From Halobacteriovorax marinus SJ (GTDB taxonomy: Bacteria; Bdellovibrionota; Bacteriovoracia; Bacteriovoracales; Bacteriovoracaceae), in the NCBI RefSeq assembly GCF_000210915.2, contig NC_016620.1, positions 2,170,001-2,234,000 of the forward strand: a stretch of DNA of 64,000 nt, in the 5' to 3' direction. Numbering within the stretch: position 1 is the stretch's first letter; every line of letters starts with the position of its first letter. Positions 1 to 64,000 of the stretch are shown here, in pieces. The position numbers and the translations under genes are program-made. A model generated the notes under the pieces. That model had not been told where the DNA came from and made no database searches. It saw only the letters and a list, made by a program, of their open reading frames with translations.

Positions 1-1
1 T

Positions 2-2992
2 GTCATGGGTTATAGACCCATTGAAATTGCCTACTCAAGTAACTACTGGGGAGGACTTGAAAATGGAAATAGAGATAGTTCAGGACGAAAGAATGCAGAC
101 AAGTCTCTCTTTGACGGCTCGGTTGAACACCCTAATTGGTGGTATAGTGTTGGAGCAACAACTGATCACAATGGAAATATTCCAAGCTTTAATAATTTAA
201 GTACAGATGAAGTAGAACTCTGGGTTCATACGGCGGGCTTAAAACCCATGAGTTGTTCTCACATTGTTCAGATGGGAGATCATAAAGGAGATGGAATCTA
301 CACGATCTATCCAGATCAAATCAATGCCACAAATGTCTACTGTGATATGAGTACTCTTGGTGGTGGCTGGACTCTCTTCTATGCTAACGCTGCAGCGAGT
401 ACGATACCGGTGAAGAAATCATGGAATGAGTTTAGAGATGAAAAGTATGGTTTAGATGTTTCGACACTTGGCTACTCTTCTCCTAGTACAGTAGGAATGT
501 TAGATGTCACAAGATTTACAACTGCGACTCAGGTCATGGCAAAAGATATTGGTAATTGGGCCGCCACAGATTACTCAGTTATTAGTTTTCATGAGAATCA
601 GTCGCTACAAGATATGGTGACTCTTAAAATCGTGAACGAAAATGGCAATTGCTACAATATGCCAGGTGGCCAATCTTTTCATTTTCAAAATAGTAATACT
701 GCTGACTACTACTTTGATAAAGTGAACGGTTGGTCTACAGGAAAAGTTAGTTTTGGTTGGATGGATTGCTTTACTGGCTCTGATGCTCAAACACCTGAGC
801 CAGATGTACAGAACCACCCTAGGCACTTCATGTACAATACAAATAGTGCTGCCGATGGGACTCGAGTTAGAGGTATCGGAGGCTTTAATAGTGGTGATGC
901 TAACGCTGTTGCAAGATTTTTCATAAAAGATAAATTAGATCGTCCTCAAAGTTGTATGGATATTCTTCTTAGTGGTGAATCAAAAGGAAGTGGAACTTAT
1001 ACAATCTACCCAAGAGGAAGTGCCATCAGTGTTGAATGTGATATGACAACTCATGGTGGTGGATGGACAAAAGTTTGGCACGGATATCCTACAGAGGCCT
1101 ACGCAAACTCAACTGCCAATGAAGTATACTCACGCTCTAATAAAATTCCTTTTAATCAAATGATGATGAAAGGTGAAAATACAGGGGAAACAGTCGTCGA
1201 TCAGACAACGGAAACCGCCTATCTTGACGACACGATTGTTGCCTACTACCAAAGTGTTATCTCTCAAGCAGACGCGGCTTTTCCCACAGTGAGCTTTCAT
1301 GACTTTGAAGGGAATCAAGATGTAAAGTTAGTGGCCGGAAATTTTATGAGAGGCTATGGAAATAATTGGAGATACTTCTGGACATGTATTAATGTAAGTT
1401 CATCAACAAGAATATTTACTGGCGGAAGCTATGCTCCTGGTTGTCAAACAAGACCAAGTTTTAATACAGCTTCAATTTCAACCTGTACTGGATCAAATAG
1501 TGACTACTGTGAAGATGCCTTTACCAGTACAGAGATAGACACAGGACTTGGATTAACTCTTAAACAATATCAAGAAACTTCCACATGGGTTAGATCTCTT
1601 CCAAGTATGACTTCTTGTAGAGATATTCTCGATCACAATTATTCTCACGGTAGTGATGTGTATCAGATTGATCCAGATGGACCTAATGGAGAAAACCCTC
1701 CATTTAAAACTTATTGTAATATGACAACAGACGGTGGAGGTTGGACACTGACGTGGTCAAATACAAGAGAGGGAACAAATAAACCTGTGACTGGTATCTC
1801 CTACTCTGATGCTGTTAACACTCTACCAAGATGTTCAAAGCCAGCTGCAGCAAATGCTCTGGATTCATCAGGTGATTGCTCATACTTATCTCTTCCAACA
1901 ATGCCTTATAGTGATTCAAAATACGTTAATTACTTCCTTGGACTTAAGCATTGGAATAATATTGCTAAGGACGATGACTTCGAGCTCCTTTATGAATGGG
2001 AATATGACTACGATATTGGCACAACTAATTCTTATAAGGCGAGTATTAATAAATTTGAGGCCTCAGATAATTACAGGCTTACAATGACTAACTACCAAAC
2101 TCTAGTTGGAGGATTTGACTCGGCCCATGGAAGTACCCATAACGGAATGCAATTTACAACCATGGACGCGGATAACGATAACCACGGCGATAATTGTGGA
2201 ACGCTCTATTCCAACACTCCTTTTTGGTATAATGCCTGCTGGTCTGGAAATATAAATGGTGGTGGTGAAAATAGCGATAACGATACACTTCATCACAACG
2301 GAGCCTACTATAGTGGTTCAGTAAGAGCATGGGCAACCACTAGTGATGGTGTGGGAGCTGGCAATGGATGGTTCTTTATAAGAGAGAGAAAGAGTAAACG
2401 CTTTCCAAGAAATTGTAAGGACATCCTAGATAATGATCCTAATGCGCCGTCAGGAGTTTATAGTGTAGACTTCTCCCCTGGAACACCAGCGAGTAGAATG
2501 ACAGTTTACTGTGATATGGAAAATGACGGTGGTGGATGGACACTTATTTTTAGTCATAATGTAAGTGGAGGTTTTTGGACAGATGCCACTGAAGCGAGCT
2601 TTAAGAATAATAATGTACCATCTCCAGACCTAGAGAAATACTCTCTTATGACACAAATAAAGTACCTTAGATCTTCTGGTAAATTTACATTTAAAATGGA
2701 GTGGCCAGGCAACGCCCATAAGAATATCTGGTCTCAAACAAGTGATCCAAGTGTTGATCAGCCTATTGCTGGATATCAGGCGATTAGTGTAAGTTCAACT
2801 GGAGCATCTTGGGGAGGACTAGAGAGAAATTGTACAGCAGGATGTACTTCTTCCTTTGCTGACGGTTCAGTGGGAACAAGTACTTGGTGGTATGCTATTG
2901 GTTCTTACGCCGACTATAGCCCTGGTGGTATGCCAGGGCCGAATGATGGAACAGGAGATGTTACTCAACACGTTCTCCTGTGGATAAAGTAA
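2..2992 (+). CDS. fibrinogen-C-like repeat surface protein, 5' end outside window
   Basis: At least four tandem copies of a fibrinogen C-terminal-like module are visible. Each starts with a Cys-x-x-I/D-I-L segment, then a Y-x-I-x-P-x-G stretch, YCDM and GGGWT; the GGGWT motifs lie near residues 119, 350, 577 and 842 counted from the ATG at base 5. The first 80 residues (WGGLE, FxDGSV, WWYSVG) match the last 70 (WGGLE, FADGSV, WWYAIG), so the window opens inside the end of another module. The frame is also open at base 2 with no stop, so the ATG at 5 is probably internal. Such domains bind glycans or proteins in animals; in bacteria they occur in large extracellular adhesin-like proteins. Function here is inferred as surface binding. 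No anchor or transmembrane segment is seen at the C-terminus. Confidence 0.85.
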   Translation, partial: VMGYRPIEIAYSSNYWGGLENGNRDSSGRKNADKSLFDGSVEHPNWWYSVGATTDHNGNIPSFNNLSTDEVELWVHTAGLKPMSCSHIVQMGDHKGDGIYTIYPDQINATNVYCDMSTLGGGWTLFYANAAASTIPVKKSWNEFRDEKYGLDVSTLGYSSPSTVGMLDVTRFTTATQVMAKDIGNWAATDYSVISFHENQSLQDMVTLKIVNENGNCYNMPGGQSFHFQNSNTADYYFDKVNGWSTGKVSFGWMDCFTGSDAQTPEPDVQNHPRHFMYNTNSAADGTRVRGIGGFNSGDANAVARFFIKDKLDRPQSCMDILLSGESKGSGTYTIYPRGSAISVECDMTTHGGGWTKVWHGYPTEAYANSTANEVYSRSNKIPFNQMMMKGENTGETVVDQTTETAYLDDTIVAYYQSVISQADAAFPTVSFHDFEGNQDVKLVAGNFMRGYGNNWRYFWTCINVSSSTRIFTGGSYAPGCQTRPSFNTASISTCTGSNSDYCEDAFTSTEIDTGLGLTLKQYQETSTWVRSLPSMTSCRDILDHNYSHGSDVYQIDPDGPNGENPPFKTYCNMTTDGGGWTLTWSNTREGTNKPVTGISYSDAVNTLPRCSKPAAANALDSSGDCSYLSLPTMPYSDSKYVNYFLGLKHWNNIAKDDDFELLYEWEYDYDIGTTNSYKASINKFEASDNYRLTMTNYQTLVGGFDSAHGSTHNGMQFTTMDADNDNHGDNCGTLYSNTPFWYNACWSGNINGGGENSDNDTLHHNGAYYSGSVRAWATTSDGVGAGNGWFFIRERKSKRFPRNCKDILDNDPNAPSGVYSVDFSPGTPASRMTVYCDMENDGGGWTLIFSHNVSGGFWTDATEASFKNNNVPSPDLEKYSLMTQIKYLRSSGKFTFKMEWPGNAHKNIWSQTSDPSVDQPIAGYQAISVSSTGASWGGLERNCTAGCTSSFADGSVGTSTWWYAIGSYADYSPGGMPGPNDGTGDVTQHVLLWIK

Positions 2993-3007
2993 TTCGCGAG
3001 ACTTATT

Positions 3008-4447
3008 TTAAGAGAAGAATCCTCCTCCCCACTTTCCACCTTTCTTACGAGGCTTCTTTTGCTTTTGGCCAGGCATTCCCGGAAGTCCAGGCATTCCACC
3101 ACCAGGCATACCTGGCATCCCCGGCATTCCACCGCCTTTCATCATTTGCATCATTCCACCCATCATCTTTTCCATTTGGCGAAACTTTGCGAAGAAGTCC
3201 TTAACTTGTGCTTCAGTTGTCCCCGAACCACCTGCAATTCTCTTCATACGAGACTCTTTCACTATTTTATAGTCTTGTCTCTCTTTCTTAGTCATAGAAT
3301 TAATTATCACACGCATGCGCTTCATTTCATCTTCCGCTGGAGAGAGGTCACCAACTTGTCTTAGCATTCCCCCCATTCCTGGAATCATTTTTAAGATAGA
3401 AGACATTGAGCCAAGGTTTTTCATCATGTCCATCTGCTTCATGAAATCATCAACAGTGAACTTTCCCTTTTCAAGGTTCTTCATCATATCTTCAGCATCG
3501 CGCTCATCTATAGCGTCTTGCGCTTTCTCAACTAGAGATACGACATCACCCATATCTAAAATTCTACCGGCAAGTCTATCTGGATGAAAGAGTTCAAGAT
3601 CCTTCATCTTTTCACCAGTTGAAATATATTTGATTGGAACGCCTGTTACATGACGAATAGAAAGGGCCGCACCACCTCTGGCATCAGAGTCCATCTTCGA
3701 GAGCACAACACCTGTAAGATTAACTGTCTCATGGAAACTCTTGGCCACATTTACAGCTTCCTGTCCTGTCATAGCGTCGGCGACCATTAGAACTTCAGGA
3801 TCAAACTTAGCGAGAGAGTCCCTCACCTCTTTAATCTGCCCCATTAGCTCAACATCAACGTGTAGACGTCCGGCCGTATCTATAATGACCACATCATACT
3901 TATTTTCTTTCGCAAAATTCATCGCGCTCTCTGCAATGAGCTTTGGATGAGTAGAGAGATCAGAGTCAAACCAATCCATATCCATACTCTTAGCAAGCGT
4001 GATCAGCTGATCCTTTGCTGCCGGTCTAAATGTATCGACCGGAACTAAGAGGACTTTCTTATTTTTCTTCTTCTTTAAGTGTAAAGATAATTTACCAGAG
4101 AAAGTTGTCTTACCTTGACCGTTAAGACCAACAACAAGAATAGGAACAATCCCCTCTCTTTCAAGATTGACCTCTTCGTTAGCAGAACCCATGATAGAGG
4201 CCAGTTCATCATTTACAATTTTAATAAATTGTTCCTCAGGATTTACACCCGAGATAACTTTCTCTCCAAGGGCCTTCTCTTTAACGGCACCAATAAATTG
4301 CTTAACAACTTTAAAATTAACATCGGCTTCTAAAAGAGCTGTACGCACTTGCTTGAGGGCATCTTCAATATTGCTCTCAGAGATCTTTCCCTTACCTTGT
4401 AGGTTTTTAAAAGCATCTGCAAATTTCTCACTTAAATTATCAAACAT
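3008..4447 (-). CDS. ffh: signal recognition particle protein Ffh
   Basis: SRP54-type GTPase that binds 4.5S RNA and signal peptides and delivers ribosomes to FtsY at the membrane. Visible motifs in order: N-domain helices, P-loop GLNGQGKTT (about residues 107-115), DTFRPAA (about 136), DTAGR (about 188), SKMDSDARGG (about 249; most family members have TK-D-GDARGG), then a Met-rich M domain from about residue 330 with the RNA-binding helices. The 479-residue length is slightly long because of a C-terminal tail of repeated GMPG units followed by Lys/Gly-rich sequence. A GAGGAAG ribosome site precedes the ATG. It lies 15 bp downstream of the HAD gene and is probably cotranscribed with it. Identification is very secure. 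Confidence 0.98.
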   Translation of the reverse strand: MFDNLSEKFADAFKNLQGKGKISESNIEDALKQVRTALLEADVNFKVVKQFIGAVKEKALGEKVISGVNPEEQFIKIVNDELASIMGSANEEVNLEREGIVPILVVGLNGQGKTTFSGKLSLHLKKKKNKKVLLVPVDTFRPAAKDQLITLAKSMDMDWFDSDLSTHPKLIAESAMNFAKENKYDVVIIDTAGRLHVDVELMGQIKEVRDSLAKFDPEVLMVADAMTGQEAVNVAKSFHETVNLTGVVLSKMDSDARGGAALSIRHVTGVPIKYISTGEKMKDLELFHPDRLAGRILDMGDVVSLVEKAQDAIDERDAEDMMKNLEKGKFTVDDFMKQMDMMKNLGSMSSILKMIPGMGGMLRQVGDLSPAEDEMKRMRVIINSMTKKERQDYKIVKESRMKRIAGGSGTTEAQVKDFFAKFRQMEKMMGGMMQMMKGGGMPGMPGMPGGGMPGLPGMPGQKQKKPRKKGGKWGGGFFS

Positions 4448-4462
4448 TTCTTCCTCTATTTT

Positions 4463-5134
4463 TTATGACTTTATTTCTCTTTCAATTATTTCAAAACAAT
4501 CAGCAGGCTTCTTCGCTTTAAAGTCTGCACCCACTTCATCTAAACTTTCTTCATTCACATGACTACACCAAAGCGCCGCAATGGATTTAACTCTATACTC
4601 TCTGGCCCCTTGAAGGTCAGTGAGGCTATCGCCAATGACAAAGACTTTCTTTTTATCATATTCACTGAGCATCTCTTCAAGACCCTTAGGGTGAGGCTTT
4701 GGAATAGTGTCATCCAAGCATCTGAACTCATAGAAGTACTTAGCGGCATCAAGTGATCTAAGTATGGCCAAGGTACTCATTCTGTCTCTTGCCGTCCACA
4801 CGTAGAGTCTATAGCCAGCAGCACTAAGTTTTACGAGAAGCTCCTTGATTCCATCAAAGAGAATATATTTAAGCTGATCTTGGTTTGAGATCTCAATCCA
4901 ACGATTTAAAATAGTCTCTCGAATCGTCTCATCGCTAATATCTAGACCAAAACGCTTTCCCAGCTCAAACATATCGGCAGTATACTTCTCAAGTACCTCA
5001 TCCCTTGGGACATCACGCTTGAGAACTTCGCCCATAAGTTGCTGAATTCCTTTTATGATCCCCTCTTGGCTTGAAATCAATGTGCCATCGCAATCAAAAA
5101 CGATATGTCCCTTAATTTCATTAGTGGTGGTCAT
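4463..5134 (-). CDS. HAD-superfamily phosphatase (phosphoglycolate phosphatase-like)
   Basis: Haloacid dehalogenase hydrolase of 223 residues. Motif I is FDCDGTLI near residue 14 with the nucleophilic Asp and the second acid two residues later, motif II is the WTARD Thr, the Lys is in KPHPKG, and motif III is GDSLTDLQGA, so the catalytic set is complete. A helical cap is inserted between motifs I and II, as in the Gph/PGP subfamily. Substrate cannot be read from sequence; phosphoglycolate is only the commonest assignment. A GGAG site lies six bases before the ATG. The gene precedes ffh and diverges from the dihydrouridine synthase across 54 bp. Confidence 0.85.
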   Translation of the reverse strand: MTTTNEIKGHIVFDCDGTLISSQEGIIKGIQQLMGEVLKRDVPRDEVLEKYTADMFELGKRFGLDISDETIRETILNRWIEISNQDQLKYILFDGIKELLVKLSAAGYRLYVWTARDRMSTLAILRSLDAAKYFYEFRCLDDTIPKPHPKGLEEMLSEYDKKKVFVIGDSLTDLQGAREYRVKSIAALWCSHVNEESLDEVGADFKAKKPADCFEIIEREIKS

Positions 5135-5188
5135 AAAAAAACTCCATTACTGCTTTGCGAATCAGTGAGATTTTGCTAAAAACTCGCC

Positions 5189-6280
5189 ATGAATATTACA
5201 CAAGTTACACCATTTTCAAAAGGTCTGCAGGAAAAAATTGATCTTCTCTCTAAAAGAAGGGAATCCATCAAACTAGGCAGTGTGTCATTTGACTCTCCTC
5301 TTCTGTTAGCACCTATGTCCAATATTTGCGCCTTTCCATTTAGACTTCTTATGGAGGAACTGGGCTGTGGTGGAACTGTTAGTGAGCTTATTTCATGTCA
5401 CGGAATTAATTATGGTAATGAAAAGACCATAAGAATGCTAAGCATTCACCCTGACGAAAAGAATATTGGCATCCAGCTCTTTGGTGAGGACGCAGAGAGT
5501 ATGGCCAAGGCCGCAAAGGTGGCCCTAGAGAGTCGTCCAAAATTTATCGACATTAATATGGGGTGCCCCGTAAGAAAAGTTGTCAGCAAAGGAAGTGGCT
5601 CTGCTTTAATGAAAGATACAAGTAAGCTTGGAAACTTTTTTGGGACTATTAAGAAGGCCATCGACGTTCCGCTTACAATAAAAATAAGAACTGGTTGGGA
5701 CGATGACTCTATCAATGCCAATGAAATAATTCATATCGCCAAAGAAGAAGGCGTAGAGTTTGTGGCCATCCACGGTAGAACAAGAACTCAGCAATATAAG
5801 GGTAAGGCCAATTGGGAGCTTCTAGAAGAGCTCGCAAGCACTAGTCCCCTACCAATTATTGGAAATGGTGATCTTCATAGCGCAAGCCTCGTTAAAAAGA
5901 GAATGAGAAATTCTAAGTGTGATGCATTCATGCTTGCCCGTGGGCCTCTAAGAGATCCGTTTATTTTTTTAGAGAGCTATATTGAAGAGGGTGAGAATAT
6001 TAACTTTACTCCAAGCGATTACTGGGAAATTACCAATAGGCTCTTTGAATACAATCAAATGTATACTGATAGAGAGAGAACTCTTCTCGTTATGATGAGA
6101 AAACATATGGTCTGGTTTGCGGCGGGACTTAGCAATGCAGCCAACTTTAGAAATATGATTTTTAAATGTCCAGATCTTGGCGAATCAATGAATATTGCAA
6201 AGGATTACTTTCTCTCGCTTGATACAGCTTGTAAGCAGATAAACCCCGACGAAGCATTTATGACATCGGGGCATGGATAA
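5189..6280 (+). CDS. dus: tRNA-dihydrouridine synthase, DusB-like
   Basis: FMN-dependent TIM-barrel reductase that converts uridine to dihydrouridine in the tRNA D-loop using NADPH. Seen: APMSNICAFPFR at the start of the barrel, DINMGCPVRKV with the catalytic Cys (about residue 120), KGSGSAL, KIRTGWDD, IHGRTRTQQYKG and IIGNGDL of the phosphate-binding end. The NMGCP motif fits DusB better than DusA. The 363-residue length is a little above the usual 320-350. There is no Shine-Dalgarno; instead TGC-TAAAAA ends six bases before the ATG, suggesting a leaderless mRNA. Its TAA directly abuts the stop of the convergent cytochrome gene. Confidence 0.95.
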   Translation: MNITQVTPFSKGLQEKIDLLSKRRESIKLGSVSFDSPLLLAPMSNICAFPFRLLMEELGCGGTVSELISCHGINYGNEKTIRMLSIHPDEKNIGIQLFGEDAESMAKAAKVALESRPKFIDINMGCPVRKVVSKGSGSALMKDTSKLGNFFGTIKKAIDVPLTIKIRTGWDDDSINANEIIHIAKEEGVEFVAIHGRTRTQQYKGKANWELLEELASTSPLPIIGNGDLHSASLVKKRMRNSKCDAFMLARGPLRDPFIFLESYIEEGENINFTPSDYWEITNRLFEYNQMYTDRERTLLVMMRKHMVWFAAGLSNAANFRNMIFKCPDLGESMNIAKDYFLSLDTACKQINPDEAFMTSGHG

Positions 6281-6646
6281 TTACTTCTTTTGTAGCATCC
6301 CAACAAATCTAGTCTTTGAAAGAGAGTTTACGTATGCAGCAATATCTTTGATTTCTGCTGGCTTTAATTTCTTAACTTTTGCCATCATCATCGAAGTATT
6401 CTTTGTCTTTCTCTTCTTTCCTTGAATCGCAGTTACTTGCTCAACAATGTAAGCCGCATCTAAACCAGCAATTTGTGGTCCTTTAAGTAGAGCGATTTTT
6501 CCATTCTTCGCCTTTCCCATACCATCAGCGTTGTGGCAAAGAGCACAGTTAACCTTTTTAAATAACTTCTTTCCTTTAGCAATGTCCCCAGCAAATGAGT
6601 TCACCGATAGTAGAAGAAGTGATGCCATTAATAATGATTTCATCAT
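6281..6646 (-). CDS. periplasmic class I cytochrome c
   Basis: A 121-residue protein with a signal peptide ending near SFA-GD, then the haem-binding CALCH motif near residue 36 and a downstream Met-rich segment (SMMMAKVKKL) that supplies the likely sixth ligand. This is the plain soluble c-type monohaem fold, an electron shuttle in the periplasm. The mature protein is very Lys-rich, as in cytochromes that dock on acidic oxidases. A strong AAGGAGA site precedes the ATG. The gene stands alone, convergent with dus, with 369 bp of non-coding DNA on its upstream side. Confidence 0.92.
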   Translation of the reverse strand: MMKSLLMASLLLLSVNSFAGDIAKGKKLFKKVNCALCHNADGMGKAKNGKIALLKGPQIAGLDAAYIVEQVTAIQGKKRKTKNTSMMMAKVKKLKPAEIKDIAAYVNSLSKTRFVGMLQKK

Positions 6647-7015
6647 AGATATCTCCTTATCTTTCTTATTAATTCTTATCAGTTTTCAAGATTACTTAAA
6701 TCGAACCTAGCAAAATGCGCACAGAATTTGAATTTAAATTCAAAATTTGCAACGATTTGCTGCGGCTAAAATATAAAAATCTTATTTTAATTTATTTCTA
6801 AATACATACAATGAAATTGAAGATTTTATCTATGATATTCATCAGTTTAGTTAAATTCTCCCTAAAATGACCCAATTTGTGGGCATTAAAAAAAAGTATT
6901 TATTTATATAAGTAGTAGTAATCACAGACACCATACCCGACCTTTCCACTTAAGTTTTTAAATTCTTTACCGATAAGAGATAATAGAGAAGAACGATTTA
7001 AGGAATGAACTTAAA
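6647..7015. other. intergenic region, divergent promoters
   Basis: Non-coding, strongly AT-rich stretch between the divergent cytochrome c gene and the 7016 gene. It holds an 18-bp perfect palindrome at 6727-6744 (TTTGAATTTAAATTCAAA) and the flagellar-sigma-like promoter at 6950-6977. No RNA gene or convincing small reading frame is seen. Confidence 0.6.
6950..6977 (+). promoter_or_regulatory. sigma-28 (FliA)-like promoter
   Basis: TTAAGTTT, 11 bp, ACCGATAA. This matches the enterobacterial FliA consensus TAAAGTTT-N11-GCCGATAA at 7 of 8 positions in each box with exact spacing. The predicted start is about 30 bases before the 7016 gene. Confidence 0.65.
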
Positions 7016-9154
7016 ATGAAAAGAATGAAGTCAAATAAATTAATTTTAATTGCAGTGGCCCTAGGCTACTTCTCGACTTCTTCTATTGCAGAGGAAAATC
7101 CTCGCTGTGTCGCCTCCAAGAGCGCCCTTAAATCTCTCGAAGACAAAATCTTTGATCAGCCAAGAATTAAAGATGGTGAAACTCTTCGCCAACTCGAAAT
7201 AAAAAACGCTGAGCTAGAAGCTGAAATGGCCATCTTAAATTCATTTAAGAGTATTCATAAACAGAGAGAAGAGTTTTTAAAAAAGCTAAACCCTACTCAC
7301 CCAGAGTCTATTTACTCTGATAGATCTAGCGTAAAGAGTGCAGTTCAGGGAGTGCAAACTCAAATCATTAGTAATTATATTCTCACATCAATTACTTCTA
7401 GTATTTCTGCAATTCTTGAAAATGAGAATTTTCTACGCACCTCTGACACAGCTATTACTTCAAGTCCAGAGTGGATTGCTGCTGGTGATAGTCAGTATGA
7501 AAAATTTAAAATTCTAGCAGACGGAAACCCTTACGATTTTATTAAGAATAGATGTAAAGAACTCGGAAGAGGCTCTAGTCCTAGTGATCCTTGTCGAAAC
7601 TTTTCAGAGATTGAAGATAAGGCACTTATCACTCTCTTTAAGCAAACGAATCAAGATATGGTTAGTGATGTTACTGATAACTTCTTTAAGGCCTTTGAGA
7701 CTGCTCGAGGAAATAAGGCCAATCTTGATAAAGAACTTAGAGAGATACAACATGATCATATTACAAAACATATCGACATTAATAGTCTAACGAAAGAGAG
7801 AACTATTCTCATAGGCTCTCTCTTAGATAAACAAGAAAAAACTGGTTTCTTTGATAGTGACAATCTATCTGAATTCTTCAAAGTCGACTCTATTGATCCT
7901 AGAAGAGATCAATTTATTGATAACCCTCTCAAAGCCGCTACTACAGGGGCTAGAAGTAATCACTCTATTGAAGAAATAAAAAAGCTTGAAGATAATTTTG
8001 AAGCAGCTAAAGAGTGTTTTGCAAAGTCAGCTTTTGGTATTATGAGCAATTGCCCAAAAGAAAGTGGTACAATTAATAATTTCTTTAATGGAATGAATGC
8101 TCTTGGATTCAACCAAATTGAAGGTGTTGCTGGGGAATATGACTCGAAGCTCTTTGATAACGACGCAGTAAAGAACTTTTCTTCAGATAAATTAGTGAAG
8201 GACATAGCGAAAAAAGAGATGAATGAACTCAAGCTTCTTGGAGTTACGCCAGAGCAGATGGATAACAAGAAATTCGCTGTTATGTCTAAGATTTGTCCGG
8301 AGCTACAGGTAACATCTGATCCACAATTTCCACAGACTCTTTGGAGTTGTCTCGACAAATTTAAAGATGGCGAAGAACAAAACCAATTTTATAATAATGA
8401 AAAAAATAGAATTACTAAACTATTAGAGGATAATAAAACTAAACTAGACCAAGCTCATCAATTCGTAAAAGATACTTATGGTGACATTGTTAAGTATTCT
8501 GCGGATATTGCGAGAGACTCTTGCGGGCAAGCGATTAAGACTTGTGGTGGTTCAAATTTAAAGCTTACAGCTCTAACGATTGGAACAGATGAATTTTTAA
8601 CAAACTTAAATAAAGTTGAATGGGAACTCTCTGGTAAGAAAGAAACTGAAGAGATTTTAGAAAGTACAAATAAGCAGTGCTCCCCTTTTATTCAAAGAGC
8701 TAGGCAAGCGAGAGCGGCCGCTTCACAAGGACAGGCAGCGCAAACTCCTTCAACAAATGAGATACTTGATATTTGTAAGTACGCAAGTAATGATTTGAAA
8801 ACTCTTCAAGCGAATACAGTCACAGAAGAGCAAAAGAAATTTAGAAGAAGCTATCACTCGAAGTATAATAGAGCGACAGGAAAGATGGAGCATATTAAGA
8901 AGACTGGTATAGGAACAATGATTGCGAAGTCAGCCGGAAACTCTCTAGTTAATACTGGGCTTCCACTCTATATTCAAAATATGGGATTTAAGAATTCACT
9001 TGCCTACAAGACAGATATGGCCATCTATCAGAAAAACTATATGTATATGCTCAACAATCCACAATTTTGGAGTACGAGTATGTTCACAGGCTATGGTGTT
9101 TCAAGTCCTCTAAATGGTTACGCAAGCTCTAGCTACTATAGCTTTGGCAACTAA
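7016..9154 (+). CDS. secreted helical protein of unknown function (712 aa)
   Basis: I do not recognise a family. A Lys/Arg-containing n-region, hydrophobic core and a SSIA-EE cleavage site mark a Sec signal peptide of about 25 residues; a second in-frame ATG at 7025 could be the true start. The mature part is charged, rich in Glu, Lys, Asn and Ser, and largely helical by appearance, with about ten scattered Cys including CRKEL, SCGQAIKTCGG and CSPF segments that may form disulfides in the periplasm. The C-terminus is Tyr/Asn/Ser-rich. AAGGA lies eleven bases upstream of the ATG. A flagellar-sigma-like promoter precedes it, so it may be co-regulated with motility genes. Confidence 0.75.
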   Translation: MKRMKSNKLILIAVALGYFSTSSIAEENPRCVASKSALKSLEDKIFDQPRIKDGETLRQLEIKNAELEAEMAILNSFKSIHKQREEFLKKLNPTHPESIYSDRSSVKSAVQGVQTQIISNYILTSITSSISAILENENFLRTSDTAITSSPEWIAAGDSQYEKFKILADGNPYDFIKNRCKELGRGSSPSDPCRNFSEIEDKALITLFKQTNQDMVSDVTDNFFKAFETARGNKANLDKELREIQHDHITKHIDINSLTKERTILIGSLLDKQEKTGFFDSDNLSEFFKVDSIDPRRDQFIDNPLKAATTGARSNHSIEEIKKLEDNFEAAKECFAKSAFGIMSNCPKESGTINNFFNGMNALGFNQIEGVAGEYDSKLFDNDAVKNFSSDKLVKDIAKKEMNELKLLGVTPEQMDNKKFAVMSKICPELQVTSDPQFPQTLWSCLDKFKDGEEQNQFYNNEKNRITKLLEDNKTKLDQAHQFVKDTYGDIVKYSADIARDSCGQAIKTCGGSNLKLTALTIGTDEFLTNLNKVEWELSGKKETEEILESTNKQCSPFIQRARQARAAASQGQAAQTPSTNEILDICKYASNDLKTLQANTVTEEQKKFRRSYHSKYNRATGKMEHIKKTGIGTMIAKSAGNSLVNTGLPLYIQNMGFKNSLAYKTDMAIYQKNYMYMLNNPQFWSTSMFTGYGVSSPLNGYASSSYYSFGN

Positions 9155-9160
9155 AGCTAT
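9138..9160 (+). terminator. weak hairpin overlapping stop codon
   Basis: ATAGCTTT, 7-base loop, AAAGCTAT forms a perfect 8-bp stem spanning the TAA of the preceding gene. No U-run follows directly, so termination is uncertain. Confidence 0.3.
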
Positions 9161-9363
9161 ACAATTAGACAACTAAAATAGGCGCTTATTTTCCCCCTTT
9201 TTTAACCTATTGCATGCACTTATCCTTAGGGCACAATTTCTTCAATACTTTCAGTAACCTATAGCACCAAATAACAGAGTAAAATAATCCACCTATAGGT
9301 CCTTAATGCCCTTAAAATAGAGAAAAGACAATTTTTCCTAGGGTGCATATATTAAGTCTTTTT

Positions 9364-9391
9364 TTAAATAAAGCTCATAAATACCCGAATA
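9364..9391 (+). promoter_or_regulatory. possible sigma-28-like promoter, 12-bp spacing
   Basis: TTAAATAA, 12 bp, CCCGAATA, located 24 bp before the lipoprotein start. The -10 departs from CCGATAA and the spacing is one base long, so it is weaker than the site at 6950. Confidence 0.35.
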
Positions 9392-9415
9392 GATATTGAG
9401 GAGTAGAGCTTCAAA

Positions 9416-12400
9416 ATGAATTTAAAACGCGTATTTAACATTCTTATTCTCTTATTTGCTGTCACATTAGTTTCGTGTGTTGATGCAGGCAGTGGTGGAA
9501 AGAGAAAAGCAAGCTCATCTAGTCAAGGTGCGACCACTGATGATGTGGACGATTCAAATAGTAGTGAAACTCTTGATGCTTACTGGTACTTCGATGGGCA
9601 AAAAATCGAAGGAACAATTACCATCAATCAGAATATTCAGACTGTAGGTTACCTTAGAGGAAAGACAATTCATAACTTCTTAAATACAGACACTAATGCT
9701 TCTAAGAAATATTGTCTTGTAGGAAGCTTCCAAGATAATGCACTTCCAAAAAATACATTGAATGTAAGAGCAGTTCCAATTGTTATTACAAACTTTTCAA
9801 CTAAGAGTATTGAAAGACTATTTAGAATAGACTTCATCGACGAAGCCGTTAACTCAAGTCAATGTGCAGGTGCTGTTAGCGTTCTTGATACTAACGGGGA
9901 AATAGATTCAACAAGAGTCCCTGCTCCGGCCTTTAGTCCTGAAAATGTTTGTCCGACTTGTGTGACTTCTTTTACGACTAGTAATATTTCACTCTACGAA
10001 TATGCCTCACTATCGATTAACGATGGAACAAAAGTTGATCCATCTCTAAGTGGACTGGCCACAACTAACCTAAGAATTAATCCAGCAAATAATACAACCG
10101 ATCCAATTAATACTTGTAGTAATACAGAATGTGCTGCCAAGGGATTTGACTGCTGCCTTGAAGGCCAATGTGTCAACGATAGTGCAATTAAGCCAAATGT
10201 TAATCAATCAAGTGCAGAGTTTTTACAGGCAAAGGCCGAAGTAGATGCCGACCCACTCAATTTCTTAAAGTGGCCAAATATCTATTTTATCTGTCCAAAT
10301 ATTGTAAGACCAAATCCACAAGATCCTGTGATTACAGATCCAGATCAAGATGCAGACGAAAGATTTCAAGCACTCTTAAAGCAGTACAACTGTTTAGAGG
10401 GTGTAGCAAATGAAGAAGGTCCTGACTACACAGCTTGTGAGCCATCTTTTGATGAAGCCGCATACGATGTTATTAAAAATGATGTTTGGGATAAGTGTGG
10501 TTGTGAAGCAGTTGGAGATGAAGAGAGAGAGCAAAAGTGTCCAGACTTTGGACTCAAGGCCATCCTAAACGATAGCGATGAAATTATCGAGATTGTTTGT
10601 AAGGTACCTGCTCCACCAAGTGACCCTACTCCTATTCAGTATATTAATGAACCTGTTTCAGTTAGAAGTGTTCCACATAGATTCTTTGATACTACAGGAA
10701 AGTTATGGGATGACATTACTGAGATTAAAGACGCTACGACTATTCAAGAAGGTCAGGCTTTCTCTTATACAGACACTTCTAGTAAGACTGACCCTACTCC
10801 AACACAATTTAGTATGAACGCCATCCTAGGGCCAATGAATGTACAACTTACAGGTGCGATGCCAGCAAAGCAATTAGATGTTGAATTTGATCAAGTCTAC
10901 GTCATCTCAGTAAATAGTGGTTACTATACGCCTTGTCCACAATGTGCTGATGACTCTTGGTTTTCGACTTTTAAGTCTCACCCACCTTCGTACAATGGAA
11001 CAGGACTGCAGGCAGTTGGTCATACGACTTCGAGAGATAGTTATGGCAATAACACTAATGCGGGTAACTATGAAGATACTATTTTTGGAAGAGCATGTTG
11101 GTTACCACCAACAATGATTCCACTATCACACAATACAAATACGAATTTAAAAACTCAGAGAATGAATCGTCTCATTACTCAGTCGGCTCTCTATGTTAAT
11201 GGGTACCAAAGAGATTGGTATGGATTTAATAAGGGAGCTCTCATTGGTTCTTTCAATGGTATTAATTGGTTTGCGATAGGAAAAGGAAGAAGAGTGACTT
11301 CTACATCAACGAAGCTCTATCTCGCTATCAATGGTGCCTACGCTGACCTCGCTGATAAGACAGACATACTAGTTAATGTAGTTACTGATCAAGGTGGTGG
11401 AACCGCCTCTGACTACGACTTTGACCCTAATCTATCTCTAGACGATACGAGACAGAATCAAGGAGCTTCTTGTCAGGAAGCACACCAATGTCAAACAGAT
11501 ACAGATTGCGTAACGAGCTTAGGTTGGGAATACGTTTGTGCTGATGTTAATCAACATAAGTCAAAGTGGCCTCAATTTGATCTCAACGGAAACGAGAAGC
11601 CTGGTTTAGAAAATGAGTCTCTCTCATTTAGTGAAATTATTTTTGGAACTCAACCTACAAGTGCTTCAAGTAAGAGATGTGTTTATAGAGGTTCTGGTTC
11701 AGTATGCTCTACTTCTAGAACAGATCTTGGAACTGCATCGAAGCTCTTTCAATGTGCTCCTAACTTCTATTGTGCAAAAATGGATGAAGCAGAGTTCAAC
11801 GCAGAAGTAGTTCGATCGCCAAATATTATTTCTAATATCCTCTTTGGACAAGAGGCCGATGTTCTAGGTAGACCGATGTACTACCTAGGAGGAAACGGAA
11901 CTCAATCCCTGGAGTCAAACCTAGAAGTTAACGCTGATGGCACTTTAAAATTTAATTTAAGTGAATCACCACAATCTATTGTTCTTCAACAGATTAAACA
12001 TAATATGGCCTCTTACTTCGGTGGCAATGAATCAGACGTAAGATTAAATGATATTGGTGTATGTAGACCAGGTAAAGATATTACACAGCCTACTCAAGAG
12101 CAGATGCAACAGAGTAAAGATAATCTAGGAAGAACGGATTATATTAATCAAATTTCTTCTTGTGACTCAAGTGCCACGAATGGAACGTTGAGGGCCAGAG
12201 CATGTCCAGTTATCGACAGCACTACTGGAGACTATGTTGACTCTCCACAAATTGAAGATATTAACGAGCAAAATATGTGTGGTGCTGAGTCTGTTTCCTT
12301 TATAAATGGAAACCAGCAATCAGTATTCTTTGAGATTGAAGCACTTGATATAGGCTCTCTCCCATCTCTAGTTGACCCTAGAATTGTTCAAAATGCGTGT

Positions 12401-14512
12401 CTAAGAAAAGCGGGCGCTGTATGTCAGACAGACTTAGACTGTGGACCTGGAAAGCTGCACTCTGAGACAGCACTCTTCTATGATCAAACTCACTTTGGTA
12501 ATACAGAGGCCGAACATAAATTTTGGCAAGAGGGACTTATCTGTGCTCAGGCCCAGAAGAAACCAAATTTCAATAGTGATAACTTTGATAGTTATGACAT
12601 GTCTTTAAATAGATGTTGTCGTGAAACAGGTGCCACTATAACAATGTTTACTGAAGGACCGACATCACTAGTTCCTAGTAATGTCTCTAGTAATAACCCA
12701 GGGGCTGAACTTACTGTTACTCGCTACCCTCAAAATGGACCATCTGCTGCTGGTAGATATTCAAGATACTCAATTGTAACTGCACAAGATAATAATAATG
12801 CAGCACTGACAAGTGCAATTATCACAGACACTGCCCTTCACCAAGCTCCAATTGTTGCGACATCTACAGCCCCTAAGGCCTATCAGTGGAAAACAATTAA
12901 CGACACTGCACAGAGAACATGTTGTGGACGTGGTTGGGTAAGAAAGTTTGCCGATGGAACAAATGATTGGTCAAACTCTTCTAGACTTAATATTAATCCA
13001 AATGAGTTTAATTGTTTAAATACGCAATCAAAGCTTCAATTTACTAACGACCCTGAAGCTGATCTCTTAGTGAATAGCGAAAACTACTACGGAGACTTCG
13101 CAAAATTATGTCAATCCCCTGCTGATAATGGTGGTTGTATTCAAAAACCAATCATCAAGTCAAATGAGTTTGAAGTTATTGGACCGACTGATATTGCTGG
13201 TGGAAACTTACTGCTCTCAACATTACCTGATGAAAACCCAACTAGTGGGACACTATTACAAGTTAATGGGCTTAGCTCTGATATCCCTTATATGCCTACT
13301 CCACTTAGACATGTTGAAAACCTCTCTAGTGAAGGGCCATATAACTACTTCCACAATAGTGATTTTCACTTGGCAATCAGAGTCATTATTCCAACATATA
13401 TCTCTGTGCTAGACGATACTGCTCTTGGATTCATTCAAGATGTTAGAGCAGTAAGAGTTAAGGATGGTTCTTCGACAACGACTCTATCACTTACACCGAA
13501 GGCTCCTATTACTTGTGATGCTGCCGCTCAAGCAGAGAATACATACTGCCTAAGAACTGTTAATGGAAAAGTTGTTATGGATGTTAGAATTTCACCAGAA
13601 CAAAGTGGTGGTCCAGACGATGCGACAGACGATAATAACTTTGACTACGCAGGGCTAGAAATAGTTTTCACAAACCAGAATACTCAGGTGGCCACAAGCA
13701 ATCCTATGACTTCAGGAAATGATCTCTACTATCTAACTAGACTCGGAAGATTAGAGCTTCTTGGAATTCCTCAGATTGTCTATGAACCACTCTACTGTAA
13801 TTCAGATAGAAGCCAATTAGTTGGTGGCATTTATAATCAAACAAATAGAACTGACTTTGATGCCAACTCATTTAACTATAACGCTAGTAATGACAATGGT
13901 AGAGATATTGCCAATATCTACGACTCCTCTACTAACGATAGTGAAGCAAACCCAAATAGTAGAGTCGTTAATGCTGATGGAATTATCCAGACTCAAGTAT
14001 GGTCAGATAATGAATTTAAGTGCTGTTTAAACTTAGGTGAAGAGACTGAAGATGCAGGACTATGTTGTTCTGGCTATGCTCCAGACCCAGGAAATGACGC
14101 CTCTTCTGATACAAAGAGAACTTGTAAACTTCCTTCGGGAACAAATTTAAATGTCTACTTCAATAAATTTGTTTCAGGTGATGGAATGGGAGAAGATCAG
14201 CCAGGTGGTGGACTTGAGGATTCTGACTTTGTTCCAGAGACTGGTGAAATTAAATTAAACTCTACGGCCTATGGAAAGATTCGCTCTCTTGGTACTGCTT
14301 ACTGCGACTCTGGTGAGACTAGAGGTGGGGCAGCATTTGGTTACTTCTACGCTGAGCCAAATACAGGGAACTACTTCCAAAATGGATCTCTAGAAGATAG
14401 TAAGATGTGGTCAATCACAGATTCTAACCTCGACTATGACGACGCAAACGATAATGGATTTGTGAGGTTTCTAGAGGGTTATAGATGGAATCACCATACA
14501 TATTGTAAATAA
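9416..14512 (+). CDS. giant Cys-rich outer-envelope lipoprotein (1698 aa)
   Basis: The N-terminus has a basic start, a hydrophobic core and a LVSC lipobox with the lipidated Cys at residue 21, followed by Gly/Ser/Lys-rich linker, so it is a lipoprotein probably anchored in the outer membrane. The remainder is about 1670 residues, rich in Asp, Asn, Ser and Thr and unusually rich in Cys, with clustered motifs such as CPTC, CPQC, CCLEGQC, CCREG, TCCGRG and CCSG, implying many disulfides and an extracytoplasmic location. I recognise no known domain. GAGGAG sits twelve bases before the ATG. It follows another secreted-protein gene and precedes a third; a role at the cell surface is inference. Confidence 0.8.
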   Translation: MNLKRVFNILILLFAVTLVSCVDAGSGGKRKASSSSQGATTDDVDDSNSSETLDAYWYFDGQKIEGTITINQNIQTVGYLRGKTIHNFLNTDTNASKKYCLVGSFQDNALPKNTLNVRAVPIVITNFSTKSIERLFRIDFIDEAVNSSQCAGAVSVLDTNGEIDSTRVPAPAFSPENVCPTCVTSFTTSNISLYEYASLSINDGTKVDPSLSGLATTNLRINPANNTTDPINTCSNTECAAKGFDCCLEGQCVNDSAIKPNVNQSSAEFLQAKAEVDADPLNFLKWPNIYFICPNIVRPNPQDPVITDPDQDADERFQALLKQYNCLEGVANEEGPDYTACEPSFDEAAYDVIKNDVWDKCGCEAVGDEEREQKCPDFGLKAILNDSDEIIEIVCKVPAPPSDPTPIQYINEPVSVRSVPHRFFDTTGKLWDDITEIKDATTIQEGQAFSYTDTSSKTDPTPTQFSMNAILGPMNVQLTGAMPAKQLDVEFDQVYVISVNSGYYTPCPQCADDSWFSTFKSHPPSYNGTGLQAVGHTTSRDSYGNNTNAGNYEDTIFGRACWLPPTMIPLSHNTNTNLKTQRMNRLITQSALYVNGYQRDWYGFNKGALIGSFNGINWFAIGKGRRVTSTSTKLYLAINGAYADLADKTDILVNVVTDQGGGTASDYDFDPNLSLDDTRQNQGASCQEAHQCQTDTDCVTSLGWEYVCADVNQHKSKWPQFDLNGNEKPGLENESLSFSEIIFGTQPTSASSKRCVYRGSGSVCSTSRTDLGTASKLFQCAPNFYCAKMDEAEFNAEVVRSPNIISNILFGQEADVLGRPMYYLGGNGTQSLESNLEVNADGTLKFNLSESPQSIVLQQIKHNMASYFGGNESDVRLNDIGVCRPGKDITQPTQEQMQQSKDNLGRTDYINQISSCDSSATNGTLRARACPVIDSTTGDYVDSPQIEDINEQNMCGAESVSFINGNQQSVFFEIEALDIGSLPSLVDPRIVQNACLRKAGAVCQTDLDCGPGKLHSETALFYDQTHFGNTEAEHKFWQEGLICAQAQKKPNFNSDNFDSYDMSLNRCCRETGATITMFTEGPTSLVPSNVSSNNPGAELTVTRYPQNGPSAAGRYSRYSIVTAQDNNNAALTSAIITDTALHQAPIVATSTAPKAYQWKTINDTAQRTCCGRGWVRKFADGTNDWSNSSRLNINPNEFNCLNTQSKLQFTNDPEADLLVNSENYYGDFAKLCQSPADNGGCIQKPIIKSNEFEVIGPTDIAGGNLLLSTLPDENPTSGTLLQVNGLSSDIPYMPTPLRHVENLSSEGPYNYFHNSDFHLAIRVIIPTYISVLDDTALGFIQDVRAVRVKDGSSTTTLSLTPKAPITCDAAAQAENTYCLRTVNGKVVMDVRISPEQSGGPDDATDDNNFDYAGLEIVFTNQNTQVATSNPMTSGNDLYYLTRLGRLELLGIPQIVYEPLYCNSDRSQLVGGIYNQTNRTDFDANSFNYNASNDNGRDIANIYDSSTNDSEANPNSRVVNADGIIQTQVWSDNEFKCCLNLGEETEDAGLCCSGYAPDPGNDASSDTKRTCKLPSGTNLNVYFNKFVSGDGMGEDQPGGGLEDSDFVPETGEIKLNSTAYGKIRSLGTAYCDSGETRGGAAFGYFYAEPNTGNYFQNGSLEDSKMWSITDSNLDYDDANDNGFVRFLEGYRWNHHTYCK

Positions 14513-14548
14513 TTAATTTTACAGTAGACTCTCCCCTAAATCAGAGGC

Positions 14549-14560
14549 TAAAATTACTAT
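14549..14560 (+). promoter_or_regulatory. -10 element of possible leaderless transcript
   Basis: TAAAAT ends six bases before the ATG at 14561 and no Shine-Dalgarno is present. Confidence 0.4.
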
Positions 14561-15280
14561 ATGTTTAAGATTCTATTTATCTTTCTTTTTTCAGTATTTG
14601 CCGAAGAAGTAAAATTTCTTCCCTACATGGCAGAGCACGAAAATCTAGGGTGTCCTTCTAACTCTCAATGCTCTAAGAAAATAGGCCTCATCCGACACCA
14701 ATGGATAAATATTGCGAAATCAAATTCTCCCAATAAACTTAAGCGAATGAATAATTTTATCAACTCCTATGGAGCTCTCATTCCAGTTTGGGGGCGAGAG
14801 AGTTCACAGGCCAATAAAGAGCTTATCCTCTGGGACTCATCTTGTAAGAATCACAATAATGAGAAGCTTGAGTCCATGAAGTTAATAGAAGTCTATTCTA
14901 AGAATATTAACTCTCTAAAAGATCAAAAAGATATTTTCATTCCCAATGCCCTAAGACTTAATAAGAAAAAACCAACGACGAGAAAAGTGATCAGAGGTGA
15001 TGCTCCTGTTCTCATCGATGGTGATGATTTTCTCTATATTAAAGAGTCTGAAGGCTTCTACTATGGACTTAGATTAAAATCGAATGGAGAGATACGAGTA
15101 GAAGAAACTCCCAAAGTAACCAATTATCCAAGTGAGATAAAGTGTAGTGATGAGCACACGAAGGCCCTACTCTCTATGAGCCCAGTAAAGAATCTCTATC
15201 AAGGAAGTTATTGTAAAATTATTTGGAATAGAAAGAGCAAAAGCTATGAGACATTGGCCTTTGGATGGAGTTGCGACTAA
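14561..15280 (+). CDS. secreted protein of unknown function (239 aa)
   Basis: Unrecognised. A short signal peptide (hydrophobic residues 2-14, cleavage near VFA-EE) is followed by a soluble domain with Cys at about 31, 37, 107, 193, 220 and the C-terminal CD, likely disulfide-bonded. The segment from about residue 150 (DAPVLIDGDDFLYIKES, then GLRLKSNGEI) looks like beta strands. It has no Shine-Dalgarno, only a -10-like TAAAAT six bases upstream. Its TAA overlaps the next ATG by one base (TAATG), so the two genes are translationally coupled. Confidence 0.7.
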   Translation: MFKILFIFLFSVFAEEVKFLPYMAEHENLGCPSNSQCSKKIGLIRHQWINIAKSNSPNKLKRMNNFINSYGALIPVWGRESSQANKELILWDSSCKNHNNEKLESMKLIEVYSKNINSLKDQKDIFIPNALRLNKKKPTTRKVIRGDAPVLIDGDDFLYIKESEGFYYGLRLKSNGEIRVEETPKVTNYPSEIKCSDEHTKALLSMSPVKNLYQGSYCKIIWNRKSKSYETLAFGWSCD

Positions 15281-16257
15281 TGAGTGACTTTTCAATCTGC
15301 TCTTTCAATGTTGAAAATCTCTTCCTTCCTCCCTATAGCGATGAAGCGAGCTACACTCTCTATAAGTACGAGAAGTCTAAGGATAAGGTTGAGAGATTGG
15401 CCAAGGCCATTCTAGATATTGATAGCGATATTTACTTTCTCTGCGAGGTTGGCGGTGAGGATTCTCTCAAAAACTTTGTTTCAGAGTATTTAAATGACAA
15501 CTACCACTACTCTTTAATACCTGGAAATTCAGAGAGAGGTATTGAGCTTGCTTACCTTGTAAAAAAGGGAAGCCCTTTTAGCTTTAAACATTTCACTCAC
15601 AAAAGACGTCCCCTTAACTTCAACTACCCTCACGAAGAAAAAGAAAATAAATACCAAATGAGTATGGGAAAGAAGAGAGTATACAAATCTCACCTTCCCT
15701 CTAGAGATATAGCTGAACTTAGAATCTTTAAAGACGACGAGACTAAACCTTTCTTAATCCTATTGGGAGTTCATTTAAAGAGCCAACTCGATAAAGATGG
15801 AATTGATTTTGGTGGCAAGCTTAGAAGAGCTGCAGAATTCAAGCAATTAATTGAGACATATAATGTCTTAAATAAGCGCTACCACAATAAGGTGCCAATC
15901 CTACTCTTAGGTGATTTTAACGGGAAGGCCTGCAAGGAAGAAACTGATATCGAATTTAAAACTCTCTATGAAACGACTGATTTAGAAGATGTTCTAGAAG
16001 TTATAGAGGAACCTAAAGAAGCCAGAATCAGCATTCATATTTTTGATAAACAGGGTGTCGATCAAGGCCACCAACTAGACTATATCTTCATCCCAAAATC
16101 TCTCCACTCTCAAATTAATGCTAAACTTAGTGGATTGTATAACTACAAAAATGAAGAGGGAGCTCCCTACCCAAGGCCCACCTCACTCTATGAAAGATAC
16201 CAGCTCCCCTCGGATCACTTTCCAATTGTCTGCACAATCAAGAATTTCCCTAACTAA
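15280..16257 (+). CDS. endonuclease/exonuclease/phosphatase family protein
   Basis: Metal-dependent EEP fold (DNase I-like), 325 residues. Seen in order: SFNVENLF at about residue 8, a CEVGG segment carrying the metal-binding Glu, LLGVHLKSQ, LLGDFNGKA (the D-x-N pair), LDYIFIP and SDHFPIVC with the terminal catalytic Asp-His. All core residues are present. No signal peptide is visible, so it appears cytoplasmic, unlike its neighbours. Substrate (nucleic acid, phospholipid or inositol phosphate) cannot be told. Start chosen at the ATG overlapping the preceding TAA rather than at the upstream ATG at 15265. Confidence 0.88.
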   Translation: MSDFSICSFNVENLFLPPYSDEASYTLYKYEKSKDKVERLAKAILDIDSDIYFLCEVGGEDSLKNFVSEYLNDNYHYSLIPGNSERGIELAYLVKKGSPFSFKHFTHKRRPLNFNYPHEEKENKYQMSMGKKRVYKSHLPSRDIAELRIFKDDETKPFLILLGVHLKSQLDKDGIDFGGKLRRAAEFKQLIETYNVLNKRYHNKVPILLLGDFNGKACKEETDIEFKTLYETTDLEDVLEVIEEPKEARISIHIFDKQGVDQGHQLDYIFIPKSLHSQINAKLSGLYNYKNEEGAPYPRPTSLYERYQLPSDHFPIVCTIKNFPN

Positions 16258-16302
16258 TTACAACAACTTAACTCTTTGCAAAATGACGAAAGCATTTGGC
16301 CT

Positions 16303-16311
16303 TGTCATAGT
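16303..16311 (+). promoter_or_regulatory. extended -10 of possible leaderless transcript
   Basis: TGT-CATAGT ends six bases before the ATG at 16318; no Shine-Dalgarno is present. Confidence 0.35.
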
Positions 16312-16317
16312 GCTCCA

Positions 16318-17682
16318 ATGAATTTGAAATTGACTACACTCCTACTACTTTGTTGCTTCAACATTAACGCGGCAGTTATCGCAATCTTAGATAACGGCGT
16401 CGACCACTCTCACTATAAATTAAAGAATAATATCTATAAGAACTATGTCGAAGTTCAAAATAATAGAGATGACGATAGAAATGGCTACGTAGATGACGTG
16501 ATGGGATGGAATTTCATAGCTATGAATAATGTCGTTTTTGACTTTGAAAGAGAGATTTATCTAACTCATGATATTGAAAGATACTATCACCTCCGTGCCA
16601 AGGACTCACTTGGAACTATCACTGAAGTTGAAGATAGAGAGTATAGCATCCTTAAAAAAGATAAAGAGCTAAAAGAGAGAAGAAGTGAATTTACCTCTTG
16701 GATGCATGGAACTCATATAGCAGGAATCGCTGCTAATACTAGTGAGCTCCCAGAAGAACTTGAAGAGGACGACATCCTACTTCTGCCAATCGTTTACCTA
16801 GGCGACGCGACTTCAGGGCCAGCTCTAGCTCCAGAGTTTAAACCTACTGCCAGTAGAAATCTAAGAACTCAAAGAAGACATCTTAACTCCTACTGGAAAG
16901 AGTTCATGGCGTGGCAAGTGAATAAATTCAAACTTGGCGCCCGCTACGCTGCCTCAAAAGCACAGGTTGCCAACGGATCTTTTGGACAAAGCTTTGGCGG
17001 AATACAAGATCGCATGAAGTCTTATTACAAAGAACAAATAGGACAAGAATTAAGTGAAGAAGATTCCTTTAAAGCAGCACAAGACTTTATGGTAGAACTT
17101 ATGGTGCAGACAGAGAAAGTTTTAAAGAAGTTTCCAAATACACTCTTTGTCTTCTCTGCTGGAAATAAGAAGAATGATTCTGATATCTATATTCACTTTC
17201 CAAGTGCGGCCAGACTTCCAAATGTTCTCTCTGTGGGAGCTTCATTCGAATATAATGAAATGGCCTATTTCTCAAATTTTGGAAAAGAAACCGTAGACCT
17301 CTTCGCTCCAGGTCTGGCCATCCACAGTACGATACCAAGGCAAGGTCATCTAAGAATCAATGGAACAAGTCAGGCATCACCTTTTGTTGCCAATACCGCT
17401 GCTAAGGCCATTGCTTTGGCCAAGAAGTTAAATATTAAAATCTCTATTAAAGATATAAGGAAAATCATCCTTCTCACTGTAAATAAGAAAGATGAATTAA
17501 GAGAAAAATCAGTGGCTGGTGGAATTATTCATCCAGCTAGAGTCTATAAAACGATCCGCCTACTCAGGCGCTACAGCCTGAGTAGATCAATCAACTATGC
17601 CAATTCATGGATCCCTGACATGGCCATAACTCATGAAAAGTCCGATCACAAAGGGCTATTCATCGAACTTCCTACGCCTTAA
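16318..17682 (+). CDS. secreted subtilisin-like (S8) serine protease
   Basis: Subtilase of 454 residues. Catalytic triad seen as Asp25 in AILDNGVDHSH, His130 in MHGTHIAG and Ser351 in NGTSQASPFVA; the oxyanion-hole Asn is in FSAGN. The signal peptide ends near NINA at about residue 18 and the catalytic Asp follows almost at once, so there is no I9 propeptide at the N-terminus. A charged insertion of about 100 residues separates Asp and His. The upstream ATG-like frame from 16276 lacks a signal sequence, hence this start. A -10-like CATAGT ends six bases before the ATG and no ribosome site is seen. Probably degrades proteins outside the cytoplasm. Confidence 0.92.
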   Translation: MNLKLTTLLLLCCFNINAAVIAILDNGVDHSHYKLKNNIYKNYVEVQNNRDDDRNGYVDDVMGWNFIAMNNVVFDFEREIYLTHDIERYYHLRAKDSLGTITEVEDREYSILKKDKELKERRSEFTSWMHGTHIAGIAANTSELPEELEEDDILLLPIVYLGDATSGPALAPEFKPTASRNLRTQRRHLNSYWKEFMAWQVNKFKLGARYAASKAQVANGSFGQSFGGIQDRMKSYYKEQIGQELSEEDSFKAAQDFMVELMVQTEKVLKKFPNTLFVFSAGNKKNDSDIYIHFPSAARLPNVLSVGASFEYNEMAYFSNFGKETVDLFAPGLAIHSTIPRQGHLRINGTSQASPFVANTAAKAIALAKKLNIKISIKDIRKIILLTVNKKDELREKSVAGGIIHPARVYKTIRLLRRYSLSRSINYANSWIPDMAITHEKSDHKGLFIELPTP

Positions 17683-17733
17683 TAAGGAAATATATTCGCT
17701 CAAAACCAAGAGAGGAATTTGAATTTAAATTAT

Positions 17734-17760
17734 TTAAATTCCTCCGCAATCTCCCGATAA
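17734..17760 (+). promoter_or_regulatory. sigma-28 (FliA)-like promoter
   Basis: TTAAATTC, 11 bp, CCCGATAA (last base 17760), in the same geometry as the site at 6950. The bases just upstream (17715-17731) repeat a 17-mer also found at 6724-6740. The predicted transcript starts about 32 bases before the lipoprotein gene. Confidence 0.6.
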
Positions 17761-17798
17761 GTAAGTTAGGAATATCTTAGATTAAGGAGCGATCTTCC

Positions 17799-18713
17799 AT
17801 GGTTAACAAAAATAACTTAACGACAATTCTATTCTTGGGAACATTTTCTCTAGTTATGAGCTCTTGCTCATCAGGCTACTCCTATAAGAAACCTGAGTCA
17901 TTCGAAGAGAAAATTAGCCGCTATGAAGCGAGAAGTTTAAATACAAACCTAGTTCCTGAAGTTCAGGTAAGTAAGAGCTTTAAACATACTTCTAGAAAGT
18001 CTAGAGGACCTGCTTCAGTCACTACATCTAGTAGTGAGGATAAAGGCTATAACCAATATAATAATAAGAGACTGTACTTCCTTACACTCTACTCTCAGTA
18101 CCAACAGATCAAGCCGCTGGCGTCTAATGAGAGTGTGGCCATCGAGCTTAACCACTGTCCTAGCTTTCATACAAGCTTTCTAAGCTACAATGAGTCTAGT
18201 CCAAAGAGTACGAGTGCTAGAGACTATAAGATGCCATTTAAGTCAATGGAGAGCTTAAGAGATGCTGACAATATGACTCGTTATCCAGAGTTCTTTCTCC
18301 CAGTCTCTAGATCTTCAACTCGTCCAAGAGTTATAGATATCGCAATAAAAGATAACTTAAGTGCCTCAAAGACTAAAGAACTAGTAAAGAGTGCAATCAA
18401 TATTCACGTAGCAAAGACTTATAGTGAGTTGACTGAATTATGTGAGACAGGCTCAAGCTCAAATTACTATATTTATGAAAATCTCATGACTCATATTAAG
18501 ACAAGAGACAAGATCTCTGCTGACCAAATTGGCCTTAAAACGCTTTTTAAAACGACTCTCTTTTCCAATATGGCCCTCACAACGTCTATTAAGAGAAATC
18601 AAAGGCAGAAATCTAGAGGAATCGCTTCTGTAGGCGGCCAATACGGGCTCGATCAGGAAGTTATTAAAAGGCTCGAGGTTCCATGGGTTGAGAGCTACTT
18701 ACAAAGTAAATAA
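17799..18713 (+). CDS. lipoprotein of unknown function (304 aa)
   Basis: Lipobox MSSC near residues 20-24 after a hydrophobic core marks lipoprotein processing; two adjacent Cys-Ser pairs follow. The mature region is Ser/Lys/Arg-rich and begins with a likely disordered linker (Ser-rich at about 65-80), then a folded part with Cys in ELNHCPSFH and ELCETG. No family recognised. AAGGAG stands eleven bases before the ATG. A flagellar-sigma-like promoter lies upstream and an intrinsic terminator downstream, so it is a single-gene transcription unit possibly tied to motility. Confidence 0.75.
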   Translation: MVNKNNLTTILFLGTFSLVMSSCSSGYSYKKPESFEEKISRYEARSLNTNLVPEVQVSKSFKHTSRKSRGPASVTTSSSEDKGYNQYNNKRLYFLTLYSQYQQIKPLASNESVAIELNHCPSFHTSFLSYNESSPKSTSARDYKMPFKSMESLRDADNMTRYPEFFLPVSRSSTRPRVIDIAIKDNLSASKTKELVKSAINIHVAKTYSELTELCETGSSSNYYIYENLMTHIKTRDKISADQIGLKTLFKTTLFSNMALTTSIKRNQRQKSRGIASVGGQYGLDQEVIKRLEVPWVESYLQSK

Positions 18714-18723
18714 TTCATCATTC

Positions 18724-18742
18724 AAGGCCCTTATAGGGCCTT
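18724..18742 (+). terminator. intrinsic terminator
   Basis: AAGGCCC, 5-base loop, GGGCCTT, a perfect 7-bp stem followed by TCTAG, immediately after the lipoprotein gene. Confidence 0.7.
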
Positions 18743-18754
18743 TCTAGTATCCTA

Positions 18755-18763
18755 TGCTATAAT
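18755..18763 (+). promoter_or_regulatory. extended -10 promoter, probably leaderless
   Basis: TGC-TATAAT is a perfect extended -10. It ends seven bases before the ATG at 18771, placing the predicted transcription start on the start codon. No Shine-Dalgarno is present. Confidence 0.6.
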
Positions 18764-18770
18764 CCCAGAC

Positions 18771-19187
18771 ATGAGTAAGAAAGTAGTCGTAAGCGCTTGC
18801 CTAGCGGGTTTAAACTGCCGTTATGATGGGGACAATAAAAAGCGCGATGAAATAGTAGAAATGATTAAGCGCGGAGAAGCGATTCCCGTCTGCCCTGAGC
18901 AATTGGGAGGCCTTAGCACGCCAAGGGATCCTGCTGAATCAGTCGACTCAAAGGTACTTACTATTAATGGAAAAGACGTCACATTCGAATATAATAAGGG
19001 AGCGAAAGAGGCCCTCTCTCTAGCACAAATCTTTGGTGCCAGTGAGGCTCTACTCAAGAGCCGCTCCCCTATGTGTGGCGCGGGCGAAGTCTATGATGGA
19101 AGTTTTAAGGGCAAGCTTAGAAATGGTGATGGAATCTTCACTAAACTCTTAAAGGAAGCTGGAATAAAAGTAGATCCAATCGATTAA
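18771..19187 (+). CDS. DUF523 family protein
   Basis: A 138-residue protein matching DUF523 throughout: VVSACLAGLNCRYDG at the N-terminus with two conserved Cys, PVCPEQLGGLSTPRDPAE with a third, and SRSPMCGAGEVYDGSF near residue 100. The conserved Cys pattern suggests metal or thiol chemistry, but the family function is unknown to me. It appears to be transcribed from a leaderless extended -10 promoter. Its last four bases overlap the end of the convergent histidine kinase gene. Confidence 0.92.
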   Translation: MSKKVVVSACLAGLNCRYDGDNKKRDEIVEMIKRGEAIPVCPEQLGGLSTPRDPAESVDSKVLTINGKDVTFEYNKGAKEALSLAQIFGASEALLKSRSPMCGAGEVYDGSFKGKLRNGDGIFTKLLKEAGIKVDPID

Positions 19188-20641
19188 AGGTCCAGAGGAA
19201 ATTCAAGGGTAATCTTAGTATTCTCGCTATTATTATCGATAAATAATCTTCCCTTATGCTCTTTAGCTGTGGAGGAAGAGATACTAAGTCCAAGACCGGT
19301 TCCTTCCCCAATATCTTTGGTGGTAAAGAATGGCTCAAACATCTTCTCCTGAACTTCTCCAGCAATGCCTGTCCCACAGTCAATAACAGAGAAAGATATC
19401 AACTCATCACTTTTAATAACGAGAAGTTTTATCCAAGGTTTCTCCATATTTTTTACTTCATCTCGAGCATTATTTAATAGATTAATAATAACTTGAGAGA
19501 CCTTCACCTCTTGGCACTTAATCTTAGTTGAGAAATCAAAGCCTATAAATTCTGTAGAAAGTTCAATCCCTTTTTCATTTAGAGACATCTGGCAAAGGTC
19601 TAGAACTCGCTCTATCATATCGTAGATAACAACATCTTTAAATTGATCAGTCGATGTATCCCTAGAGAGTCTTTTGAGCGACGTAATAGTCTTTGTCATT
19701 CTATCAACGGTTCGATTGATCATACTTGCAAAGTGCTTTATACGGTCTCTATCCAGTTCATCTGCTCTTAATAAATGAAGAATTTTCTTTCCACTAAAAG
19801 AGAGAACAGTTAGAGGATTATTAATTTCGTGAGCAATATTAGCGGCCATCTCCCCTAAGCTTGCAAGCCTAGCTGAATTAATTGAGGCCGCTTTTTGGAG
19901 CTGAATCTCTTTTTCTTGACGAAGAAATTTATCATTAGTTTCTAGGTTTGCTCGCTCTACTCTCTCAAGCATAAGGTTGATTGAATCAGCAACGTAATCA
20001 AGCTCATCTATAGACTTAGTATTCTTGGCCAGAGAAATTCTCTCTATTTTAAGAGAATTAAAATCTGAGAACTGTAAAAAGCGAACAATATAATCAAGAT
20101 GTTTAGTAATGAAGATTCTAAACAGATAGAGCATCACAAAAATAACCATAAAGGTTTTTACTAATTGTGCTAAGAAGAAAGTAGTGAGCCTTGAAATCAA
20201 ATTTTCAGTAATATGATCCCTAGTGGCCCAAATAACTAACTCACCAAGCTTGTGGGTATAATTACTTTCGTTCAAATCTAACTTAAATCTTGTTTCAAAC
20301 TTCTCTAATGTCTTAAATTCATGATCAGTATTTTGATAATATACTTGTCCATCCTCATCATAAATAGCAACACCAATCAAATCTCTTAGTTTTAAAATAG
20401 CATCCATCTGCACTTGAATTTGCATATCATCTAAATTCCAGAGGGACCTAGACAGAGAAGAAGTATTGGAGCTTCCAATATGCTTAATTGTCTGTGATAG
20501 ATAAGTAATATCCCTCTGGTACTCTATATAGTACTGGAGCCCAGTCGTGATCAAAGTTATAAAAGAAGACGCAAAGAGAATAGCGAGCATCAACTTCTTT
20601 CTTAGGGAGGTAAATTTCTTAGTTTCAATCTCTTTGAACAT
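19184..20641 (-). CDS. membrane sensor histidine kinase
   Basis: Orthodox histidine kinase of 485 residues. Two transmembrane segments (about 14-36 and 150-175) enclose a periplasmic sensor domain of about 110 residues; a coiled-coil linker leads to the dimerisation domain with AHEINNPLTVL (phospho-His near 269). The ATPase domain shows NLLNNARDE, DCGTGI, the FFTTK F-box and GTGLGLS. All catalytic motifs are intact. No response regulator gene lies beside it, so its partner is elsewhere. It lies downstream of flagellin but a strong terminator at 20711-20730 separates them. No clear Shine-Dalgarno was noted. Confidence 0.95.
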   Translation of the reverse strand: MFKEIETKKFTSLRKKLMLAILFASSFITLITTGLQYYIEYQRDITYLSQTIKHIGSSNTSSLSRSLWNLDDMQIQVQMDAILKLRDLIGVAIYDEDGQVYYQNTDHEFKTLEKFETRFKLDLNESNYTHKLGELVIWATRDHITENLISRLTTFFLAQLVKTFMVIFVMLYLFRIFITKHLDYIVRFLQFSDFNSLKIERISLAKNTKSIDELDYVADSINLMLERVERANLETNDKFLRQEKEIQLQKAASINSARLASLGEMAANIAHEINNPLTVLSFSGKKILHLLRADELDRDRIKHFASMINRTVDRMTKTITSLKRLSRDTSTDQFKDVVIYDMIERVLDLCQMSLNEKGIELSTEFIGFDFSTKIKCQEVKVSQVIINLLNNARDEVKNMEKPWIKLLVIKSDELISFSVIDCGTGIAGEVQEKMFEPFFTTKDIGEGTGLGLSISSSTAKEHKGRLFIDNNSENTKITLEFPLDL

Positions 20642-20703
20642 TAACTATCTTGATTAATTTAACAATGGATTTATTTTACCTTAAGAAGCTTGTATATGAT
20701 AAT

Positions 20704-20730
20704 AAAAAAAGGCCCCGTATTCACGGGGCC
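20704..20730 (-). terminator. intrinsic terminator of flagellin
   Basis: On the minus strand GGCCCCGT, GAAT loop, ACGGGGCC is a perfect 8-bp GC-rich stem followed by seven Ts. Textbook terminator 30 bp after the flagellin stop. Confidence 0.93.
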
Positions 20731-20759
20731 ACTTGCAGGTATAATTTTCTTAAATTTAA

Positions 20760-21593
20760 TTAACCGATAAGTTTAAGAGCTGCTTGTCCTTGAGAGTTAG
20801 ACTGAGCAAGAACTGAAGTACCAGCATTAGTAAGAATATTAAGTTTAGTATTCTTAGCTGTTTCAGCCGCAAAGTCTGTATCTCTAATACGAGAGTTAGC
20901 TGCACTTAAGTTTTCACTACTGATCTGTAAGTTATTGATCGTAAAACTTAGTCTGTTTTGCTTCGCACCTAACTCTGCTCTTTGTCCAGATACCATCTGA
21001 ATCGCATTATCAAGAGACTCAAGTCCTGACTGAGCATCTTCTTTAGAAGAAACGCTTAATCCCTCTACTCCCATATTAGAAATTGAAGAGTTAAGAACTT
21101 GTGTATCAAATGAAATTCTATCCTGGAATTCATCATTGTTAATACCGATTTGGAAGTCATACTTCTCTCCCGCACCGTTTAGAAGCTTCTTCCCGTTAAA
21201 TTCTGTAACTTGAGAAATACGCTCCATTTCTTGCTTTAAATTTTGATATTCTAAATCTGTAAACTTTCTCTCAGAATCACCTACTGTGTCTGATGCAGAT
21301 TGAACAGAAAGCTCTCTCATTCTAACAAGGATATTTCCAATTTCTGATAAACCACCTTCAGCAGTTTGAATCATTGAAATACCATCGTTAGCATTTCTTT
21401 CAGCTTGATTTGTAGATCTTAACTGAGCTTTCATTTTTTCAGAAATAGCTAAACCTGCCGCATCATCTGCTGATCTTACGATTCTAGTACCAGAAGATAA
21501 CTTGTTTAAAGTTTTTGCTTGTTCTGTGTTGTTTGCTCCCAAAGTTCTTTGAGCAGCTAGTGATGTTGTGTTAGTTGCAATACGCAAACCCAT
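20760..21593 (-). CDS. fliC: flagellin
   Basis: Filament subunit of 277 residues. The N-terminal D0/D1 helices ([15 protein letters not shown], then [20 protein letters not shown] and [11 protein letters not shown]) and the C-terminal helix ([13 protein letters not shown], then [15 protein letters not shown]) are fully conserved; the surface-exposed D2/D3 region is reduced to about 40 residues, giving a short flagellin as in Bdellovibrio-like bacteria. No Cys. An AAGGAGG site precedes the ATG. A flagellar-sigma-like promoter about 125 bp upstream and a strong terminator downstream make it a single-gene unit. Other flagellin paralogues may exist outside the window. Confidence 0.97.
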
Positions 21594-21719
21594 ATGATTC
21601 CTCCTTGTTAGTCCGTCTTCTTCTAAGACTTGATCACCGTACCGTGAGGATCAATAAGCATACTGCTATAGATATAATGTGAATTGAAACAGTCATTGTG
21701 ACCTTTGTTTCATAAAACT

Positions 21720-21746
21720 ATTCGGTGGATCGTAAATATACTTAAC
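21720..21746 (-). promoter_or_regulatory. possible sigma-28-like promoter of flagellin
   Basis: On the minus strand TTAAGTAT, 11 bp, ACCGAATT, with the same spacing as the sites at 6950, 17734 and 21835 but a weak -10. Predicted leader about 120 nt. A sigma-70-like TATATC at about 21670 is an alternative. Confidence 0.35.
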
Positions 21747-21834
21747 ACTATTTTTTACTTTTTTTAAAAAATAATACCCGACAAAAACACTCTCAAGCTT
21801 TTAAAATTATTAACTATAAAGGTGGTAAATCCTT

Positions 21835-21861
21835 TTAACTTTCCCTCTAAAATGACGATAA
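21835..21861 (+). promoter_or_regulatory. sigma-28-like promoter of chemotaxis-like operon
   Basis: TTAACTTT, 11 bp, GACGATAA, ending seven bases before the ATG at 21869. Geometry is identical to the 6950 site. No Shine-Dalgarno follows, so the mRNA would start at or next to the start codon. Confidence 0.5.
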
Positions 21862-21868
21862 ATTCTCT

Positions 21869-24580
21869 ATGAGTACAAAGCCACTTATATTCATATATCC
21901 CCTATCTGATACGATGAAAAAACTCAAAGAAGCAGTTGAGGAAATTTCTGAGTCGGAAGGAGTTGAAATCTACGAGGTCGATGACCTTACTGAGGTGGCG
22001 CAATTAGTTCCTACAATTGGACAATCTCTTTCAATATATGGGGCACCTAAAAAGTGTGCCATGGCCCTTAAGCAGCTTCGTAAAGTAAATGCGAAGCTGA
22101 ATTCAAAGGTTCTTCTACTTAGTGAAAAAGGAATTCCTAGAAAGACATTAGATAAATTCTCAAAGATTGGATTAACTGAATTTATTCAAGAACCAGTCGC
22201 TGCCAAAACTCTACTCTACAAAGTAAAGCTACAACTTAAGTCTATTGTAAATGATGAATTTGGAGATGAGGATGAAGATGAAGTCGGTGTTAAAAAGAAA
22301 GGTGACGAACAAGTAGAAGATGAAGAGTCTCTATTTAAATCAAAGTCAAAGAGTGGTCAAAGTGAAGATGACGAAGAAGGATTAAATTATCTCACAAAGA
22401 AAAAGAAGAAATCAAATTTTGAGATAGAAGAAGCTCCAGAGAAGAAAAGGAAGAATAACTATCATGAAGAAGAGATTGATTCTCATTGGCAAGGTAAACT
22501 TACCAAAGAAGAACTCTCATTAGATGACGTTGAAGAGCCAAAAAAAGAAGAGAAAGACGAAAATATAATAGATAATTACCTCAGAGGTAATACAGAGAAG
22601 AAAGAAGAGACGTTAGAAGAAGAGGAAAAAGAAAGAAGAAACTATAAAGATGAAATCCTTGATGAAAACCTTGCTAGCAACGCTACAAGAGAAAAAATGG
22701 AGGATGATTATGGTATTCACAAAAAGAAGAAAGAAGTTAGCCTAGACATAGAAGAAAATAATAATAGATCTAAAGAAGACTTTGGTAATAGTGATACTCA
22801 CTACCGAGGAACAATTACTAAAACTGAAGAAGAAATAGAAGAAGAGGAAGAAAAGAAAAAGAAGGGTCTATCCGTCCTTGAGATAGAAGATAATAAAGAA
22901 GATATCTACTTAGACGAGGATGAAGAATACGAAACAAGAAAAAAGAAGGAAAGTTTAAGTATTCTAGATATTGAAGATGAAGGAATTACTCAAGAAAAAG
23001 AAGAAGAGCAAGCTGAGGGCAAAGATTATAGTGAAAAGAAAGAAAAGCTCTTAGAAGAAGATTCTCATAAGAAGGGTGATAGTAGTGTCGAACATTTAGA
23101 TAGTGAAGATGAATCAGGAGAAGGATCTACTGATAAGATTGACATGTATTTAAGAGGTGGGGCTGCAAAGAAAGAAGAGGAAGAAAGCGAAGAAGATGAG
23201 GACCTCTATAAGAGAGAAACTCCCCTCTCTTTAGATGAAGAAGATCGAAGTGACGATAACAATTCAGAGGACGAAGATGAAGAAGGTAATCAAAAAGATA
23301 AAGACTTCCATTTAGATATAGAAGACACTCAGTCTAAAGATAAAGATATTGAAGAAGAACGAGAAAAATATGAAGAAGATGATGATCACTATGAGCGTCG
23401 AAAAGACACTAAATTAGATTTAATTGATAGTGACTATAAGAAAGATGATGAAAGTGAAGAAGAAAACGATAAAAATTATAGATCAACAAAAGCATCTTTA
23501 GTCGAAGAAGAAGACGAAGATGACAAAGAAAAGAGAAAGAAAGAGGCTGAGCTAGAGTTTGAAAAAAACAAGTCGCATGATTCAAAGGTTGACGATCTTA
23601 CAAAGAAAAAGCTTCAAGCTGATAGCAAGGTAGATAAAATTCAAACTCACTACAGTAGTGAAGCAAGTGTTAGTCATATTGATGATGACTGGCACTTTTC
23701 CAAAACAAAGAAAAACGAACAAGTTGAAGAAGAAAGAAAGAATGATGACTCATTAGAGATGAGTTATGGTGAGAAGCTCGATTTAGGGGAGCAGACTATT
23801 GATTACCGCAAACTAAAAGATGAGTTTGGTGGCATTACAATTGATCGCTCAGGAAATAAAGAGAAAAAGCAAGGCCCTAAATACTACGGTGACGGAACAG
23901 GAAAGAAAAAGAAAACACCTAGCTATTATAGAGATGATATTGAGAATGAAAGTGAACAGCTAGAAGAACAAGATGAGAACCAAGAAGAGTTAGAAGGAGA
24001 AGAGATCTTTGAACCTAACTCAAAAGGACTTGAAAATATAGTAAGAGTCTTAAGTTTTTATGACAAAACAGAGAAAGCTGATGAAGAATGCTATCGCTTC
24101 ATTTCAAAAGTTATACAAGAAAAGTTTGCAGGAGAAGTTGCCCTCTTCTATTACGATGAACGTAAATCGAGAGTCACTGAAGCGACCAATTCTCTAAACC
24201 TTTTAAATGATCTTGAACTAGAAGTTAAACGCCCTCTTTGGGATAAGCTCTTCTCTAAAAACTATAGAGATTGGAAAGAGATGAAGCTTCCAACTTGGAG
24301 TGATCCTACCTTTCAAGATAAGAATATACACTTTATATACCCCTACTATGAGGGAGCAAGCCTTATGGGATTTAGCGTTTCTTGGTTCAGTAAAGAATTT
24401 AATGAAGAAAGGTGTGGCGAGCTAGAGGTTACTCTAGAATCTTTACGTGGTTTTGTAATTGCTAAATTTAGAGAAGGTAAAAATAGTGGAGAATATAACG
24501 GGAAGGCAGCGAAAGAGGAAGTAAAGGAAAACCCAATCAAATCTTTCTTTGGAAAATTCTTTGGAAAGAAGGCATCGTAA
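21869..24580 (+). CDS. acidic receiver-like scaffold protein (903 aa)
   Basis: Residues 1-125 resemble a response-regulator receiver fold (alternating strands and helices, a PxxxKTLLYKVKLQLK end) but without a clear phospho-acceptor triad. Residues about 130-700 are extremely rich in Glu, Lys, Asp and Ser and surely disordered; they contain degenerate alternating short motifs of two kinds, a YLRGxxxKKEE type and an LSxLDIED type. Residues about 715-880 form a folded C-terminal domain with GAF-like character (EVALFYYDERKSR, HFIYPYYEG). The last residues are Lys/Phe-rich and amphipathic. It heads a five-gene operon with CheY- and CheX-like proteins, so a signalling scaffold is inferred. Function unknown. 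Confidence 0.75.
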   Translation: MSTKPLIFIYPLSDTMKKLKEAVEEISESEGVEIYEVDDLTEVAQLVPTIGQSLSIYGAPKKCAMALKQLRKVNAKLNSKVLLLSEKGIPRKTLDKFSKIGLTEFIQEPVAAKTLLYKVKLQLKSIVNDEFGDEDEDEVGVKKKGDEQVEDEESLFKSKSKSGQSEDDEEGLNYLTKKKKKSNFEIEEAPEKKRKNNYHEEEIDSHWQGKLTKEELSLDDVEEPKKEEKDENIIDNYLRGNTEKKEETLEEEEKERRNYKDEILDENLASNATREKMEDDYGIHKKKKEVSLDIEENNNRSKEDFGNSDTHYRGTITKTEEEIEEEEEKKKKGLSVLEIEDNKEDIYLDEDEEYETRKKKESLSILDIEDEGITQEKEEEQAEGKDYSEKKEKLLEEDSHKKGDSSVEHLDSEDESGEGSTDKIDMYLRGGAAKKEEEESEEDEDLYKRETPLSLDEEDRSDDNNSEDEDEEGNQKDKDFHLDIEDTQSKDKDIEEEREKYEEDDDHYERRKDTKLDLIDSDYKKDDESEEENDKNYRSTKASLVEEEDEDDKEKRKKEAELEFEKNKSHDSKVDDLTKKKLQADSKVDKIQTHYSSEASVSHIDDDWHFSKTKKNEQVEEERKNDDSLEMSYGEKLDLGEQTIDYRKLKDEFGGITIDRSGNKEKKQGPKYYGDGTGKKKKTPSYYRDDIENESEQLEEQDENQEELEGEEIFEPNSKGLENIVRVLSFYDKTEKADEECYRFISKVIQEKFAGEVALFYYDERKSRVTEATNSLNLLNDLELEVKRPLWDKLFSKNYRDWKEMKLPTWSDPTFQDKNIHFIYPYYEGASLMGFSVSWFSKEFNEERCGELEVTLESLRGFVIAKFREGKNSGEYNGKAAKEEVKENPIKSFFGKFFGKKAS

Positions 24581-24583
24581 ATT

Positions 24584-25621
24584 ATGAGTAAAGTTAGAGA
24601 TTATTTCTTTATAGATATAGAACATTTAGGAGATAAAAAATTATTTCCTTATCATTTATTTGTTTACAACCCAAATAGTGATTCGACGAGCCCTTTCTTA
24701 AAGGCCAATACTCCCCTAGTAAAAGATAAGTTAGACTTTCTTGAGTTTATATTAAGTAAAGGCGGTAGGCTCGCAGTCGATAAGAGACAAAAGAATACAT
24801 TTTTAACAACTCACTCTTATAAAGAAGATGATATTGAAGATCTACAAGAAAAGGTTCATCATCTTGAAGAAGAAAGAGAGAGAAAAATCAAGGAACTAGA
24901 GAAGCAGACTCAGATTCTTGGAGAAGTAAAATTTAAAGAAGAACTTCTAGGTGCAATTGAAGACAATGACTTTTCAGCACTTATAGAGAGAGTAAGGCTA
25001 GAAACAGACACATTTAGCGTGCGCGTATCTCATACAGTAAGTCTCGCCAGTTATTTATGTGGAATACTACTAAGAGAGGATAACTTTATTAATAGAATTG
25101 TTGCAGTATCATACTATTTAGCCAAGAACTGTGACATGAAGGATGAAGAAACTCTGGGAGATTTAATTTGCGCAGCCTTCTTCTCTCACCTTGGTATTAC
25201 TCAGTTAGATTATAAGCTAGGGAGTAAGCCACATTTAGAATATAATAAAGCAGAACTAAAAGAGTATAAGAAGCACCCTAACCTCTCTCATCACCTCTTA
25301 ACAAAGAGTGGTGTTGAATTGAGCGACAGATGTATGAATATAATATTTCAACATCATGAACGAAATGATGGTTCGGGATACCCAATGTATAAGAAAGGTG
25401 AACATATTGACCAACTTTCCTTAATACTTGGTGCCGTTTCACATATTTTTGAATATTCACAGGGAAAGGTCACTGGAACAACAACAGATCTTAAGACTGT
25501 GATAAGAAATTTAAAAAATAAGACTTTCACTGCTGGACTCGAGTTCGAGTTTGGAGATAAAATATATGAAAGTTTAACAACAATTATAAATACAGAATCA
25601 AATAGCGATAACGCAGCTTAG
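24584..25621 (+). CDS. degenerate HD-GYP-like signalling protein
   Basis: A 345-residue protein. The N-terminal 80 residues are a unique domain, followed by a coiled coil (about 85-115, Glu/Lys-rich) and an HD-GYP-like domain from about residue 130. The GYP motif is preserved as HHERNDGSGYP (about 255-266), but where HD-GYP enzymes have the HD pair of HDIGK this protein has SHLGITQ (about 201), so the metal centre is probably incomplete. It may bind but not hydrolyse cyclic di-GMP. It starts four bases after the previous stop and is cotranscribed. No Shine-Dalgarno stronger than the preceding coding end is visible. Confidence 0.75.
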   Translation: MSKVRDYFFIDIEHLGDKKLFPYHLFVYNPNSDSTSPFLKANTPLVKDKLDFLEFILSKGGRLAVDKRQKNTFLTTHSYKEDDIEDLQEKVHHLEEERERKIKELEKQTQILGEVKFKEELLGAIEDNDFSALIERVRLETDTFSVRVSHTVSLASYLCGILLREDNFINRIVAVSYYLAKNCDMKDEETLGDLICAAFFSHLGITQLDYKLGSKPHLEYNKAELKEYKKHPNLSHHLLTKSGVELSDRCMNIIFQHHERNDGSGYPMYKKGEHIDQLSLILGAVSHIFEYSQGKVTGTTTDLKTVIRNLKNKTFTAGLEFEFGDKIYESLTTIINTESNSDNAA

Positions 25622-25629
25622 GAGAAAAA

Positions 25630-26022
25630 ATGGCACTAAAGAGTGATATGAAAATTCTTGTTATTGACGACATGGCAACGATGAGAAAAATTATCAAGAA
25701 TATGCTTCAACAAATTGGTTTTAAGAATATTACTGAAGCCGATGATGGAGCCACAGCATGGCCAATGATCCAAGAGGCAATGAATAGTCCTGCCCCTTAT
25801 GAGTTTATTGTTTCCGATTGGAATATGCCGCAAATGAGTGGTCTAGACCTACTAAAGAAAGTAAGGGAGACAGAAGAGCTTAAGAAATTACCTTTTCTCA
25901 TGATTACAGCAGAAGCTGAGCAAGGAAATGTAGTGATTGCAGTTAAGGCCGGAGTAAGTAATTTCATCGTAAAGCCTTTCTCAGCGTCGGTACTAAAAGA
26001 GAAAATAGAAAAAATCTTTTAA
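25630..26022 (+). CDS. CheY-like single-domain response regulator
   Basis: Stand-alone receiver of 130 residues with a complete active site: Asp13 and Asp14 (VIDD), phospho-acceptor Asp63 (SDWNMP), Thr93 (ITAEAEQ) and Lys115 (VKPFS). The DWNMP signature and MRKIIKNMLQQIG helix are those of CheY proteins that bind the flagellar switch. A TAGGAG site precedes the ATG. Its position beside a CheX phosphatase and a histidine-phosphotransfer-like protein indicates chemotaxis-type signalling. The kinase that phosphorylates it is not in the window's operon. Confidence 0.93.
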   Translation: MALKSDMKILVIDDMATMRKIIKNMLQQIGFKNITEADDGATAWPMIQEAMNSPAPYEFIVSDWNMPQMSGLDLLKKVRETEELKKLPFLMITAEAEQGNVVIAVKAGVSNFIVKPFSASVLKEKIEKIF

Positions 26023-26035
26023 TTAGGAAATATCT

Positions 26036-26539
26036 ATGAGCTTATTAAATGATCCTTCAATGAAAGAAGTTGTTGATGAATTTTGTGATGAATCAGCGAA
26101 ACTCTTTGATGAACTAGAAGAGATTCTAGAAGAATTTGAAGACGATCCTTCACAAACAGAAAAGCTCGAACAATTTGGACAAATCATAGATAGAGTTATG
26201 GGTTCAGCTAAGACTATAGGAGCTGATGAAATAGCAACATTCTGTGAACTAGGAAAAGTTATAGGTTATAAATCAAGTCAAGTCTCAGATGAAGCCTTAC
26301 TTGAAGTAGTTTGTGCCATAATGTTTGACTCTCTTGAACTGCTTAAGAAAATGATTAAGCAGATAAAAGAAGGAAACACGTCGAGTCTTGAGCAAACAAG
26401 CTCAAAGGCATTCATCACTAGACTTAAGTGGCTTAAAGAAAAATTTAACGATATAGAGCGCTCTTCTTGTGCTGCTGATCCAGATGGCAATCTCTCTCAA
26501 ACATCAATTGATGACCTGATGAGTAGCCTTGGATTATAA
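26036..26539 (+). CDS. Hpt-like protein with Asp in place of the phospho-His
   Basis: A 167-residue acidic helical protein. The segment IIDRVMGSAKTIGA (residues 50-63) aligns with the histidine-phosphotransfer signature AHxLKGSAxxxG, but the phosphorylated His is Asp52 and the following Lys is Met55. Helices before and after fit a four-helix Hpt bundle (FCDESAKLFDELEEIL; EIATFCELGKVIG). It therefore cannot relay phosphate through His; it may act as a phosphomimic, a decoy or a binding partner of CheY. An AGGAAA site precedes the ATG. It sits between the cheY-like and cheX-like genes. Confidence 0.7.
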   Translation: MSLLNDPSMKEVVDEFCDESAKLFDELEEILEEFEDDPSQTEKLEQFGQIIDRVMGSAKTIGADEIATFCELGKVIGYKSSQVSDEALLEVVCAIMFDSLELLKKMIKQIKEGNTSSLEQTSSKAFITRLKWLKEKFNDIERSSCAADPDGNLSQTSIDDLMSSLGL

Positions 26540-26550
26540 TTGGAGTAATA

Positions 26551-27057
26551 ATGACTAATCAAAGTAATTTTTTAACATTCTCAAAGCCGTTTATAGATGC
26601 AGCAAAGAATGTTTTTGAAACCATGGTCTTTACAAAGCTAGACCCTCAAAAACCAATGGTAAAAACGGATAGTGTCTCCAAAGGAGATATCTCAGCAGTT
26701 CTTGGGCTAAACGGTGAAGTGGAAGTAGATGGCGAACAAAAGCCTTATAGGGCAATGCTTGTTATCTCTTGGCCATATGATACATACTTTAAGGTAGCTA
26801 GTGCTATGCTTATGGATACTTTCACTGAATATAACGATGAGATTGCGGATGTTGGTGGAGAAATTTGTAATATGATAATGGGTAACGCTAAAAGAGATTT
26901 AGCGACTCAAGGTTATACATCTAATATGGCGATTCCTTCAATGATAGAGGGCTCTAATCATCAAATCAAGTACCCTGCAGGAACGACTGTAATTTTAATA
27001 CCAATCAAGTCGGCCCATGGTGATATGTATATCGAACTCTGTTACTCACAGGCCTAA
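26551..27057 (+). CDS. cheX: CheX-like CheY-P phosphatase
   Basis: A 168-residue protein of the CheC/CheX/FliY superfamily. The active-site helix is seen as EIADVGGEICNMIMGNAKRDL with the Glu and Asn of the E-x-x-N motif (GGEICNMIMGN), and the flanking beta strands (AMLVISWP; TVILIPIKS) match CheX. It dephosphorylates CheY-P. A GGAG site precedes the ATG. It is the last gene of the operon, with the stop touching the convergent metallophosphoesterase gene. The assignment rests on the motif and context. Confidence 0.88.
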   Translation: MTNQSNFLTFSKPFIDAAKNVFETMVFTKLDPQKPMVKTDSVSKGDISAVLGLNGEVEVDGEQKPYRAMLVISWPYDTYFKVASAMLMDTFTEYNDEIADVGGEICNMIMGNAKRDLATQGYTSNMAIPSMIEGSNHQIKYPAGTTVILIPIKSAHGDMYIELCYSQA

Positions 27058-28191
27058 TTAAGAAAATTCTTCAAAGGGGAGCTCTGTCCTCCCCTTCCAA
27101 TTATTCAAATTAATATCATAAGTTTCTTTTTCTCTATCTAAAATATCAACTTGGGCAAATGAGAGTTGCTCTCCTGACTGGTTCTTTCCAAAGTCTAAAT
27201 TATACATTCTAGTCCAAGTACCAGTATTAATGAAAATACCACCATCTGTGAACGACCTGAAACTAGGGTCATGAGTATGACCTACAATTAAGCATTTTAC
27301 TTCTGGTCTCTCTTTAAAGAAGTCCATAGTCATAGTTTCATAATCTTTGAATAATTCGAGTTCATTCATACAATGCTTATACATCTTTTTTAAACTTCTC
27401 TCTTGTTTAAAAAGATAGATAGATCGAACCATTATAAAGTAATAACTAGTGGCAAAGAGAAATCTAAGAGTAAAGAAAGTGTCATAGATTAAACCATTAA
27501 TAATGAATTTTCGAATCGGCCTAACTGCATTTACATGATCACGTTCTTCTTTAAATTTATTGATCACTCTGGTCACATAGTAAGATCCCCAAGGAGGAAG
27601 AAAATACTTCTCACCACTCTCTGATTCAACAATAGACTTCACAGGATGAAAGTGGTGCGCCAGTTCATATTCATGACCGTGTTTTAAGACAACACCTGGA
27701 GTAGGAATATACTCTCCGTTATTATTCAATTGAATCTCTACACGCTCTTTATTCTTATCTTCAAAGAGTTCATAAAACCTATTTCTAAGAGACTCAAAGA
27801 CAAACTCAGCATCATGGTTTCCAATAATATAAACTAATTTATTATTCTTATGAGAAACAAAGTTATTAAGGGCATCAATAACTTCCCTGTGGGCCTTTAT
27901 AATCATTTCGAATTTACTAAGAGCGGCCTTTTCACTCCAAAACTCATCATCAAAGTAATTTACAAATGGTACGGCAAGAAGATCAAAGAGGTCCCCATTA
28001 ATAATTAATTCAACTTCCCTATTTAGATAATCGCCAGAGGAATAATAATCTAGAAAATCGACAAGCTCTTCATCAAAGTGAAAATCTTCAAGGTAGTTTC
28101 TTCTTCCATTGACTACAACTCCTGCACCAAGATGAATATCAGAAATGACAAGAATAGTTTTTTCGATTTTATTCTTTCGAAGGAATCTCAT
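27058..28191 (-). CDS. calcineurin-like metallophosphoesterase
   Basis: A 377-residue protein with all metallophosphoesterase motifs: SDIHLG, GDLFD, GNHDAE, KHGHEYE and VGHTHDP, coordinating a two-metal site. Between the GNHD and GHTHD motifs is an insertion with a hydrophobic stretch (about 235-265) that could dip into the membrane, as in UDP-diacylglucosamine hydrolases (LpxH-like) and related enzymes. Substrate unknown. Its start lies inside the end of the upstream small gene (23-bp overlap), so the two are translationally coupled. The stop touches that of the convergent cheX-like gene. Confidence 0.88.
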   Translation of the reverse strand: MRFLRKNKIEKTILVISDIHLGAGVVVNGRRNYLEDFHFDEELVDFLDYYSSGDYLNREVELIINGDLFDLLAVPFVNYFDDEFWSEKAALSKFEMIIKAHREVIDALNNFVSHKNNKLVYIIGNHDAEFVFESLRNRFYELFEDKNKERVEIQLNNNGEYIPTPGVVLKHGHEYELAHHFHPVKSIVESESGEKYFLPPWGSYYVTRVINKFKEERDHVNAVRPIRKFIINGLIYDTFFTLRFLFATSYYFIMVRSIYLFKQERSLKKMYKHCMNELELFKDYETMTMDFFKERPEVKCLIVGHTHDPSFRSFTDGGIFINTGTWTRMYNLDFGKNQSGEQLSFAQVDILDREKETYDINLNNWKGRTELPFEEFS

Positions 28192-28528
28192 AGGCCTTTC
28201 TACCGAAATCTAACACCACTTTTTGAAAAGATGGAGAGAGAGGAATAAAGTAATACTTTGAATTTTTATAAAACTCTAGTTCAACTGACTTATACTTACC
28301 AGGCTTTATTGTAACCATCTCTTTCAATACACCTTTATCAGTCACAACCTCCCCGATTAATTTAACGAGAGTTTTATTTTCGATTATGACACTTACTTTA
28401 TTAGTGCGCTTTACTGGAGAGAGAACTTTAAATTTATTCGTATAGGCCGTCACAATAAAAGCTTCTGACTTTTCAAAAGAAAATGAATATAAACTAATTA
28501 AGAATAGGAAAAGGCCCAATAACTTCAT
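28169..28528 (-). CDS. small secreted protein of unknown function (119 aa)
   Basis: Unrecognised. A Sec signal peptide covers about residues 1-17, then a beta-rich domain (VSVIIENKTLVKLIG, VTIKPGKYKSVELEFY) without Cys. The layout resembles a small immunoglobulin-like or beta-sandwich periplasmic domain, but I cannot name it. The 3' end overlaps the metallophosphoesterase gene by 23 bp in another frame. No good Shine-Dalgarno is seen before the ATG. Confidence 0.65.
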   Translation of the reverse strand: MKLLGLFLFLISLYSFSFEKSEAFIVTAYTNKFKVLSPVKRTNKVSVIIENKTLVKLIGEVVTDKGVLKEMVTIKPGKYKSVELEFYKNSKYYFIPLSPSFQKVVLDFGRKAYEIPSKE

Positions 28529-28628
28529 AGCCTATAGTGTATCAAGTTATTGATATTATTTGGAACGGAATTATTTACCCTTTCGAACTAGAAGATAACT
28601 TATAAGTCGACTATGCCGAAAAGATAGT

Positions 28629-29150
28629 ATGAATAACTTCTTTGAAAAACTTAGATTCAAGAATAAAAAAGGCCATTTACTGGAAAAACCAGAACATAAG
28701 TGGATTGCTGAAAATAGAGATATAGCTGACGTTTTTAGTGAGTTATCTAATATAGGCTCAAAGTACAAAAACTTAAGTGAACTCTTAGAGACCACAGTAT
28801 TCATCAATAGCTCAGGTCAATATGCCTGTGCTATTAAGGCCGATGTAAATATTATTATCATTTACCCAGAATTATGCTTTTTAATGAGAAATAGGCGTAA
28901 GGAGCAGGCCCTAGCTATACTTCTTCACGAGCTCGCTCACCTCATCCTAGAACATCAAAAGAATGGGGTTGAGAATGATAAGGCCCAAGTTGAGGCAGAC
29001 CTTTTCTCTGCACAACTTGGATATGGTGAGGAATTACTTTTATTTCTATTAGATCAAGTGCAGACATCCCAGGTCGAAATGAGAGTATCTGCCTTAAGAA
29101 GATTTCTTAATATAAAGGAGAGAGCTTCTGTCCAGAGTCTTCAAAATTAA
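28629..29150 (+). CDS. small zincin-type metallopeptidase
   Basis: A 173-residue cytoplasmic-looking protein with HELAHLILEH (about residues 98-107) and a downstream VEADLFSAQLGYGEE (about 122-136). HExxH plus ExD is the zinc site of M48-like gluzincins, though the protein is far smaller and has no transmembrane segment; ImmA/IrrE-type is an alternative. Substrate unknown. No Shine-Dalgarno is seen; a GCCGAAAA box, preceded 11 bp upstream by TAACTTAT, ends six bases before the ATG. The last 44 bp overlap the convergent gene at 29107. Confidence 0.75.
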   Translation: MNNFFEKLRFKNKKGHLLEKPEHKWIAENRDIADVFSELSNIGSKYKNLSELLETTVFINSSGQYACAIKADVNIIIIYPELCFLMRNRRKEQALAILLHELAHLILEHQKNGVENDKAQVEADLFSAQLGYGEELLLFLLDQVQTSQVEMRVSALRRFLNIKERASVQSLQN

Positions 29151-29673
29151 CAATAACGTCACTTGAAAACTCCATTTCATAAGTCCCGCTCTCACAGAAA
29201 ACAAATCTTACGTCAGTAACTTTCTTCGTAACTCTAGATTTTTCAAAAACGACAATTGGATATCTTGTTCCATCGGTACAAAGACTTCTGAAATTTCTTC
29301 TAAGAGTTGGCGAATTAAAAGAATCAACATGATTGTAAATACTACGAGAAGAGAATGATACAAATCTTCTAGATCTGATGAGGTCCCTTACACTAGAAGA
29401 GTTAGCCTCTACACCTGTATTTGTATAGGCCTTTCCCATATAATTGAAGATATATGTAAGATGAATTGAAGTCCCAATACAATTATGACAAGTCTCTTCT
29501 GGAACTTTACACTGTTCAAACTTTCCGCAAATATCGAAACAAAGGTAATCACCTTCACTACAGTAGAAGTTCAATTCCTTTTCATAAGAGTCATTCCAAC
29601 CATTTTCAACAACTGCAGCATTGATATTAAATGCAAAGAGAAGAGATAAAAAGAGAGACACAAAAAACTTCAT
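29107..29673 (-). CDS. small secreted Cys-rich protein (188 aa)
   Basis: Unrecognised. The signal peptide ends near NINA at about residue 19. The mature part has Cys pairs early (YCSEGDYLCFDICGKFEQC, then CHNC), giving at least seven Cys within 50 residues, then SLCTDG and FCESG near the C-terminus. Start chosen at 29673 because GGAGGGGG stands a few bases upstream and the ATG overlaps the preceding gene stop (TAATG), giving translational coupling; a start at 29700 would put a charged stretch ahead of the signal peptide. Last gene of the secreted-protein cluster. Confidence 0.75.
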   Translation of the reverse strand: MKFFVSLFLSLLFAFNINAAVVENGWNDSYEKELNFYCSEGDYLCFDICGKFEQCKVPEETCHNCIGTSIHLTYIFNYMGKAYTNTGVEANSSSVRDLIRSRRFVSFSSRSIYNHVDSFNSPTLRRNFRSLCTDGTRYPIVVFEKSRVTKKVTDVRFVFCESGTYEMEFSSDVIVNFEDSGQKLSPLY

Positions 29674-32438
29674 TATTTCCCCCTCCTCATATTTTGACAC
29701 TTCTTAGGTACAGTGTACTTCCCTACTCTACATGAGTAGTTATTTGAATGAGTTGCGTTTGAATATGTTCTTACCGAAACTAGATTTTCACAACTCGACA
29801 TTTTAACAAGTGCTCCACTACTACCTGCAAAAGTAATTCTCTCAATACTCCCATGGAGTTCTTCAGTTAACTTTTCAGAGATATTTTCTTCACAGCTATT
29901 CTCAAGACATCTTTCCCCTTTAATAAGAGAGCGAACACACTTCTTAGGAATTTCTCCAAATCTTCTATATGTCTCAGAAACAAAGTTTGGATTCGTTTCC
30001 CATGAACGAGGAATATTGTGAGGATCTTTCAATCCCTTATAAAGTCTGTAGATTGCTCTAAAGAGAAAGAACGAAGGTCCGACTTCACTAGAGAGATGAG
30101 TCAAAGAACTTGCAACACTTTCAAAGTTTAATCTACAGCTAATACACTCCGAATGGGAACGAGTTGCGTTGTCATCCATATCTGAAGCAGTACGTACGTT
30201 AAGATTACTATCTTCACTTTGATTACAAGCACCAACACTTACTCCACTAAATCTATAGTTATCGTATGGACTATTTGCTCGTCCCGAGACTGAAACCATA
30301 CAAGGCACCCCAAGAAGAGGCCCAAAGTCGGCAGCAAGAGAAGCTGTAATCTTCTCTTTGTCATATCTTGTGTCATATGAAATACGACCATCTTTTACTA
30401 ATTGGTTAAATGATGTCACTTTACCAGGTTGTAAGTCCAATCGTCCGTATATAACTCCAGGAGTTGCCACAGAGAGCGCTGCTTGAGACATATCAGTAAA
30501 GAGATTAAAGAGTACCGACTTCGTTTTAAACCAAGGATCGTATACTTTACACGCTGTACGTTCTGCATATGGATTAAAGAGTGCCGGAGTTTTAATCTCT
30601 TGCTCTAAGTTCCAAAATGTAGAAGCGTATTGAGTTACTGAATATAAATCAATAATAGACTTTAAGATTTTTCTAGAACAGTCACTTGAATTTGCACAAA
30701 TAACATCTGAGATAGACTTAGATGATTCATAATTCTTCCAAGAGATTAAAGGCTTATTTCCCTCTAAGTATCTTTCTACTTTGTCGTGGTAAGTAGACTC
30801 AAATTTATTTTCATAAACCTTTTGAATATACCAAGGAGAGAACCCTGTTTTATCTAGTGTGAAACTATCATTCCAAATTCCCTTTTGATTAAGGGCCGCA
30901 CAACCAGACATAACCTTGTCAGCAATTGCTGTATAGAAGTTAAATAACTCCTTAGTCTTATTCTCAGAGATATCGCTTGCAAGTCCATCAACTAAAGTTG
31001 TGTCTCTCAAAATTTCAAGCTTCCCCTTTAGGAAACTAAATTCATCATGGTCAGCAAAATTAAACTCAGCACATAGATAATAGAGATCATTCTTAAGTTC
31101 ATCATTTGTTGAATTTGAATTCTTTATTAATGCTGAAAATCTATCTTCAAGAAGATTGGCCATTTTCTGTGCTGAAATATTCGCCTTTGTAATATTAAGA
31201 GTTGAAATGGCGTGAATAAGCTTCTTCTTCATCAGAGCTCTAGTGCCTGCAAAGTTCTCTCTAAAGTTTGCTAACCAAGCTTCAGCATTAGCAAAGCCAC
31301 CAAGATCAAGTTCATCAACATTTACTGACGTAAATGGATCTTGTAATAAGTCATCTTGTGGCCCTTCTGGGACTGAAGATAATATATCTAACTCTAGAGC
31401 ATTTTCTCTAAAATCTTCTTTTGCAAACTCTCTCATCGCTTGAGTCGCAAGGTAATCACCATTACACTTAGGTAAACTAATTGACTTACATCCATTTGGT
31501 ACAATGAGAACAGAGTCCTCAATAGCAACACCTTTGAATACATTTGCAAAAGGATAAGCGATTTCTTTCATTTGAGGCGCATTACGATAGGCCCATGAAA
31601 AATATAATTTTAAGGAATTCCAGTAATCAAAACCTTTATCTTCCCATCTCTTTTCTTTTAATTTAGGTATCTCAAGCTGATAAGCTGCAACTTGTAGATT
31701 TGATTGTGACTTAAAATCGTCACAAGAAGCTAAATACTCTTTAGAGTTTAATGCAGCCTTTGCAATCGACTCTAGTGCTCCTTTATTTGGCTTAGTCCCA
31801 TATAAGTGAGCCTGTAGTGGTGAGAACTTCTTAAGATAATTACACTTAAGCCCAACTTGTCTCTCTTTGTCCTCAAAGTTTTTCTCTAAAATATAACTAT
31901 CTTTAGAGTGAAAGTTATCTACAGTATAAAACTTTACAACTTTCCCAGCTGGAGTCGTATTAAGAGAAGTGATTTTCCATATTTTCTCAATATATGAATC
32001 TAGACCATCACAGTATTCATCATTGCGACAACCGGCCATTACATTTCTATAATTTCCAGGAATATGTAAATCATCTCTTGAGAGGTCCGCCGGTAAAAGA
32101 GGAAGCTCTCTATTCATGATTTTTTCATGGATTAATTCGATTAACTTAACAACAGACAGTCTAAAGACTTCGATACCATACTTTGTCAGCTTATCTGTAT
32201 CCTCTCCTCTAAGCTTAGCAAGTCTATAGACAGCTTTGGCCACATCAGTATTTGTTACGAGGAGAAATGAAGTGTCTGTAGGCTCTTTAGAATCAAGAGC
32301 ACAACGAGCACGATTGGAAAACCTCATATTATTGAGGTCAAGATTTATACTATCAGAGTCTACTGACATCCAATCAGCAGCACCTACGCTTAAAATATTG
32401 AATGTTAAGCACAGTATTAGTGCATAAATCTTTTTCAT
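29673..32438 (-). CDS. large secreted protein of unknown function (921 aa)
   Basis: Unrecognised. Signal peptide with KK n-region and VGA-AD cleavage at about residue 20. Mature protein is largely helical with about 25 Cys, many in pairs (CRNDEYCDG, CSRKILKS, CISCRLNF, CLENSCEE). No transmembrane segment after the signal. Start set at 32438 since GGAG precedes it; the frame extends five codons further upstream without signal-like sequence. The gene overlaps the start of the 29107 gene by one base. A terminator separates it from the upstream gene at 32580, so it has its own promoter in the 140-bp gap, which I could not pinpoint. Confidence 0.75.
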   Translation of the reverse strand: MKKIYALILCLTFNILSVGAADWMSVDSDSINLDLNNMRFSNRARCALDSKEPTDTSFLLVTNTDVAKAVYRLAKLRGEDTDKLTKYGIEVFRLSVVKLIELIHEKIMNRELPLLPADLSRDDLHIPGNYRNVMAGCRNDEYCDGLDSYIEKIWKITSLNTTPAGKVVKFYTVDNFHSKDSYILEKNFEDKERQVGLKCNYLKKFSPLQAHLYGTKPNKGALESIAKAALNSKEYLASCDDFKSQSNLQVAAYQLEIPKLKEKRWEDKGFDYWNSLKLYFSWAYRNAPQMKEIAYPFANVFKGVAIEDSVLIVPNGCKSISLPKCNGDYLATQAMREFAKEDFRENALELDILSSVPEGPQDDLLQDPFTSVNVDELDLGGFANAEAWLANFRENFAGTRALMKKKLIHAISTLNITKANISAQKMANLLEDRFSALIKNSNSTNDELKNDLYYLCAEFNFADHDEFSFLKGKLEILRDTTLVDGLASDISENKTKELFNFYTAIADKVMSGCAALNQKGIWNDSFTLDKTGFSPWYIQKVYENKFESTYHDKVERYLEGNKPLISWKNYESSKSISDVICANSSDCSRKILKSIIDLYSVTQYASTFWNLEQEIKTPALFNPYAERTACKVYDPWFKTKSVLFNLFTDMSQAALSVATPGVIYGRLDLQPGKVTSFNQLVKDGRISYDTRYDKEKITASLAADFGPLLGVPCMVSVSGRANSPYDNYRFSGVSVGACNQSEDSNLNVRTASDMDDNATRSHSECISCRLNFESVASSLTHLSSEVGPSFFLFRAIYRLYKGLKDPHNIPRSWETNPNFVSETYRRFGEIPKKCVRSLIKGERCLENSCEENISEKLTEELHGSIERITFAGSSGALVKMSSCENLVSVRTYSNATHSNNYSCRVGKYTVPKKCQNMRRGK

Positions 32439-32541
32439 ATTTCCAATCTCCAAATTCAGGCTAAAATAGCAGAATTTGAGTTATTTTTTTTGTTTTTTGA
32501 AAATTATTCTTATTTATTTAGTAATGAAATCAAGAAATTAA

Positions 32542-32569
32542 GGTATTCTTAAGCTTGCCTAAGAACACC
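32542..32569 (-). terminator. intrinsic terminator
   Basis: On the minus strand GGTGTTCTTA, 8-base loop, TAAGAATACC pairs over 10 bp with one G-U, followed by a T-rich stretch; it lies just after the 32580 gene. Confidence 0.7.
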
Positions 32570-32579
32570 TCAATATTAT

Positions 32580-33101
32580 CTATTGCATTGTACAGCCATT
32601 TGCCTTATTCATAATTGTTGTATAGAACATAATCATAGCTTCATCTGCAGGAGTGAAACCTCTTCTTGTTCCACCTTCTTCAGTCATTAATCCATACATA
32701 TATCTATTGATTGCATAGTAAACTGATCTTGGAGTTCTAATTCTTTGAGTACATTGTCCTCTAGAATACTTTACTGTGAATCCCCAGAATTCCTGACTTC
32801 CATCAGTGGCATAACCTGAACCACCAGTGTAAATAGTTGTTCCAGAACCATTATTTTGCTCACCTTCACCAACAGTGAAAGAAACTTCAAAACCACCATA
32901 ATTATTTGTTACTGCGTGAAGAGTACATACTCCAGAATCACAGGCCATCTCTGCATCTTCATCAATAGCAAGAAGAATACTATCATCAGAAAATCTTTCA
33001 AATTCAAACTCTCTCTCTCCACCTGCGAAGAGGTCATCAACATTTGTAGCAAAAGTCATTGAAGACACAAGTAATGCCATCATTAAAACTAATTTTTTCA
33101 T
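32580..33101 (-). CDS. small secreted protein of unknown function (173 aa)
   Basis: Unrecognised. A clear signal peptide (KKLVLMMALLVSS, cleavage near TFA-TN) leads to an acidic, Gly-rich mature protein with Cys in ACDSGVCTLHA, RGQCTQR and a C-terminal GCTMQ. The middle (about residues 75-100) is Gly/Thr/Ser-rich and probably flexible. GGAGG lies four bases before the ATG inside the loop of a short hairpin (33102-33120). A terminator follows. It is 29 bp downstream of the paralogue-family gene at 33131. Confidence 0.72.
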   Translation of the reverse strand: MKKLVLMMALLVSSMTFATNVDDLFAGGEREFEFERFSDDSILLAIDEDAEMACDSGVCTLHAVTNNYGGFEVSFTVGEGEQNNGSGTTIYTGGSGYATDGSQEFWGFTVKYSRGQCTQRIRTPRSVYYAINRYMYGLMTEEGGTRRGFTPADEAMIMFYTTIMNKANGCTMQ

Positions 33102-33120
33102 AATTACCTCCGAAGTAATT
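33102..33120 (-). promoter_or_regulatory. ribosome-site hairpin
   Basis: AATTAC, 7-base loop, GTAATT flanks the GGAG of the 32580 gene, directly before its ATG. A 6-bp AU-rich stem is weak, so any control effect is speculative. Confidence 0.25.
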
Positions 33121-33130
33121 GTCGTATCAT

Positions 33131-34552
33131 TTAATTATTTTCTTTTATTATTAAAGTTCCATTTCCGCCGATCACAAAGTCATGATCATGGTGATAACCA
33201 TCTGTTGCAAATTTCAACATACAAGCAACAGGATCTGCCATTGTTAATCCAGTTGTCTCTTCACAATTGCGTGTACTTGTAAATCTAGAATCATCCTCGT
33301 GATTCACACTATAAGATGAGTTAGAGTTTCCATGAGATGAATCTTGATGATCAAGTACAAATTGTTCATAAGCAAGATTTGATTCAAATAAGACTTGGCA
33401 AACAAGAAGACCAGGATCGTGGCTACCATTGCCGTTCCCATTTCCATTACCACGTCTTCTTCCATGGCTATTTGTCATACCATTAGTGTTTCCAGGTACA
33501 GAAGCAATTGGATGACAGAGTTTTACACCTTGATCTAATGGAGTCTCTTGATCCTCTGTAAGAACCACTTCAAGAGAAGTTGATACTTCTATCGCTTTAG
33601 TCTCCCAAGGCCTAAAAGAATTACTATTCTCCTTAAAGTAATGTCTTACTCTACAAAAACTAACTCCATCAACAGTTCCTACCTGAGGAAGTATTTCACT
33701 CATTTGACTTGGAAAAAGAAGCCACGATTCATCAAAGAGATTAAACTTTTGATTTTTATCGTCAGTACACTCAACATCAGTTCGAGTTAATATATCAGCA
33801 GTTTCAACATAACTTTGCCCAAACAACTGCTTATTTCTATAGCTGTACTTAGGAGTGATCTCAAACTCGCCAGCATAATCCTCATTTGTATTTTTCCAAC
33901 ATAAGTCAACAAAGTACTCAGTACCATAAAGCTCTGAACCAAGCTCAAAAGACAATGAATTATTTCTTAATACGTAATTAGAAGGATCATGAGTAGCAAC
34001 AACAAAACCCTCACTATCTATTTGCCCAGAATTTTCTGAATAAGTAGATGTTCTCGCCTGTAGAGTTCCGCCCCAGAAGCTATCATTTTCAATCTCATTA
34101 AGTTGATCAACGTTAGAAAAACTTCTCCCATTGTACTTCATGAAATCAACAACATTAGGACCATCAGTTTCTCCGGAACAAACACAGTCACAAGATTGTC
34201 CTGATTCACAAGCACTCGGATTACAAGAAAGTGATGGATTAGATCTTTGGTAACAAACTCTTGATGCTGGCTTAATATGCTTAACACCAGCGTTACAAGC
34301 ATAGACTACGCCGTCATTTAAACTCTGAGATGTTGAACCACAAGCACCTACACTATCGTGAGAGTGATTTTTTAAATGTCCGTGAACAGCAGCAAAGTCT
34401 ACACAGATATTTGTGAAATGAGGATTATGCTCACTTCCTGCGTGACAAATTGTAATCTTCTCAAGCTTATTATCACCACAAATATTTCCAGCACTCACCT
34501 GAGTTGAAATTACTGTAGTAATGAATAGAACAATTAAGGATAATAGCTTCAT
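33131..34552 (-). CDS. secreted Cys-rich protein, paralogue of the 36186 gene (473 aa)
   Basis: Signal peptide ends near VSA-GN (about residue 22). Next comes a domain with ITICHAG and a His-rich HGHLKNHSHD segment, a repeat type known in many bacterial surface proteins. After it lies a block shared with the 36186 gene: CNAGxKHxKx then VCYxRxNP, SCNPxACExGQSCDCVCSG, later FELGSELYGTEYFVDLC, VECTDD and FCRVRHYF followed by FRPWET. The C-terminus is Asn/Gly/His-rich (GNGNGNG). Start set at 34552, one base after the stop of the upstream gene. Unknown family; a secreted or surface role is inferred from the signal peptide and Cys content. Confidence 0.78.
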   Translation of the reverse strand: MKLLSLIVLFITTVISTQVSAGNICGDNKLEKITICHAGSEHNPHFTNICVDFAAVHGHLKNHSHDSVGACGSTSQSLNDGVVYACNAGVKHIKPASRVCYQRSNPSLSCNPSACESGQSCDCVCSGETDGPNVVDFMKYNGRSFSNVDQLNEIENDSFWGGTLQARTSTYSENSGQIDSEGFVVATHDPSNYVLRNNSLSFELGSELYGTEYFVDLCWKNTNEDYAGEFEITPKYSYRNKQLFGQSYVETADILTRTDVECTDDKNQKFNLFDESWLLFPSQMSEILPQVGTVDGVSFCRVRHYFKENSNSFRPWETKAIEVSTSLEVVLTEDQETPLDQGVKLCHPIASVPGNTNGMTNSHGRRRGNGNGNGNGSHDPGLLVCQVLFESNLAYEQFVLDHQDSSHGNSNSSYSVNHEDDSRFTSTRNCEETTGLTMADPVACMLKFATDGYHHDHDFVIGGNGTLIIKENN

Positions 34553-34553
34553 C

Positions 34554-36110
34554 TTATCTCTCACACTTTATAGTTGGATAAGCTTCTAAAGTTCTATTTG
34601 AGTAATCATCACCATAGAAAGACTTCTTAGAAAAAGTGAGGTCTTCCATAGTAAACTTTCTGTCTTCTTCTTTAACACTAAAGTTAACAGTGTATTCTAA
34701 GAACTTAAAACCGTTCTCTACACATGTTCCTCTTCCGTCACAAATATTTTCATAAATTGGTGGCCAGTACTTATTATTTAAGTACGACTGTAGAGTTCTA
34801 AGCGATCTATCAACACCATCTAGAGAACCATCAAAGTCGAGCTGCCCAATAATATCGATCATTGGCATTAAGTCACCATTAACAATTGGTTGAATAAGAG
34901 GAATGAAACCAATTCTTCCCCTTGATGAAAGTCCGCCTAAATTATTATTTCGAAGAAAGATTCTTCTAGTCACATCACCATCAAAGTATTTAAAATCAAA
35001 GTTTGGCTCTCTAAACTCAATTCTTACTCTATATTTCACTCCATTTTCAAAGACACCTTTCTCAACCTGTCTTCCTCCACCATAGAGAATACCTTGCCAC
35101 TGACCCGGAGCGATTGCCCCGTCAAACCAACTTGTTAGGAACTCCCACTTCCCATTTTCTAAAACTTCTAAAGTATGCTCTGCTACGATAGGAAGCGCGT
35201 AATCACAAGGAGATGAACATAGTCCGCCTGAGCATTTTCTTTCACAACGAGTGTCTACTACAGTTGGAAATTTAAACTCTAAGAGTCTTCCTCTTGATCT
35301 AATTTCTGGCTTAGCAAGATGAATTTCCTTCACTCTAAATTCAGATGGAAATACTGGTCTTAAAACACCAAAATCGTCAGCAGGCTTAACAACTTCTGCG
35401 ATAGGGTTTACTGAAATTCTAAGCTCAGACCCACCAATAGCAACGAGGTCTGAGTTATTTCCTGTAGAAGAATCTGAAGTATATATATTTAGAATTCCAT
35501 TAAAGTCTTTAGCAGTAACTCCTAATTCCTTTAATCCTTCTACTGTCTTACACTTTTGATTTACACCTAATTCAACAGAGATATTGCTATTGAAACCTGG
35601 CTTGAAGTAACAAAAGCGACCAGTAAAGTCAGCTGCGTTTTCAGAAATTCTTGTAATCTCACAACCGACTTGATCCTCTGGAATCTGTAGTCCAGTAGGT
35701 CCAAGCTCAGTAACTTTAACAACAATACACTTATTTAAGAACTCTCTCTTTAGTGCGATCTCTTCACCTTGATCAGCTGCAGAGATTGGATCAGATAAAT
35801 CAGAGTTAATAATAGAGCACTGACGTCTAATTCCATTTTCTGAAAGTGAGTATGTTTTATTCTTATTATTTAAAACTAAGTCCTCTACTCCAAGAGCGAG
35901 CATAATAAATCTTCTCTTAGCGGCAGTGAGTTTACAATTTGTTATTGAAGAGTAAGCTGCAGAACTTAAAATTTTCTCAGACGTATAAAATATTTCCTGC
36001 TCATATTCAGAAGAAATAGCAATATTCATTTGCTCAGGAGCAAAGGCTTCACACGCAAGAACATTACCTGTAGCAACTAGCATAAATAATGTAATTAATA
36101 GCTTTTTCAT
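34554..36110 (-). CDS. secreted protein of unknown function (518 aa)
   Basis: Unrecognised. Signal peptide with KK n-region and cleavage near VLA-CE. The mature protein begins with a helical part, then beta-rich sequence; Cys cluster in RCERKCSGGLCSSPC (about residue 290) and near the C-terminus (ICDGRGTC). The last part is probably a beta sandwich (KYRVRIEFREPN). Start chosen at 36110 because GGAGAAG lies just before it. The stop is followed within one base by the ATG of the 33131 gene, so these two form an operon. A terminator at 36154-36174 separates it from the upstream paralogue. Confidence 0.72.
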   Translation of the reverse strand: MKKLLITLFMLVATGNVLACEAFAPEQMNIAISSEYEQEIFYTSEKILSSAAYSSITNCKLTAAKRRFIMLALGVEDLVLNNKNKTYSLSENGIRRQCSIINSDLSDPISAADQGEEIALKREFLNKCIVVKVTELGPTGLQIPEDQVGCEITRISENAADFTGRFCYFKPGFNSNISVELGVNQKCKTVEGLKELGVTAKDFNGILNIYTSDSSTGNNSDLVAIGGSELRISVNPIAEVVKPADDFGVLRPVFPSEFRVKEIHLAKPEIRSRGRLLEFKFPTVVDTRCERKCSGGLCSSPCDYALPIVAEHTLEVLENGKWEFLTSWFDGAIAPGQWQGILYGGGRQVEKGVFENGVKYRVRIEFREPNFDFKYFDGDVTRRIFLRNNNLGGLSSRGRIGFIPLIQPIVNGDLMPMIDIIGQLDFDGSLDGVDRSLRTLQSYLNNKYWPPIYENICDGRGTCVENGFKFLEYTVNFSVKEEDRKFTMEDLTFSKKSFYGDDYSNRTLEAYPTIKCER

Positions 36111-36149
36111 TTCTTCTCCAAATATCAGCATGAGATATTTATATTTTAA

Positions 36150-36174
36150 AAAAGTGCTGGGACAGGCCCAGCAC
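36150..36174 (-). terminator. intrinsic terminator
   Basis: On the minus strand GTGCTGGG, 5-base loop, CCCAGCAC forms a perfect 8-bp stem followed by six Ts. Confidence 0.9.
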
Positions 36175-36185
36175 CTATAAACTAA

Positions 36186-37091
36186 TTAAAGAGTAGGCTC
36201 TTCAATTGATGTTTTAGTACAAACTTTAGCAGCTTGAGTTTTCCATGGTCTAAATTGCTCTTTACCACTTAGGTTAGTAGCTTCTGAGAATGTGTATCTA
36301 ACACGACAGAAAGTTGGAGCTTTTTTACCATGTCCAGTAATGTTTTCACTACCTGTAGCAACTGCAGTGCTGTAACCAAGGCTAGCGTTAGAGATTAACT
36401 CATCAGCATAGTTACCACTGAATACGTTTGAACCTGGAACATAGTTAAGTGGGTTTGGAGCGTTAGCAACTTGGTAGTCACAAACGATTTCAGAGTCAAC
36501 TGTAAGACCAGCAACTGCTGCGTAACTAGCGTATCCACCAGTTAAGTCTTGAATTGTAGCTTCAGCTTTAGCAACCCAGTTAGTATTGATACCAGCTGTT
36601 GCGTAATCAATTTGTGGTCCTCTGAAACATACGTCTAGGTAGTACTCAGCACCAAAAAGCTCTGAACCAAGGTTGAAGTTAAGAGAAGTAAGTTGCTTGT
36701 CAAAGTAGTTACCAGAAACTTTTCCGTTTGCATCAACAAGGTTTGAAAATAAGAAGTTCTTATTTTGGTTAGCTGCAAAAGAAGCTTTTGTAGAAGATGG
36801 GTAAGTTTCGTTGTGATCAGACCAGTTAGCATAAGTAACTTCAGTGAAGTCCATTAAGTAACTACCGTCAGTACCAGAACAAACACAGTCACATGACTGA
36901 CCAGTTTCACATGCATTTGGGTTACATGAGTTAGTTGGGTTTGTTCTTTCGTAACAAACTACATCGTTAGCTTTCTTGTGCTTAATACCTGCATTACATG
37001 GGTAAATTGATGACCCAGAAGAGAATACAGTAAAGTCAAAACTAACTTCGATTGCCGAAGCAGAAAAAGTTGCAGCAAATAGTGCTACCAT
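36186..37091 (-). CDS. secreted Cys-rich protein with stop codon in the signal peptide
   Basis: Paralogue of the 33131 gene: shared CNAGIKHKK, VCYERTNP, SCNPNACETGQSCDCVCSG, FNLGSELFGAEYYLDVC, FCRVRYTF and FRPWKTQA blocks. The longest open frame starts at 37091, but upstream in the same frame is ATG-AAC-GTA-GTT-TAA-AAA-GCA from 37118, preceded by a strong AGGAGG six bases away. Replacing the TAA (37104-37106) by AAA would give a perfect signal peptide (MNVVKKALLM...). So either this is a nonsense mutation, or the protein is made by reinitiation at 37091 with a signal sequence lacking its basic n-region. The 301-codon body is otherwise intact. A terminator follows. Confidence 0.75.
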   Translation of the reverse strand: MVALFAATFSASAIEVSFDFTVFSSGSSIYPCNAGIKHKKANDVVCYERTNPTNSCNPNACETGQSCDCVCSGTDGSYLMDFTEVTYANWSDHNETYPSSTKASFAANQNKNFLFSNLVDANGKVSGNYFDKQLTSLNFNLGSELFGAEYYLDVCFRGPQIDYATAGINTNWVAKAEATIQDLTGGYASYAAVAGLTVDSEIVCDYQVANAPNPLNYVPGSNVFSGNYADELISNASLGYSTAVATGSENITGHGKKAPTFCRVRYTFSEATNLSGKEQFRPWKTQAAKVCTKTSIEEPTL

Positions 37092-37118
37092 TAAAAGTGC
37101 TTTTTAAACTACGTTCAT

Positions 37119-37533
37119 TTGAACCTCCTAAAGTTGTTAAAAATTGCGTTTTATATAAATCAAAAAAGATTTTTTAAGATCTCTCTGTGTTTAATAAATC
37201 ACTTATTTAATCACTTAGCTCTTCGCTAAATAAAAAACAAAAATACATGTCCTAATACGCACGCTTTTTAACATTTTTATTACAATTTGAATTTAATTAT
37301 TTTGATGAGCGAGATCATCTAAGACATAGCTTTAGAGAAACTAAAAATATAAAGTATTGATTACACATAGTGCTAAACTTAACCTTAAGAAAACAAGGAC
37401 TATTTATTTTTCTAAATTATTCAATAGGATCCAAGCCATAACTAAAGACTAACTCAAGTCTACTTAAAGGAAACATTAATTTTCCAAATCCCCCATAAAC
37501 AAGGGGCTAAATCATAAATTATTTACAGGAAAG
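37119..37533. other. intergenic region
   Basis: AT-rich gap between the paralogue gene and uvrB, both transcribed leftward. Near the left end minus-strand TATAAA (37150-37155) is a plausible -10 for the 37118 gene. Near the right end CCCC and GGGG (37490-37507) form only a weak stem after uvrB. Otherwise I see nothing. Confidence 0.5.
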
Positions 37534-39543
37534 TTAAAGGAGTAAACGAATTTCCTTCAAGGATTTGATCTCATCACGCAGCTTTGCAGCAAATTCAAAG
37601 TCTAATTCTCTAGAGGCCATCTTCATTTTACTCGTCAATTCTTCAATTTGCTTATCTAGAGATTTTGCATCTAACTCACCAGAGAGCTTTGACTTTGGCC
37701 CTTTAGCGACCTTATTTCCCTTTGCCCCACGAAGAGTTTCAATGACCCCACCGCTGACCTTCTTAGAAATAGTGACAGGGGTAATTCCATTTTCTTGATT
37801 ATACTCTTCTTGAATTGCTCTTCTTCTCTTTGTTTCAAAGATGGCCTTTTCCATACTCTTAGTATTTTTGTAGGCATAGAGTATGGCCTTTCCTTCAGCG
37901 TTTCTTGCGGCCCTACCAATAGTTTGTATAAGAGAGCGCTCCGATCTTAAAAAGCCTTCTTTATCTGCATCTAAAATTGCAACGAGAGAAACCTCAGGAA
38001 TATCTAATCCTTCACGAAGTAAGTTTATTCCAACGAGAACATCAAATTCACCTAAACGTAGATCTCGAATAATCTCCATTCTCTCTAGTGTATCTATATC
38101 AGAATGAAGATACTTAACTTTAATTCCAGCGCCCTTATAGTAATGAGTTAATTCCTCGGCTAACTTCTTAGTCAAAGTTGTAATTAAAACTCTTTGAGAC
38201 TTCTTAATTATTTTTCGAACTTCTACTAAGAGATCATCCACCTGAGAGCTAGCATCTCTAATTTCTATAGTTGGATCAAGTAGACCTGTCGGGCGAATCA
38301 CTTGCTCTGTATACTCTCCACTTGTCTTAGTTAGTTCATAGTCCCCAGGAGTTGCTGAAACATAGAGAACCTGATCAAGCTTACTTTCAAACTCAGGAAA
38401 ATTAAGAGGACGATTATCTAGAGCAGAAGGAAGTCTAAAACCAAAGTCAACAAGGTTTTGCTTTCTCGCCCTATCTCCCCTATACATTCCTCCAACTTGT
38501 GAAACTGTAATGTGAGATTCATCAATAATCATAAGAAAATTATTTTTAAAGAAATCAATTAAAGTTGGAGGAGGATCACCTTCTTTACTCCCAGTCAGAT
38601 GCCTTGAATAATTTTCAATTCCAGAGCAAAAGCCCATCTCTTCCATCATTTCTAAATCTAATAAAGTTCTTTGCTCAAGCCTCTGCCTTTCAACTAGTTT
38701 TTCCTGCGCCCCTAGTTCTTGTAACCTCTCTCGTAGCTCTAACTTTATTGTGCTTATGGCATTCTCTAATTTCTTCTCACTAACTACGTAGTGAGACTTT
38801 GGATAGATTGTTATCTTATTTAAATTTTGAAGTACTTTTCCCCTTAGAGGATCGACAATTGAAATAGACTCTATCGTATCGTCAAAGAACTCAATGCGAA
38901 TAACATCTGATTCTTCAGACGCAGGAAAGACTTCAACAAGATCTCCTCGTACTCTAAAACAACCTCTAGAGAAGTCGATGTCGTTTCGTTGAAATTGAAT
39001 AGAGACAAGATCTTTTAAAAGTTCATCTCTATCCATTTCATCATCAACAAAGAGATTAATCTTCTGAGACTCATATTCATCTGGAGAACCAATACCGTAT
39101 ATACAACTCACACTGGCAACAACAATAACATCATCTCGCTCCAATAGGTTCTTAGTAGCACTATGTCGCAATTTATCGATTTCATCATTAACACTCGCAT
39201 CTTTTTCAATGAAAGTATCAGTTCCAGGAACATAGGCTTCTGGCTGATAGTAATCGTAGTAAGAGACGAAGTATTCGACTGCATTATTAGGGAAAAACTC
39301 TCTAAACTCTGCATATAGCTGAGCTGCTAGTGTTTTATTGTGAGCGAGGATAAGAGTTTTCTTTCCAAGGTTTTGAATCACGTGGGCCATGGTAAATGTC
39401 TTACCAGAACCAGTCACTCCAAGAAGTGTTTGTTCCTTTTCTCCAGCACTAAATTTGTTAGTTAAATTCTTTATGGCCTCAGGCTGATCACCACATGGAT
39501 TAAATTCAGATTGAATATTAAATACTGATTTTTTCTCTTTCAT
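37534..39543 (-). CDS. uvrB: UvrABC excision-repair subunit UvrB
   Basis: Damage-verification helicase of nucleotide excision repair, 669 residues, the usual size. Seen: Walker A GVTGSGKT at 42-49, the beta-hairpin segment [17 protein letters not shown] near 95 that clamps DNA, the IDESH motif, VSATPG, LDADKEG and QTIGRAARN of the helicase core, and the C-terminal UVR coiled coil (about 630-665) that contacts UvrC. Start preceded by AGAAAG, a weak ribosome site. It diverges from lysA across 28 bp. Confidence 0.98.
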
Positions 39544-39559
39544 CGCTTTCTAATTGAGT

Positions 39560-39565
39560 TAAAAT
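39560..39565 (+). promoter_or_regulatory. -10 element of possible leaderless lysA transcript
   Basis: TAAAAT ends six bases before the ATG at 39572, with no Shine-Dalgarno between. Confidence 0.4.
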
Positions 39566-39571
39566 ATTAAA

Positions 39572-40801
39572 ATGAAAATTACAAATCACCCATCACTTTC
39601 GTATAAGAGGAATGAGCTCTTTATAAATGATTACAATCTTCATTCTATAACTAAAGACCTCAAAACTCCATTTTATCTCTATTCTCTCGAGGCCTTACAG
39701 AGAAATTTTGAAAATTTTAAGACCGAAGCTCAGAGTAATGGACTTAAAAACCCTCTTATTTGCTATGCCCTTAAAGCTAATTCTAATATACGGCTGCTAA
39801 AGACACTTAAGAGTCTTGGTGCAGGAGCAGATATTGTCTCCGGTGGAGAATTAAAGCAAGCGCTCAAGGCGAAGATTCCCGCTCAGAAAATAGTTTTTTC
39901 GGGAGTAGGAAAAAATGAGAGTGAAATTGAGCTTGCCCTCACATGTCATCCAGAGGGAATTTATTCATTTAATGTAGAGAGTATAGAAGAGTTGGAGATG
40001 ATCTCCAGTATTGCTCAAAGATTAAATAAAACAGCGCGAGTGGCCTTAAGGCTAAATCCACAAGTAAATGTCAAAACTCATAAACATATCTCCACGGGAG
40101 GAAAGAGTCATAAGTTTGGAATTCTTAAAAGAGATATAGAGCAGGCCCTTTTAAAGAAGAAACTTTGGAAGAGTGTCTCACTGGTTGGACTCTCCATGCA
40201 TATTGGCTCCCAACTCACCTGCTTAAAGGCAACGAGAAAGGCCCTTATAGAGCTCTGTAGGCTTTGTAATTCCTGTAATCAACTTGAGTTCATAGATGTT
40301 GGTGGTGGTCTTGGAGTTCCTTACAATGAAGACCATCCTCTTAGTACTCTTTCAGAGTATATGGAGCTTATTGCAAAGATTACCCAACGAGAGCTTAAAG
40401 AAGAGCTACGAATTGTTTTTGAGCCTGGTAGATATATTGCTGCAAACTGCGGGGTGCTTATTACAGAAGTGATTAGGTCAAAGAGCTCTGAAGAAAATAA
40501 ATTTATAATTGTAGACGGTGGAATGAATGACTTTGTGAGATCCTCTCTCTACGGAGCTTATCACCATGTTCTTCCTCTAAAGAAAAGGCCATCAAAACTT
40601 AGTACATGTCATGTGGTTGGCCCAATTTGTGAAACCGCAGATTCATTTGCAAGTAATCGTGAGTTACCACTTCTAAAAGCGAAAGATAGAATTTGTATAG
40701 CTGATGTTGGGGCCTATGGAAGTAGCATGGGCTCTACTTATAATATGAGAGAAAAAACGAGAGAGTATATTATAGATTTAAAAGGTGAAGTACGGAGGTA
40801 A
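39572..40801 (+). CDS. lysA: diaminopimelate decarboxylase
   Basis: PLP enzyme of the alanine-racemase-like barrel fold that makes lysine from meso-diaminopimelate. Seen: CYALKAN with PLP Lys68, GADIVSGGEL, HIGSQL, DVGGGLGVPY binding phosphate, EPGRYI and GPICETADSFA with the catalytic Cys from the partner subunit; these together separate it from arginine or ornithine decarboxylases. Length 409 is normal. No Shine-Dalgarno; TAAAAT ends six bases before the ATG. It is convergent with carD, sharing the palindromic hairpin at 40802-40825. Confidence 0.97.
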   Translation: MKITNHPSLSYKRNELFINDYNLHSITKDLKTPFYLYSLEALQRNFENFKTEAQSNGLKNPLICYALKANSNIRLLKTLKSLGAGADIVSGGELKQALKAKIPAQKIVFSGVGKNESEIELALTCHPEGIYSFNVESIEELEMISSIAQRLNKTARVALRLNPQVNVKTHKHISTGGKSHKFGILKRDIEQALLKKKLWKSVSLVGLSMHIGSQLTCLKATRKALIELCRLCNSCNQLEFIDVGGGLGVPYNEDHPLSTLSEYMELIAKITQRELKEELRIVFEPGRYIAANCGVLITEVIRSKSSEENKFIIVDGGMNDFVRSSLYGAYHHVLPLKKRPSKLSTCHVVGPICETADSFASNRELPLLKAKDRICIADVGAYGSSMGSTYNMREKTREYIIDLKGEVRR

Positions 40802-40825
40802 CTGATCAGAGTTTTCCCTGATCAG
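40802..40825. terminator. bidirectional hairpin between lysA and carD
   Basis: CTGATCAG, 8-base spacer, CTGATCAG; each arm is itself palindromic. It lies exactly between the convergent stops. U-runs are short, so it could be a terminator or a small binding site. Confidence 0.5.
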
Positions 40826-40826
40826 C

Positions 40827-41300
40827 TTAATTAAAGTAATCGTCAATCGTTGTGCTAATTTCTTTTGTGTCGTTTCCATTTGAGAGAGAAATTTCTTGCG
40901 CAAGTAAATCTCTACACTGCTCTAGCATTTTCTTCTCACCAAAACTTAAGTTCTTCTTCGCTCTTAAAAGAAAGAGTGCTCTAAGAACGTCAGCAATCTC
41001 TAGCAGAGATCCTGTCTTAATCTTTGTCATATACTCTCTATAGCGTCTATTCCAAGTCGAGTTATCAACTTCAACATCGTGATCTTGGAGAAGCTCATAG
41101 ACTTCATTAATCTCTTCGTTACCAACTAACTCTCTAATACCATTTTCTGAATTAGTAGGAACCATAACTGTCATACCATTGGCTATGATCTTGATGATGT
41201 AAAATGATAACTTATCACCACCAACTTCCTTTTCTTCGATATCGCAAACCTGTCCTACTCCGTGTCCGGGACATACTGCATAATCGCCAATATTAAACAT
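40827..41300 (-). CDS. carD: CarD/CdnL-family RNA polymerase-binding regulator
   Basis: A 157-residue CarD_CdnL_TRCF protein. The N-terminal RNA polymerase beta-interacting domain (FNIGDYAVCPGHGVGQV, then YIIKI and VMVPT) and the C-terminal helical DNA-contacting domain (WNRRYREYMTKI, LRALFLLRAKK, SFGEKKML) are both complete. Such proteins stabilise open complexes at rRNA and other promoters. Start chosen at 41300, six bases after a GGAGG; the frame extends to 41357 through sequence unlike the family. A sigma-70-like promoter lies at 41329-41357. Confidence 0.95.
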   Translation of the reverse strand: MFNIGDYAVCPGHGVGQVCDIEEKEVGGDKLSFYIIKIIANGMTVMVPTNSENGIRELVGNEEINEVYELLQDHDVEVDNSTWNRRYREYMTKIKTGSLLEIADVLRALFLLRAKKNLSFGEKKMLEQCRDLLAQEISLSNGNDTKEISTTIDDYFN

Positions 41301-41328
41301 AGTAACCTCCGTAAATATACTCTCTTCA

Positions 41329-41357
41329 TTTATATCTCGACGCAGTGCTTTTAACAA
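41329..41357 (-). promoter_or_regulatory. sigma-70-like promoter of carD
   Basis: On the minus strand TTGTTA, 17 bp, TATAAA, about 25 bp before the carD start. Confidence 0.5.
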
Positions 41358-41443
41358 TTGACCTTGAAATAATTACAGGTGGTGTGGACTTTATAGACAG
41401 GAAATTATAAATGCCGTTCTTTTAAATTTCGGGCACTTATACT

Positions 41444-41468
41444 AAAAAGGACCCTACTCAGAGGGCCC
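41444..41468 (-). terminator. intrinsic terminator of sucC-sucD-ndk
   Basis: On the minus strand GGGCCCT, 6-base loop, AGGGTCC (one G-U pair) followed by five Ts. Confidence 0.8.
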
Positions 41469-41496
41469 TTACTCAAATAAACTTAAATTTATTTAG

Positions 41497-41649
41497 AGAC
41501 TAGAATCTAGCTAAGTGCCCTACAGCGCCGTCAAAATGCTTTGCATTTTGCCGCGGGGGCTCGTTCTTGTCGAAGACCAAGCGAGGAGACTTTCAAGGAA
41601 AGTCACCACAGCGTAGGCATTTCTTCGACTCAGACTAGAATCTAGCTAA
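41497..41649. repeat. 117-bp GC-rich hairpin element between 18-bp direct repeats
   Basis: AGACTAGAATCTAGCTAA occurs at 41497-41514 and 41632-41649; the right copy holds the ndk stop and last codons. The 117 bp between them are visibly richer in G and C than the surroundings and contain three perfect inverted repeats: CAAAATGC/GCATTTTG (41532-41550), GACTTTC/GAAAGTC (41588-41604) and, around the latter, GTCGAAGA/TCTTCGAC (41569-41576, 41622-41629). Read on the minus strand in the ndk frame, the left repeat again ends in LARF-stop, and FDKNE appears a second time. It would be transcribed as the 3' region of ndk mRNA. Confidence 0.75.
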
Positions 41650-42057
41650 AACTTCGTTTTTATCGAAGAAATAGTTAATCTCTCTATCAGCAGATGCTTG
41701 AGAGTCTGATCCGTGAACAGCGTTCTCACCGATTGACTTAGCATAAAGCTTTCTAAGAGTACCTTCCGCAGCTTCAGCTGGGTTAGTTGCTCCCATAATC
41801 TCTCTATTCTTATCTACTGCACCTTCACCTTCAAGTGCCATAATCATAACTGGCGCTGAAGTCATGAAAGATACTAGCTCACCAAAGAAAGGTCTCTCTT
41901 TGTGCTCAATGTAGAATCCTTCTGCTTTTTCTTTTGAAAGGTGAACAAGCTTTGCAGCAGCAATTCTTAGTCCTTCGCTTTCAAACTTAGCGATGATATT
42001 TCCAATATTGTTATCAAGTACAGCATTTGGCTTAATAATACTTAGTGTTCTTTCCAT
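41635..42057 (-). CDS. ndk: nucleoside diphosphate kinase
   Basis: A 140-residue enzyme that transfers gamma-phosphate between nucleoside di- and triphosphates through a phospho-His. Seen: [11 protein letters not shown] at the start, [21 protein letters not shown] and NAVHGSDS with the active His near 115. Length is standard. TAAGGAG precedes the ATG. Last gene of the sucC-sucD-ndk operon, linking GTP/ATP exchange to succinyl-CoA ligase. The C-terminal end (EVLARF) is duplicated downstream with an insert. Confidence 0.98.
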
Positions 42058-42078
42058 TATATTTCTCCTTAAAGTAAA

Positions 42079-42954
42079 TTATTTCTTACCTAAAACTTCT
42101 TCCATTTTGTGACCAAGCTCAGCAGGTGATCTAGCAATAGTTACACCACATTCTTCTAGAATTCTGAACTTCGCTTCTGCTGTATCATCTCCACCAGAAA
42201 TGATTGCACCAGCGTGACCCATTCTCTTCCCTGCAGGAGCAGAAGCACCAGCAATAAATGAAACAACAGGCTTAGTCATATTCTTTTGAATCCATCTACC
42301 AGCATCAGTTTCAGCATTACCACCGATCTCACCGATCATAATAACTGCTTCTGTATCAGGATCTTTTTCAAATAACTCAAGTACGTCGATGAAGTTAGTT
42401 CCGTTAACTGGGTCTCCACCAATACCTACACAAGTAGATTGACCAATATCTCTTTGAGTTAATTGGAAAACCGCTTCGTAAGTTAGAGTTCCCGAACGAG
42501 AAACAACACCTACTTTACCTGGCATGTGAATGTGACCTGGCATGATACCAATCTTACACTCACCCGGAGTGATAAGACCTGGACAGTTAGGACCAATCAA
42601 TCTTGTATTTGAATCTTTTAGAGCGGCCTTAACTTTAACCATATCAACAATTGGAATCCCTTCAGTGATCGCAATCACGAGTGGCATACCTGCATCGATA
42701 CACTCTAAAATTGAATCTGCAGCAAATGGAGGTGGTACCATAATCATGGCAGCGTTCGCCTCAGTCTTATCTACAGCTTCTTTAACAGTATTAAATACTG
42801 GGAAACCTTCATGAACAGTTCCACCTTTACCTGGAGTTACACCACCAACAAAGTTTGTACCATAGTCTCTAGACTGTAGAGAGTGGAAAGTACCTTGTTT
42901 ACCAGTGAAACCAACAGTTATTAATTTTGTATCTCTATTAATTAGAATGGCCAT
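42079..42954 (-). CDS. sucD: succinyl-CoA ligase, alpha subunit
   Basis: TCA-cycle enzyme subunit of 291 residues that carries the phosphohistidine and binds CoA. Seen: the CoA-binding Rossmann start ([10 protein letters not shown]), [28 protein letters not shown] and the phospho-His in [11 protein letters not shown] (about 245). Its ATG overlaps the sucC stop (TAATG), so the subunits are translationally coupled. Twenty-one bases separate it from ndk. Confidence 0.98.
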
Positions 42955-44126
42955 TACGCATCCCCTTTTGTTGCTTCAACAACTTTAGCAGCAGCATCTG
43001 CAAGGTCGTCAGCAGCAATAATAGTTAAATCGGATTCGTTAAGAATTTTCTTCCCAAGAGCAACGTTTGTTCCCTCAAGTCTTACAACTAGAGGAACTGT
43101 TACACCAAGAGACTTAGCAGCAGCAACAACACCTTCGGCGATGATGTCACACTTCATAATTCCACCAAAGATATTTACTAGGATGGCCTTAACGTTTGAG
43201 TCTGAAAGAATAATTGAGAATGCTTTCTCAACTGTCTCTTTAGTAGCTCCACCACCAACGTCTAAGAAGTTAGCTGGCTCACCACCGTGAAGCTTAATAA
43301 TATCCATAGTACCCATCGCAAGACCGGCACCATTTACGAGACAACCAATATTTCCATCAAGTGAAATATAAGAAAGACCATACTTAGCTGCGTCTAGCTC
43401 TTCAGCCGACTCTTCTGTTGGATCTCTCATTTCTTCAATTTCAGGATGTCTAAAGAGAGCGTTGTCATCAAAGTTTAATTTTGCATCTAGTGCAATAATT
43501 TCACCTTGCTTAGTTTTAACTAAAGGGTTGATCTCTGCAATAGTACAATCAGTGTCTACGTAGAGATCGTAAAGACCTTTAAAGAATTTCGTTGCTTCTT
43601 TAACAAGATCCTTATCTTTAATACCGATACCGTAAGCAAGCTTTCTTCCAATAAATGGAGTGAAGCCAGCAGCTGGATCAACGGCTACCTTTATGATTTT
43701 CTCAGGAGTTTCTTCTGCAACTTTTTCAATTTCAACACCACCTTCACTAGATGCCATGAAAGTGATCTTTCCTGTTGCTCTATCTAATACGATACCTGCG
43801 TAGTACTCGTGCTCAATCTCACAACCTTCTTCAACTAAAAGAGTAAGAACTTTCTTACCTTCTGGTCCTGTTTGATGAGTAACTAGTGTTTTACCTAAAA
43901 TGTCGTCAGCGTGTGCTTTAACTTCATCTAAGTTCTTTGCAAGTTTTACTCCGCCAGCTTTACCTCTACCACCAGCATGGATCTGAGCTTTAACAACCCA
44001 AACATTTCCACCAAGCTTCTTGGCTCCTTCAACGGCTTCGTCGACGGACTTAGCTACCTGACCACCAAGAACTTTAATACCAAATTTCTTCATTAGTTCT
44101 TTGGCCTGGTACTCATGTACATTCAT
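42954..44126 (-). CDS. sucC: succinyl-CoA ligase, beta subunit
   Basis: ATP-grasp subunit of 390 residues. Seen: [12 protein letters not shown] at the N-terminus, [14 protein letters not shown] of the nucleotide-binding lid, [24 protein letters not shown] and NIFGGI at the CoA/succinate end. Together with sucD it interconverts succinyl-CoA and succinate, with nucleotide phosphorylation. TAGGAGAG precedes the ATG. It heads the operon; a 15-bp direct repeat copy lies in its leader (44153-44167). Confidence 0.98.
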
Positions 44127-44152
44127 GAATCTCTCCTAAGTTTTGTTTTAAA

Positions 44153-44268
44153 AATTGTTTCCCATAATAGTGGCAACTCGTGCATGATACTAGGTGCTAT
44201 GCTTCATAACAGATTGATTTTTGACGCTTTTATGTCCAAAATCAGTATAAATTAATTGTTTCCCATAA
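44153..44268. repeat. 15-bp direct repeat pair in divergent promoter region
   Basis: AATTGTTTCCCATAA is present at 44153-44167 and 44254-44268. The first copy is in the sucC leader; the second covers the predicted transcription start of the MBL gene. Candidate operator. Confidence 0.5.
44221..44251 (+). promoter_or_regulatory. sigma-70-like promoter of MBL gene
   Basis: TTGACG, 19 bp, TATAAA; spacing is two bases longer than ideal. It is 31 bp before the ATG. Confidence 0.45.
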
Positions 44269-44282
44269 AAAAGGTTGAATCC

Positions 44283-45167
44283 ATGCAGTGCAAAAGAGAG
44301 TATTTCTGTTTAGAACCGGCAAAATTTCGTCTAGATGGCGGGGCCATGTACGGCATTATTCCTCGTCCCCTTTGGAATAAGGTCCATCCAAGTGACGAAG
44401 AAAATAGAATTGATCTGGCCCTAAGACTTATCCTTATAAAGGATGGAGATAAAGTTATCCTTATAGATACTGGTATCGGAGATCATAACCCAGATAAATT
44501 TAATCAGCGCTTTGACGTTAGATCTAAGAAGAAGCCCTTAGCTCTTGCTCTAGCCGAAATCGAACTCACTCCCGATGATGTGACCGATTTAATTCTTAGC
44601 CACCTTCACTTTGATCATATTGGCGGTATTGGCGAGTTGGTTGATGAGAAAATGCAACCAGTCTTTAAAAAAGCAAGATGCCATATTCATAGAGATCACT
44701 ATGAATATGCTCACGCTCCAACAGATAGAGATGCGGGCTCATTTCACACGAAGAATTTTGACCCCATAGTTAAATGGTATGAGGAGCAAGGTCTTATGCA
44801 GTGGCATCAGGGAGAAGAGGGAGAGATTTTAGAGCTCTCATCTGGCGCTCTAAACTTTAAATGCTCCCATGGTCACACTCCATTTCTCATGCACCCCTAC
44901 GACGAGAACTTTATCTATCTAGCAGATCTTATTCCAACTTCTAATCACGTTCATATCCCTTGGGTCATGGGCTACGATATTAGCCCAGGAGTCACGACTA
45001 AGGATAAGAAAGAATTTCTTAAATTTATCTATGAGAGAAATTTAACAATGATCTATGAGCACGATCCAAAGTTTTGGGGAGGAAAGCTTCAAGAAGAGAA
45101 TGGACAATATAGTTGTCAGAAGAATTTTGATCAAATCGACTCGATGGCCTATAAATTAGAATTCTAA
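44283..45167 (+). CDS. metallo-beta-lactamase-fold hydrolase
   Basis: A 294-residue MBL-fold protein. The metal motif LSHLHFDHIGG (H-x-H-x-D-H) is complete, with IDTGIGD before it, later HIHRDHYE, a SHGHTPFLM His and LADLIPTSNH with the bridging Asp. This overall order resembles the AHL-lactonase/RNase Z-related small-molecule hydrolases; the substrate is unknown. Start at 44283 with AAGG eight bases upstream; a TTG start at 44256 in the same frame is unlikely since it lies next to the predicted transcription start. Confidence 0.9.
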   Translation: MQCKREYFCLEPAKFRLDGGAMYGIIPRPLWNKVHPSDEENRIDLALRLILIKDGDKVILIDTGIGDHNPDKFNQRFDVRSKKKPLALALAEIELTPDDVTDLILSHLHFDHIGGIGELVDEKMQPVFKKARCHIHRDHYEYAHAPTDRDAGSFHTKNFDPIVKWYEEQGLMQWHQGEEGEILELSSGALNFKCSHGHTPFLMHPYDENFIYLADLIPTSNHVHIPWVMGYDISPGVTTKDKKEFLKFIYERNLTMIYEHDPKFWGGKLQEENGQYSCQKNFDQIDSMAYKLEF

Positions 45168-45168
45168 T

Positions 45169-46908
45169 TTACTTATAACTATTAAGCTCTTTCTCTAGCT
45201 CACTTAACTTTGTCTTAGAGGTTTCTTGTAAAAAGAGAGAGCGCTTAATAAATAATTTCATTAAACGATTTCTATTATTCTTTCTAAGGCGCTTTATCTT
45301 CTTTGTCATAGTCACCATATCAGAGGCCATCTCACCTATTCTCTTACCTTGCTCTAATAGCTCACTATACTTATTGAAAATTTCAGGATTGGAAATTTCA
45401 TACTCTTTAGAAAGTTTATGTGTCTCTAATATAAGACCCTGTAAAACAGGCCCTACATTCTTACTGTATAGAATTTCAAAAGACTCTATTTCCTTTCCTC
45501 TTCTAATAGACGTAAGAACATCTTCATAGATTTTATAAATCTTTGAAGAGAGAGTTGAGAAGGTCTTATATCCTTCTATTAAATGCTTAAGAGGTTTAGC
45601 CTTAAGACTTCTCGTTTGATCTTTAAACTCGACGAGCTCTTTTTCAAAGTCCTCTAATGTCCCAGGATAAATTAAGCTCTTCCCCCTATACCTTAATTGT
45701 TCAGAGGGTTTAAAGAAGTTAAACTCAAATTTAGAGTAAAGGTATTTATAGGCCCTATGCTCCACACCTACCGGAATGGCCAAGAGCTGAACGTAATACT
45801 CTCCAGAAGCGAAACGACTTCCTTTTACAATTTTAATCTTAGAAAATTTTGCCACTCCCCCTACAAGAGATGCCTGGGCAGACGCAACTACTTGCTCTTC
45901 AGAAACAACTCGCTTTTGAACAGAAGTTAAAGTCAGATAAATCTTAGCATTATGCTTAATATTAGTGGCCAACATTAAATCTTTTGAATTCTTAGACATA
46001 AAGATTTCTGCAAAGACATTTTCTTTAAAAGGCTTTTTTCTAATCTCTTCAACTTTATCTATAACAAGTGGTGAGAAGTCATCTAAATTAATTGATGATC
46101 TTGTACTCTGATAGATAAGGAACATAGATAGAATAAAAATTGTAAAACAAGCGACACATGCGGCGATGAATTTATAATTTGGTGCCACTTTACTGGTTTG
46201 CTCATCTATCTGGGCCCAAACATCTTCTTCATCCTCAACTTCGTCAACTTCTTCAAGGTCACCAATCTCTTCATCTTCAATCTGCCGCTCACTCTCAACA
46301 ACTTCTTGAACTTCAACTAAAGTTTCAGAAGAGACCTCTTCAATGGCCTCAGCGACAAATTCTTCGACAGGCTCACTAGCCTCCTCATCCACTGGAAGAG
46401 AGGGCATTTCATCTAGGTCTTCTTCAATATATTCTGGATGCTCTGGAGCTTCAGGAAGATCAGGTAGCGCAGGGATTGAAGGGAGCTCTTCTTCAGTAGT
46501 TTCGTCGACAGTTTCTACTATCTCTACTTCTACGATCTCTTCTGCTGGAGCAAATGGAACTTCCGGTAAATCTGGAAGCTCAGCTGATTCTAACGAGGCC
46601 TCTTTCTCGAATACCTCTGGCGCTTCCAAGTCAGGTTCGTCAAGGACTTCAAGATCTTCAAGGACTTCTGGGACAGCAGGAATATCGGAAAGGTCTGGAA
46701 TCTCAGGAAAAGACGAATCTTCTAGCACTTCTTCAGTCTTAGGAAGAAATTGTTCAAATTCACCAAGAGGGCGCCAGTCTTCCTCCCCCTCTTTCCATAG
46801 GGGAACTTCTTCATCAATTCGACCATTTTGCAACATTTGCAATATTTCATCTGTTGTAAATGGACCTAGGTGATGGTCGGACTGAAAGATAAACCACGTC
46901 TTTTCCAT
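45169..46908 (-). CDS. GYF_2 (DUF4339) membrane protein
   Basis: A 579-residue protein. Residues 1-55 are a GYF_2/DUF4339 domain (WFIFQSDHHLGPFTTDEIL, then VPLWKEGEEDWRPL), a peptide-binding module. Residues about 60-235 are Glu/Pro/Asp/Val-rich with many LPDLPE-type repeats and should be extended. A single transmembrane helix lies at about 242-264. The remaining 310 residues face the periplasm and include a long basic coiled-coil-like C-terminus. No function known. CATAGT lies a few bases before the ATG, hinting at a short leader. Confidence 0.85.
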   Translation of the reverse strand: MEKTWFIFQSDHHLGPFTTDEILQMLQNGRIDEEVPLWKEGEEDWRPLGEFEQFLPKTEEVLEDSSFPEIPDLSDIPAVPEVLEDLEVLDEPDLEAPEVFEKEASLESAELPDLPEVPFAPAEEIVEVEIVETVDETTEEELPSIPALPDLPEAPEHPEYIEEDLDEMPSLPVDEEASEPVEEFVAEAIEEVSSETLVEVQEVVESERQIEDEEIGDLEEVDEVEDEEDVWAQIDEQTSKVAPNYKFIAACVACFTIFILSMFLIYQSTRSSINLDDFSPLVIDKVEEIRKKPFKENVFAEIFMSKNSKDLMLATNIKHNAKIYLTLTSVQKRVVSEEQVVASAQASLVGGVAKFSKIKIVKGSRFASGEYYVQLLAIPVGVEHRAYKYLYSKFEFNFFKPSEQLRYRGKSLIYPGTLEDFEKELVEFKDQTRSLKAKPLKHLIEGYKTFSTLSSKIYKIYEDVLTSIRRGKEIESFEILYSKNVGPVLQGLILETHKLSKEYEISNPEIFNKYSELLEQGKRIGEMASDMVTMTKKIKRLRKNNRNRLMKLFIKRSLFLQETSKTKLSELEKELNSYK

Positions 46909-46974
46909 ATCTTACTATGTTAGCTTTCTATCTGGAATTGCTCAAGCGATAAGTAAGATAATTGGTCGAAATTG

Positions 46975-47003
46975 TTAAGAATTTTTATAGTCTAACCCGA
47001 TAA
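46975..47003 (+). promoter_or_regulatory. possible promoter, CCCGATAA-type -10
   Basis: TTAAGAAT, 13 bp, CCCGATAA. The -10 ends six bases before the GTG at 47010. Spacing is long for a FliA-type site. Confidence 0.35.
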
Positions 47004-47009
47004 GTGAGT

Positions 47010-48632
47010 GTGATCAAAATACTCTTACTCCTATTTATATCGTCGCTCTCAACACTCGCTTACGAAGTTAGTATCGAGGGAGAGGGAAGCTTGAAGAATT
47101 GCTCAGCTTCTCCTGATGAAAACTTTATTTATTGCAAGAATAATAAGGGAGAAGACTTCCTTCTAAAGGGTGATGGTTGGGAATATAGCGCCTTTAAAAG
47201 AGACACTAGCGGAGGCTATCACAAGGTAGATGTCTACTCTATTTACAAAGACTCTCAAACTCTCTTCGCAGCAAGGCTTGATATGGATAGCTTTTTAGAA
47301 GAAAGGGAAAGACCAAAGTATTTAGGACCACTCCATCAATATATTAATAACGACCGCTATATCTACTCTGACTTTTTAAAAGAAGATCTTAAAATTCTCT
47401 ATAGCTTTGATAATGAAGAACTTAAAAAATTCTATCAAGACTCAAAGGCTGAAATTGAAGCGAGAAGAGATGCTCTTGAAAATAGCTTTACCGCCAATCA
47501 ATTTAAAGCTTCCATGAGTGATGGCAAAGAACTTAATTGTAAGCGCGACAATAACCAGTGCCCCCTTCTCCAGTGCGGTGAAGATGCCGAAGGGAATCAA
47601 AGAGTTATCTTTAAAAATAATAGCGCGACATTTATCTATCTTGAGTCCTTTAGTTTTAAAAATGGTCAATTCTCAGTTCCTAATGAAGAAGTAATTTCTC
47701 TTAGTGATATTGATGGTAGAGAACTTATTAAATTTAATGAAGCTGAAGATAAAGTCTTCTCCGATCAAATGACTGTTCCATCTAGCTTTAGACACAATCC
47801 TAGACTCTTTAATGCCTTTAAAGCTCCTGGACAAGCAAGCTTTATCAGCTCACAAATCTCAATGTGTTCAGATGAACTAAAGAACTCAATCCAAAATCTC
47901 ATCGAGAAAGTTCAAGAAGATTTAAATAATGAAGTTATGCTTCAATATATTGCTCTCTCTAAAGGCATTCTAGAAAGTAACTTCGTCAATAAAGATTCTA
48001 TTGCGGGAATTACTTGTCACCACCAAGGTGCCTTCTACACTCCAGAAGCCTATCAACGAGCACAAGAACTCCAAGCAATAGATGGAGATATTATAACTCC
48101 AGAACAAGCAATGGATCTCTTCAAAAGGGCAAGGGCCAGAGAGGACATCGCTTGGAATTATACTTTTGATGGTTGCTACGCCAGAGCGCACCTGATGGCA
48201 AAGATGTTTGAAGATGAGGGAGTAAGAGTAGATAAGGCCTGGCTTAGAGGCTCACTTCAAATTCCAGGAGAGGCCAAGGGGATGACTTGGGGCTATCATG
48301 TTGCACCGATGGTCTACGTTCGAGGAGCTAATGGCGAAGTTAAACAAATGATCATAGACCCATCGGTCTCAAGTGCACCTATCTCTCCAAGTGAGTGGGC
48401 AGAAACGATGGGAGTAGAGTTTGAGCAAACAGAGAAGGTTTCCTACCCAACTCCATCCAATACATCTTTTTATAATAAAACAAGTTTCAGCGTCACCAAT
48501 ACAACTCCATACTGGCCAGAATACAATGAGCGCCTAAGCGAAGAAGAGAAAATGGATATGGCCAAAAGCAGAATGATCGAATTTGGTGCAGCTCCTTCAC
48601 AGAGCGAAGAATGGGAGAGCTGGCAAGAATGA
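47010..48632 (+). CDS. secreted protein-glutaminase-like deamidase
   Basis: A 540-residue secreted protein whose C-terminal part matches bacterial protein-glutaminase (protein-glutamine deamidase, Chryseobacterium type): DGCYARAHLMAK with Cys389, WGYHVAPMV with His430 and IIDPSV with Asp450 give the Cys-His-Asp triad of this transglutaminase-related fold. These enzymes convert protein glutamine to glutamate. The N-terminal 330 residues form an unknown domain with Cys pairs (CKRDNNQCPLLQC). The signal peptide is short (IKILLLLFISS, cleavage near LA-YE). GTG at 47010 chosen over GTG at 47004; neither has a Shine-Dalgarno. ATGA overlap couples it to the next gene. Confidence 0.85.
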   Translation: MIKILLLLFISSLSTLAYEVSIEGEGSLKNCSASPDENFIYCKNNKGEDFLLKGDGWEYSAFKRDTSGGYHKVDVYSIYKDSQTLFAARLDMDSFLEERERPKYLGPLHQYINNDRYIYSDFLKEDLKILYSFDNEELKKFYQDSKAEIEARRDALENSFTANQFKASMSDGKELNCKRDNNQCPLLQCGEDAEGNQRVIFKNNSATFIYLESFSFKNGQFSVPNEEVISLSDIDGRELIKFNEAEDKVFSDQMTVPSSFRHNPRLFNAFKAPGQASFISSQISMCSDELKNSIQNLIEKVQEDLNNEVMLQYIALSKGILESNFVNKDSIAGITCHHQGAFYTPEAYQRAQELQAIDGDIITPEQAMDLFKRARAREDIAWNYTFDGCYARAHLMAKMFEDEGVRVDKAWLRGSLQIPGEAKGMTWGYHVAPMVYVRGANGEVKQMIIDPSVSSAPISPSEWAETMGVEFEQTEKVSYPTPSNTSFYNKTSFSVTNTTPYWPEYNERLSEEEKMDMAKSRMIEFGAAPSQSEEWESWQE

Positions 48633-48904
48633 AAATGGTGTTCATCTTATTTACTTTACTCATTTGCAAGCAGAGCTTCTCTCAAGAGAGAGTTGAAAAG
48701 GTTCATGTAAACTCTCTAAGAAAAAGTTCTGGCAAAGGACCCAAAAAGCTACTTCTACTCTTTCAAGAAAAAGCCGCCATCTACAAGGCCGAGCCAAAGT
48801 ATTTCAAATGTTTCAACTACTCTATACAAAGTAAGTCTCCAATACTTATTAAGTATAATATGAGTAACTTAGAAATTTTAGGCTGCAAGACAAGGAAGAA
48901 GTAA
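48629..48904 (+). CDS. small secreted protein coupled to the deamidase gene (91 aa)
   Basis: Unrecognised. Signal peptide (MKMVFILFTLLIC, cleavage near SFS-QE) then a short Lys-rich mature part with Cys in KCFNYS and GCKTRKK, possibly one disulfide. The ATG overlaps the deamidase TGA, so both are made together; an accessory or inhibitor role is only a guess from context. Basic pI is obvious from Lys content. Confidence 0.7.
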   Translation: MKMVFILFTLLICKQSFSQERVEKVHVNSLRKSSGKGPKKLLLLFQEKAAIYKAEPKYFKCFNYSIQSKSPILIKYNMSNLEILGCKTRKK

Positions 48905-48956
48905 TCCTGCATTTTTTAATTTTGCCTTGTTCACTTAAATCGAATAGGATGCGCCC

Positions 48957-49883
48957 ATGAAAGAAGATATGAAAGGAATAACAGAACAACTCTCCAGAAG
49001 AGGCGCAAGTAAACTCAAAATTAAAGAATATATGAGTGAAGAAGCTCAATCATATAAGAACCTCTTTATTCTCAGTGAATCTGATCTCGGAGTCATCAGA
49101 AATGGTGGAAGACGAGGAAGTGCATATGGCCCTTCGGCCATCATAAATACTCTAAAAAAAATGTCTACTCATCGAGATCCAATGTGTGCACAGTTCTCAC
49201 TAAGAACGATGGGCTCTTGTTCGGATTTTTCACAGCAGCAAGAACAAGATATACAAAAGTTAAGCACGGATCTTAAAACAGCAAATCTTGAACAAACTAA
49301 GTTTTGGCACCTAGGTGCTGGCCACGACCATGTTTACCCATATCTTAAATGGATATCGCAAAGCTCTAAGAAAATTCTTATTATCAATATAGATGCTCAC
49401 CTAGATACCAGAGTTGACGAACTTCCCCACTCAGGAACTCCTTTTAGGCAATTTGCAAATGACTTTGATGGTGATTTAGAAATACTTCAACTAGGTATTC
49501 ACGACTTTGCCAATGAGCTTAGTAACTATAATGAGTTAAAGAGCGCTAAGATGACCATCCTAAGTATGGCCCAAATTAAAAATGAAAGTGCGAATTTTAG
49601 TAATATCTCTGGGTTACTAGATAAGTATATTCAGTCTCCAGAGGAGTATAAAGTCGTCCTCAGTCTAGATTGTGACGCAATTTGCGCAGAGCAAATGGAG
49701 GCCGTAAGTGCTGTTAATCATCACGGACTAGATATTGATACAGTGAGAGAAATCTTCTCTTGGTACTTTTCACTTGCCCAAAAAGAAAAATATTGTGGGA
49801 TTTATGAATACAATCCTATCTATGACAATCTATCCAATAAGGGAGCAAGAGTCTTAAGCTCGCTGATTCAACCATTTCTCTGA
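48957..49883 (+). CDS. ureohydrolase (arginase/formimidoylglutamase family)
   Basis: A 308-residue arginase-fold enzyme. The binuclear Mn site is seen in GAGHDH (first His), NIDAHLDTR (the D-x-H-x-D core) and SLDCDAICAE (D-x-D); NGGRRGSAYGPSAI near the N-terminus also fits. The sequence is closest in feel to formimidoylglutamase (HutG), but agmatinase cannot be excluded; no other hut genes are near. AGGA is seven bases before the ATG. A strong bidirectional terminator follows. Confidence 0.88.
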   Translation: MKEDMKGITEQLSRRGASKLKIKEYMSEEAQSYKNLFILSESDLGVIRNGGRRGSAYGPSAIINTLKKMSTHRDPMCAQFSLRTMGSCSDFSQQQEQDIQKLSTDLKTANLEQTKFWHLGAGHDHVYPYLKWISQSSKKILIINIDAHLDTRVDELPHSGTPFRQFANDFDGDLEILQLGIHDFANELSNYNELKSAKMTILSMAQIKNESANFSNISGLLDKYIQSPEEYKVVLSLDCDAICAEQMEAVSAVNHHGLDIDTVREIFSWYFSLAQKEKYCGIYEYNPIYDNLSNKGARVLSSLIQPFL

Positions 49884-49899
49884 TAATTAAAAAAAGACA

Positions 49900-49935
49900 A
49901 AAAAAAACCCATGAAGGAATTCATGGGTCTTTTTT
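49900..49935. terminator. bidirectional intrinsic terminator
   Basis: ACCCATGAA, GGAA loop, TTCATGGGT, a perfect 9-bp stem (49907-49928) with an A-run before and a T-run after. It serves the ureohydrolase gene on the plus strand and probably the 50114 gene on the minus strand. Confidence 0.93.
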
Positions 49936-50113
49936 GAGAGACATTTTTGGAGATATGAAAAAATCCTTTCTTCGTAACTCCTACACACACACAATATATA
50001 TAGCAAGAGGCGTGCCAACTTTTCACTTACAAGAAGATTCTATAAAGTACTGAAAACACAATGCAAGAACGAGGTGCGCAAGACAATAATCTGACAAGTA
50101 TTAACTTTATGGG

Positions 50114-50356
50114 TCAGTTAATTGACTCCCCTCTAAGAAATTTTCCAAGATAATAAGAGGCATCTTCCAATGCGTCATGAGCCGTTTCACGGCCAAAGAT
50201 TGATTTAACATGTCGCCAAATTTTTCGAGTTTCTACTTGAACGATATCAATTTCGGCCATAAAGCCGTCATCAATTTTATTGACGGAAATTCTCCCCTCT
50301 CTAAAATCGTCTGTTTCTATCTCAACAAAGAACTCTTTTGGAAAATCGTTATTCAA
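50114..50356 (-). CDS. small protein of unknown function (80 aa)
   Basis: Unrecognised small protein with alternating strand-like and helical segments (FFVEIETDDFREGRISVNK, then MAEIDIVQVET) and a basic helix near TRKIWRHVKSIF. No signal peptide, so probably cytoplasmic. The start is uncertain: a TTG at 50356 has no proper ribosome site, and no better upstream start exists. It follows the 1064-aa gene by 33 bp and may share its transcript. Confidence 0.55.
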   Translation of the reverse strand: MNNDFPKEFFVEIETDDFREGRISVNKIDDGFMAEIDIVQVETRKIWRHVKSIFGRETAHDALEDASYYLGKFLRGESIN

Positions 50357-50389
50357 CTCAACCTCGCAGCTAAAATATGAGCTTAACTT

Positions 50390-53300
50390 CTACTCTTTCT
50401 TAACTCCATTATCAATAATTTGATTAAATTCTTGTAGTGAGAACCTCTTTCTCTCGTTTTGCTCAGAAGGCGCTGGTTCTGATGCTGGGGCCCTCTTTTT
50501 TGAGAGCACCTTTTCAATGACAGCAGCTGAAGTCTTATCTTTTTCGATAACCTTTATCTCACCTGTTGTTTCATCTTTTTCTAGAATAACTTCTGTTCCA
50601 CCTTGAGTTATGACCTGTGCACCAAATTCAGTATAGAGTTTAGATAGCTCACTTTGATTTGCAGCGCTAATCTCTGAGAAGTTTTGGTATGAAACGATAC
50701 TTGGTCCAGTATTACTTCTTATTTGTGAGTCTTCTATCTGAGTTGCACTAAGAAGGGCTCCAGAGGATGATGCCGACGAAGCTCCTGTTGATGAAACAGA
50801 GCCTGAAAAGCTTCCTCCATCACTAGGAGCACTTGCTCCACTATAAGTAGAGCTGCTACTCTGTGAAGTGCTCACTGGAGCTGATGCAGAAGCGGACTCT
50901 TGTCTAGAGGAGCTTGCAGAATTAGTTGTACTATTAGAGTTTGTACTTCTTGCTGAAGTAGGAGATGTATCTGCGGACTTCTTCCCTCTAGAGGCGAAGA
51001 TATTTTTATTCATTGGGCCCTCAACAGCTGCAGTTGTCGCTGCCGAAGTATTGCTCGCGGCAGCCCTTTCATTCTGGGCCTTAATATTTTCATTTTTCTT
51101 CTTTAATTCTAATTCAGATTTTGCAAGTTCAAGCTTCATTTTCTCTAGCTCAACTTTCATTTTTGTAAGCTCAAGACTATCATCTTTTTCGCCCTTTTTA
51201 CTCTCTTTAGAAAAGCTACTTCCACTGATACTTGTTTCAGAAGCTAAAGAAGATGCCGCTTTTATTGGTGCAGCACTATTAGACTCCTGCACTCTTTGCT
51301 CTAGCTCTCTTATTCTATTTTCCATGATTTCTTCTCTAGAGAGTTCTCTTTGTTCTTCTTGGTTTTTAGCGAACTGACTACGATTACTAAAGAAGCTATT
51401 TCCCATTGAGAAATTCATTGAAGAACTCCCCTGAGTCTGTCCCCTCATTGCAGTATTTGTCGGGTTACTTTCAGTATTAGAAGTATTAGTCACACTAGCA
51501 GGAGAGCGAGAGTCTGAGGACCCATCTTGAGAACTAAAGCTCTCTCCATTCGCGTCAAATGAATCGGCAGCGCTTACACTCGCTTCACTTCGCTCACTTG
51601 AAGTACCATCATCCTGAGTCGGTACATTTCCACTACCAGCAGCAACTTGCCCCGACACATCCTCCAATGTATTTTCATCGACTATTATCGCCCTAGGAGG
51701 GACATCTTCTGGTGCCTCTTCCTGAGTTGGACCTAAGTTTCTATCTAAGATTGAAGTTGATCCTTGGGAAGGTGAAGTACCCATATTCTTATAGAGTTGA
51801 TCTATATCAATATTAATTCCATTATAGGTTGAGCTACCGTAACTATAACCGTCACTTAAAGAGTAGTTACTACCATTGGAACCAAAGTAATTATTTCCAT
51901 AACTCTGAGGGTTCCCATAACGCCTTAAAGCGCCCTTACCTAAAGAGAATCCACCACTCTCTTTATCTTTTTTATAATTATTGGCCAAATCCAAAATAGA
52001 CTCGTCCTCATCTGTTAACTCAGTTGATGGCATAATTAAACGCAAATATTCATTATGATTTCCAGTAACAAGCGTATCAGATATATTAAAAGAAACGCCG
52101 GAGTCAAAATCTGGTGTATTCAATGTGCCATCATTTATATCTAATTTTGTTTCAGTAAATAATTTCTTACCTGGAGAAACCAACTTCTCATGGACATCAA
52201 CGCGACCTATTCCCCATCTTTTTAAACCTGATTGAAAAACTCTAGGCTCTGATTTATCCTGGGCGACACAATAGAGTTGATCAAACTTAAACTTATTATC
52301 ACTATAGTGGTTTTCACGGATTTTCTTAGCAATATCAGCATTAAAATCAAAGCTAAGGGCCTGCTCTTCATTGGACATTGCTGCACAAGAAGTTTTCATA
52401 ACATCTATTATTTCTTGGCACTTCTTATTGAGCTTATCGTTTTGTGACTTCTCTAAGAAACTTTCAATCGAGGTCGCAATTGTTCCCGCAGTAACAGTAT
52501 TTTTATCGAAAACACCTACTGGGAATTGTTTCATAAAGAAGTTTAAGTAATCATCAACCTTGCGCTTAATTTCTGTGCTATTAGCATAATAGTATTGTTT
52601 TCTTGGGAACCCCTCAATATCTTGTAATAGATAATAATTCTCCATCATCATGACAAAGGCCGCGTTCTGTCTCTTTGTAATCATGGCCTGGTTGGGAACA
52701 CTGTCCATATTGAAATTTGTACCACTCCATTTATTTTTAATTCTTAAAGCAATGTCTGCGACAAGTTCTTTATATTGATAATCACCAATCGTTTTATACT
52801 TCGTAAAGTTATCAGGATTTCTATTATTAATTTCTTGAACTTTAAAAACATCTGCGTTGGCCTGCTTAGAGAACTCATTATTTAGCCAATGAGTAGGAAA
52901 GTAGAGAAAGTCTTCGCCAGCCGTTCTTCTACGTCTCGCCTCGGGTGCTTGAGGCATAGTATCTAAATCCATTCCCGCACAATTATCACAATCTTTAATA
53001 GCTAGTGAGAGCGATTTCTTTAGCTCAACTAAATCAGACTCTTTACAAAAAGGCTCTAGAGTTCGATGAAGGTCCTTAGTATCGTCACAAGACTGTCTAG
53101 AGAGAGTATTTTCAAATCTTGAGTGCGAAGGCAAACCTGGACGGTTAGCCATTTCCCTATTCTTCTCTTCTCTATATTCTTTTAGAGCTTTAAAACTATT
53201 GAGGGCAATATTTTTTTTACTCTCGGCCTTAAGCCTCTCTTCAAATTCTTTAAGTTCATTATCAGAAAGTTTTTCTTCGTATGTTGTCTCACCCACACAA

Positions 53301-53584
53301 CCACAAAATCTCTCTTCATCTTCATATTGATCACAGAAATTGTAGAGACCCACTTCCATAAGTTTTTTCAGTCTATCATCTACAACACCCTTTCTCTCAC
53401 CTTCACATATTCTCTGGGCCATAAGCCTTCTGGCCTGGGCAGAATCTTTAACATGGTCAAGCGAGTCAGCGTCTCCATTTTCATTTGAAAGTCTTGGATC
53501 AGCAGAACCTTCGCCAGGCAAGGCCCAAGAACTTTGGGCAACGATGATAAATAAAAATGTGATTAGGGTGCGTACACTTTTCAT
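50390..53584 (-). CDS. large secreted coiled-coil protein of unknown function (1064 aa)
   Basis: Unrecognised. Signal peptide to about residue 22 (SSWA-LP). Residues 40-480 are helical with Cys pairs (FCDQYEDEERFCGCVG, NCAG). The middle is Asn/Ser/Tyr-rich (about 545-600, SYGNNYFGSN-type). A coiled coil lies at about 748-845 (heptads in MENRIRELEQRV and KMKVELEKMKLELAK), then a Ser/Ala/Thr-rich low-complexity stretch and a folded C-terminus (QVITQGGTEVILEKDE). Start chosen at 53584 because AGGA sits just before it; the ATG at 53590 is also possible. Its architecture (linker, coiled coil, terminal domain) suits an envelope-spanning protein, an inference. Confidence 0.72.
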   Translation of the reverse strand: MKSVRTLITFLFIIVAQSSWALPGEGSADPRLSNENGDADSLDHVKDSAQARRLMAQRICEGERKGVVDDRLKKLMEVGLYNFCDQYEDEERFCGCVGETTYEEKLSDNELKEFEERLKAESKKNIALNSFKALKEYREEKNREMANRPGLPSHSRFENTLSRQSCDDTKDLHRTLEPFCKESDLVELKKSLSLAIKDCDNCAGMDLDTMPQAPEARRRRTAGEDFLYFPTHWLNNEFSKQANADVFKVQEINNRNPDNFTKYKTIGDYQYKELVADIALRIKNKWSGTNFNMDSVPNQAMITKRQNAAFVMMMENYYLLQDIEGFPRKQYYYANSTEIKRKVDDYLNFFMKQFPVGVFDKNTVTAGTIATSIESFLEKSQNDKLNKKCQEIIDVMKTSCAAMSNEEQALSFDFNADIAKKIRENHYSDNKFKFDQLYCVAQDKSEPRVFQSGLKRWGIGRVDVHEKLVSPGKKLFTETKLDINDGTLNTPDFDSGVSFNISDTLVTGNHNEYLRLIMPSTELTDEDESILDLANNYKKDKESGGFSLGKGALRRYGNPQSYGNNYFGSNGSNYSLSDGYSYGSSTYNGINIDIDQLYKNMGTSPSQGSTSILDRNLGPTQEEAPEDVPPRAIIVDENTLEDVSGQVAAGSGNVPTQDDGTSSERSEASVSAADSFDANGESFSSQDGSSDSRSPASVTNTSNTESNPTNTAMRGQTQGSSSMNFSMGNSFFSNRSQFAKNQEEQRELSREEIMENRIRELEQRVQESNSAAPIKAASSLASETSISGSSFSKESKKGEKDDSLELTKMKVELEKMKLELAKSELELKKKNENIKAQNERAAASNTSAATTAAVEGPMNKNIFASRGKKSADTSPTSARSTNSNSTTNSASSSRQESASASAPVSTSQSSSSTYSGASAPSDGGSFSGSVSSTGASSASSSGALLSATQIEDSQIRSNTGPSIVSYQNFSEISAANQSELSKLYTEFGAQVITQGGTEVILEKDETTGEIKVIEKDKTSAAVIEKVLSKKRAPASEPAPSEQNERKRFSLQEFNQIIDNGVKKE

Positions 53585-53928
53585 ATCCATCCTATTCGGT
53601 CAGTTAATCAAAAAAATTTAGCGAGACCTCATCCTAATTATACGTCCCTTAATAAACTTAAAATGAATATTCATGGTAACTTAACGCAGTTCGTATTAAA
53701 TTTAATAACTTGAGTTATGTCATAAATAAAAACAAGTTAGACTGCTAAGCCTTAATAAATTGGCAAAATTTGAATAAGTTTTATTGCTGAGCCTAGATTT
53801 TTTTGGCCAATGGCCATTAGCACCAAAAGAAATCACTTAATTTATCGTAATCACAGGAGTATAATCCAAGCAAATTCTAAAAACTGAAAGAAAGAACTAT
53901 TCACTTAAATTAAAGGGGTAAGATTCCT
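53585..53928. other. intergenic region with sdh promoter
   Basis: AT-rich. Contains a possible promoter of the leftward gene near 53593-53620 (TAAA, CCGAATA), and on the right the sdhC promoter (53837-53865) with an inverted repeat TGGCCA-A-TGGCCA (53804-53816) about 20 bp upstream. Nothing else seen. Confidence 0.6.
53837..53865 (+). promoter_or_regulatory. sigma-70-like promoter of sdhCAB
   Basis: TTAATT, 17 bp, perfect TATAAT; predicted leader about 57 nt. Confidence 0.6.
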
Positions 53929-54603
53929 ATGGCTTCATCAATGCTAAAGTATGCGACATCTTCTGTCGTAAAAAAACAAGTCATGGGCATTACTGGTCTA
54001 CTCTTGTGCGGCTTCCTTGTCTCACACCTTGCCGGTAACTGCTTAATGTACTTAGGACCTGAAGCGTTTAATACATACGCTCACACACTCATCACCAATC
54101 CATTCATCTATGTGGCAGAAGCAATTCTTGCAACGATCTTCTTAACTCACATTGGATTGGCCGCAAAATTAACTTTTGAAAATAATAAAGCAAGACCACA
54201 GAAGTACTATGTAAAGCAAAAGACGGGAAGAGGAGCGACATTTGCTTCTTCAACTATGCCTTATACAGGTCTTATCATTCTTATCTTTCTTATCCTTCAC
54301 CTAATCCAATTTAAATTTGGACCAGTTTATACAATTACTCATGGTGGTGTTGAAATGAGAGATATCTACAAGACTGTTGTAGATTACTTTCAAAGTCCAC
54401 TTGCAGTTATCTGGTACATCTTCTGTATGATTGCACTTGGTATTCACGTAAGTCACGGATTTTGGTCAGCATTTCAATCAATCGGATTCTGGCATCCAAA
54501 ATACACTTGCCTCTTAAAGTGCCTTTCAAAAATCTTTGCAGTTGTCGTTACTATTGGTTACTCGGCACTACCAATCTTCTGCTACCTACAGGGAGGAAAT
54601 TAA
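53929..54603 (+). CDS. sdhC: succinate dehydrogenase cytochrome b subunit
   Basis: Single membrane anchor of the type B (b558) class, 224 residues with about five hydrophobic helices. His residues within the helices (SHLAGN near 30, [11 protein letters not shown] near 72, IFLILHL near 125, IHVSHGFW near 165) fit two haem b ligands sets. There is no separate sdhD, as expected for this class. AAGGGG lies eleven bases before the ATG. First gene of sdhCAB. Confidence 0.93.
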
Positions 54604-54604
54604 G

Positions 54605-56536
54605 ATGACTGATATCAAGAAACTCGACGGTAAAGTTCCAAAGGGAAAACTTCAAGAGAAATGGGATCAACACCGCTTCAATATGAAGCTTGTAAACCCT
54701 GCTAATAAGAGAAAGTATAAAGTTATAGTTGTTGGTACAGGCCTTGCCGGTGCTTCTGCAGCTGCGACACTTTCAGAACTAGGTTACGAAGTAAGTACTT
54801 TCTGTATTCAAGATTCGCCTAGAAGAGCGCACTCTATTGCTGCTCAAGGTGGTGTGAACGCGGCTAAGAATTATCCAAATGACGGCGACTCAATCTGGCG
54901 TCTCTTCTACGATACAATTAAAGGTGGAGACTACAGAGCGAGAGAGGCCAATGTTTATAGACTAGCTCAAGTGGCCAATAATATTATTGACCAATGTGCT
55001 GCTCAAGGTGTTCCTTTTGCACGTGAGTACGGTGGTACTCTTTCAAATAGATCTTTCGGTGGAGCGCAGGTTTCTAGAACTTTCTATGCTAGAGGACAAA
55101 CCGGACAACAACTTCTTCTTGGTGCCTACTCTGCTCTAATGAAGGAAGTTGGAAAAGGAAAAGTAAAGTCTTATACAAGAAGAGAGATGGTTGAACTTGT
55201 TATTGTTAACGGTAAGGCCAGAGGAATTATCACTAGAAATGTTATCACTGGTGAGTATGAGAAGTTCTCAGCAGACGCTGTTCTTCTTTGTACTGGTGGT
55301 TATGGAAATACATACTTCCTATCTTCAAATGCAATGGCATCAAATGGTTCAGCTGCTTGGAAAGCTTATAAGAAAGGTGCAATGTTCGCGAACCCTTGTT
55401 ACACACAAATTCACCCTACTTGTATTCCACAACACGGAGACTTCCAATCTAAGCTAACACTCATGTCAGAGTCCCTTAGAAATGATGGTAGAGTTTGGGT
55501 TCCAAAAGATAAGAACGAAACAAGAAAGCCAAATGATATTCCAGAGGAAGAGAGAGATTACTACCTAGAAGAGAAGTATCCTTCATTTGGTAACCTCGTC
55601 CCTAGAGACGTTGCCGCTAGAAATGCTAAGCAACAAGCGGATATGGGTAAAGGTGTTGGTTCAACGAAAGTTGCCGTCTACCTAGACTTTGCCGACGCCA
55701 TAAAAAGAGAAGGTATCGACACTATTAAGGCCCGTTATGGGAACCTCTTTGATATGTATGAGAGAATTACTGACGAGAACCCTTATGAAGTGCCAATGAG
55801 AATCTTCCCAGCTGTTCACTATACAATGGGTGGACTATGGGTTGACTACAATCTTATGACGACAGTTCCAGGATGTTTTGCCCTTGGTGAAGCAAACTTC
55901 TCTGATCACGGAGCCAATAGACTTGGAGCTTCAGCTCTTATGCAAGGTCTTGCCGATGGTTACTTTGTTATTCCTTATACTCTAGGAAATTACCTAGCAA
56001 GTGAAGGGCTTATTAATGAGAAAGTAGATGACTCTGCTCCAGAATTTGATGAAGCAATGAAAATATCAAAAGAGAGATTTGATAAATTACTTGCTATCAA
56101 TGGGACAAAGTCTGTAGATACTTTCCACAAAGAGCTTGGTGTTGTTATGTGGGATCACGTAGGTATGGCAAGAACAGCTGAAGGGCTTAAGACTGCCATA
56201 TCTAAGATTCAAGCGATTAGGGCTGACTTCTGGAAAAATGTTAAAGTTACAGGTTCTGCTGACGGAATTAATATTGAGCTTGAAAAGGCCAATAGAGTTG
56301 CCGACTTCCTAGAGCTTGGTGAACTGATGGCAAGAGATGCTCTTACGAGAGAAGAGTCTTGTGGTGGTCACTTTAGAGAAGAGTACCAAACAGATGAAAA
56401 CGAAGCTAAGAGAATTGATGATAAGTATTGTCACGTAGCTGCTTGGGAATTCACTGGTGATGACAAAGAGCCAATTAGAAATATTGAAGAGCTAGAATTT
56501 GAAAATGTAGCTCTAACACAGAGATCGTACAAGTAG
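54605..56536 (+). CDS. sdhA: succinate dehydrogenase/fumarate reductase flavoprotein
   Basis: Catalytic FAD subunit of 643 residues. Seen: dinucleotide-binding [12 protein letters not shown], the FAD-linked His in [17 protein letters not shown], the active-site Arg segment [19 protein letters not shown] and [10 protein letters not shown]. Start is 54605, one base after the sdhC stop with GGGAGG before it; the frame extends upstream through sdhC without meaning. Oxidises succinate to fumarate in the TCA cycle, passing electrons to SdhB. Confidence 0.98.
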
Positions 56537-56557
56537 TGCCAAAGGTAGGAGTTTAAT

Positions 56558-57325
56558 ATGAGTTCAGATAATTTATTGACTTTAAATCTAAAAATTTGGC
56601 GTCAAAAGAATAATAAAGATAAAGGTGAAATTGTAGACTATACAATTGAAGGTGTATCTCCAGACGCATCTTTTCTAGAAATGCTAGATATCCTTAATGA
56701 GAAATTAATTGCAGAGGGAACAGATCCAGTTGCATTCGACCACGATTGTAGAGAGGGAATCTGTGGAATGTGCTCTCTAATGATTAATGGTCAGGCCCAC
56801 GGGCCAGAAGCAGAGACGACAACTTGTCAGCTTCACATGAGAAAATTCAAGAATGGTGAGACAATTGTTGTTGAACCATTTAGAGCAAGGGCCTTCCCTG
56901 TTCTAAAAGACCTTATGATTGATAGAACTGCTTTTGATGACATTATTGCTTCAGGTGGTTTTGTTAATGTAAATACAGGTAACGCTCAAGATGCTAACGC
57001 TATTCTAGTTCCAAAGGAAAATGCTGAATTAGCTATGGATGCAGCGGCTTGTATTGGTTGTGGTGCATGTGTAGCTTCTTGTAAGAATGCTTCAGCGATG
57101 CTCTTCGTATCTGCTAAAGTTTCTCAACTTTCACTTCTTCCACAAGGTCAACTTGAAGCGGAAGAGAGAGTTAAGAATATGGTCACTAAAATGGATGAAC
57201 TCGGTTTTGGTAACTGTACTAACGAAGCTGAATGTGAAGCCTCTTGTCCTAAGGGAATCTCTATTAGCAATATCGCTAGAATGAATAGAGACTTTCTCTC
57301 AGCTGCTGTTAAGGCAAAAAATTAA
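56558..57325 (+). CDS. sdhB: succinate dehydrogenase iron-sulfur subunit
   Basis: A 255-residue subunit with a plant-type [2Fe-2S] domain (CREGICGMC then a Cys at TTTCQLHM) and a C-terminal domain with [13 protein letters not shown] and ECEASCPKG ligands for the [4Fe-4S] and [3Fe-4S] clusters. A GGAG site precedes the ATG. Last sdh gene; the terminator at 57339-57358 follows. Confidence 0.98.
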
Positions 57326-57338
57326 TAAACTTTTAATT

Positions 57339-57365
57339 GGCCCTCTCTATAGAGGGCCTTTATAA
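57339..57365 (+). terminator. intrinsic terminator of sdhCAB
   Basis: GGCCCTCT, CTAT loop, AGAGGGCC, a perfect 8-bp stem followed by TTTATA. Confidence 0.9.
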
Positions 57366-57371
57366 ATCCCT

Positions 57372-58463
57372 ATGCAAGTCTACTCAAATGCGACAAAGAC
57401 ATTCTTAAGTATCTGCAGGAATCAAGCTTCTAAGATACTTAAAGATGAAATGGGAATCAATTATGCTCGCTCCAGAGTCAAATGGAAGAATTACTCCATA
57501 CCCCTAAACTTTGTCGTTTTTGAACACGAAACCACACTAGGTTTCTTTAATCACCACCTTTACCAGATTGGACTTAATAAGCGCCTTCTGCTCTTAAATG
57601 ATGAGACCATACTCTCTAATATTATTAGACATGAACTCGCTCACTTTGAAGCCTATCTAAGATATGAGAACGCAATAAAAGACCACGGTGCAGAGTATAG
57701 AGAGCTCTGCAAGTCTCATGGATGGAACGAAGATGTCTACAGTGCCAAACTAAAACTTGAGCATACTCTTCCCCATTTCCAACAAGAGAATAAATCTCAT
57801 TCAAAATTAGTAAATAGAGTTCAAAAACTCTTAAGCCTAGCTAATTCTGATAATGTTAATGAATCTCAATTGGCAACGGCAAAAGCAAATGAGTTATTAC
57901 TTAAATATAATCTAACCCAAGAAGATCTCTCACCTGAAGAGGAAGAAACATATCTACTCAAAGTCCTTGAGGGAACTAAGGTCAACGCAAAGGCCAAGGC
58001 CATTTACGAAATTCTTACTACTTTTAATATTCAACCCGTCTTTAGTCACGCAAAGGGACACTATTATTTAGAAGTCATTGGGGCGAGAGTTAATGTTGAA
58101 CTCGCCCACTACGTTTGTGATTTTCTTATCTTTGAACTAGATAGACTTTGGGCCCTATCGCAGAGAGAGAACCCATCCCTTAAAGGACTTGCGGCGAAGA
58201 ATTCATTCTTTAGAGGTATTGCTAAAGGATATAAAGAGAAAATTAAAGTCATACAAAGAGATAGCTTTACGACAAAAGAGCTTGTTATTTTAAAAGATGA
58301 TCTTGACCTTAGAGTTAAGAATGTCTACTCCAAACTCTCTTACTCCAGCTCAAGTAGGGTAAAAGAAAACTCTAAAGCACTAGGGCTTGGTAGAGAAGTT
58401 GGTAAGAATCTAAAAATAAAGAAATCCATTTCAAATACTCAATCTATTAAATTATTAAGGTAG
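57372..58463 (+). CDS. SprT-like zinc protease fused to DUF2786
   Basis: A 363-residue protein. The SprT-like domain carries RHELAHFEAYL (about residue 87) and a downstream DHGAEYRELC, providing the metal ligands. From about 140 to 180 is a DUF2786 module (KLVNRVQKLLSLANSDN, then ATAKANELLLKYNLTQEDL), and beyond it a further DUF-associated region. The pair is known together in some bacterial proteins; the substrate is unknown. No Shine-Dalgarno; TATAAA from the end of the terminator region ends five bases before the ATG. Confidence 0.85.
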   Translation: MQVYSNATKTFLSICRNQASKILKDEMGINYARSRVKWKNYSIPLNFVVFEHETTLGFFNHHLYQIGLNKRLLLLNDETILSNIIRHELAHFEAYLRYENAIKDHGAEYRELCKSHGWNEDVYSAKLKLEHTLPHFQQENKSHSKLVNRVQKLLSLANSDNVNESQLATAKANELLLKYNLTQEDLSPEEEETYLLKVLEGTKVNAKAKAIYEILTTFNIQPVFSHAKGHYYLEVIGARVNVELAHYVCDFLIFELDRLWALSQRENPSLKGLAAKNSFFRGIAKGYKEKIKVIQRDSFTTKELVILKDDLDLRVKNVYSKLSYSSSSRVKENSKALGLGREVGKNLKIKKSISNTQSIKLLR

Positions 58464-58466
58464 ACT

Positions 58467-58907
58467 ATGACTCCACAAGAGCTAGAAGTTATTTTTAGAA
58501 AAATCTCAAACTTTGATAAACTTCTCGGTTTGAATTTTACGATGGATAATGAGGGAAGAATCACCTACTCCCTTGAAGTTGCCAAGGAACATCTTAGCAG
58601 TCCAAAGACTTGTCACGGTGGAGTTCTAGCAGCAATGATGGACTGTGTGCTAGGTTTGAGTGTCCTTGCCCACTCCGTTACTTTAGACAAATTATGCTCT
58701 ACTGTAGAATTTAAAACAAATTTTATCACACCTGCGAATCTAGGTGATACACTAATTGGAGTGGCCGAATTAGATTATGTTGGAAACTCGCTTGTTGTTT
58801 GCAATGGAACTATTACGTGTAAAGAGTCACAAAGAGTTGTGGCCAAAGGGATGGGGACTTTCAATCTCTACCCTCTTTCTAAAAAGGAGCTTGAAAAATG
58901 GAGCTAA
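58467..58907 (+). CDS. PaaI-like hotdog-fold thioesterase
   Basis: A 146-residue protein of the PaaI/acyl-CoA thioesterase family. The hotdog helix carries CHGGVLAAMMDCVLG with the catalytic Asp, followed by TVEFKTNFITPANLGD and VAKGMGTFN strands. Likely hydrolyses a small acyl-CoA; substrate unknown. TAAGG lies before the ATG, three bases after the preceding gene. The next gene overlaps it by 10 bp. Confidence 0.9.
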   Translation: MTPQELEVIFRKISNFDKLLGLNFTMDNEGRITYSLEVAKEHLSSPKTCHGGVLAAMMDCVLGLSVLAHSVTLDKLCSTVEFKTNFITPANLGDTLIGVAELDYVGNSLVVCNGTITCKESQRVVAKGMGTFNLYPLSKKELEKWS

Positions 58908-59302
58908 AGAGAACGAATCATAAAATCATTGCAGGTGCTCTCTTGATGGGACTCGCCGTTGCTCTTGGAGCGATGGGTGCTCATGCACTTGAGAAGATCT
59001 TAACTCCTAAGAACTTAGCGACATTTAAAACTGGTGTTCACTATCAAATGCTTCATGCGTTTGGACTTATTTTCCTTGGCATTTTAGATAAGCTCTATAG
59101 AGATAAATTTAAAATTGAGACTGCTCTCTTTACTCTTGGGATTATACTCTTCTCTTTTAATTGCTATATTTACTCTCTTACTAATATTAAGGTTTTTGCG
59201 ATGCTCATCCCAATTGGAGGAGTCACTTTCATTATGGGTTGGTTATCACTTGGTCTTAGGTTTTTTAAGATCTCCCGCAATTACGAAGACTTAAGTAATT
59301 AA
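58898..59302 (+). CDS. DUF423 membrane protein
   Basis: A 134-residue membrane protein with about four hydrophobic helices and the DUF423 signature: GALLMGLAVALGAMGAHAL near residue 15, FKTGVHYQMLHAFGLI near 45, and IPIGGVTFIMGWLSL near 105. Family function is not established. AAGGAG lies eight bases before the ATG, inside the end of the thioesterase gene, so it is translationally coupled. Confidence 0.92.
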   Translation: MELKRTNHKIIAGALLMGLAVALGAMGAHALEKILTPKNLATFKTGVHYQMLHAFGLIFLGILDKLYRDKFKIETALFTLGIILFSFNCYIYSLTNIKVFAMLIPIGGVTFIMGWLSLGLRFFKISRNYEDLSN

Positions 59303-59347
59303 TTTACCCTTAAGAAATCCTCAAGTAATTCCGATAAGGAATAAGCA

Positions 59348-59740
59348 ATGAATTTTACCTTGGGGATTAAGGTGTCTACAAAGAAGCAAATTGATAAATA
59401 TATCACAACATGTACAACGACTTTTAAAATGTTTGATCACGATGTGATTATTTCAAAGAATAAAGCAAACCTATGGCACTTCAGCGCTAAGAGAAACGAT
59501 AAAAAGTATCTCGTCTACTGTGCCCCCAACCTATCAAAAGTAAAATCGATAATTAAAATTGCACTTAAGAAAGTTCCTGCTGATTCAAAATTGGTTGTTA
59601 TCTGTAATACTTTTACCAATGAAGAAAAGCAATTGGCAGAAGAGTCTAACTACGCTCTAGTAGATATTCACACTTTACAAAAATACGGAACGGAAATGAT
59701 TGAAGCTAAGAGTAATGATGAGACGAGCTTAGCGGCCTAA
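59348..59740 (+). CDS. small protein of unknown function (130 aa)
   Basis: Basic cytoplasmic protein. The second half (YLVYCAPNLSKVKSIIKI, then LVVICNTFTNEEKQLAEESNYALVDIHTL in two pieces) resembles the C-terminal part of restriction-endonuclease-like (Mrr-type) domains, where a strand-helix unit ends in a D-x-x-x-L, but the catalytic Asp and Glu-x-Lys are not evident. So a nuclease function is not supported. AAGGA lies ten bases before the ATG. The 3' end overlaps the queE end by 4 bp. Confidence 0.65.
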   Translation: MNFTLGIKVSTKKQIDKYITTCTTTFKMFDHDVIISKNKANLWHFSAKRNDKKYLVYCAPNLSKVKSIIKIALKKVPADSKLVVICNTFTNEEKQLAEESNYALVDIHTLQKYGTEMIEAKSNDETSLAA

Positions 59741-60438
59741 ACTTGTTTCTCATCTGGTCCATAGAGCCACTTATGCTGTTGTCCGATAACTCTAAAAATT
59801 GAGCCACCCTCTTCGTTCCATTTAATAACATTTCTAAATCTCTCTAGAGGAAATTCTTCATTCAAGTTATATGACGGTGTTAAGCACCACGGAAAAGATA
59901 AACTCTCATTCATTGATAAGAGTTCGTTGTAAATATCTAAAGTGGCCTCAAAGTCCTCTCTAGTTTCAACAACAGCTTTAATTTGAAATTTATTTGGATA
60001 ATTTTGAATTAACTTATTTAGGTTCTGAACTCTTGTCTTCACACCAGTTGATGGAGTTTTAAAGTCAAAACTAATAAAATCTATTTTATTAAAGATCTCA
60101 TCGACAACTCTTGTACCGGCCGCTTCGATATTTATAAAATACCCTCTCTCTTTTAGTGTCGAAACTAAGAGAGAAACTTGTTCTGTATGAGAAGGGTGAA
60201 GAGGGTCACCACCAGTAATAGAGACGCGCTTAATTCTCTCACCGCCAGCATCTTCAATAGCACCTAGTACTTCATCTAGAGTCCAATTTCGCCCTGTAAA
60301 GTCCCATGTATCTTTAGAGTCACAATTGAGACAACCAATTGCACATCCCTGAAAGCGCACAAAGATCTGTGGTGTTCCAATATGAACTCCCTCGCCTTCA
60401 GTCGCTGGATAAATAGAATTTATTAAAAACGATTTCAA
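59737..60438 (-). CDS. queE: 7-carboxy-7-deazaguanine synthase
   Basis: Radical SAM enzyme of 233 residues for queuosine biosynthesis. The cluster motif is CAIGCLNCD (C-x3-C-x2-C) after EGEGVHIGTPQIFVRF, then TGGDPLHP for SAM binding and a DFKTPSTG segment. These are QueE hallmarks. TTG start at 60438 with AAGG seven bases upstream. It is divergent from the DUF2452 gene; no other que genes are in the window. Confidence 0.93.
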   Translation of the reverse strand: MKSFLINSIYPATEGEGVHIGTPQIFVRFQGCAIGCLNCDSKDTWDFTGRNWTLDEVLGAIEDAGGERIKRVSITGGDPLHPSHTEQVSLLVSTLKERGYFINIEAAGTRVVDEIFNKIDFISFDFKTPSTGVKTRVQNLNKLIQNYPNKFQIKAVVETREDFEATLDIYNELLSMNESLSFPWCLTPSYNLNEEFPLERFRNVIKWNEEGGSIFRVIGQQHKWLYGPDEKQV

Positions 60439-60562
60439 ATGCTTAACCTTCCTCTAGCCCTCACTTATACCATAGAATCAGCACTTAAAAGGTCAGAGTC
60501 TGTAGTCTTTACACAGCTTTTTTAACACTAGCAAGGCTCTTGCTGATAAAAGTCTAAACTTT

Positions 60563-60571
60563 TGATATATT
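60563..60571 (+). promoter_or_regulatory. extended -10 of possible leaderless transcript
   Basis: TGA-TATATT ends eight bases before the ATG at 60580; only a weak AGAAG lies between. Confidence 0.35.
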
Positions 60572-60579
60572 TAGAAGCT

Positions 60580-61047
60580 ATGAAGGATAATAAAGATAAA
60601 TTAGGCAGAGAAATTGATATTAATTCTATTGATAGAAATAGACTAAAGCTCAATGCAAGTGATCTTCCAGGTCTAGTCGCCTATGCAACGAACGCCAGTA
60701 GCGCGCTCATAAATCCAGAAGACGAAGGCAAAATAAAGAGTAAGGCCCTAAGGGCCATGCATCAGCAGACAGCAAAGCAAATGGATCAATTGATGGAGCA
60801 GATGCAACCTTTAATTGAGCAGGCAGCAAAGCTAAAGAAGAGAGTTGAAGTTAGTGAGCTTATTTACGGCGCCCATATCTCTTTTGAACCAATGATTGGT
60901 GAGACCTACCACCTTTATCAAAAAGAAAATGAAGAGCATCTACTCTCCATTATTGGCCCCGATGAATGGGGATCAAATATGCCTTATAAATCTTGGGTAG
61001 CCAGTGTTGAACTACTGGCCGATCACACTTGGGAAGTCCTAGACTAA
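60580..61047 (+). CDS. DUF2452 family protein
   Basis: A 155-residue protein with the DUF2452 pattern: NPEDEGKIKSKALRAMHQQT, an MEQMQPLIEQAAKLKKRV helix, IYGAHISFEPMIGETYHLY and WGSNMPYKSWVASVELLADHTWEV. Family function is unknown. The ATG at 60580 is chosen over a TTG at 60562, which lies within the -10-like stretch. Its last four bases overlap the convergent gene. Confidence 0.85.
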   Translation: MKDNKDKLGREIDINSIDRNRLKLNASDLPGLVAYATNASSALINPEDEGKIKSKALRAMHQQTAKQMDQLMEQMQPLIEQAAKLKKRVEVSELIYGAHISFEPMIGETYHLYQKENEEHLLSIIGPDEWGSNMPYKSWVASVELLADHTWEVLD

Positions 61048-61457
61048 TCTAGGATATAACTCTTCCAAACTTCTAAGATGATGGCGTTGGAGACAAATGT
61101 CTTTTTATCGACAATACATCTAGCATCATCAAGCCAATACTTTTCACCGTTAAATTTATACTTAATGATTTGAGGGGAACCTTTTAATTCTCTACAGGCC
61201 TTAAAACCTGGTGAACCCATTGTTCCAGCATACTTTCTAAAATCTAAAGGTCTTTTGAAGGGCTCTTTTAAGAAGTTGCACTTAAGCTTAGAGCAATTAG
61301 TAGAATAGATACTTCCCTCAGAGTCTTTGCAGATTTTTACATTCTTTATAACTTCTTTTTGGTGCTCGGTATATTTTATCTGTCCATCTTTGCAGACTTC
61401 CTCTGCAAAACTAGATGAGATAAGAATTAAGGAAAGAAAAAATAACTTATTTAACAT
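61044..61457 (-). CDS. small secreted Cys-rich protein next to the papain-like protease (137 aa)
   Basis: Unrecognised. Signal peptide (cleavage near SFA-EE, residue 18) and a basic mature domain with Cys in EVCKDG, KICKDSEG, TNCSKLKCN, FKACRELKG and ARCIVD, seven in all. The ATG lies inside the last codons of the protease gene (11-bp overlap), so it is translationally coupled; a protease partner or inhibitor role is a guess from context. Confidence 0.72.
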   Translation of the reverse strand: MLNKLFFLSLILISSSFAEEVCKDGQIKYTEHQKEVIKNVKICKDSEGSIYSTNCSKLKCNFLKEPFKRPLDFRKYAGTMGSPGFKACRELKGSPQIIKYKFNGEKYWLDDARCIVDKKTFVSNAIILEVWKSYILD

Positions 61458-62844
61458 AGCTCACTCCGTGCATCGACTCTCTTAAGTACTCTTCTGGCAT
61501 CCAGTGATTCCCTCCACCACTTCTGGTTCTGGAATCATAAGAAGAAGCCCTCGTATTTCCCCAACTATTTCTAATTAAGTATTCGCAAGAGCCTGTTTGC
61601 TCATTGAACTTTCTTGCAACAATAATACTCGCATGGCGAGAATCATTATCATGATCTAGCAGGTTACTTAAAGTAGAGGCCTTATAATTGACTCCTATAA
61701 TATCTCCCCCCTCTAATTTCTTATTAATCGTCTCAACCATTGTACTAGAGGATGTAAGCAAGCTATCTTCTTCAAATTTTAAATTGAGATTATTTGCGAT
61801 TCTTTTCTTACAACTCTTGGCCACTGAATTATCAATTAAATCATTGGCCGATGATGATTCTTCTAGGACTTTCACAAAGTCTCCAACAGAGAGAGTTGGA
61901 AAGAGAACGTTAAACTCACCCTCTAGGCGGTTACACTCTAAATCTCTTTCAAAAGATTCAACAGCATTACGGTATTGTAGTCCCGTAAGTTGATTTCGCC
62001 CAAAAACGAGACCTGCTTCAGTGGTTCTATTTCTAAAGTTCTCATAGAGCTTTTCCATTCTTTGATACTCTTTCATTAGATTTGAATCAGTAGAAAAGCT
62101 GTAATCATCACTTGGTAGCTGGGACTCAAGACATAGCCCCTTCTCTAGAGCTTCATTGGCGGCACTGGAAGTAAAGCCTCCCTCCATACTCGTCTCATTA
62201 AATCCAAAAATATCTTTAAAAGAACCATTATTATAATTATTAGCAATATCTATAGCGGAAACTTTCTTACCAAGCTTATGACTAATGAGATCAGCCGCTG
62301 CAAAAGCGTAACACCAACCAATTGAATCTTGGTTTCTTGGTCTATCAATGATTTTTCCATTTCTCACTTCTACCAAAGGAGGTTTTCTATTATCAATTTC
62401 CGTACATTCAAACTTCTTACTAATTGAGTTTGCTCTACCTAAAGAAATTAACCTATTGAGTTCCTTAGAAGCAATTGGACTTTCTACTCCAAGCTCTTTT
62501 CTCACTCTCTCAATTTCATCTCTCTCCCAAATAGGAGCTCTAAACTCACTCACGCGCTTGGCCTCGCTCTCCATAAGTTCTAGATGATTTTCAAGTCCCC
62601 TCTTTTTAAGAGGTATAAAGCTCTTTTCCAGCTCATCGCTTAACTCTTGCTTACAAAAGTGGCGAGCAGTCTTTCTTAAACTTTCAATTTCATGGCTAAC
62701 ATCTCTTCTCTTCGAAGCACTTTCTATATCTTCAAACTTTCCTTTTAAGTAATCACCATACTTGCGACACTCATTAAAAGGAAAAGCTCCAAGAACAGAG
62801 CTAGAGAATAAAAAAATGGTTACACTACTTATTAAATATTTCAA
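61447..62844 (-). CDS. secreted papain-like (C1A) cysteine protease
   Basis: A 465-residue secreted protein. The papain motif is seen as QDSIGWCYAFAAA (active Cys about residue 177), then DSRHASIIVAR with the His (about 404) and YLIRNSWGN with the Asn (about 426). The Q in NQDSIGWC serves the oxyanion hole. A helical N-terminal region of about 150 residues could be the propeptide. A TTG at 62844 is the preferred start: GGAGAGAAG stands just before it and it gives a clean signal peptide; the ATG at 62862 lacks a ribosome site and adds a charged stretch. It is followed by a coupled small Cys-rich gene. Confidence 0.85.
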   Translation of the reverse strand: MKYLISSVTIFLFSSSVLGAFPFNECRKYGDYLKGKFEDIESASKRRDVSHEIESLRKTARHFCKQELSDELEKSFIPLKKRGLENHLELMESEAKRVSEFRAPIWERDEIERVRKELGVESPIASKELNRLISLGRANSISKKFECTEIDNRKPPLVEVRNGKIIDRPRNQDSIGWCYAFAAADLISHKLGKKVSAIDIANNYNNGSFKDIFGFNETSMEGGFTSSAANEALEKGLCLESQLPSDDYSFSTDSNLMKEYQRMEKLYENFRNRTTEAGLVFGRNQLTGLQYRNAVESFERDLECNRLEGEFNVLFPTLSVGDFVKVLEESSSANDLIDNSVAKSCKKRIANNLNLKFEEDSLLTSSSTMVETINKKLEGGDIIGVNYKASTLSNLLDHDNDSRHASIIVARKFNEQTGSCEYLIRNSWGNTRASSYDSRTRSGGGNHWMPEEYLRESMHGVSYVK

Positions 62845-62999
62845 TCTTCTCTCCACTACCATCAATTATACTTCACTCATTTAATTATATTGAGATAGAA
62901 ATTTTATCCCTTTGCTAAAGTACTTAAATTACAGGGCTTCAAGAACAGTGATTTGTTTATCGACTGCCTAGTTTATGAGTTTTAAGGCCAAGTAATTCA

Positions 63000-63008
63000 T
63001 GTTACTTT
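63000..63008 (+). promoter_or_regulatory. extended -10 of possible leaderless transcript
   Basis: TGT-TACTTT ends six bases before the ATG at 63015; no Shine-Dalgarno is present. Confidence 0.4.
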
Positions 63009-63014
63009 TAAGCA

Positions 63015-63548
63015 ATGGATATAAATAAAGAATTTGAACAAGTTATAGAGAAACTCAAAAAAAATGAAAGACCGCTTCTTAAGTATAGTGAAGATGAATT
63101 TCACGCTATCAATGAAGAGTGGTCAAAACTCCTAGAGACTAAAAACTACAAAGATCTGCACAAGATCTTTTGTATTCTAGATAATACTCAAAATTACTCC
63201 AATATCTTTAGTGAAAATATTTTTAAAACTTTCTCGATTAAAGATGATGAAATTCTCATCTACAATTTAAGTGCTGCCAGTAAACACATCATTGCTTATC
63301 ACCAGAAAAAGGGAGAGCGCACCCCCTTTGAGTTATTAAATATTTTTAAAGAGCTTCTCCATCATCAAAGCCCAGAGGTTTTAGAGTGGACACTACGAAC
63401 AGTTGAACAACTTGGAAGCCAAGCAATTTTTCTAAAAGATGATATAATTAAAGCGAAGCCTGGAATAATGAGCTTATTCGATAAGCACAAGAAGGCCTCG
63501 AAGCAGATTATAGAAATGTTAGAAAAGAGATGGAGTCCGCGCAAATGA
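63015..63548 (+). CDS. helical protein of unknown function (177 aa)
   Basis: Unrecognised. The protein is nearly all helical (EQVIEKLKKNERPLL, then SPEVLEWTLRTVEQLGSQA and IIEMLEKRW) and looks like HEAT/ARM-type repeats, which usually mediate protein contacts. No signal peptide, no Cys motif. A -10-like TACTTT ends six bases before the ATG. The next ATG overlaps its TGA. Confidence 0.6.
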   Translation: MDINKEFEQVIEKLKKNERPLLKYSEDEFHAINEEWSKLLETKNYKDLHKIFCILDNTQNYSNIFSENIFKTFSIKDDEILIYNLSAASKHIIAYHQKKGERTPFELLNIFKELLHHQSPEVLEWTLRTVEQLGSQAIFLKDDIIKAKPGIMSLFDKHKKASKQIIEMLEKRWSPRK

Positions 63549-63901
63549 GTTCAAGTCAATCAGATGCCAATGCAGCCTATGAAAGATTAATGTCTGTAAC
63601 CAACGCCGTTGGTAAAAAGCATTTTATTGATGACCCTACGGCCTATCAAGTACAAATAAGACCTGATAAGAGTGTGAGCCCTGGAAAGTTTTTAAATGAC
63701 CCACTTATTCCCGGTGGCTATAAAGCTCACCCCACAACTATCAGGGCCATGAAAAAAGATATCTTTGCTGCCGGCAGTGAGCTTTTTGAAGACCTCGAGT
63801 TCATTATAAATTGTGACAGTTGTAAGGCCGAGCTAGACCTCCAATTCTGGCATTTCTGCCCTTTTTGCGAAGCCCAATTTCCAAAGTCTTGCGTCAAGTA
63901 G
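63545..63901 (+). CDS. small zinc-ribbon protein (118 aa)
   Basis: Unrecognised protein whose C-terminal 35 residues carry two Cys pairs, CDSC and FCPFC, about 17 residues apart, in the pattern of a zinc ribbon. The first 80 residues are polar (YERLMSVTNAV, DDPTAYQVQIRPDKS). Start at 63545 because the ATG overlaps the stop of the 63015 gene (ATGA), a coupled pair; the frame begins five codons earlier at 63530. Function unknown; the ribbon may bind nucleic acid or protein. Confidence 0.65.
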   Translation: MSSSQSDANAAYERLMSVTNAVGKKHFIDDPTAYQVQIRPDKSVSPGKFLNDPLIPGGYKAHPTTIRAMKKDIFAAGSELFEDLEFIINCDSCKAELDLQFWHFCPFCEAQFPKSCVK

Positions 63902-64000
63902 CTAAAACCTCGTTCACTTGTCAACTTTTGTAAGATTATTAGATTTTACGAGTGCGGCTAGTCATCAGTAGATTACTTCTAAATAAAATTAAGATCAGCA

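Follow-up and report, generated by a model that had tools for sequence, protein, structure and literature searches.

The window analysed here, a stretch of 64,000 nt from the genome of Halobacteriovorax marinus SJ, contains at 21869-27057 five open reading frames that all run in one direction and are separated by 3, 8, 13 and 11 nt, in gene order (Table 1). An earlier reading of this DNA from the sequence alone regarded them as one operon behind a FliA (sigma-28)-like promoter. The exact coordinates and the gaps of 3-13 nt confirm the operon, and the putative promoter is supported by the sequence of its box, by the recurrence of this box upstream of orthologous genes and by the presence of a FliA gene in the genome. 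Seven nucleotides separate the box, TTAA-N15-GACGATAA, from the ATG of the scaffold gene. Of the regions upstream of ten orthologous scaffold genes, six have a TAAA/TAAG-N15/16-[G/C]NCGATAA box at the equivalent place, the remaining regions deviating from the scan pattern in spacing or sequence. The conserved box and the FliA gene suggest that the operon belongs to the FliA regulon. Its transcript is probably nearly leaderless, the predicted -10 box being so near the start codon.

Table 1. Features of the operon and its predicted promoter (positions in the window).
Feature	Position	Strand	Basis and remarks
FliA (sigma-28)-like promoter, predicted	21835..21861	+	TTAA 21835-21838, 15-nt spacer, GACGATAA 21854-21861
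Scaffold, 903 aa	21869..24580	+	No Pfam or NCBIfam family; AlphaFold model, Foldseek
Degenerate HD-GYP-related protein, 345 aa	24584..25621	+	PF13487 above cut-off
CheY, 130 aa	25630..26022	+	PF00072; D13/D14, D63, T93 and K115 all present
His-less Hpt (pseudo-P1), 167 aa	26036..26539	+	Alignments, CheA-P1 fold, predicted model, tail comparison
CheX-type CheY-P phosphatase, 168 aa, predicted	26551..27057	+	PF13690; catalytic ExxN intact

The order scaffold-HD-CheY-Hpt-CheX recurs exactly in ten other genomes of our phylum sample, adjoining flagellin and metallophosphoesterase genes, and the identical order is found in 21 of the 80 loci of a separate collection, retrieved with an alignment of the His-less Hpt. 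The two sets overlap in part and the sampled species are related, so that counts of loci and genomes overstate the independent support; nonetheless, the recurrence of the five-gene order is far beyond chance. The check named beforehand in the sequence-only reading, namely whether the orthologues in related genomes are clustered or scattered, was thus decided in favor of clustering, and the conservation of gene order supports the expectation of a conserved, flagellum-linked module that would set the level of CheY-P. The arrangement had also been called undescribed, and in the literature searched, outside which most subscription journals lie, we found neither a name for this gene order nor any paper on these genes.

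A flagellin gene lies upstream of the operon in divergent orientation. On the minus strand of the region at 21594-21760 we noticed by eye a sigma-28-like box, TAAG-N15-CACCGAAT, and the flagellin/scaffold intergenic region may carry two divergent FliA promoters. Some family f9 genomes (G017, G033) have 15-18 flagellin-domain matches, compared with the usual 6-8. Next to the flagellin gene, at 19184-20641 (-), is the gene of a histidine kinase whose sensor domain is of the CHASE5 type, retained only in close relatives. On the other side, at 27058-28191 (-), a metallophosphoesterase gene is convergent with cheX, and such a gene is found near cheX in 23 of the 80 loci.

CheY, CheX, the scaffold and the HD protein

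In Pfam searches, the five products matched, in gene order, no family, HD_5 (PF13487, 53.5 bits), Response_reg (PF00072, 89.6 bits), Hpt (PF01627, 27.4 bits, cut-off 24.6) and CheX (PF13690, 66.5 bits, cut-off 27). The CheY protein and its E. coli namesake share 48% identity, and the acidic pair, phospho-Asp, Thr and Lys of the receiver fold (Table 1) are aligned with their counterparts; the next-best receiver match to it in the genome is 34% identical. Against PRK10610, the NCBIfam CheY equivalog, it scores 144.5 bits, which is under the cut-off of 189 and by far the top score among 96 families. The missed cut-off weakens only the claim to be that exact equivalog. In CheX, the catalytic Glu and Asn are invariant in all 48 of 48 homologues. 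The protein is the sole CheX match in the genome, in which no CheC match was found, and judged by sequence it is the only recognised CheY-P phosphatase there; CheZ above the Pfam cut-off is found in none of the 144 genomes of the phylum.

The scaffold belongs to no family in Pfam or NCBIfam, and its AlphaFold model is confident only at residues 1-124 and ~718-869. The former region is predicted to adopt a CheY-like receiver fold (the matches listed by Foldseek are receiver domains only), and according to the sequence this pseudo-receiver lacks the acidic pocket, the phospho-Asp and the Lys. The latter is predicted to be an alpha/beta domain, GAF-like by eye, and the C-terminus carries a IKSFFGKFFGKK-like tail. 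Between them lies a disordered, charged linker of ~590 residues (35% D+E, 19% K+R), in which IDxYLRG-like and LDIED-like repeats exceed those in shuffled sequences in most members. The repeats of the window protein are encoded at 22259-23970, and the IDxYLRG-like motif slightly recalls the FliM peptide EIDALLNG. The protein is conserved across 10 aligned sequences. The roles that we give to this 903-aa protein, presumably scaffolding, and to the HD protein are suggested by adjacency only.

The second protein had been read as a degenerate HD-GYP, and rightly so, both the HD pair and the third metal-ligand Asp being replaced. Instead of the metal-binding HD pair, the scaffold-linked orthologues have SH, CH, AH or HH (KD in L066), the third Asp has become His, and in 11 of 12 orthologues the three metal-ligand positions are lost. 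The motifs KH, HHE and GxGYP or GxGFP are mostly retained, with GSGYP in the window protein and GYP or GFP in the orthologues. Hydrolysis of c-di-GMP by such a protein is unlikely. In other Bacteriovoracaceae, receiver-containing proteins lie between CheX and CheY (L071:10343-12037, L069:1732-3531 and L067:1327-3495), and those of L071 and L069 also match the HD domain. Because of this position, we suggest that the receiver domain of the scaffold and the HD protein may go back to a single ancestral protein.

The N-terminal region of the HD protein is weakly similar to that of Bd1817-like proteins. Bd1817 is an HD-GYP protein of solved structure, which its published description left without a known role (PMC4159591). 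Genome G072 is HD100-like, and its Bd1817 protein (L082:708-2185) is identical to PDB 3TM8 except for the start; the gene is divergent from a His-less Hpt gene, and genes for CheY, CheX and a receiver-HD protein lie ~3-6 kb away. Pairing of Bd1817-type proteins with the His-less Hpt recurs in many Bdellovibrionota loci, and the genome of H. marinus has an additional Bd1817-like gene (L132), separate from that of the operon HD protein.

A His-less Hpt with a docking-type tail

The fourth protein was assigned to the P1 type on the basis of a profile search, in which CheA P1 domains were the best matches, and of VIA-align. Residues 8-138 of the predicted structure align with the CheA P1 five-helix bundle with a Z of 15.9, and the P1 domain of Rhodobacter sphaeroides CheA3, solved with CheY6, aligns with the model with a Z of 15.8; a Foldseek search with the protein gave no match under E 0.001. 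As the sequence-only reading had noticed, the phospho-His is missing: in every aligned member an Asp (Asp52 here) stands where the His of HxxKG belongs, and for this reason the label of a phosphotransfer protein was dropped. The conserved residues are Gln49 (Q or N), Asp52, Arg53 and Met55, and the signature [QN]xxDR[IV]MG is retained in 78 of the 80 loci, with Leu for Met once.

We propose that these proteins represent a CheA-P1-derived family, undescribed in the literature searched (mostly without subscription journals) and so far confined to Bdellovibrionota. Among the matches listed for the family, the names are those of Bdellovibrionota, except for two metagenome-assembled genomes titled only 'bacterium' or 'Proteobacteria bacterium'. 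No plasmid record encodes a His-less Hpt, and a mobile origin was rejected. In L129 (G000:C1, ~2356.4-2359.5 kb) there is a second, tail-less His-less Hpt with the motif DRIYG, and a solitary CheY-like regulator is encoded ~2 kb away (4434-4865 (-) and 7094-7501 (-)); the same arrangement is found in L141, and the two genes are possibly a paralogous pair.

Beyond the bundle, the model predicts with low confidence a flexible linker (~141-155), followed by a short C-terminal helix, SQTSIDDLMSSLGL, which resembles the end of E. coli CheZ, ASQDQVDDLLDSLGF (sequence from the genome record of E. coli), and is also similar to the start of the genome's own FliM, VLSQDEVDALLNAV (first residues MAQVLSQDEVDALLNAV). 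CheZ and FliM bind one surface of CheY through such peptides. The resemblance to the E. coli 15-mer (BLOSUM score 42, p <= 0.0003 in shuffles) marks the tail as a putative docking helix of the CheZ type, and when 1191 ORFs were scored against this C-terminal 15-mer, the top 20 were all His-less Hpts. By itself, the 24-residue tail matched nothing in the PDB. A clear tail is missing in 4 of the 24 aligned members and in about one fifth of the 80 loci, notably in proteins encoded next to a second CheA type, and any docking to CheY would therefore not be universal in the family. A tail so short could have arisen by convergence. We rejected the identity of the whole protein with CheZ: it scores 10.6 bits against a Pfam cut-off of 30.7 (the best E-value among 24 members is 0.028), and DxxxQ is absent at the site.

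The kinase genes and a probable split system

The absence of CheA, CheW and a receptor, emphasized in the sequence-only reading, holds for the operon itself and fails for the genome, which has a single CheA (H-kinase_dim model), accompanied by CheW and MCP genes, 440 kb from the operon. This cluster also includes CheR and CheB, and it lacks a stand-alone CheY and CheX; a second chemotaxis cluster comprises MCP, CheR, CheD and a triple CheW. In relatives, the genes of the operon are found together with those of the kinase. In L179 the order is CheX, Bd1817-like, CheY, Hpt, HD, scaffold, CheA, CheW, MCP, and in L184 (the same region as L070) it is CheB, CheR, CheW, CheA, CheX, Bd1817-like, CheY, Hpt. 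The module adjoins chemotaxis genes in L207 and L138 (in the former those of MCP, a CheA-like protein and CheR), the His-less Hpt adjoins CheA in L136, L137, L139, L189, L195 and L202, and in other families CheY-CheX stands next to CheR, MCP, CheW and CheA (L047) or CheB, CheR and MCP (L051). Among 144 genomes, CheX and CheA are both present in 85 and only one of them in 5, and the His-less Hpt is accompanied by CheX in 52 of 52 genomes and by CheA in 51 of 52, all these genomes being related and hence not independent.

The notion of an independent, kinase-free module did not survive this comparison and was rejected, since relatives join the same genes to CheA, CheW, MCP, CheR and CheB, and the one CheA cluster of this genome is without CheY and CheX. 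Because relatives keep CheA alongside and the CheA cluster here lacks CheY and CheX, the best reading of the operon is that of the split-off output half of the cell's only flagellar chemotaxis system, an ordinary one. It must be noted that membership of both halves in one pathway would follow from co-location in relatives and from single copies, rather than from phosphotransfer.

Proposed mechanism, alternatives and known systems

We consider it probable that the locus as a whole combines such a split output half with a CheY-P-binding His-less Hpt, a scaffold and an HD regulator. According to this scenario, the distant CheA would phosphorylate the CheY of the operon, as the intact sites and the gene linkage suggest, CheY-P would bind FliM, and CheX would strip the phosphate from CheY-P. 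The C-terminal helix of the His-less Hpt may dock where FliM and CheZ bind CheY, and the bundle, with Asp and Gln/Asn replacing the active-His region, could then cover the phosphorylation site. The protein would thus capture CheY-P as a sink, an adaptor or perhaps a phosphatase, and it could compete with FliM or hand CheY-P over to CheX. The scaffold, with its pseudo-receiver and multi-motif linker, might keep the components assembled, perhaps close to the motor or the pole, and the degenerate HD protein might be a structural or ligand-gated regulator. It is tempting to go further and to consider the His-less Hpts as a new class of CheY-P regulators across Bdellovibrionota, in which P1-derived, FliM/CheZ-like capture and dephosphorylation (or a sink) would be gated by HD partners of the Bd1817 kind; this generalization is tentative, and we would not be surprised to see it fail.

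CheY-P phosphatases use acid-amide pairs, D/Q in CheZ and E/N in CheX, and the His-less Hpt could be a second such enzyme, in which Asp52 and Gln/Asn49 form the pair and the docking tail delivers it. All 78 motif-bearing loci have Q or N three positions ahead of the invariant Asp, the tail is CheZ-like, and the phylum sample has no CheZ. Both residues in question lie on helix B; in the complex of CheA3 P1 with CheY6 this helix faces the CheY active site, its His opposite the phospho-Asp (PMC2817712). However, the order of amide and acid is reversed with respect to DxxxQ and ExxN, the motif may serve packing or binding alone, and the enzyme seems redundant with a CheX of intact motif encoded next door. 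We therefore regard a second phosphatase as rather unlikely.

Less likely still is the mechanism implied by the sequence-only reading, a kinase-free module whose degenerate HD protein would be the c-di-GMP sensor and would set the level of CheY-P via the His-less Hpt and CheX. An HD protein does adjoin CheX/CheY in most loci, that of the operon keeps KH, HHE and GxGYP/GxGFP, and inactive HD-GYP proteins can bind c-di-GMP or partners and signal in this way (PMC4159591). On the other hand, a kinase is supplied by the CheA of the genome and by the gene order of relatives, the HD pair and the third metal ligand are lost, and the related, inactive Bd1817 has a closed nucleotide pocket (PMC4159591). 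Finally, a non-flagellar output (e.g. gliding, pole selection or prey attachment), with a kinase different from CheA acting on CheY, would suit the large multi-motif scaffold, the CHASE5 histidine kinase just past the flagellin gene and the kinase and response regulator genes that precede the scaffold gene of L183 and L187, but it is very improbable in view of the FliA-type promoter, the adjoining flagellin, the linkage to and co-occurrence with CheA, and the similarity of this CheY to that of E. coli.

The proposed split output half with a CheY-P-binding His-less Hpt provides a gene-level hypothesis for the control of the motor signal without CheZ in predatory Bdellovibrionota. It gives a chemotaxis context to Bd1817, thus far a structure without an assigned role, and it proposes a new CheY-P-binding family derived from a disabled kinase domain. 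In CheA systems with a CheY/CheX output arm, such as those of Borrelia and Thermotoga, the CheY residues and the ExxN of CheX are likewise intact and CheA, CheW, CheR, CheB and MCPs are likewise encoded elsewhere in the genome. What differs here is that the output genes are found away from those of the kinase, in one operon with the pseudo-receiver scaffold, the degenerate HD protein and the His-less Hpt. The HD protein of the operon differs from Bd1817 in the motifs retained: Bd1817 has the HD pair and lacks the Tyr of GYP, whereas the window protein has lost HD and kept GYP.

The His-less Hpt itself shares the five-helix bundle with CheA P1, its best match in structure and sequence, but it stands alone, has an invariant Asp for the phospho-His and Met for the Lys, and is extended by a docking-type helix on a flexible linker. 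Like CheZ, it is helical, with a flexible linker and a C-terminal helix, and its gene lies next to that of CheY; unlike CheZ, its bundle is of the P1 type and has no DxxxQ. A further analogy is offered by ChpA of Pseudomonas aeruginosa, in which Hpt folds without phospho-His occur in a chemosensory system (PMC10782961), but there they sit inside the kinase, whereas here the domain is a separate, conserved protein with a tail of the CheY-docking type. Overall, the system is a variant of known chemotaxis, in which the His-less Hpt with its docking-type tail is the new part.
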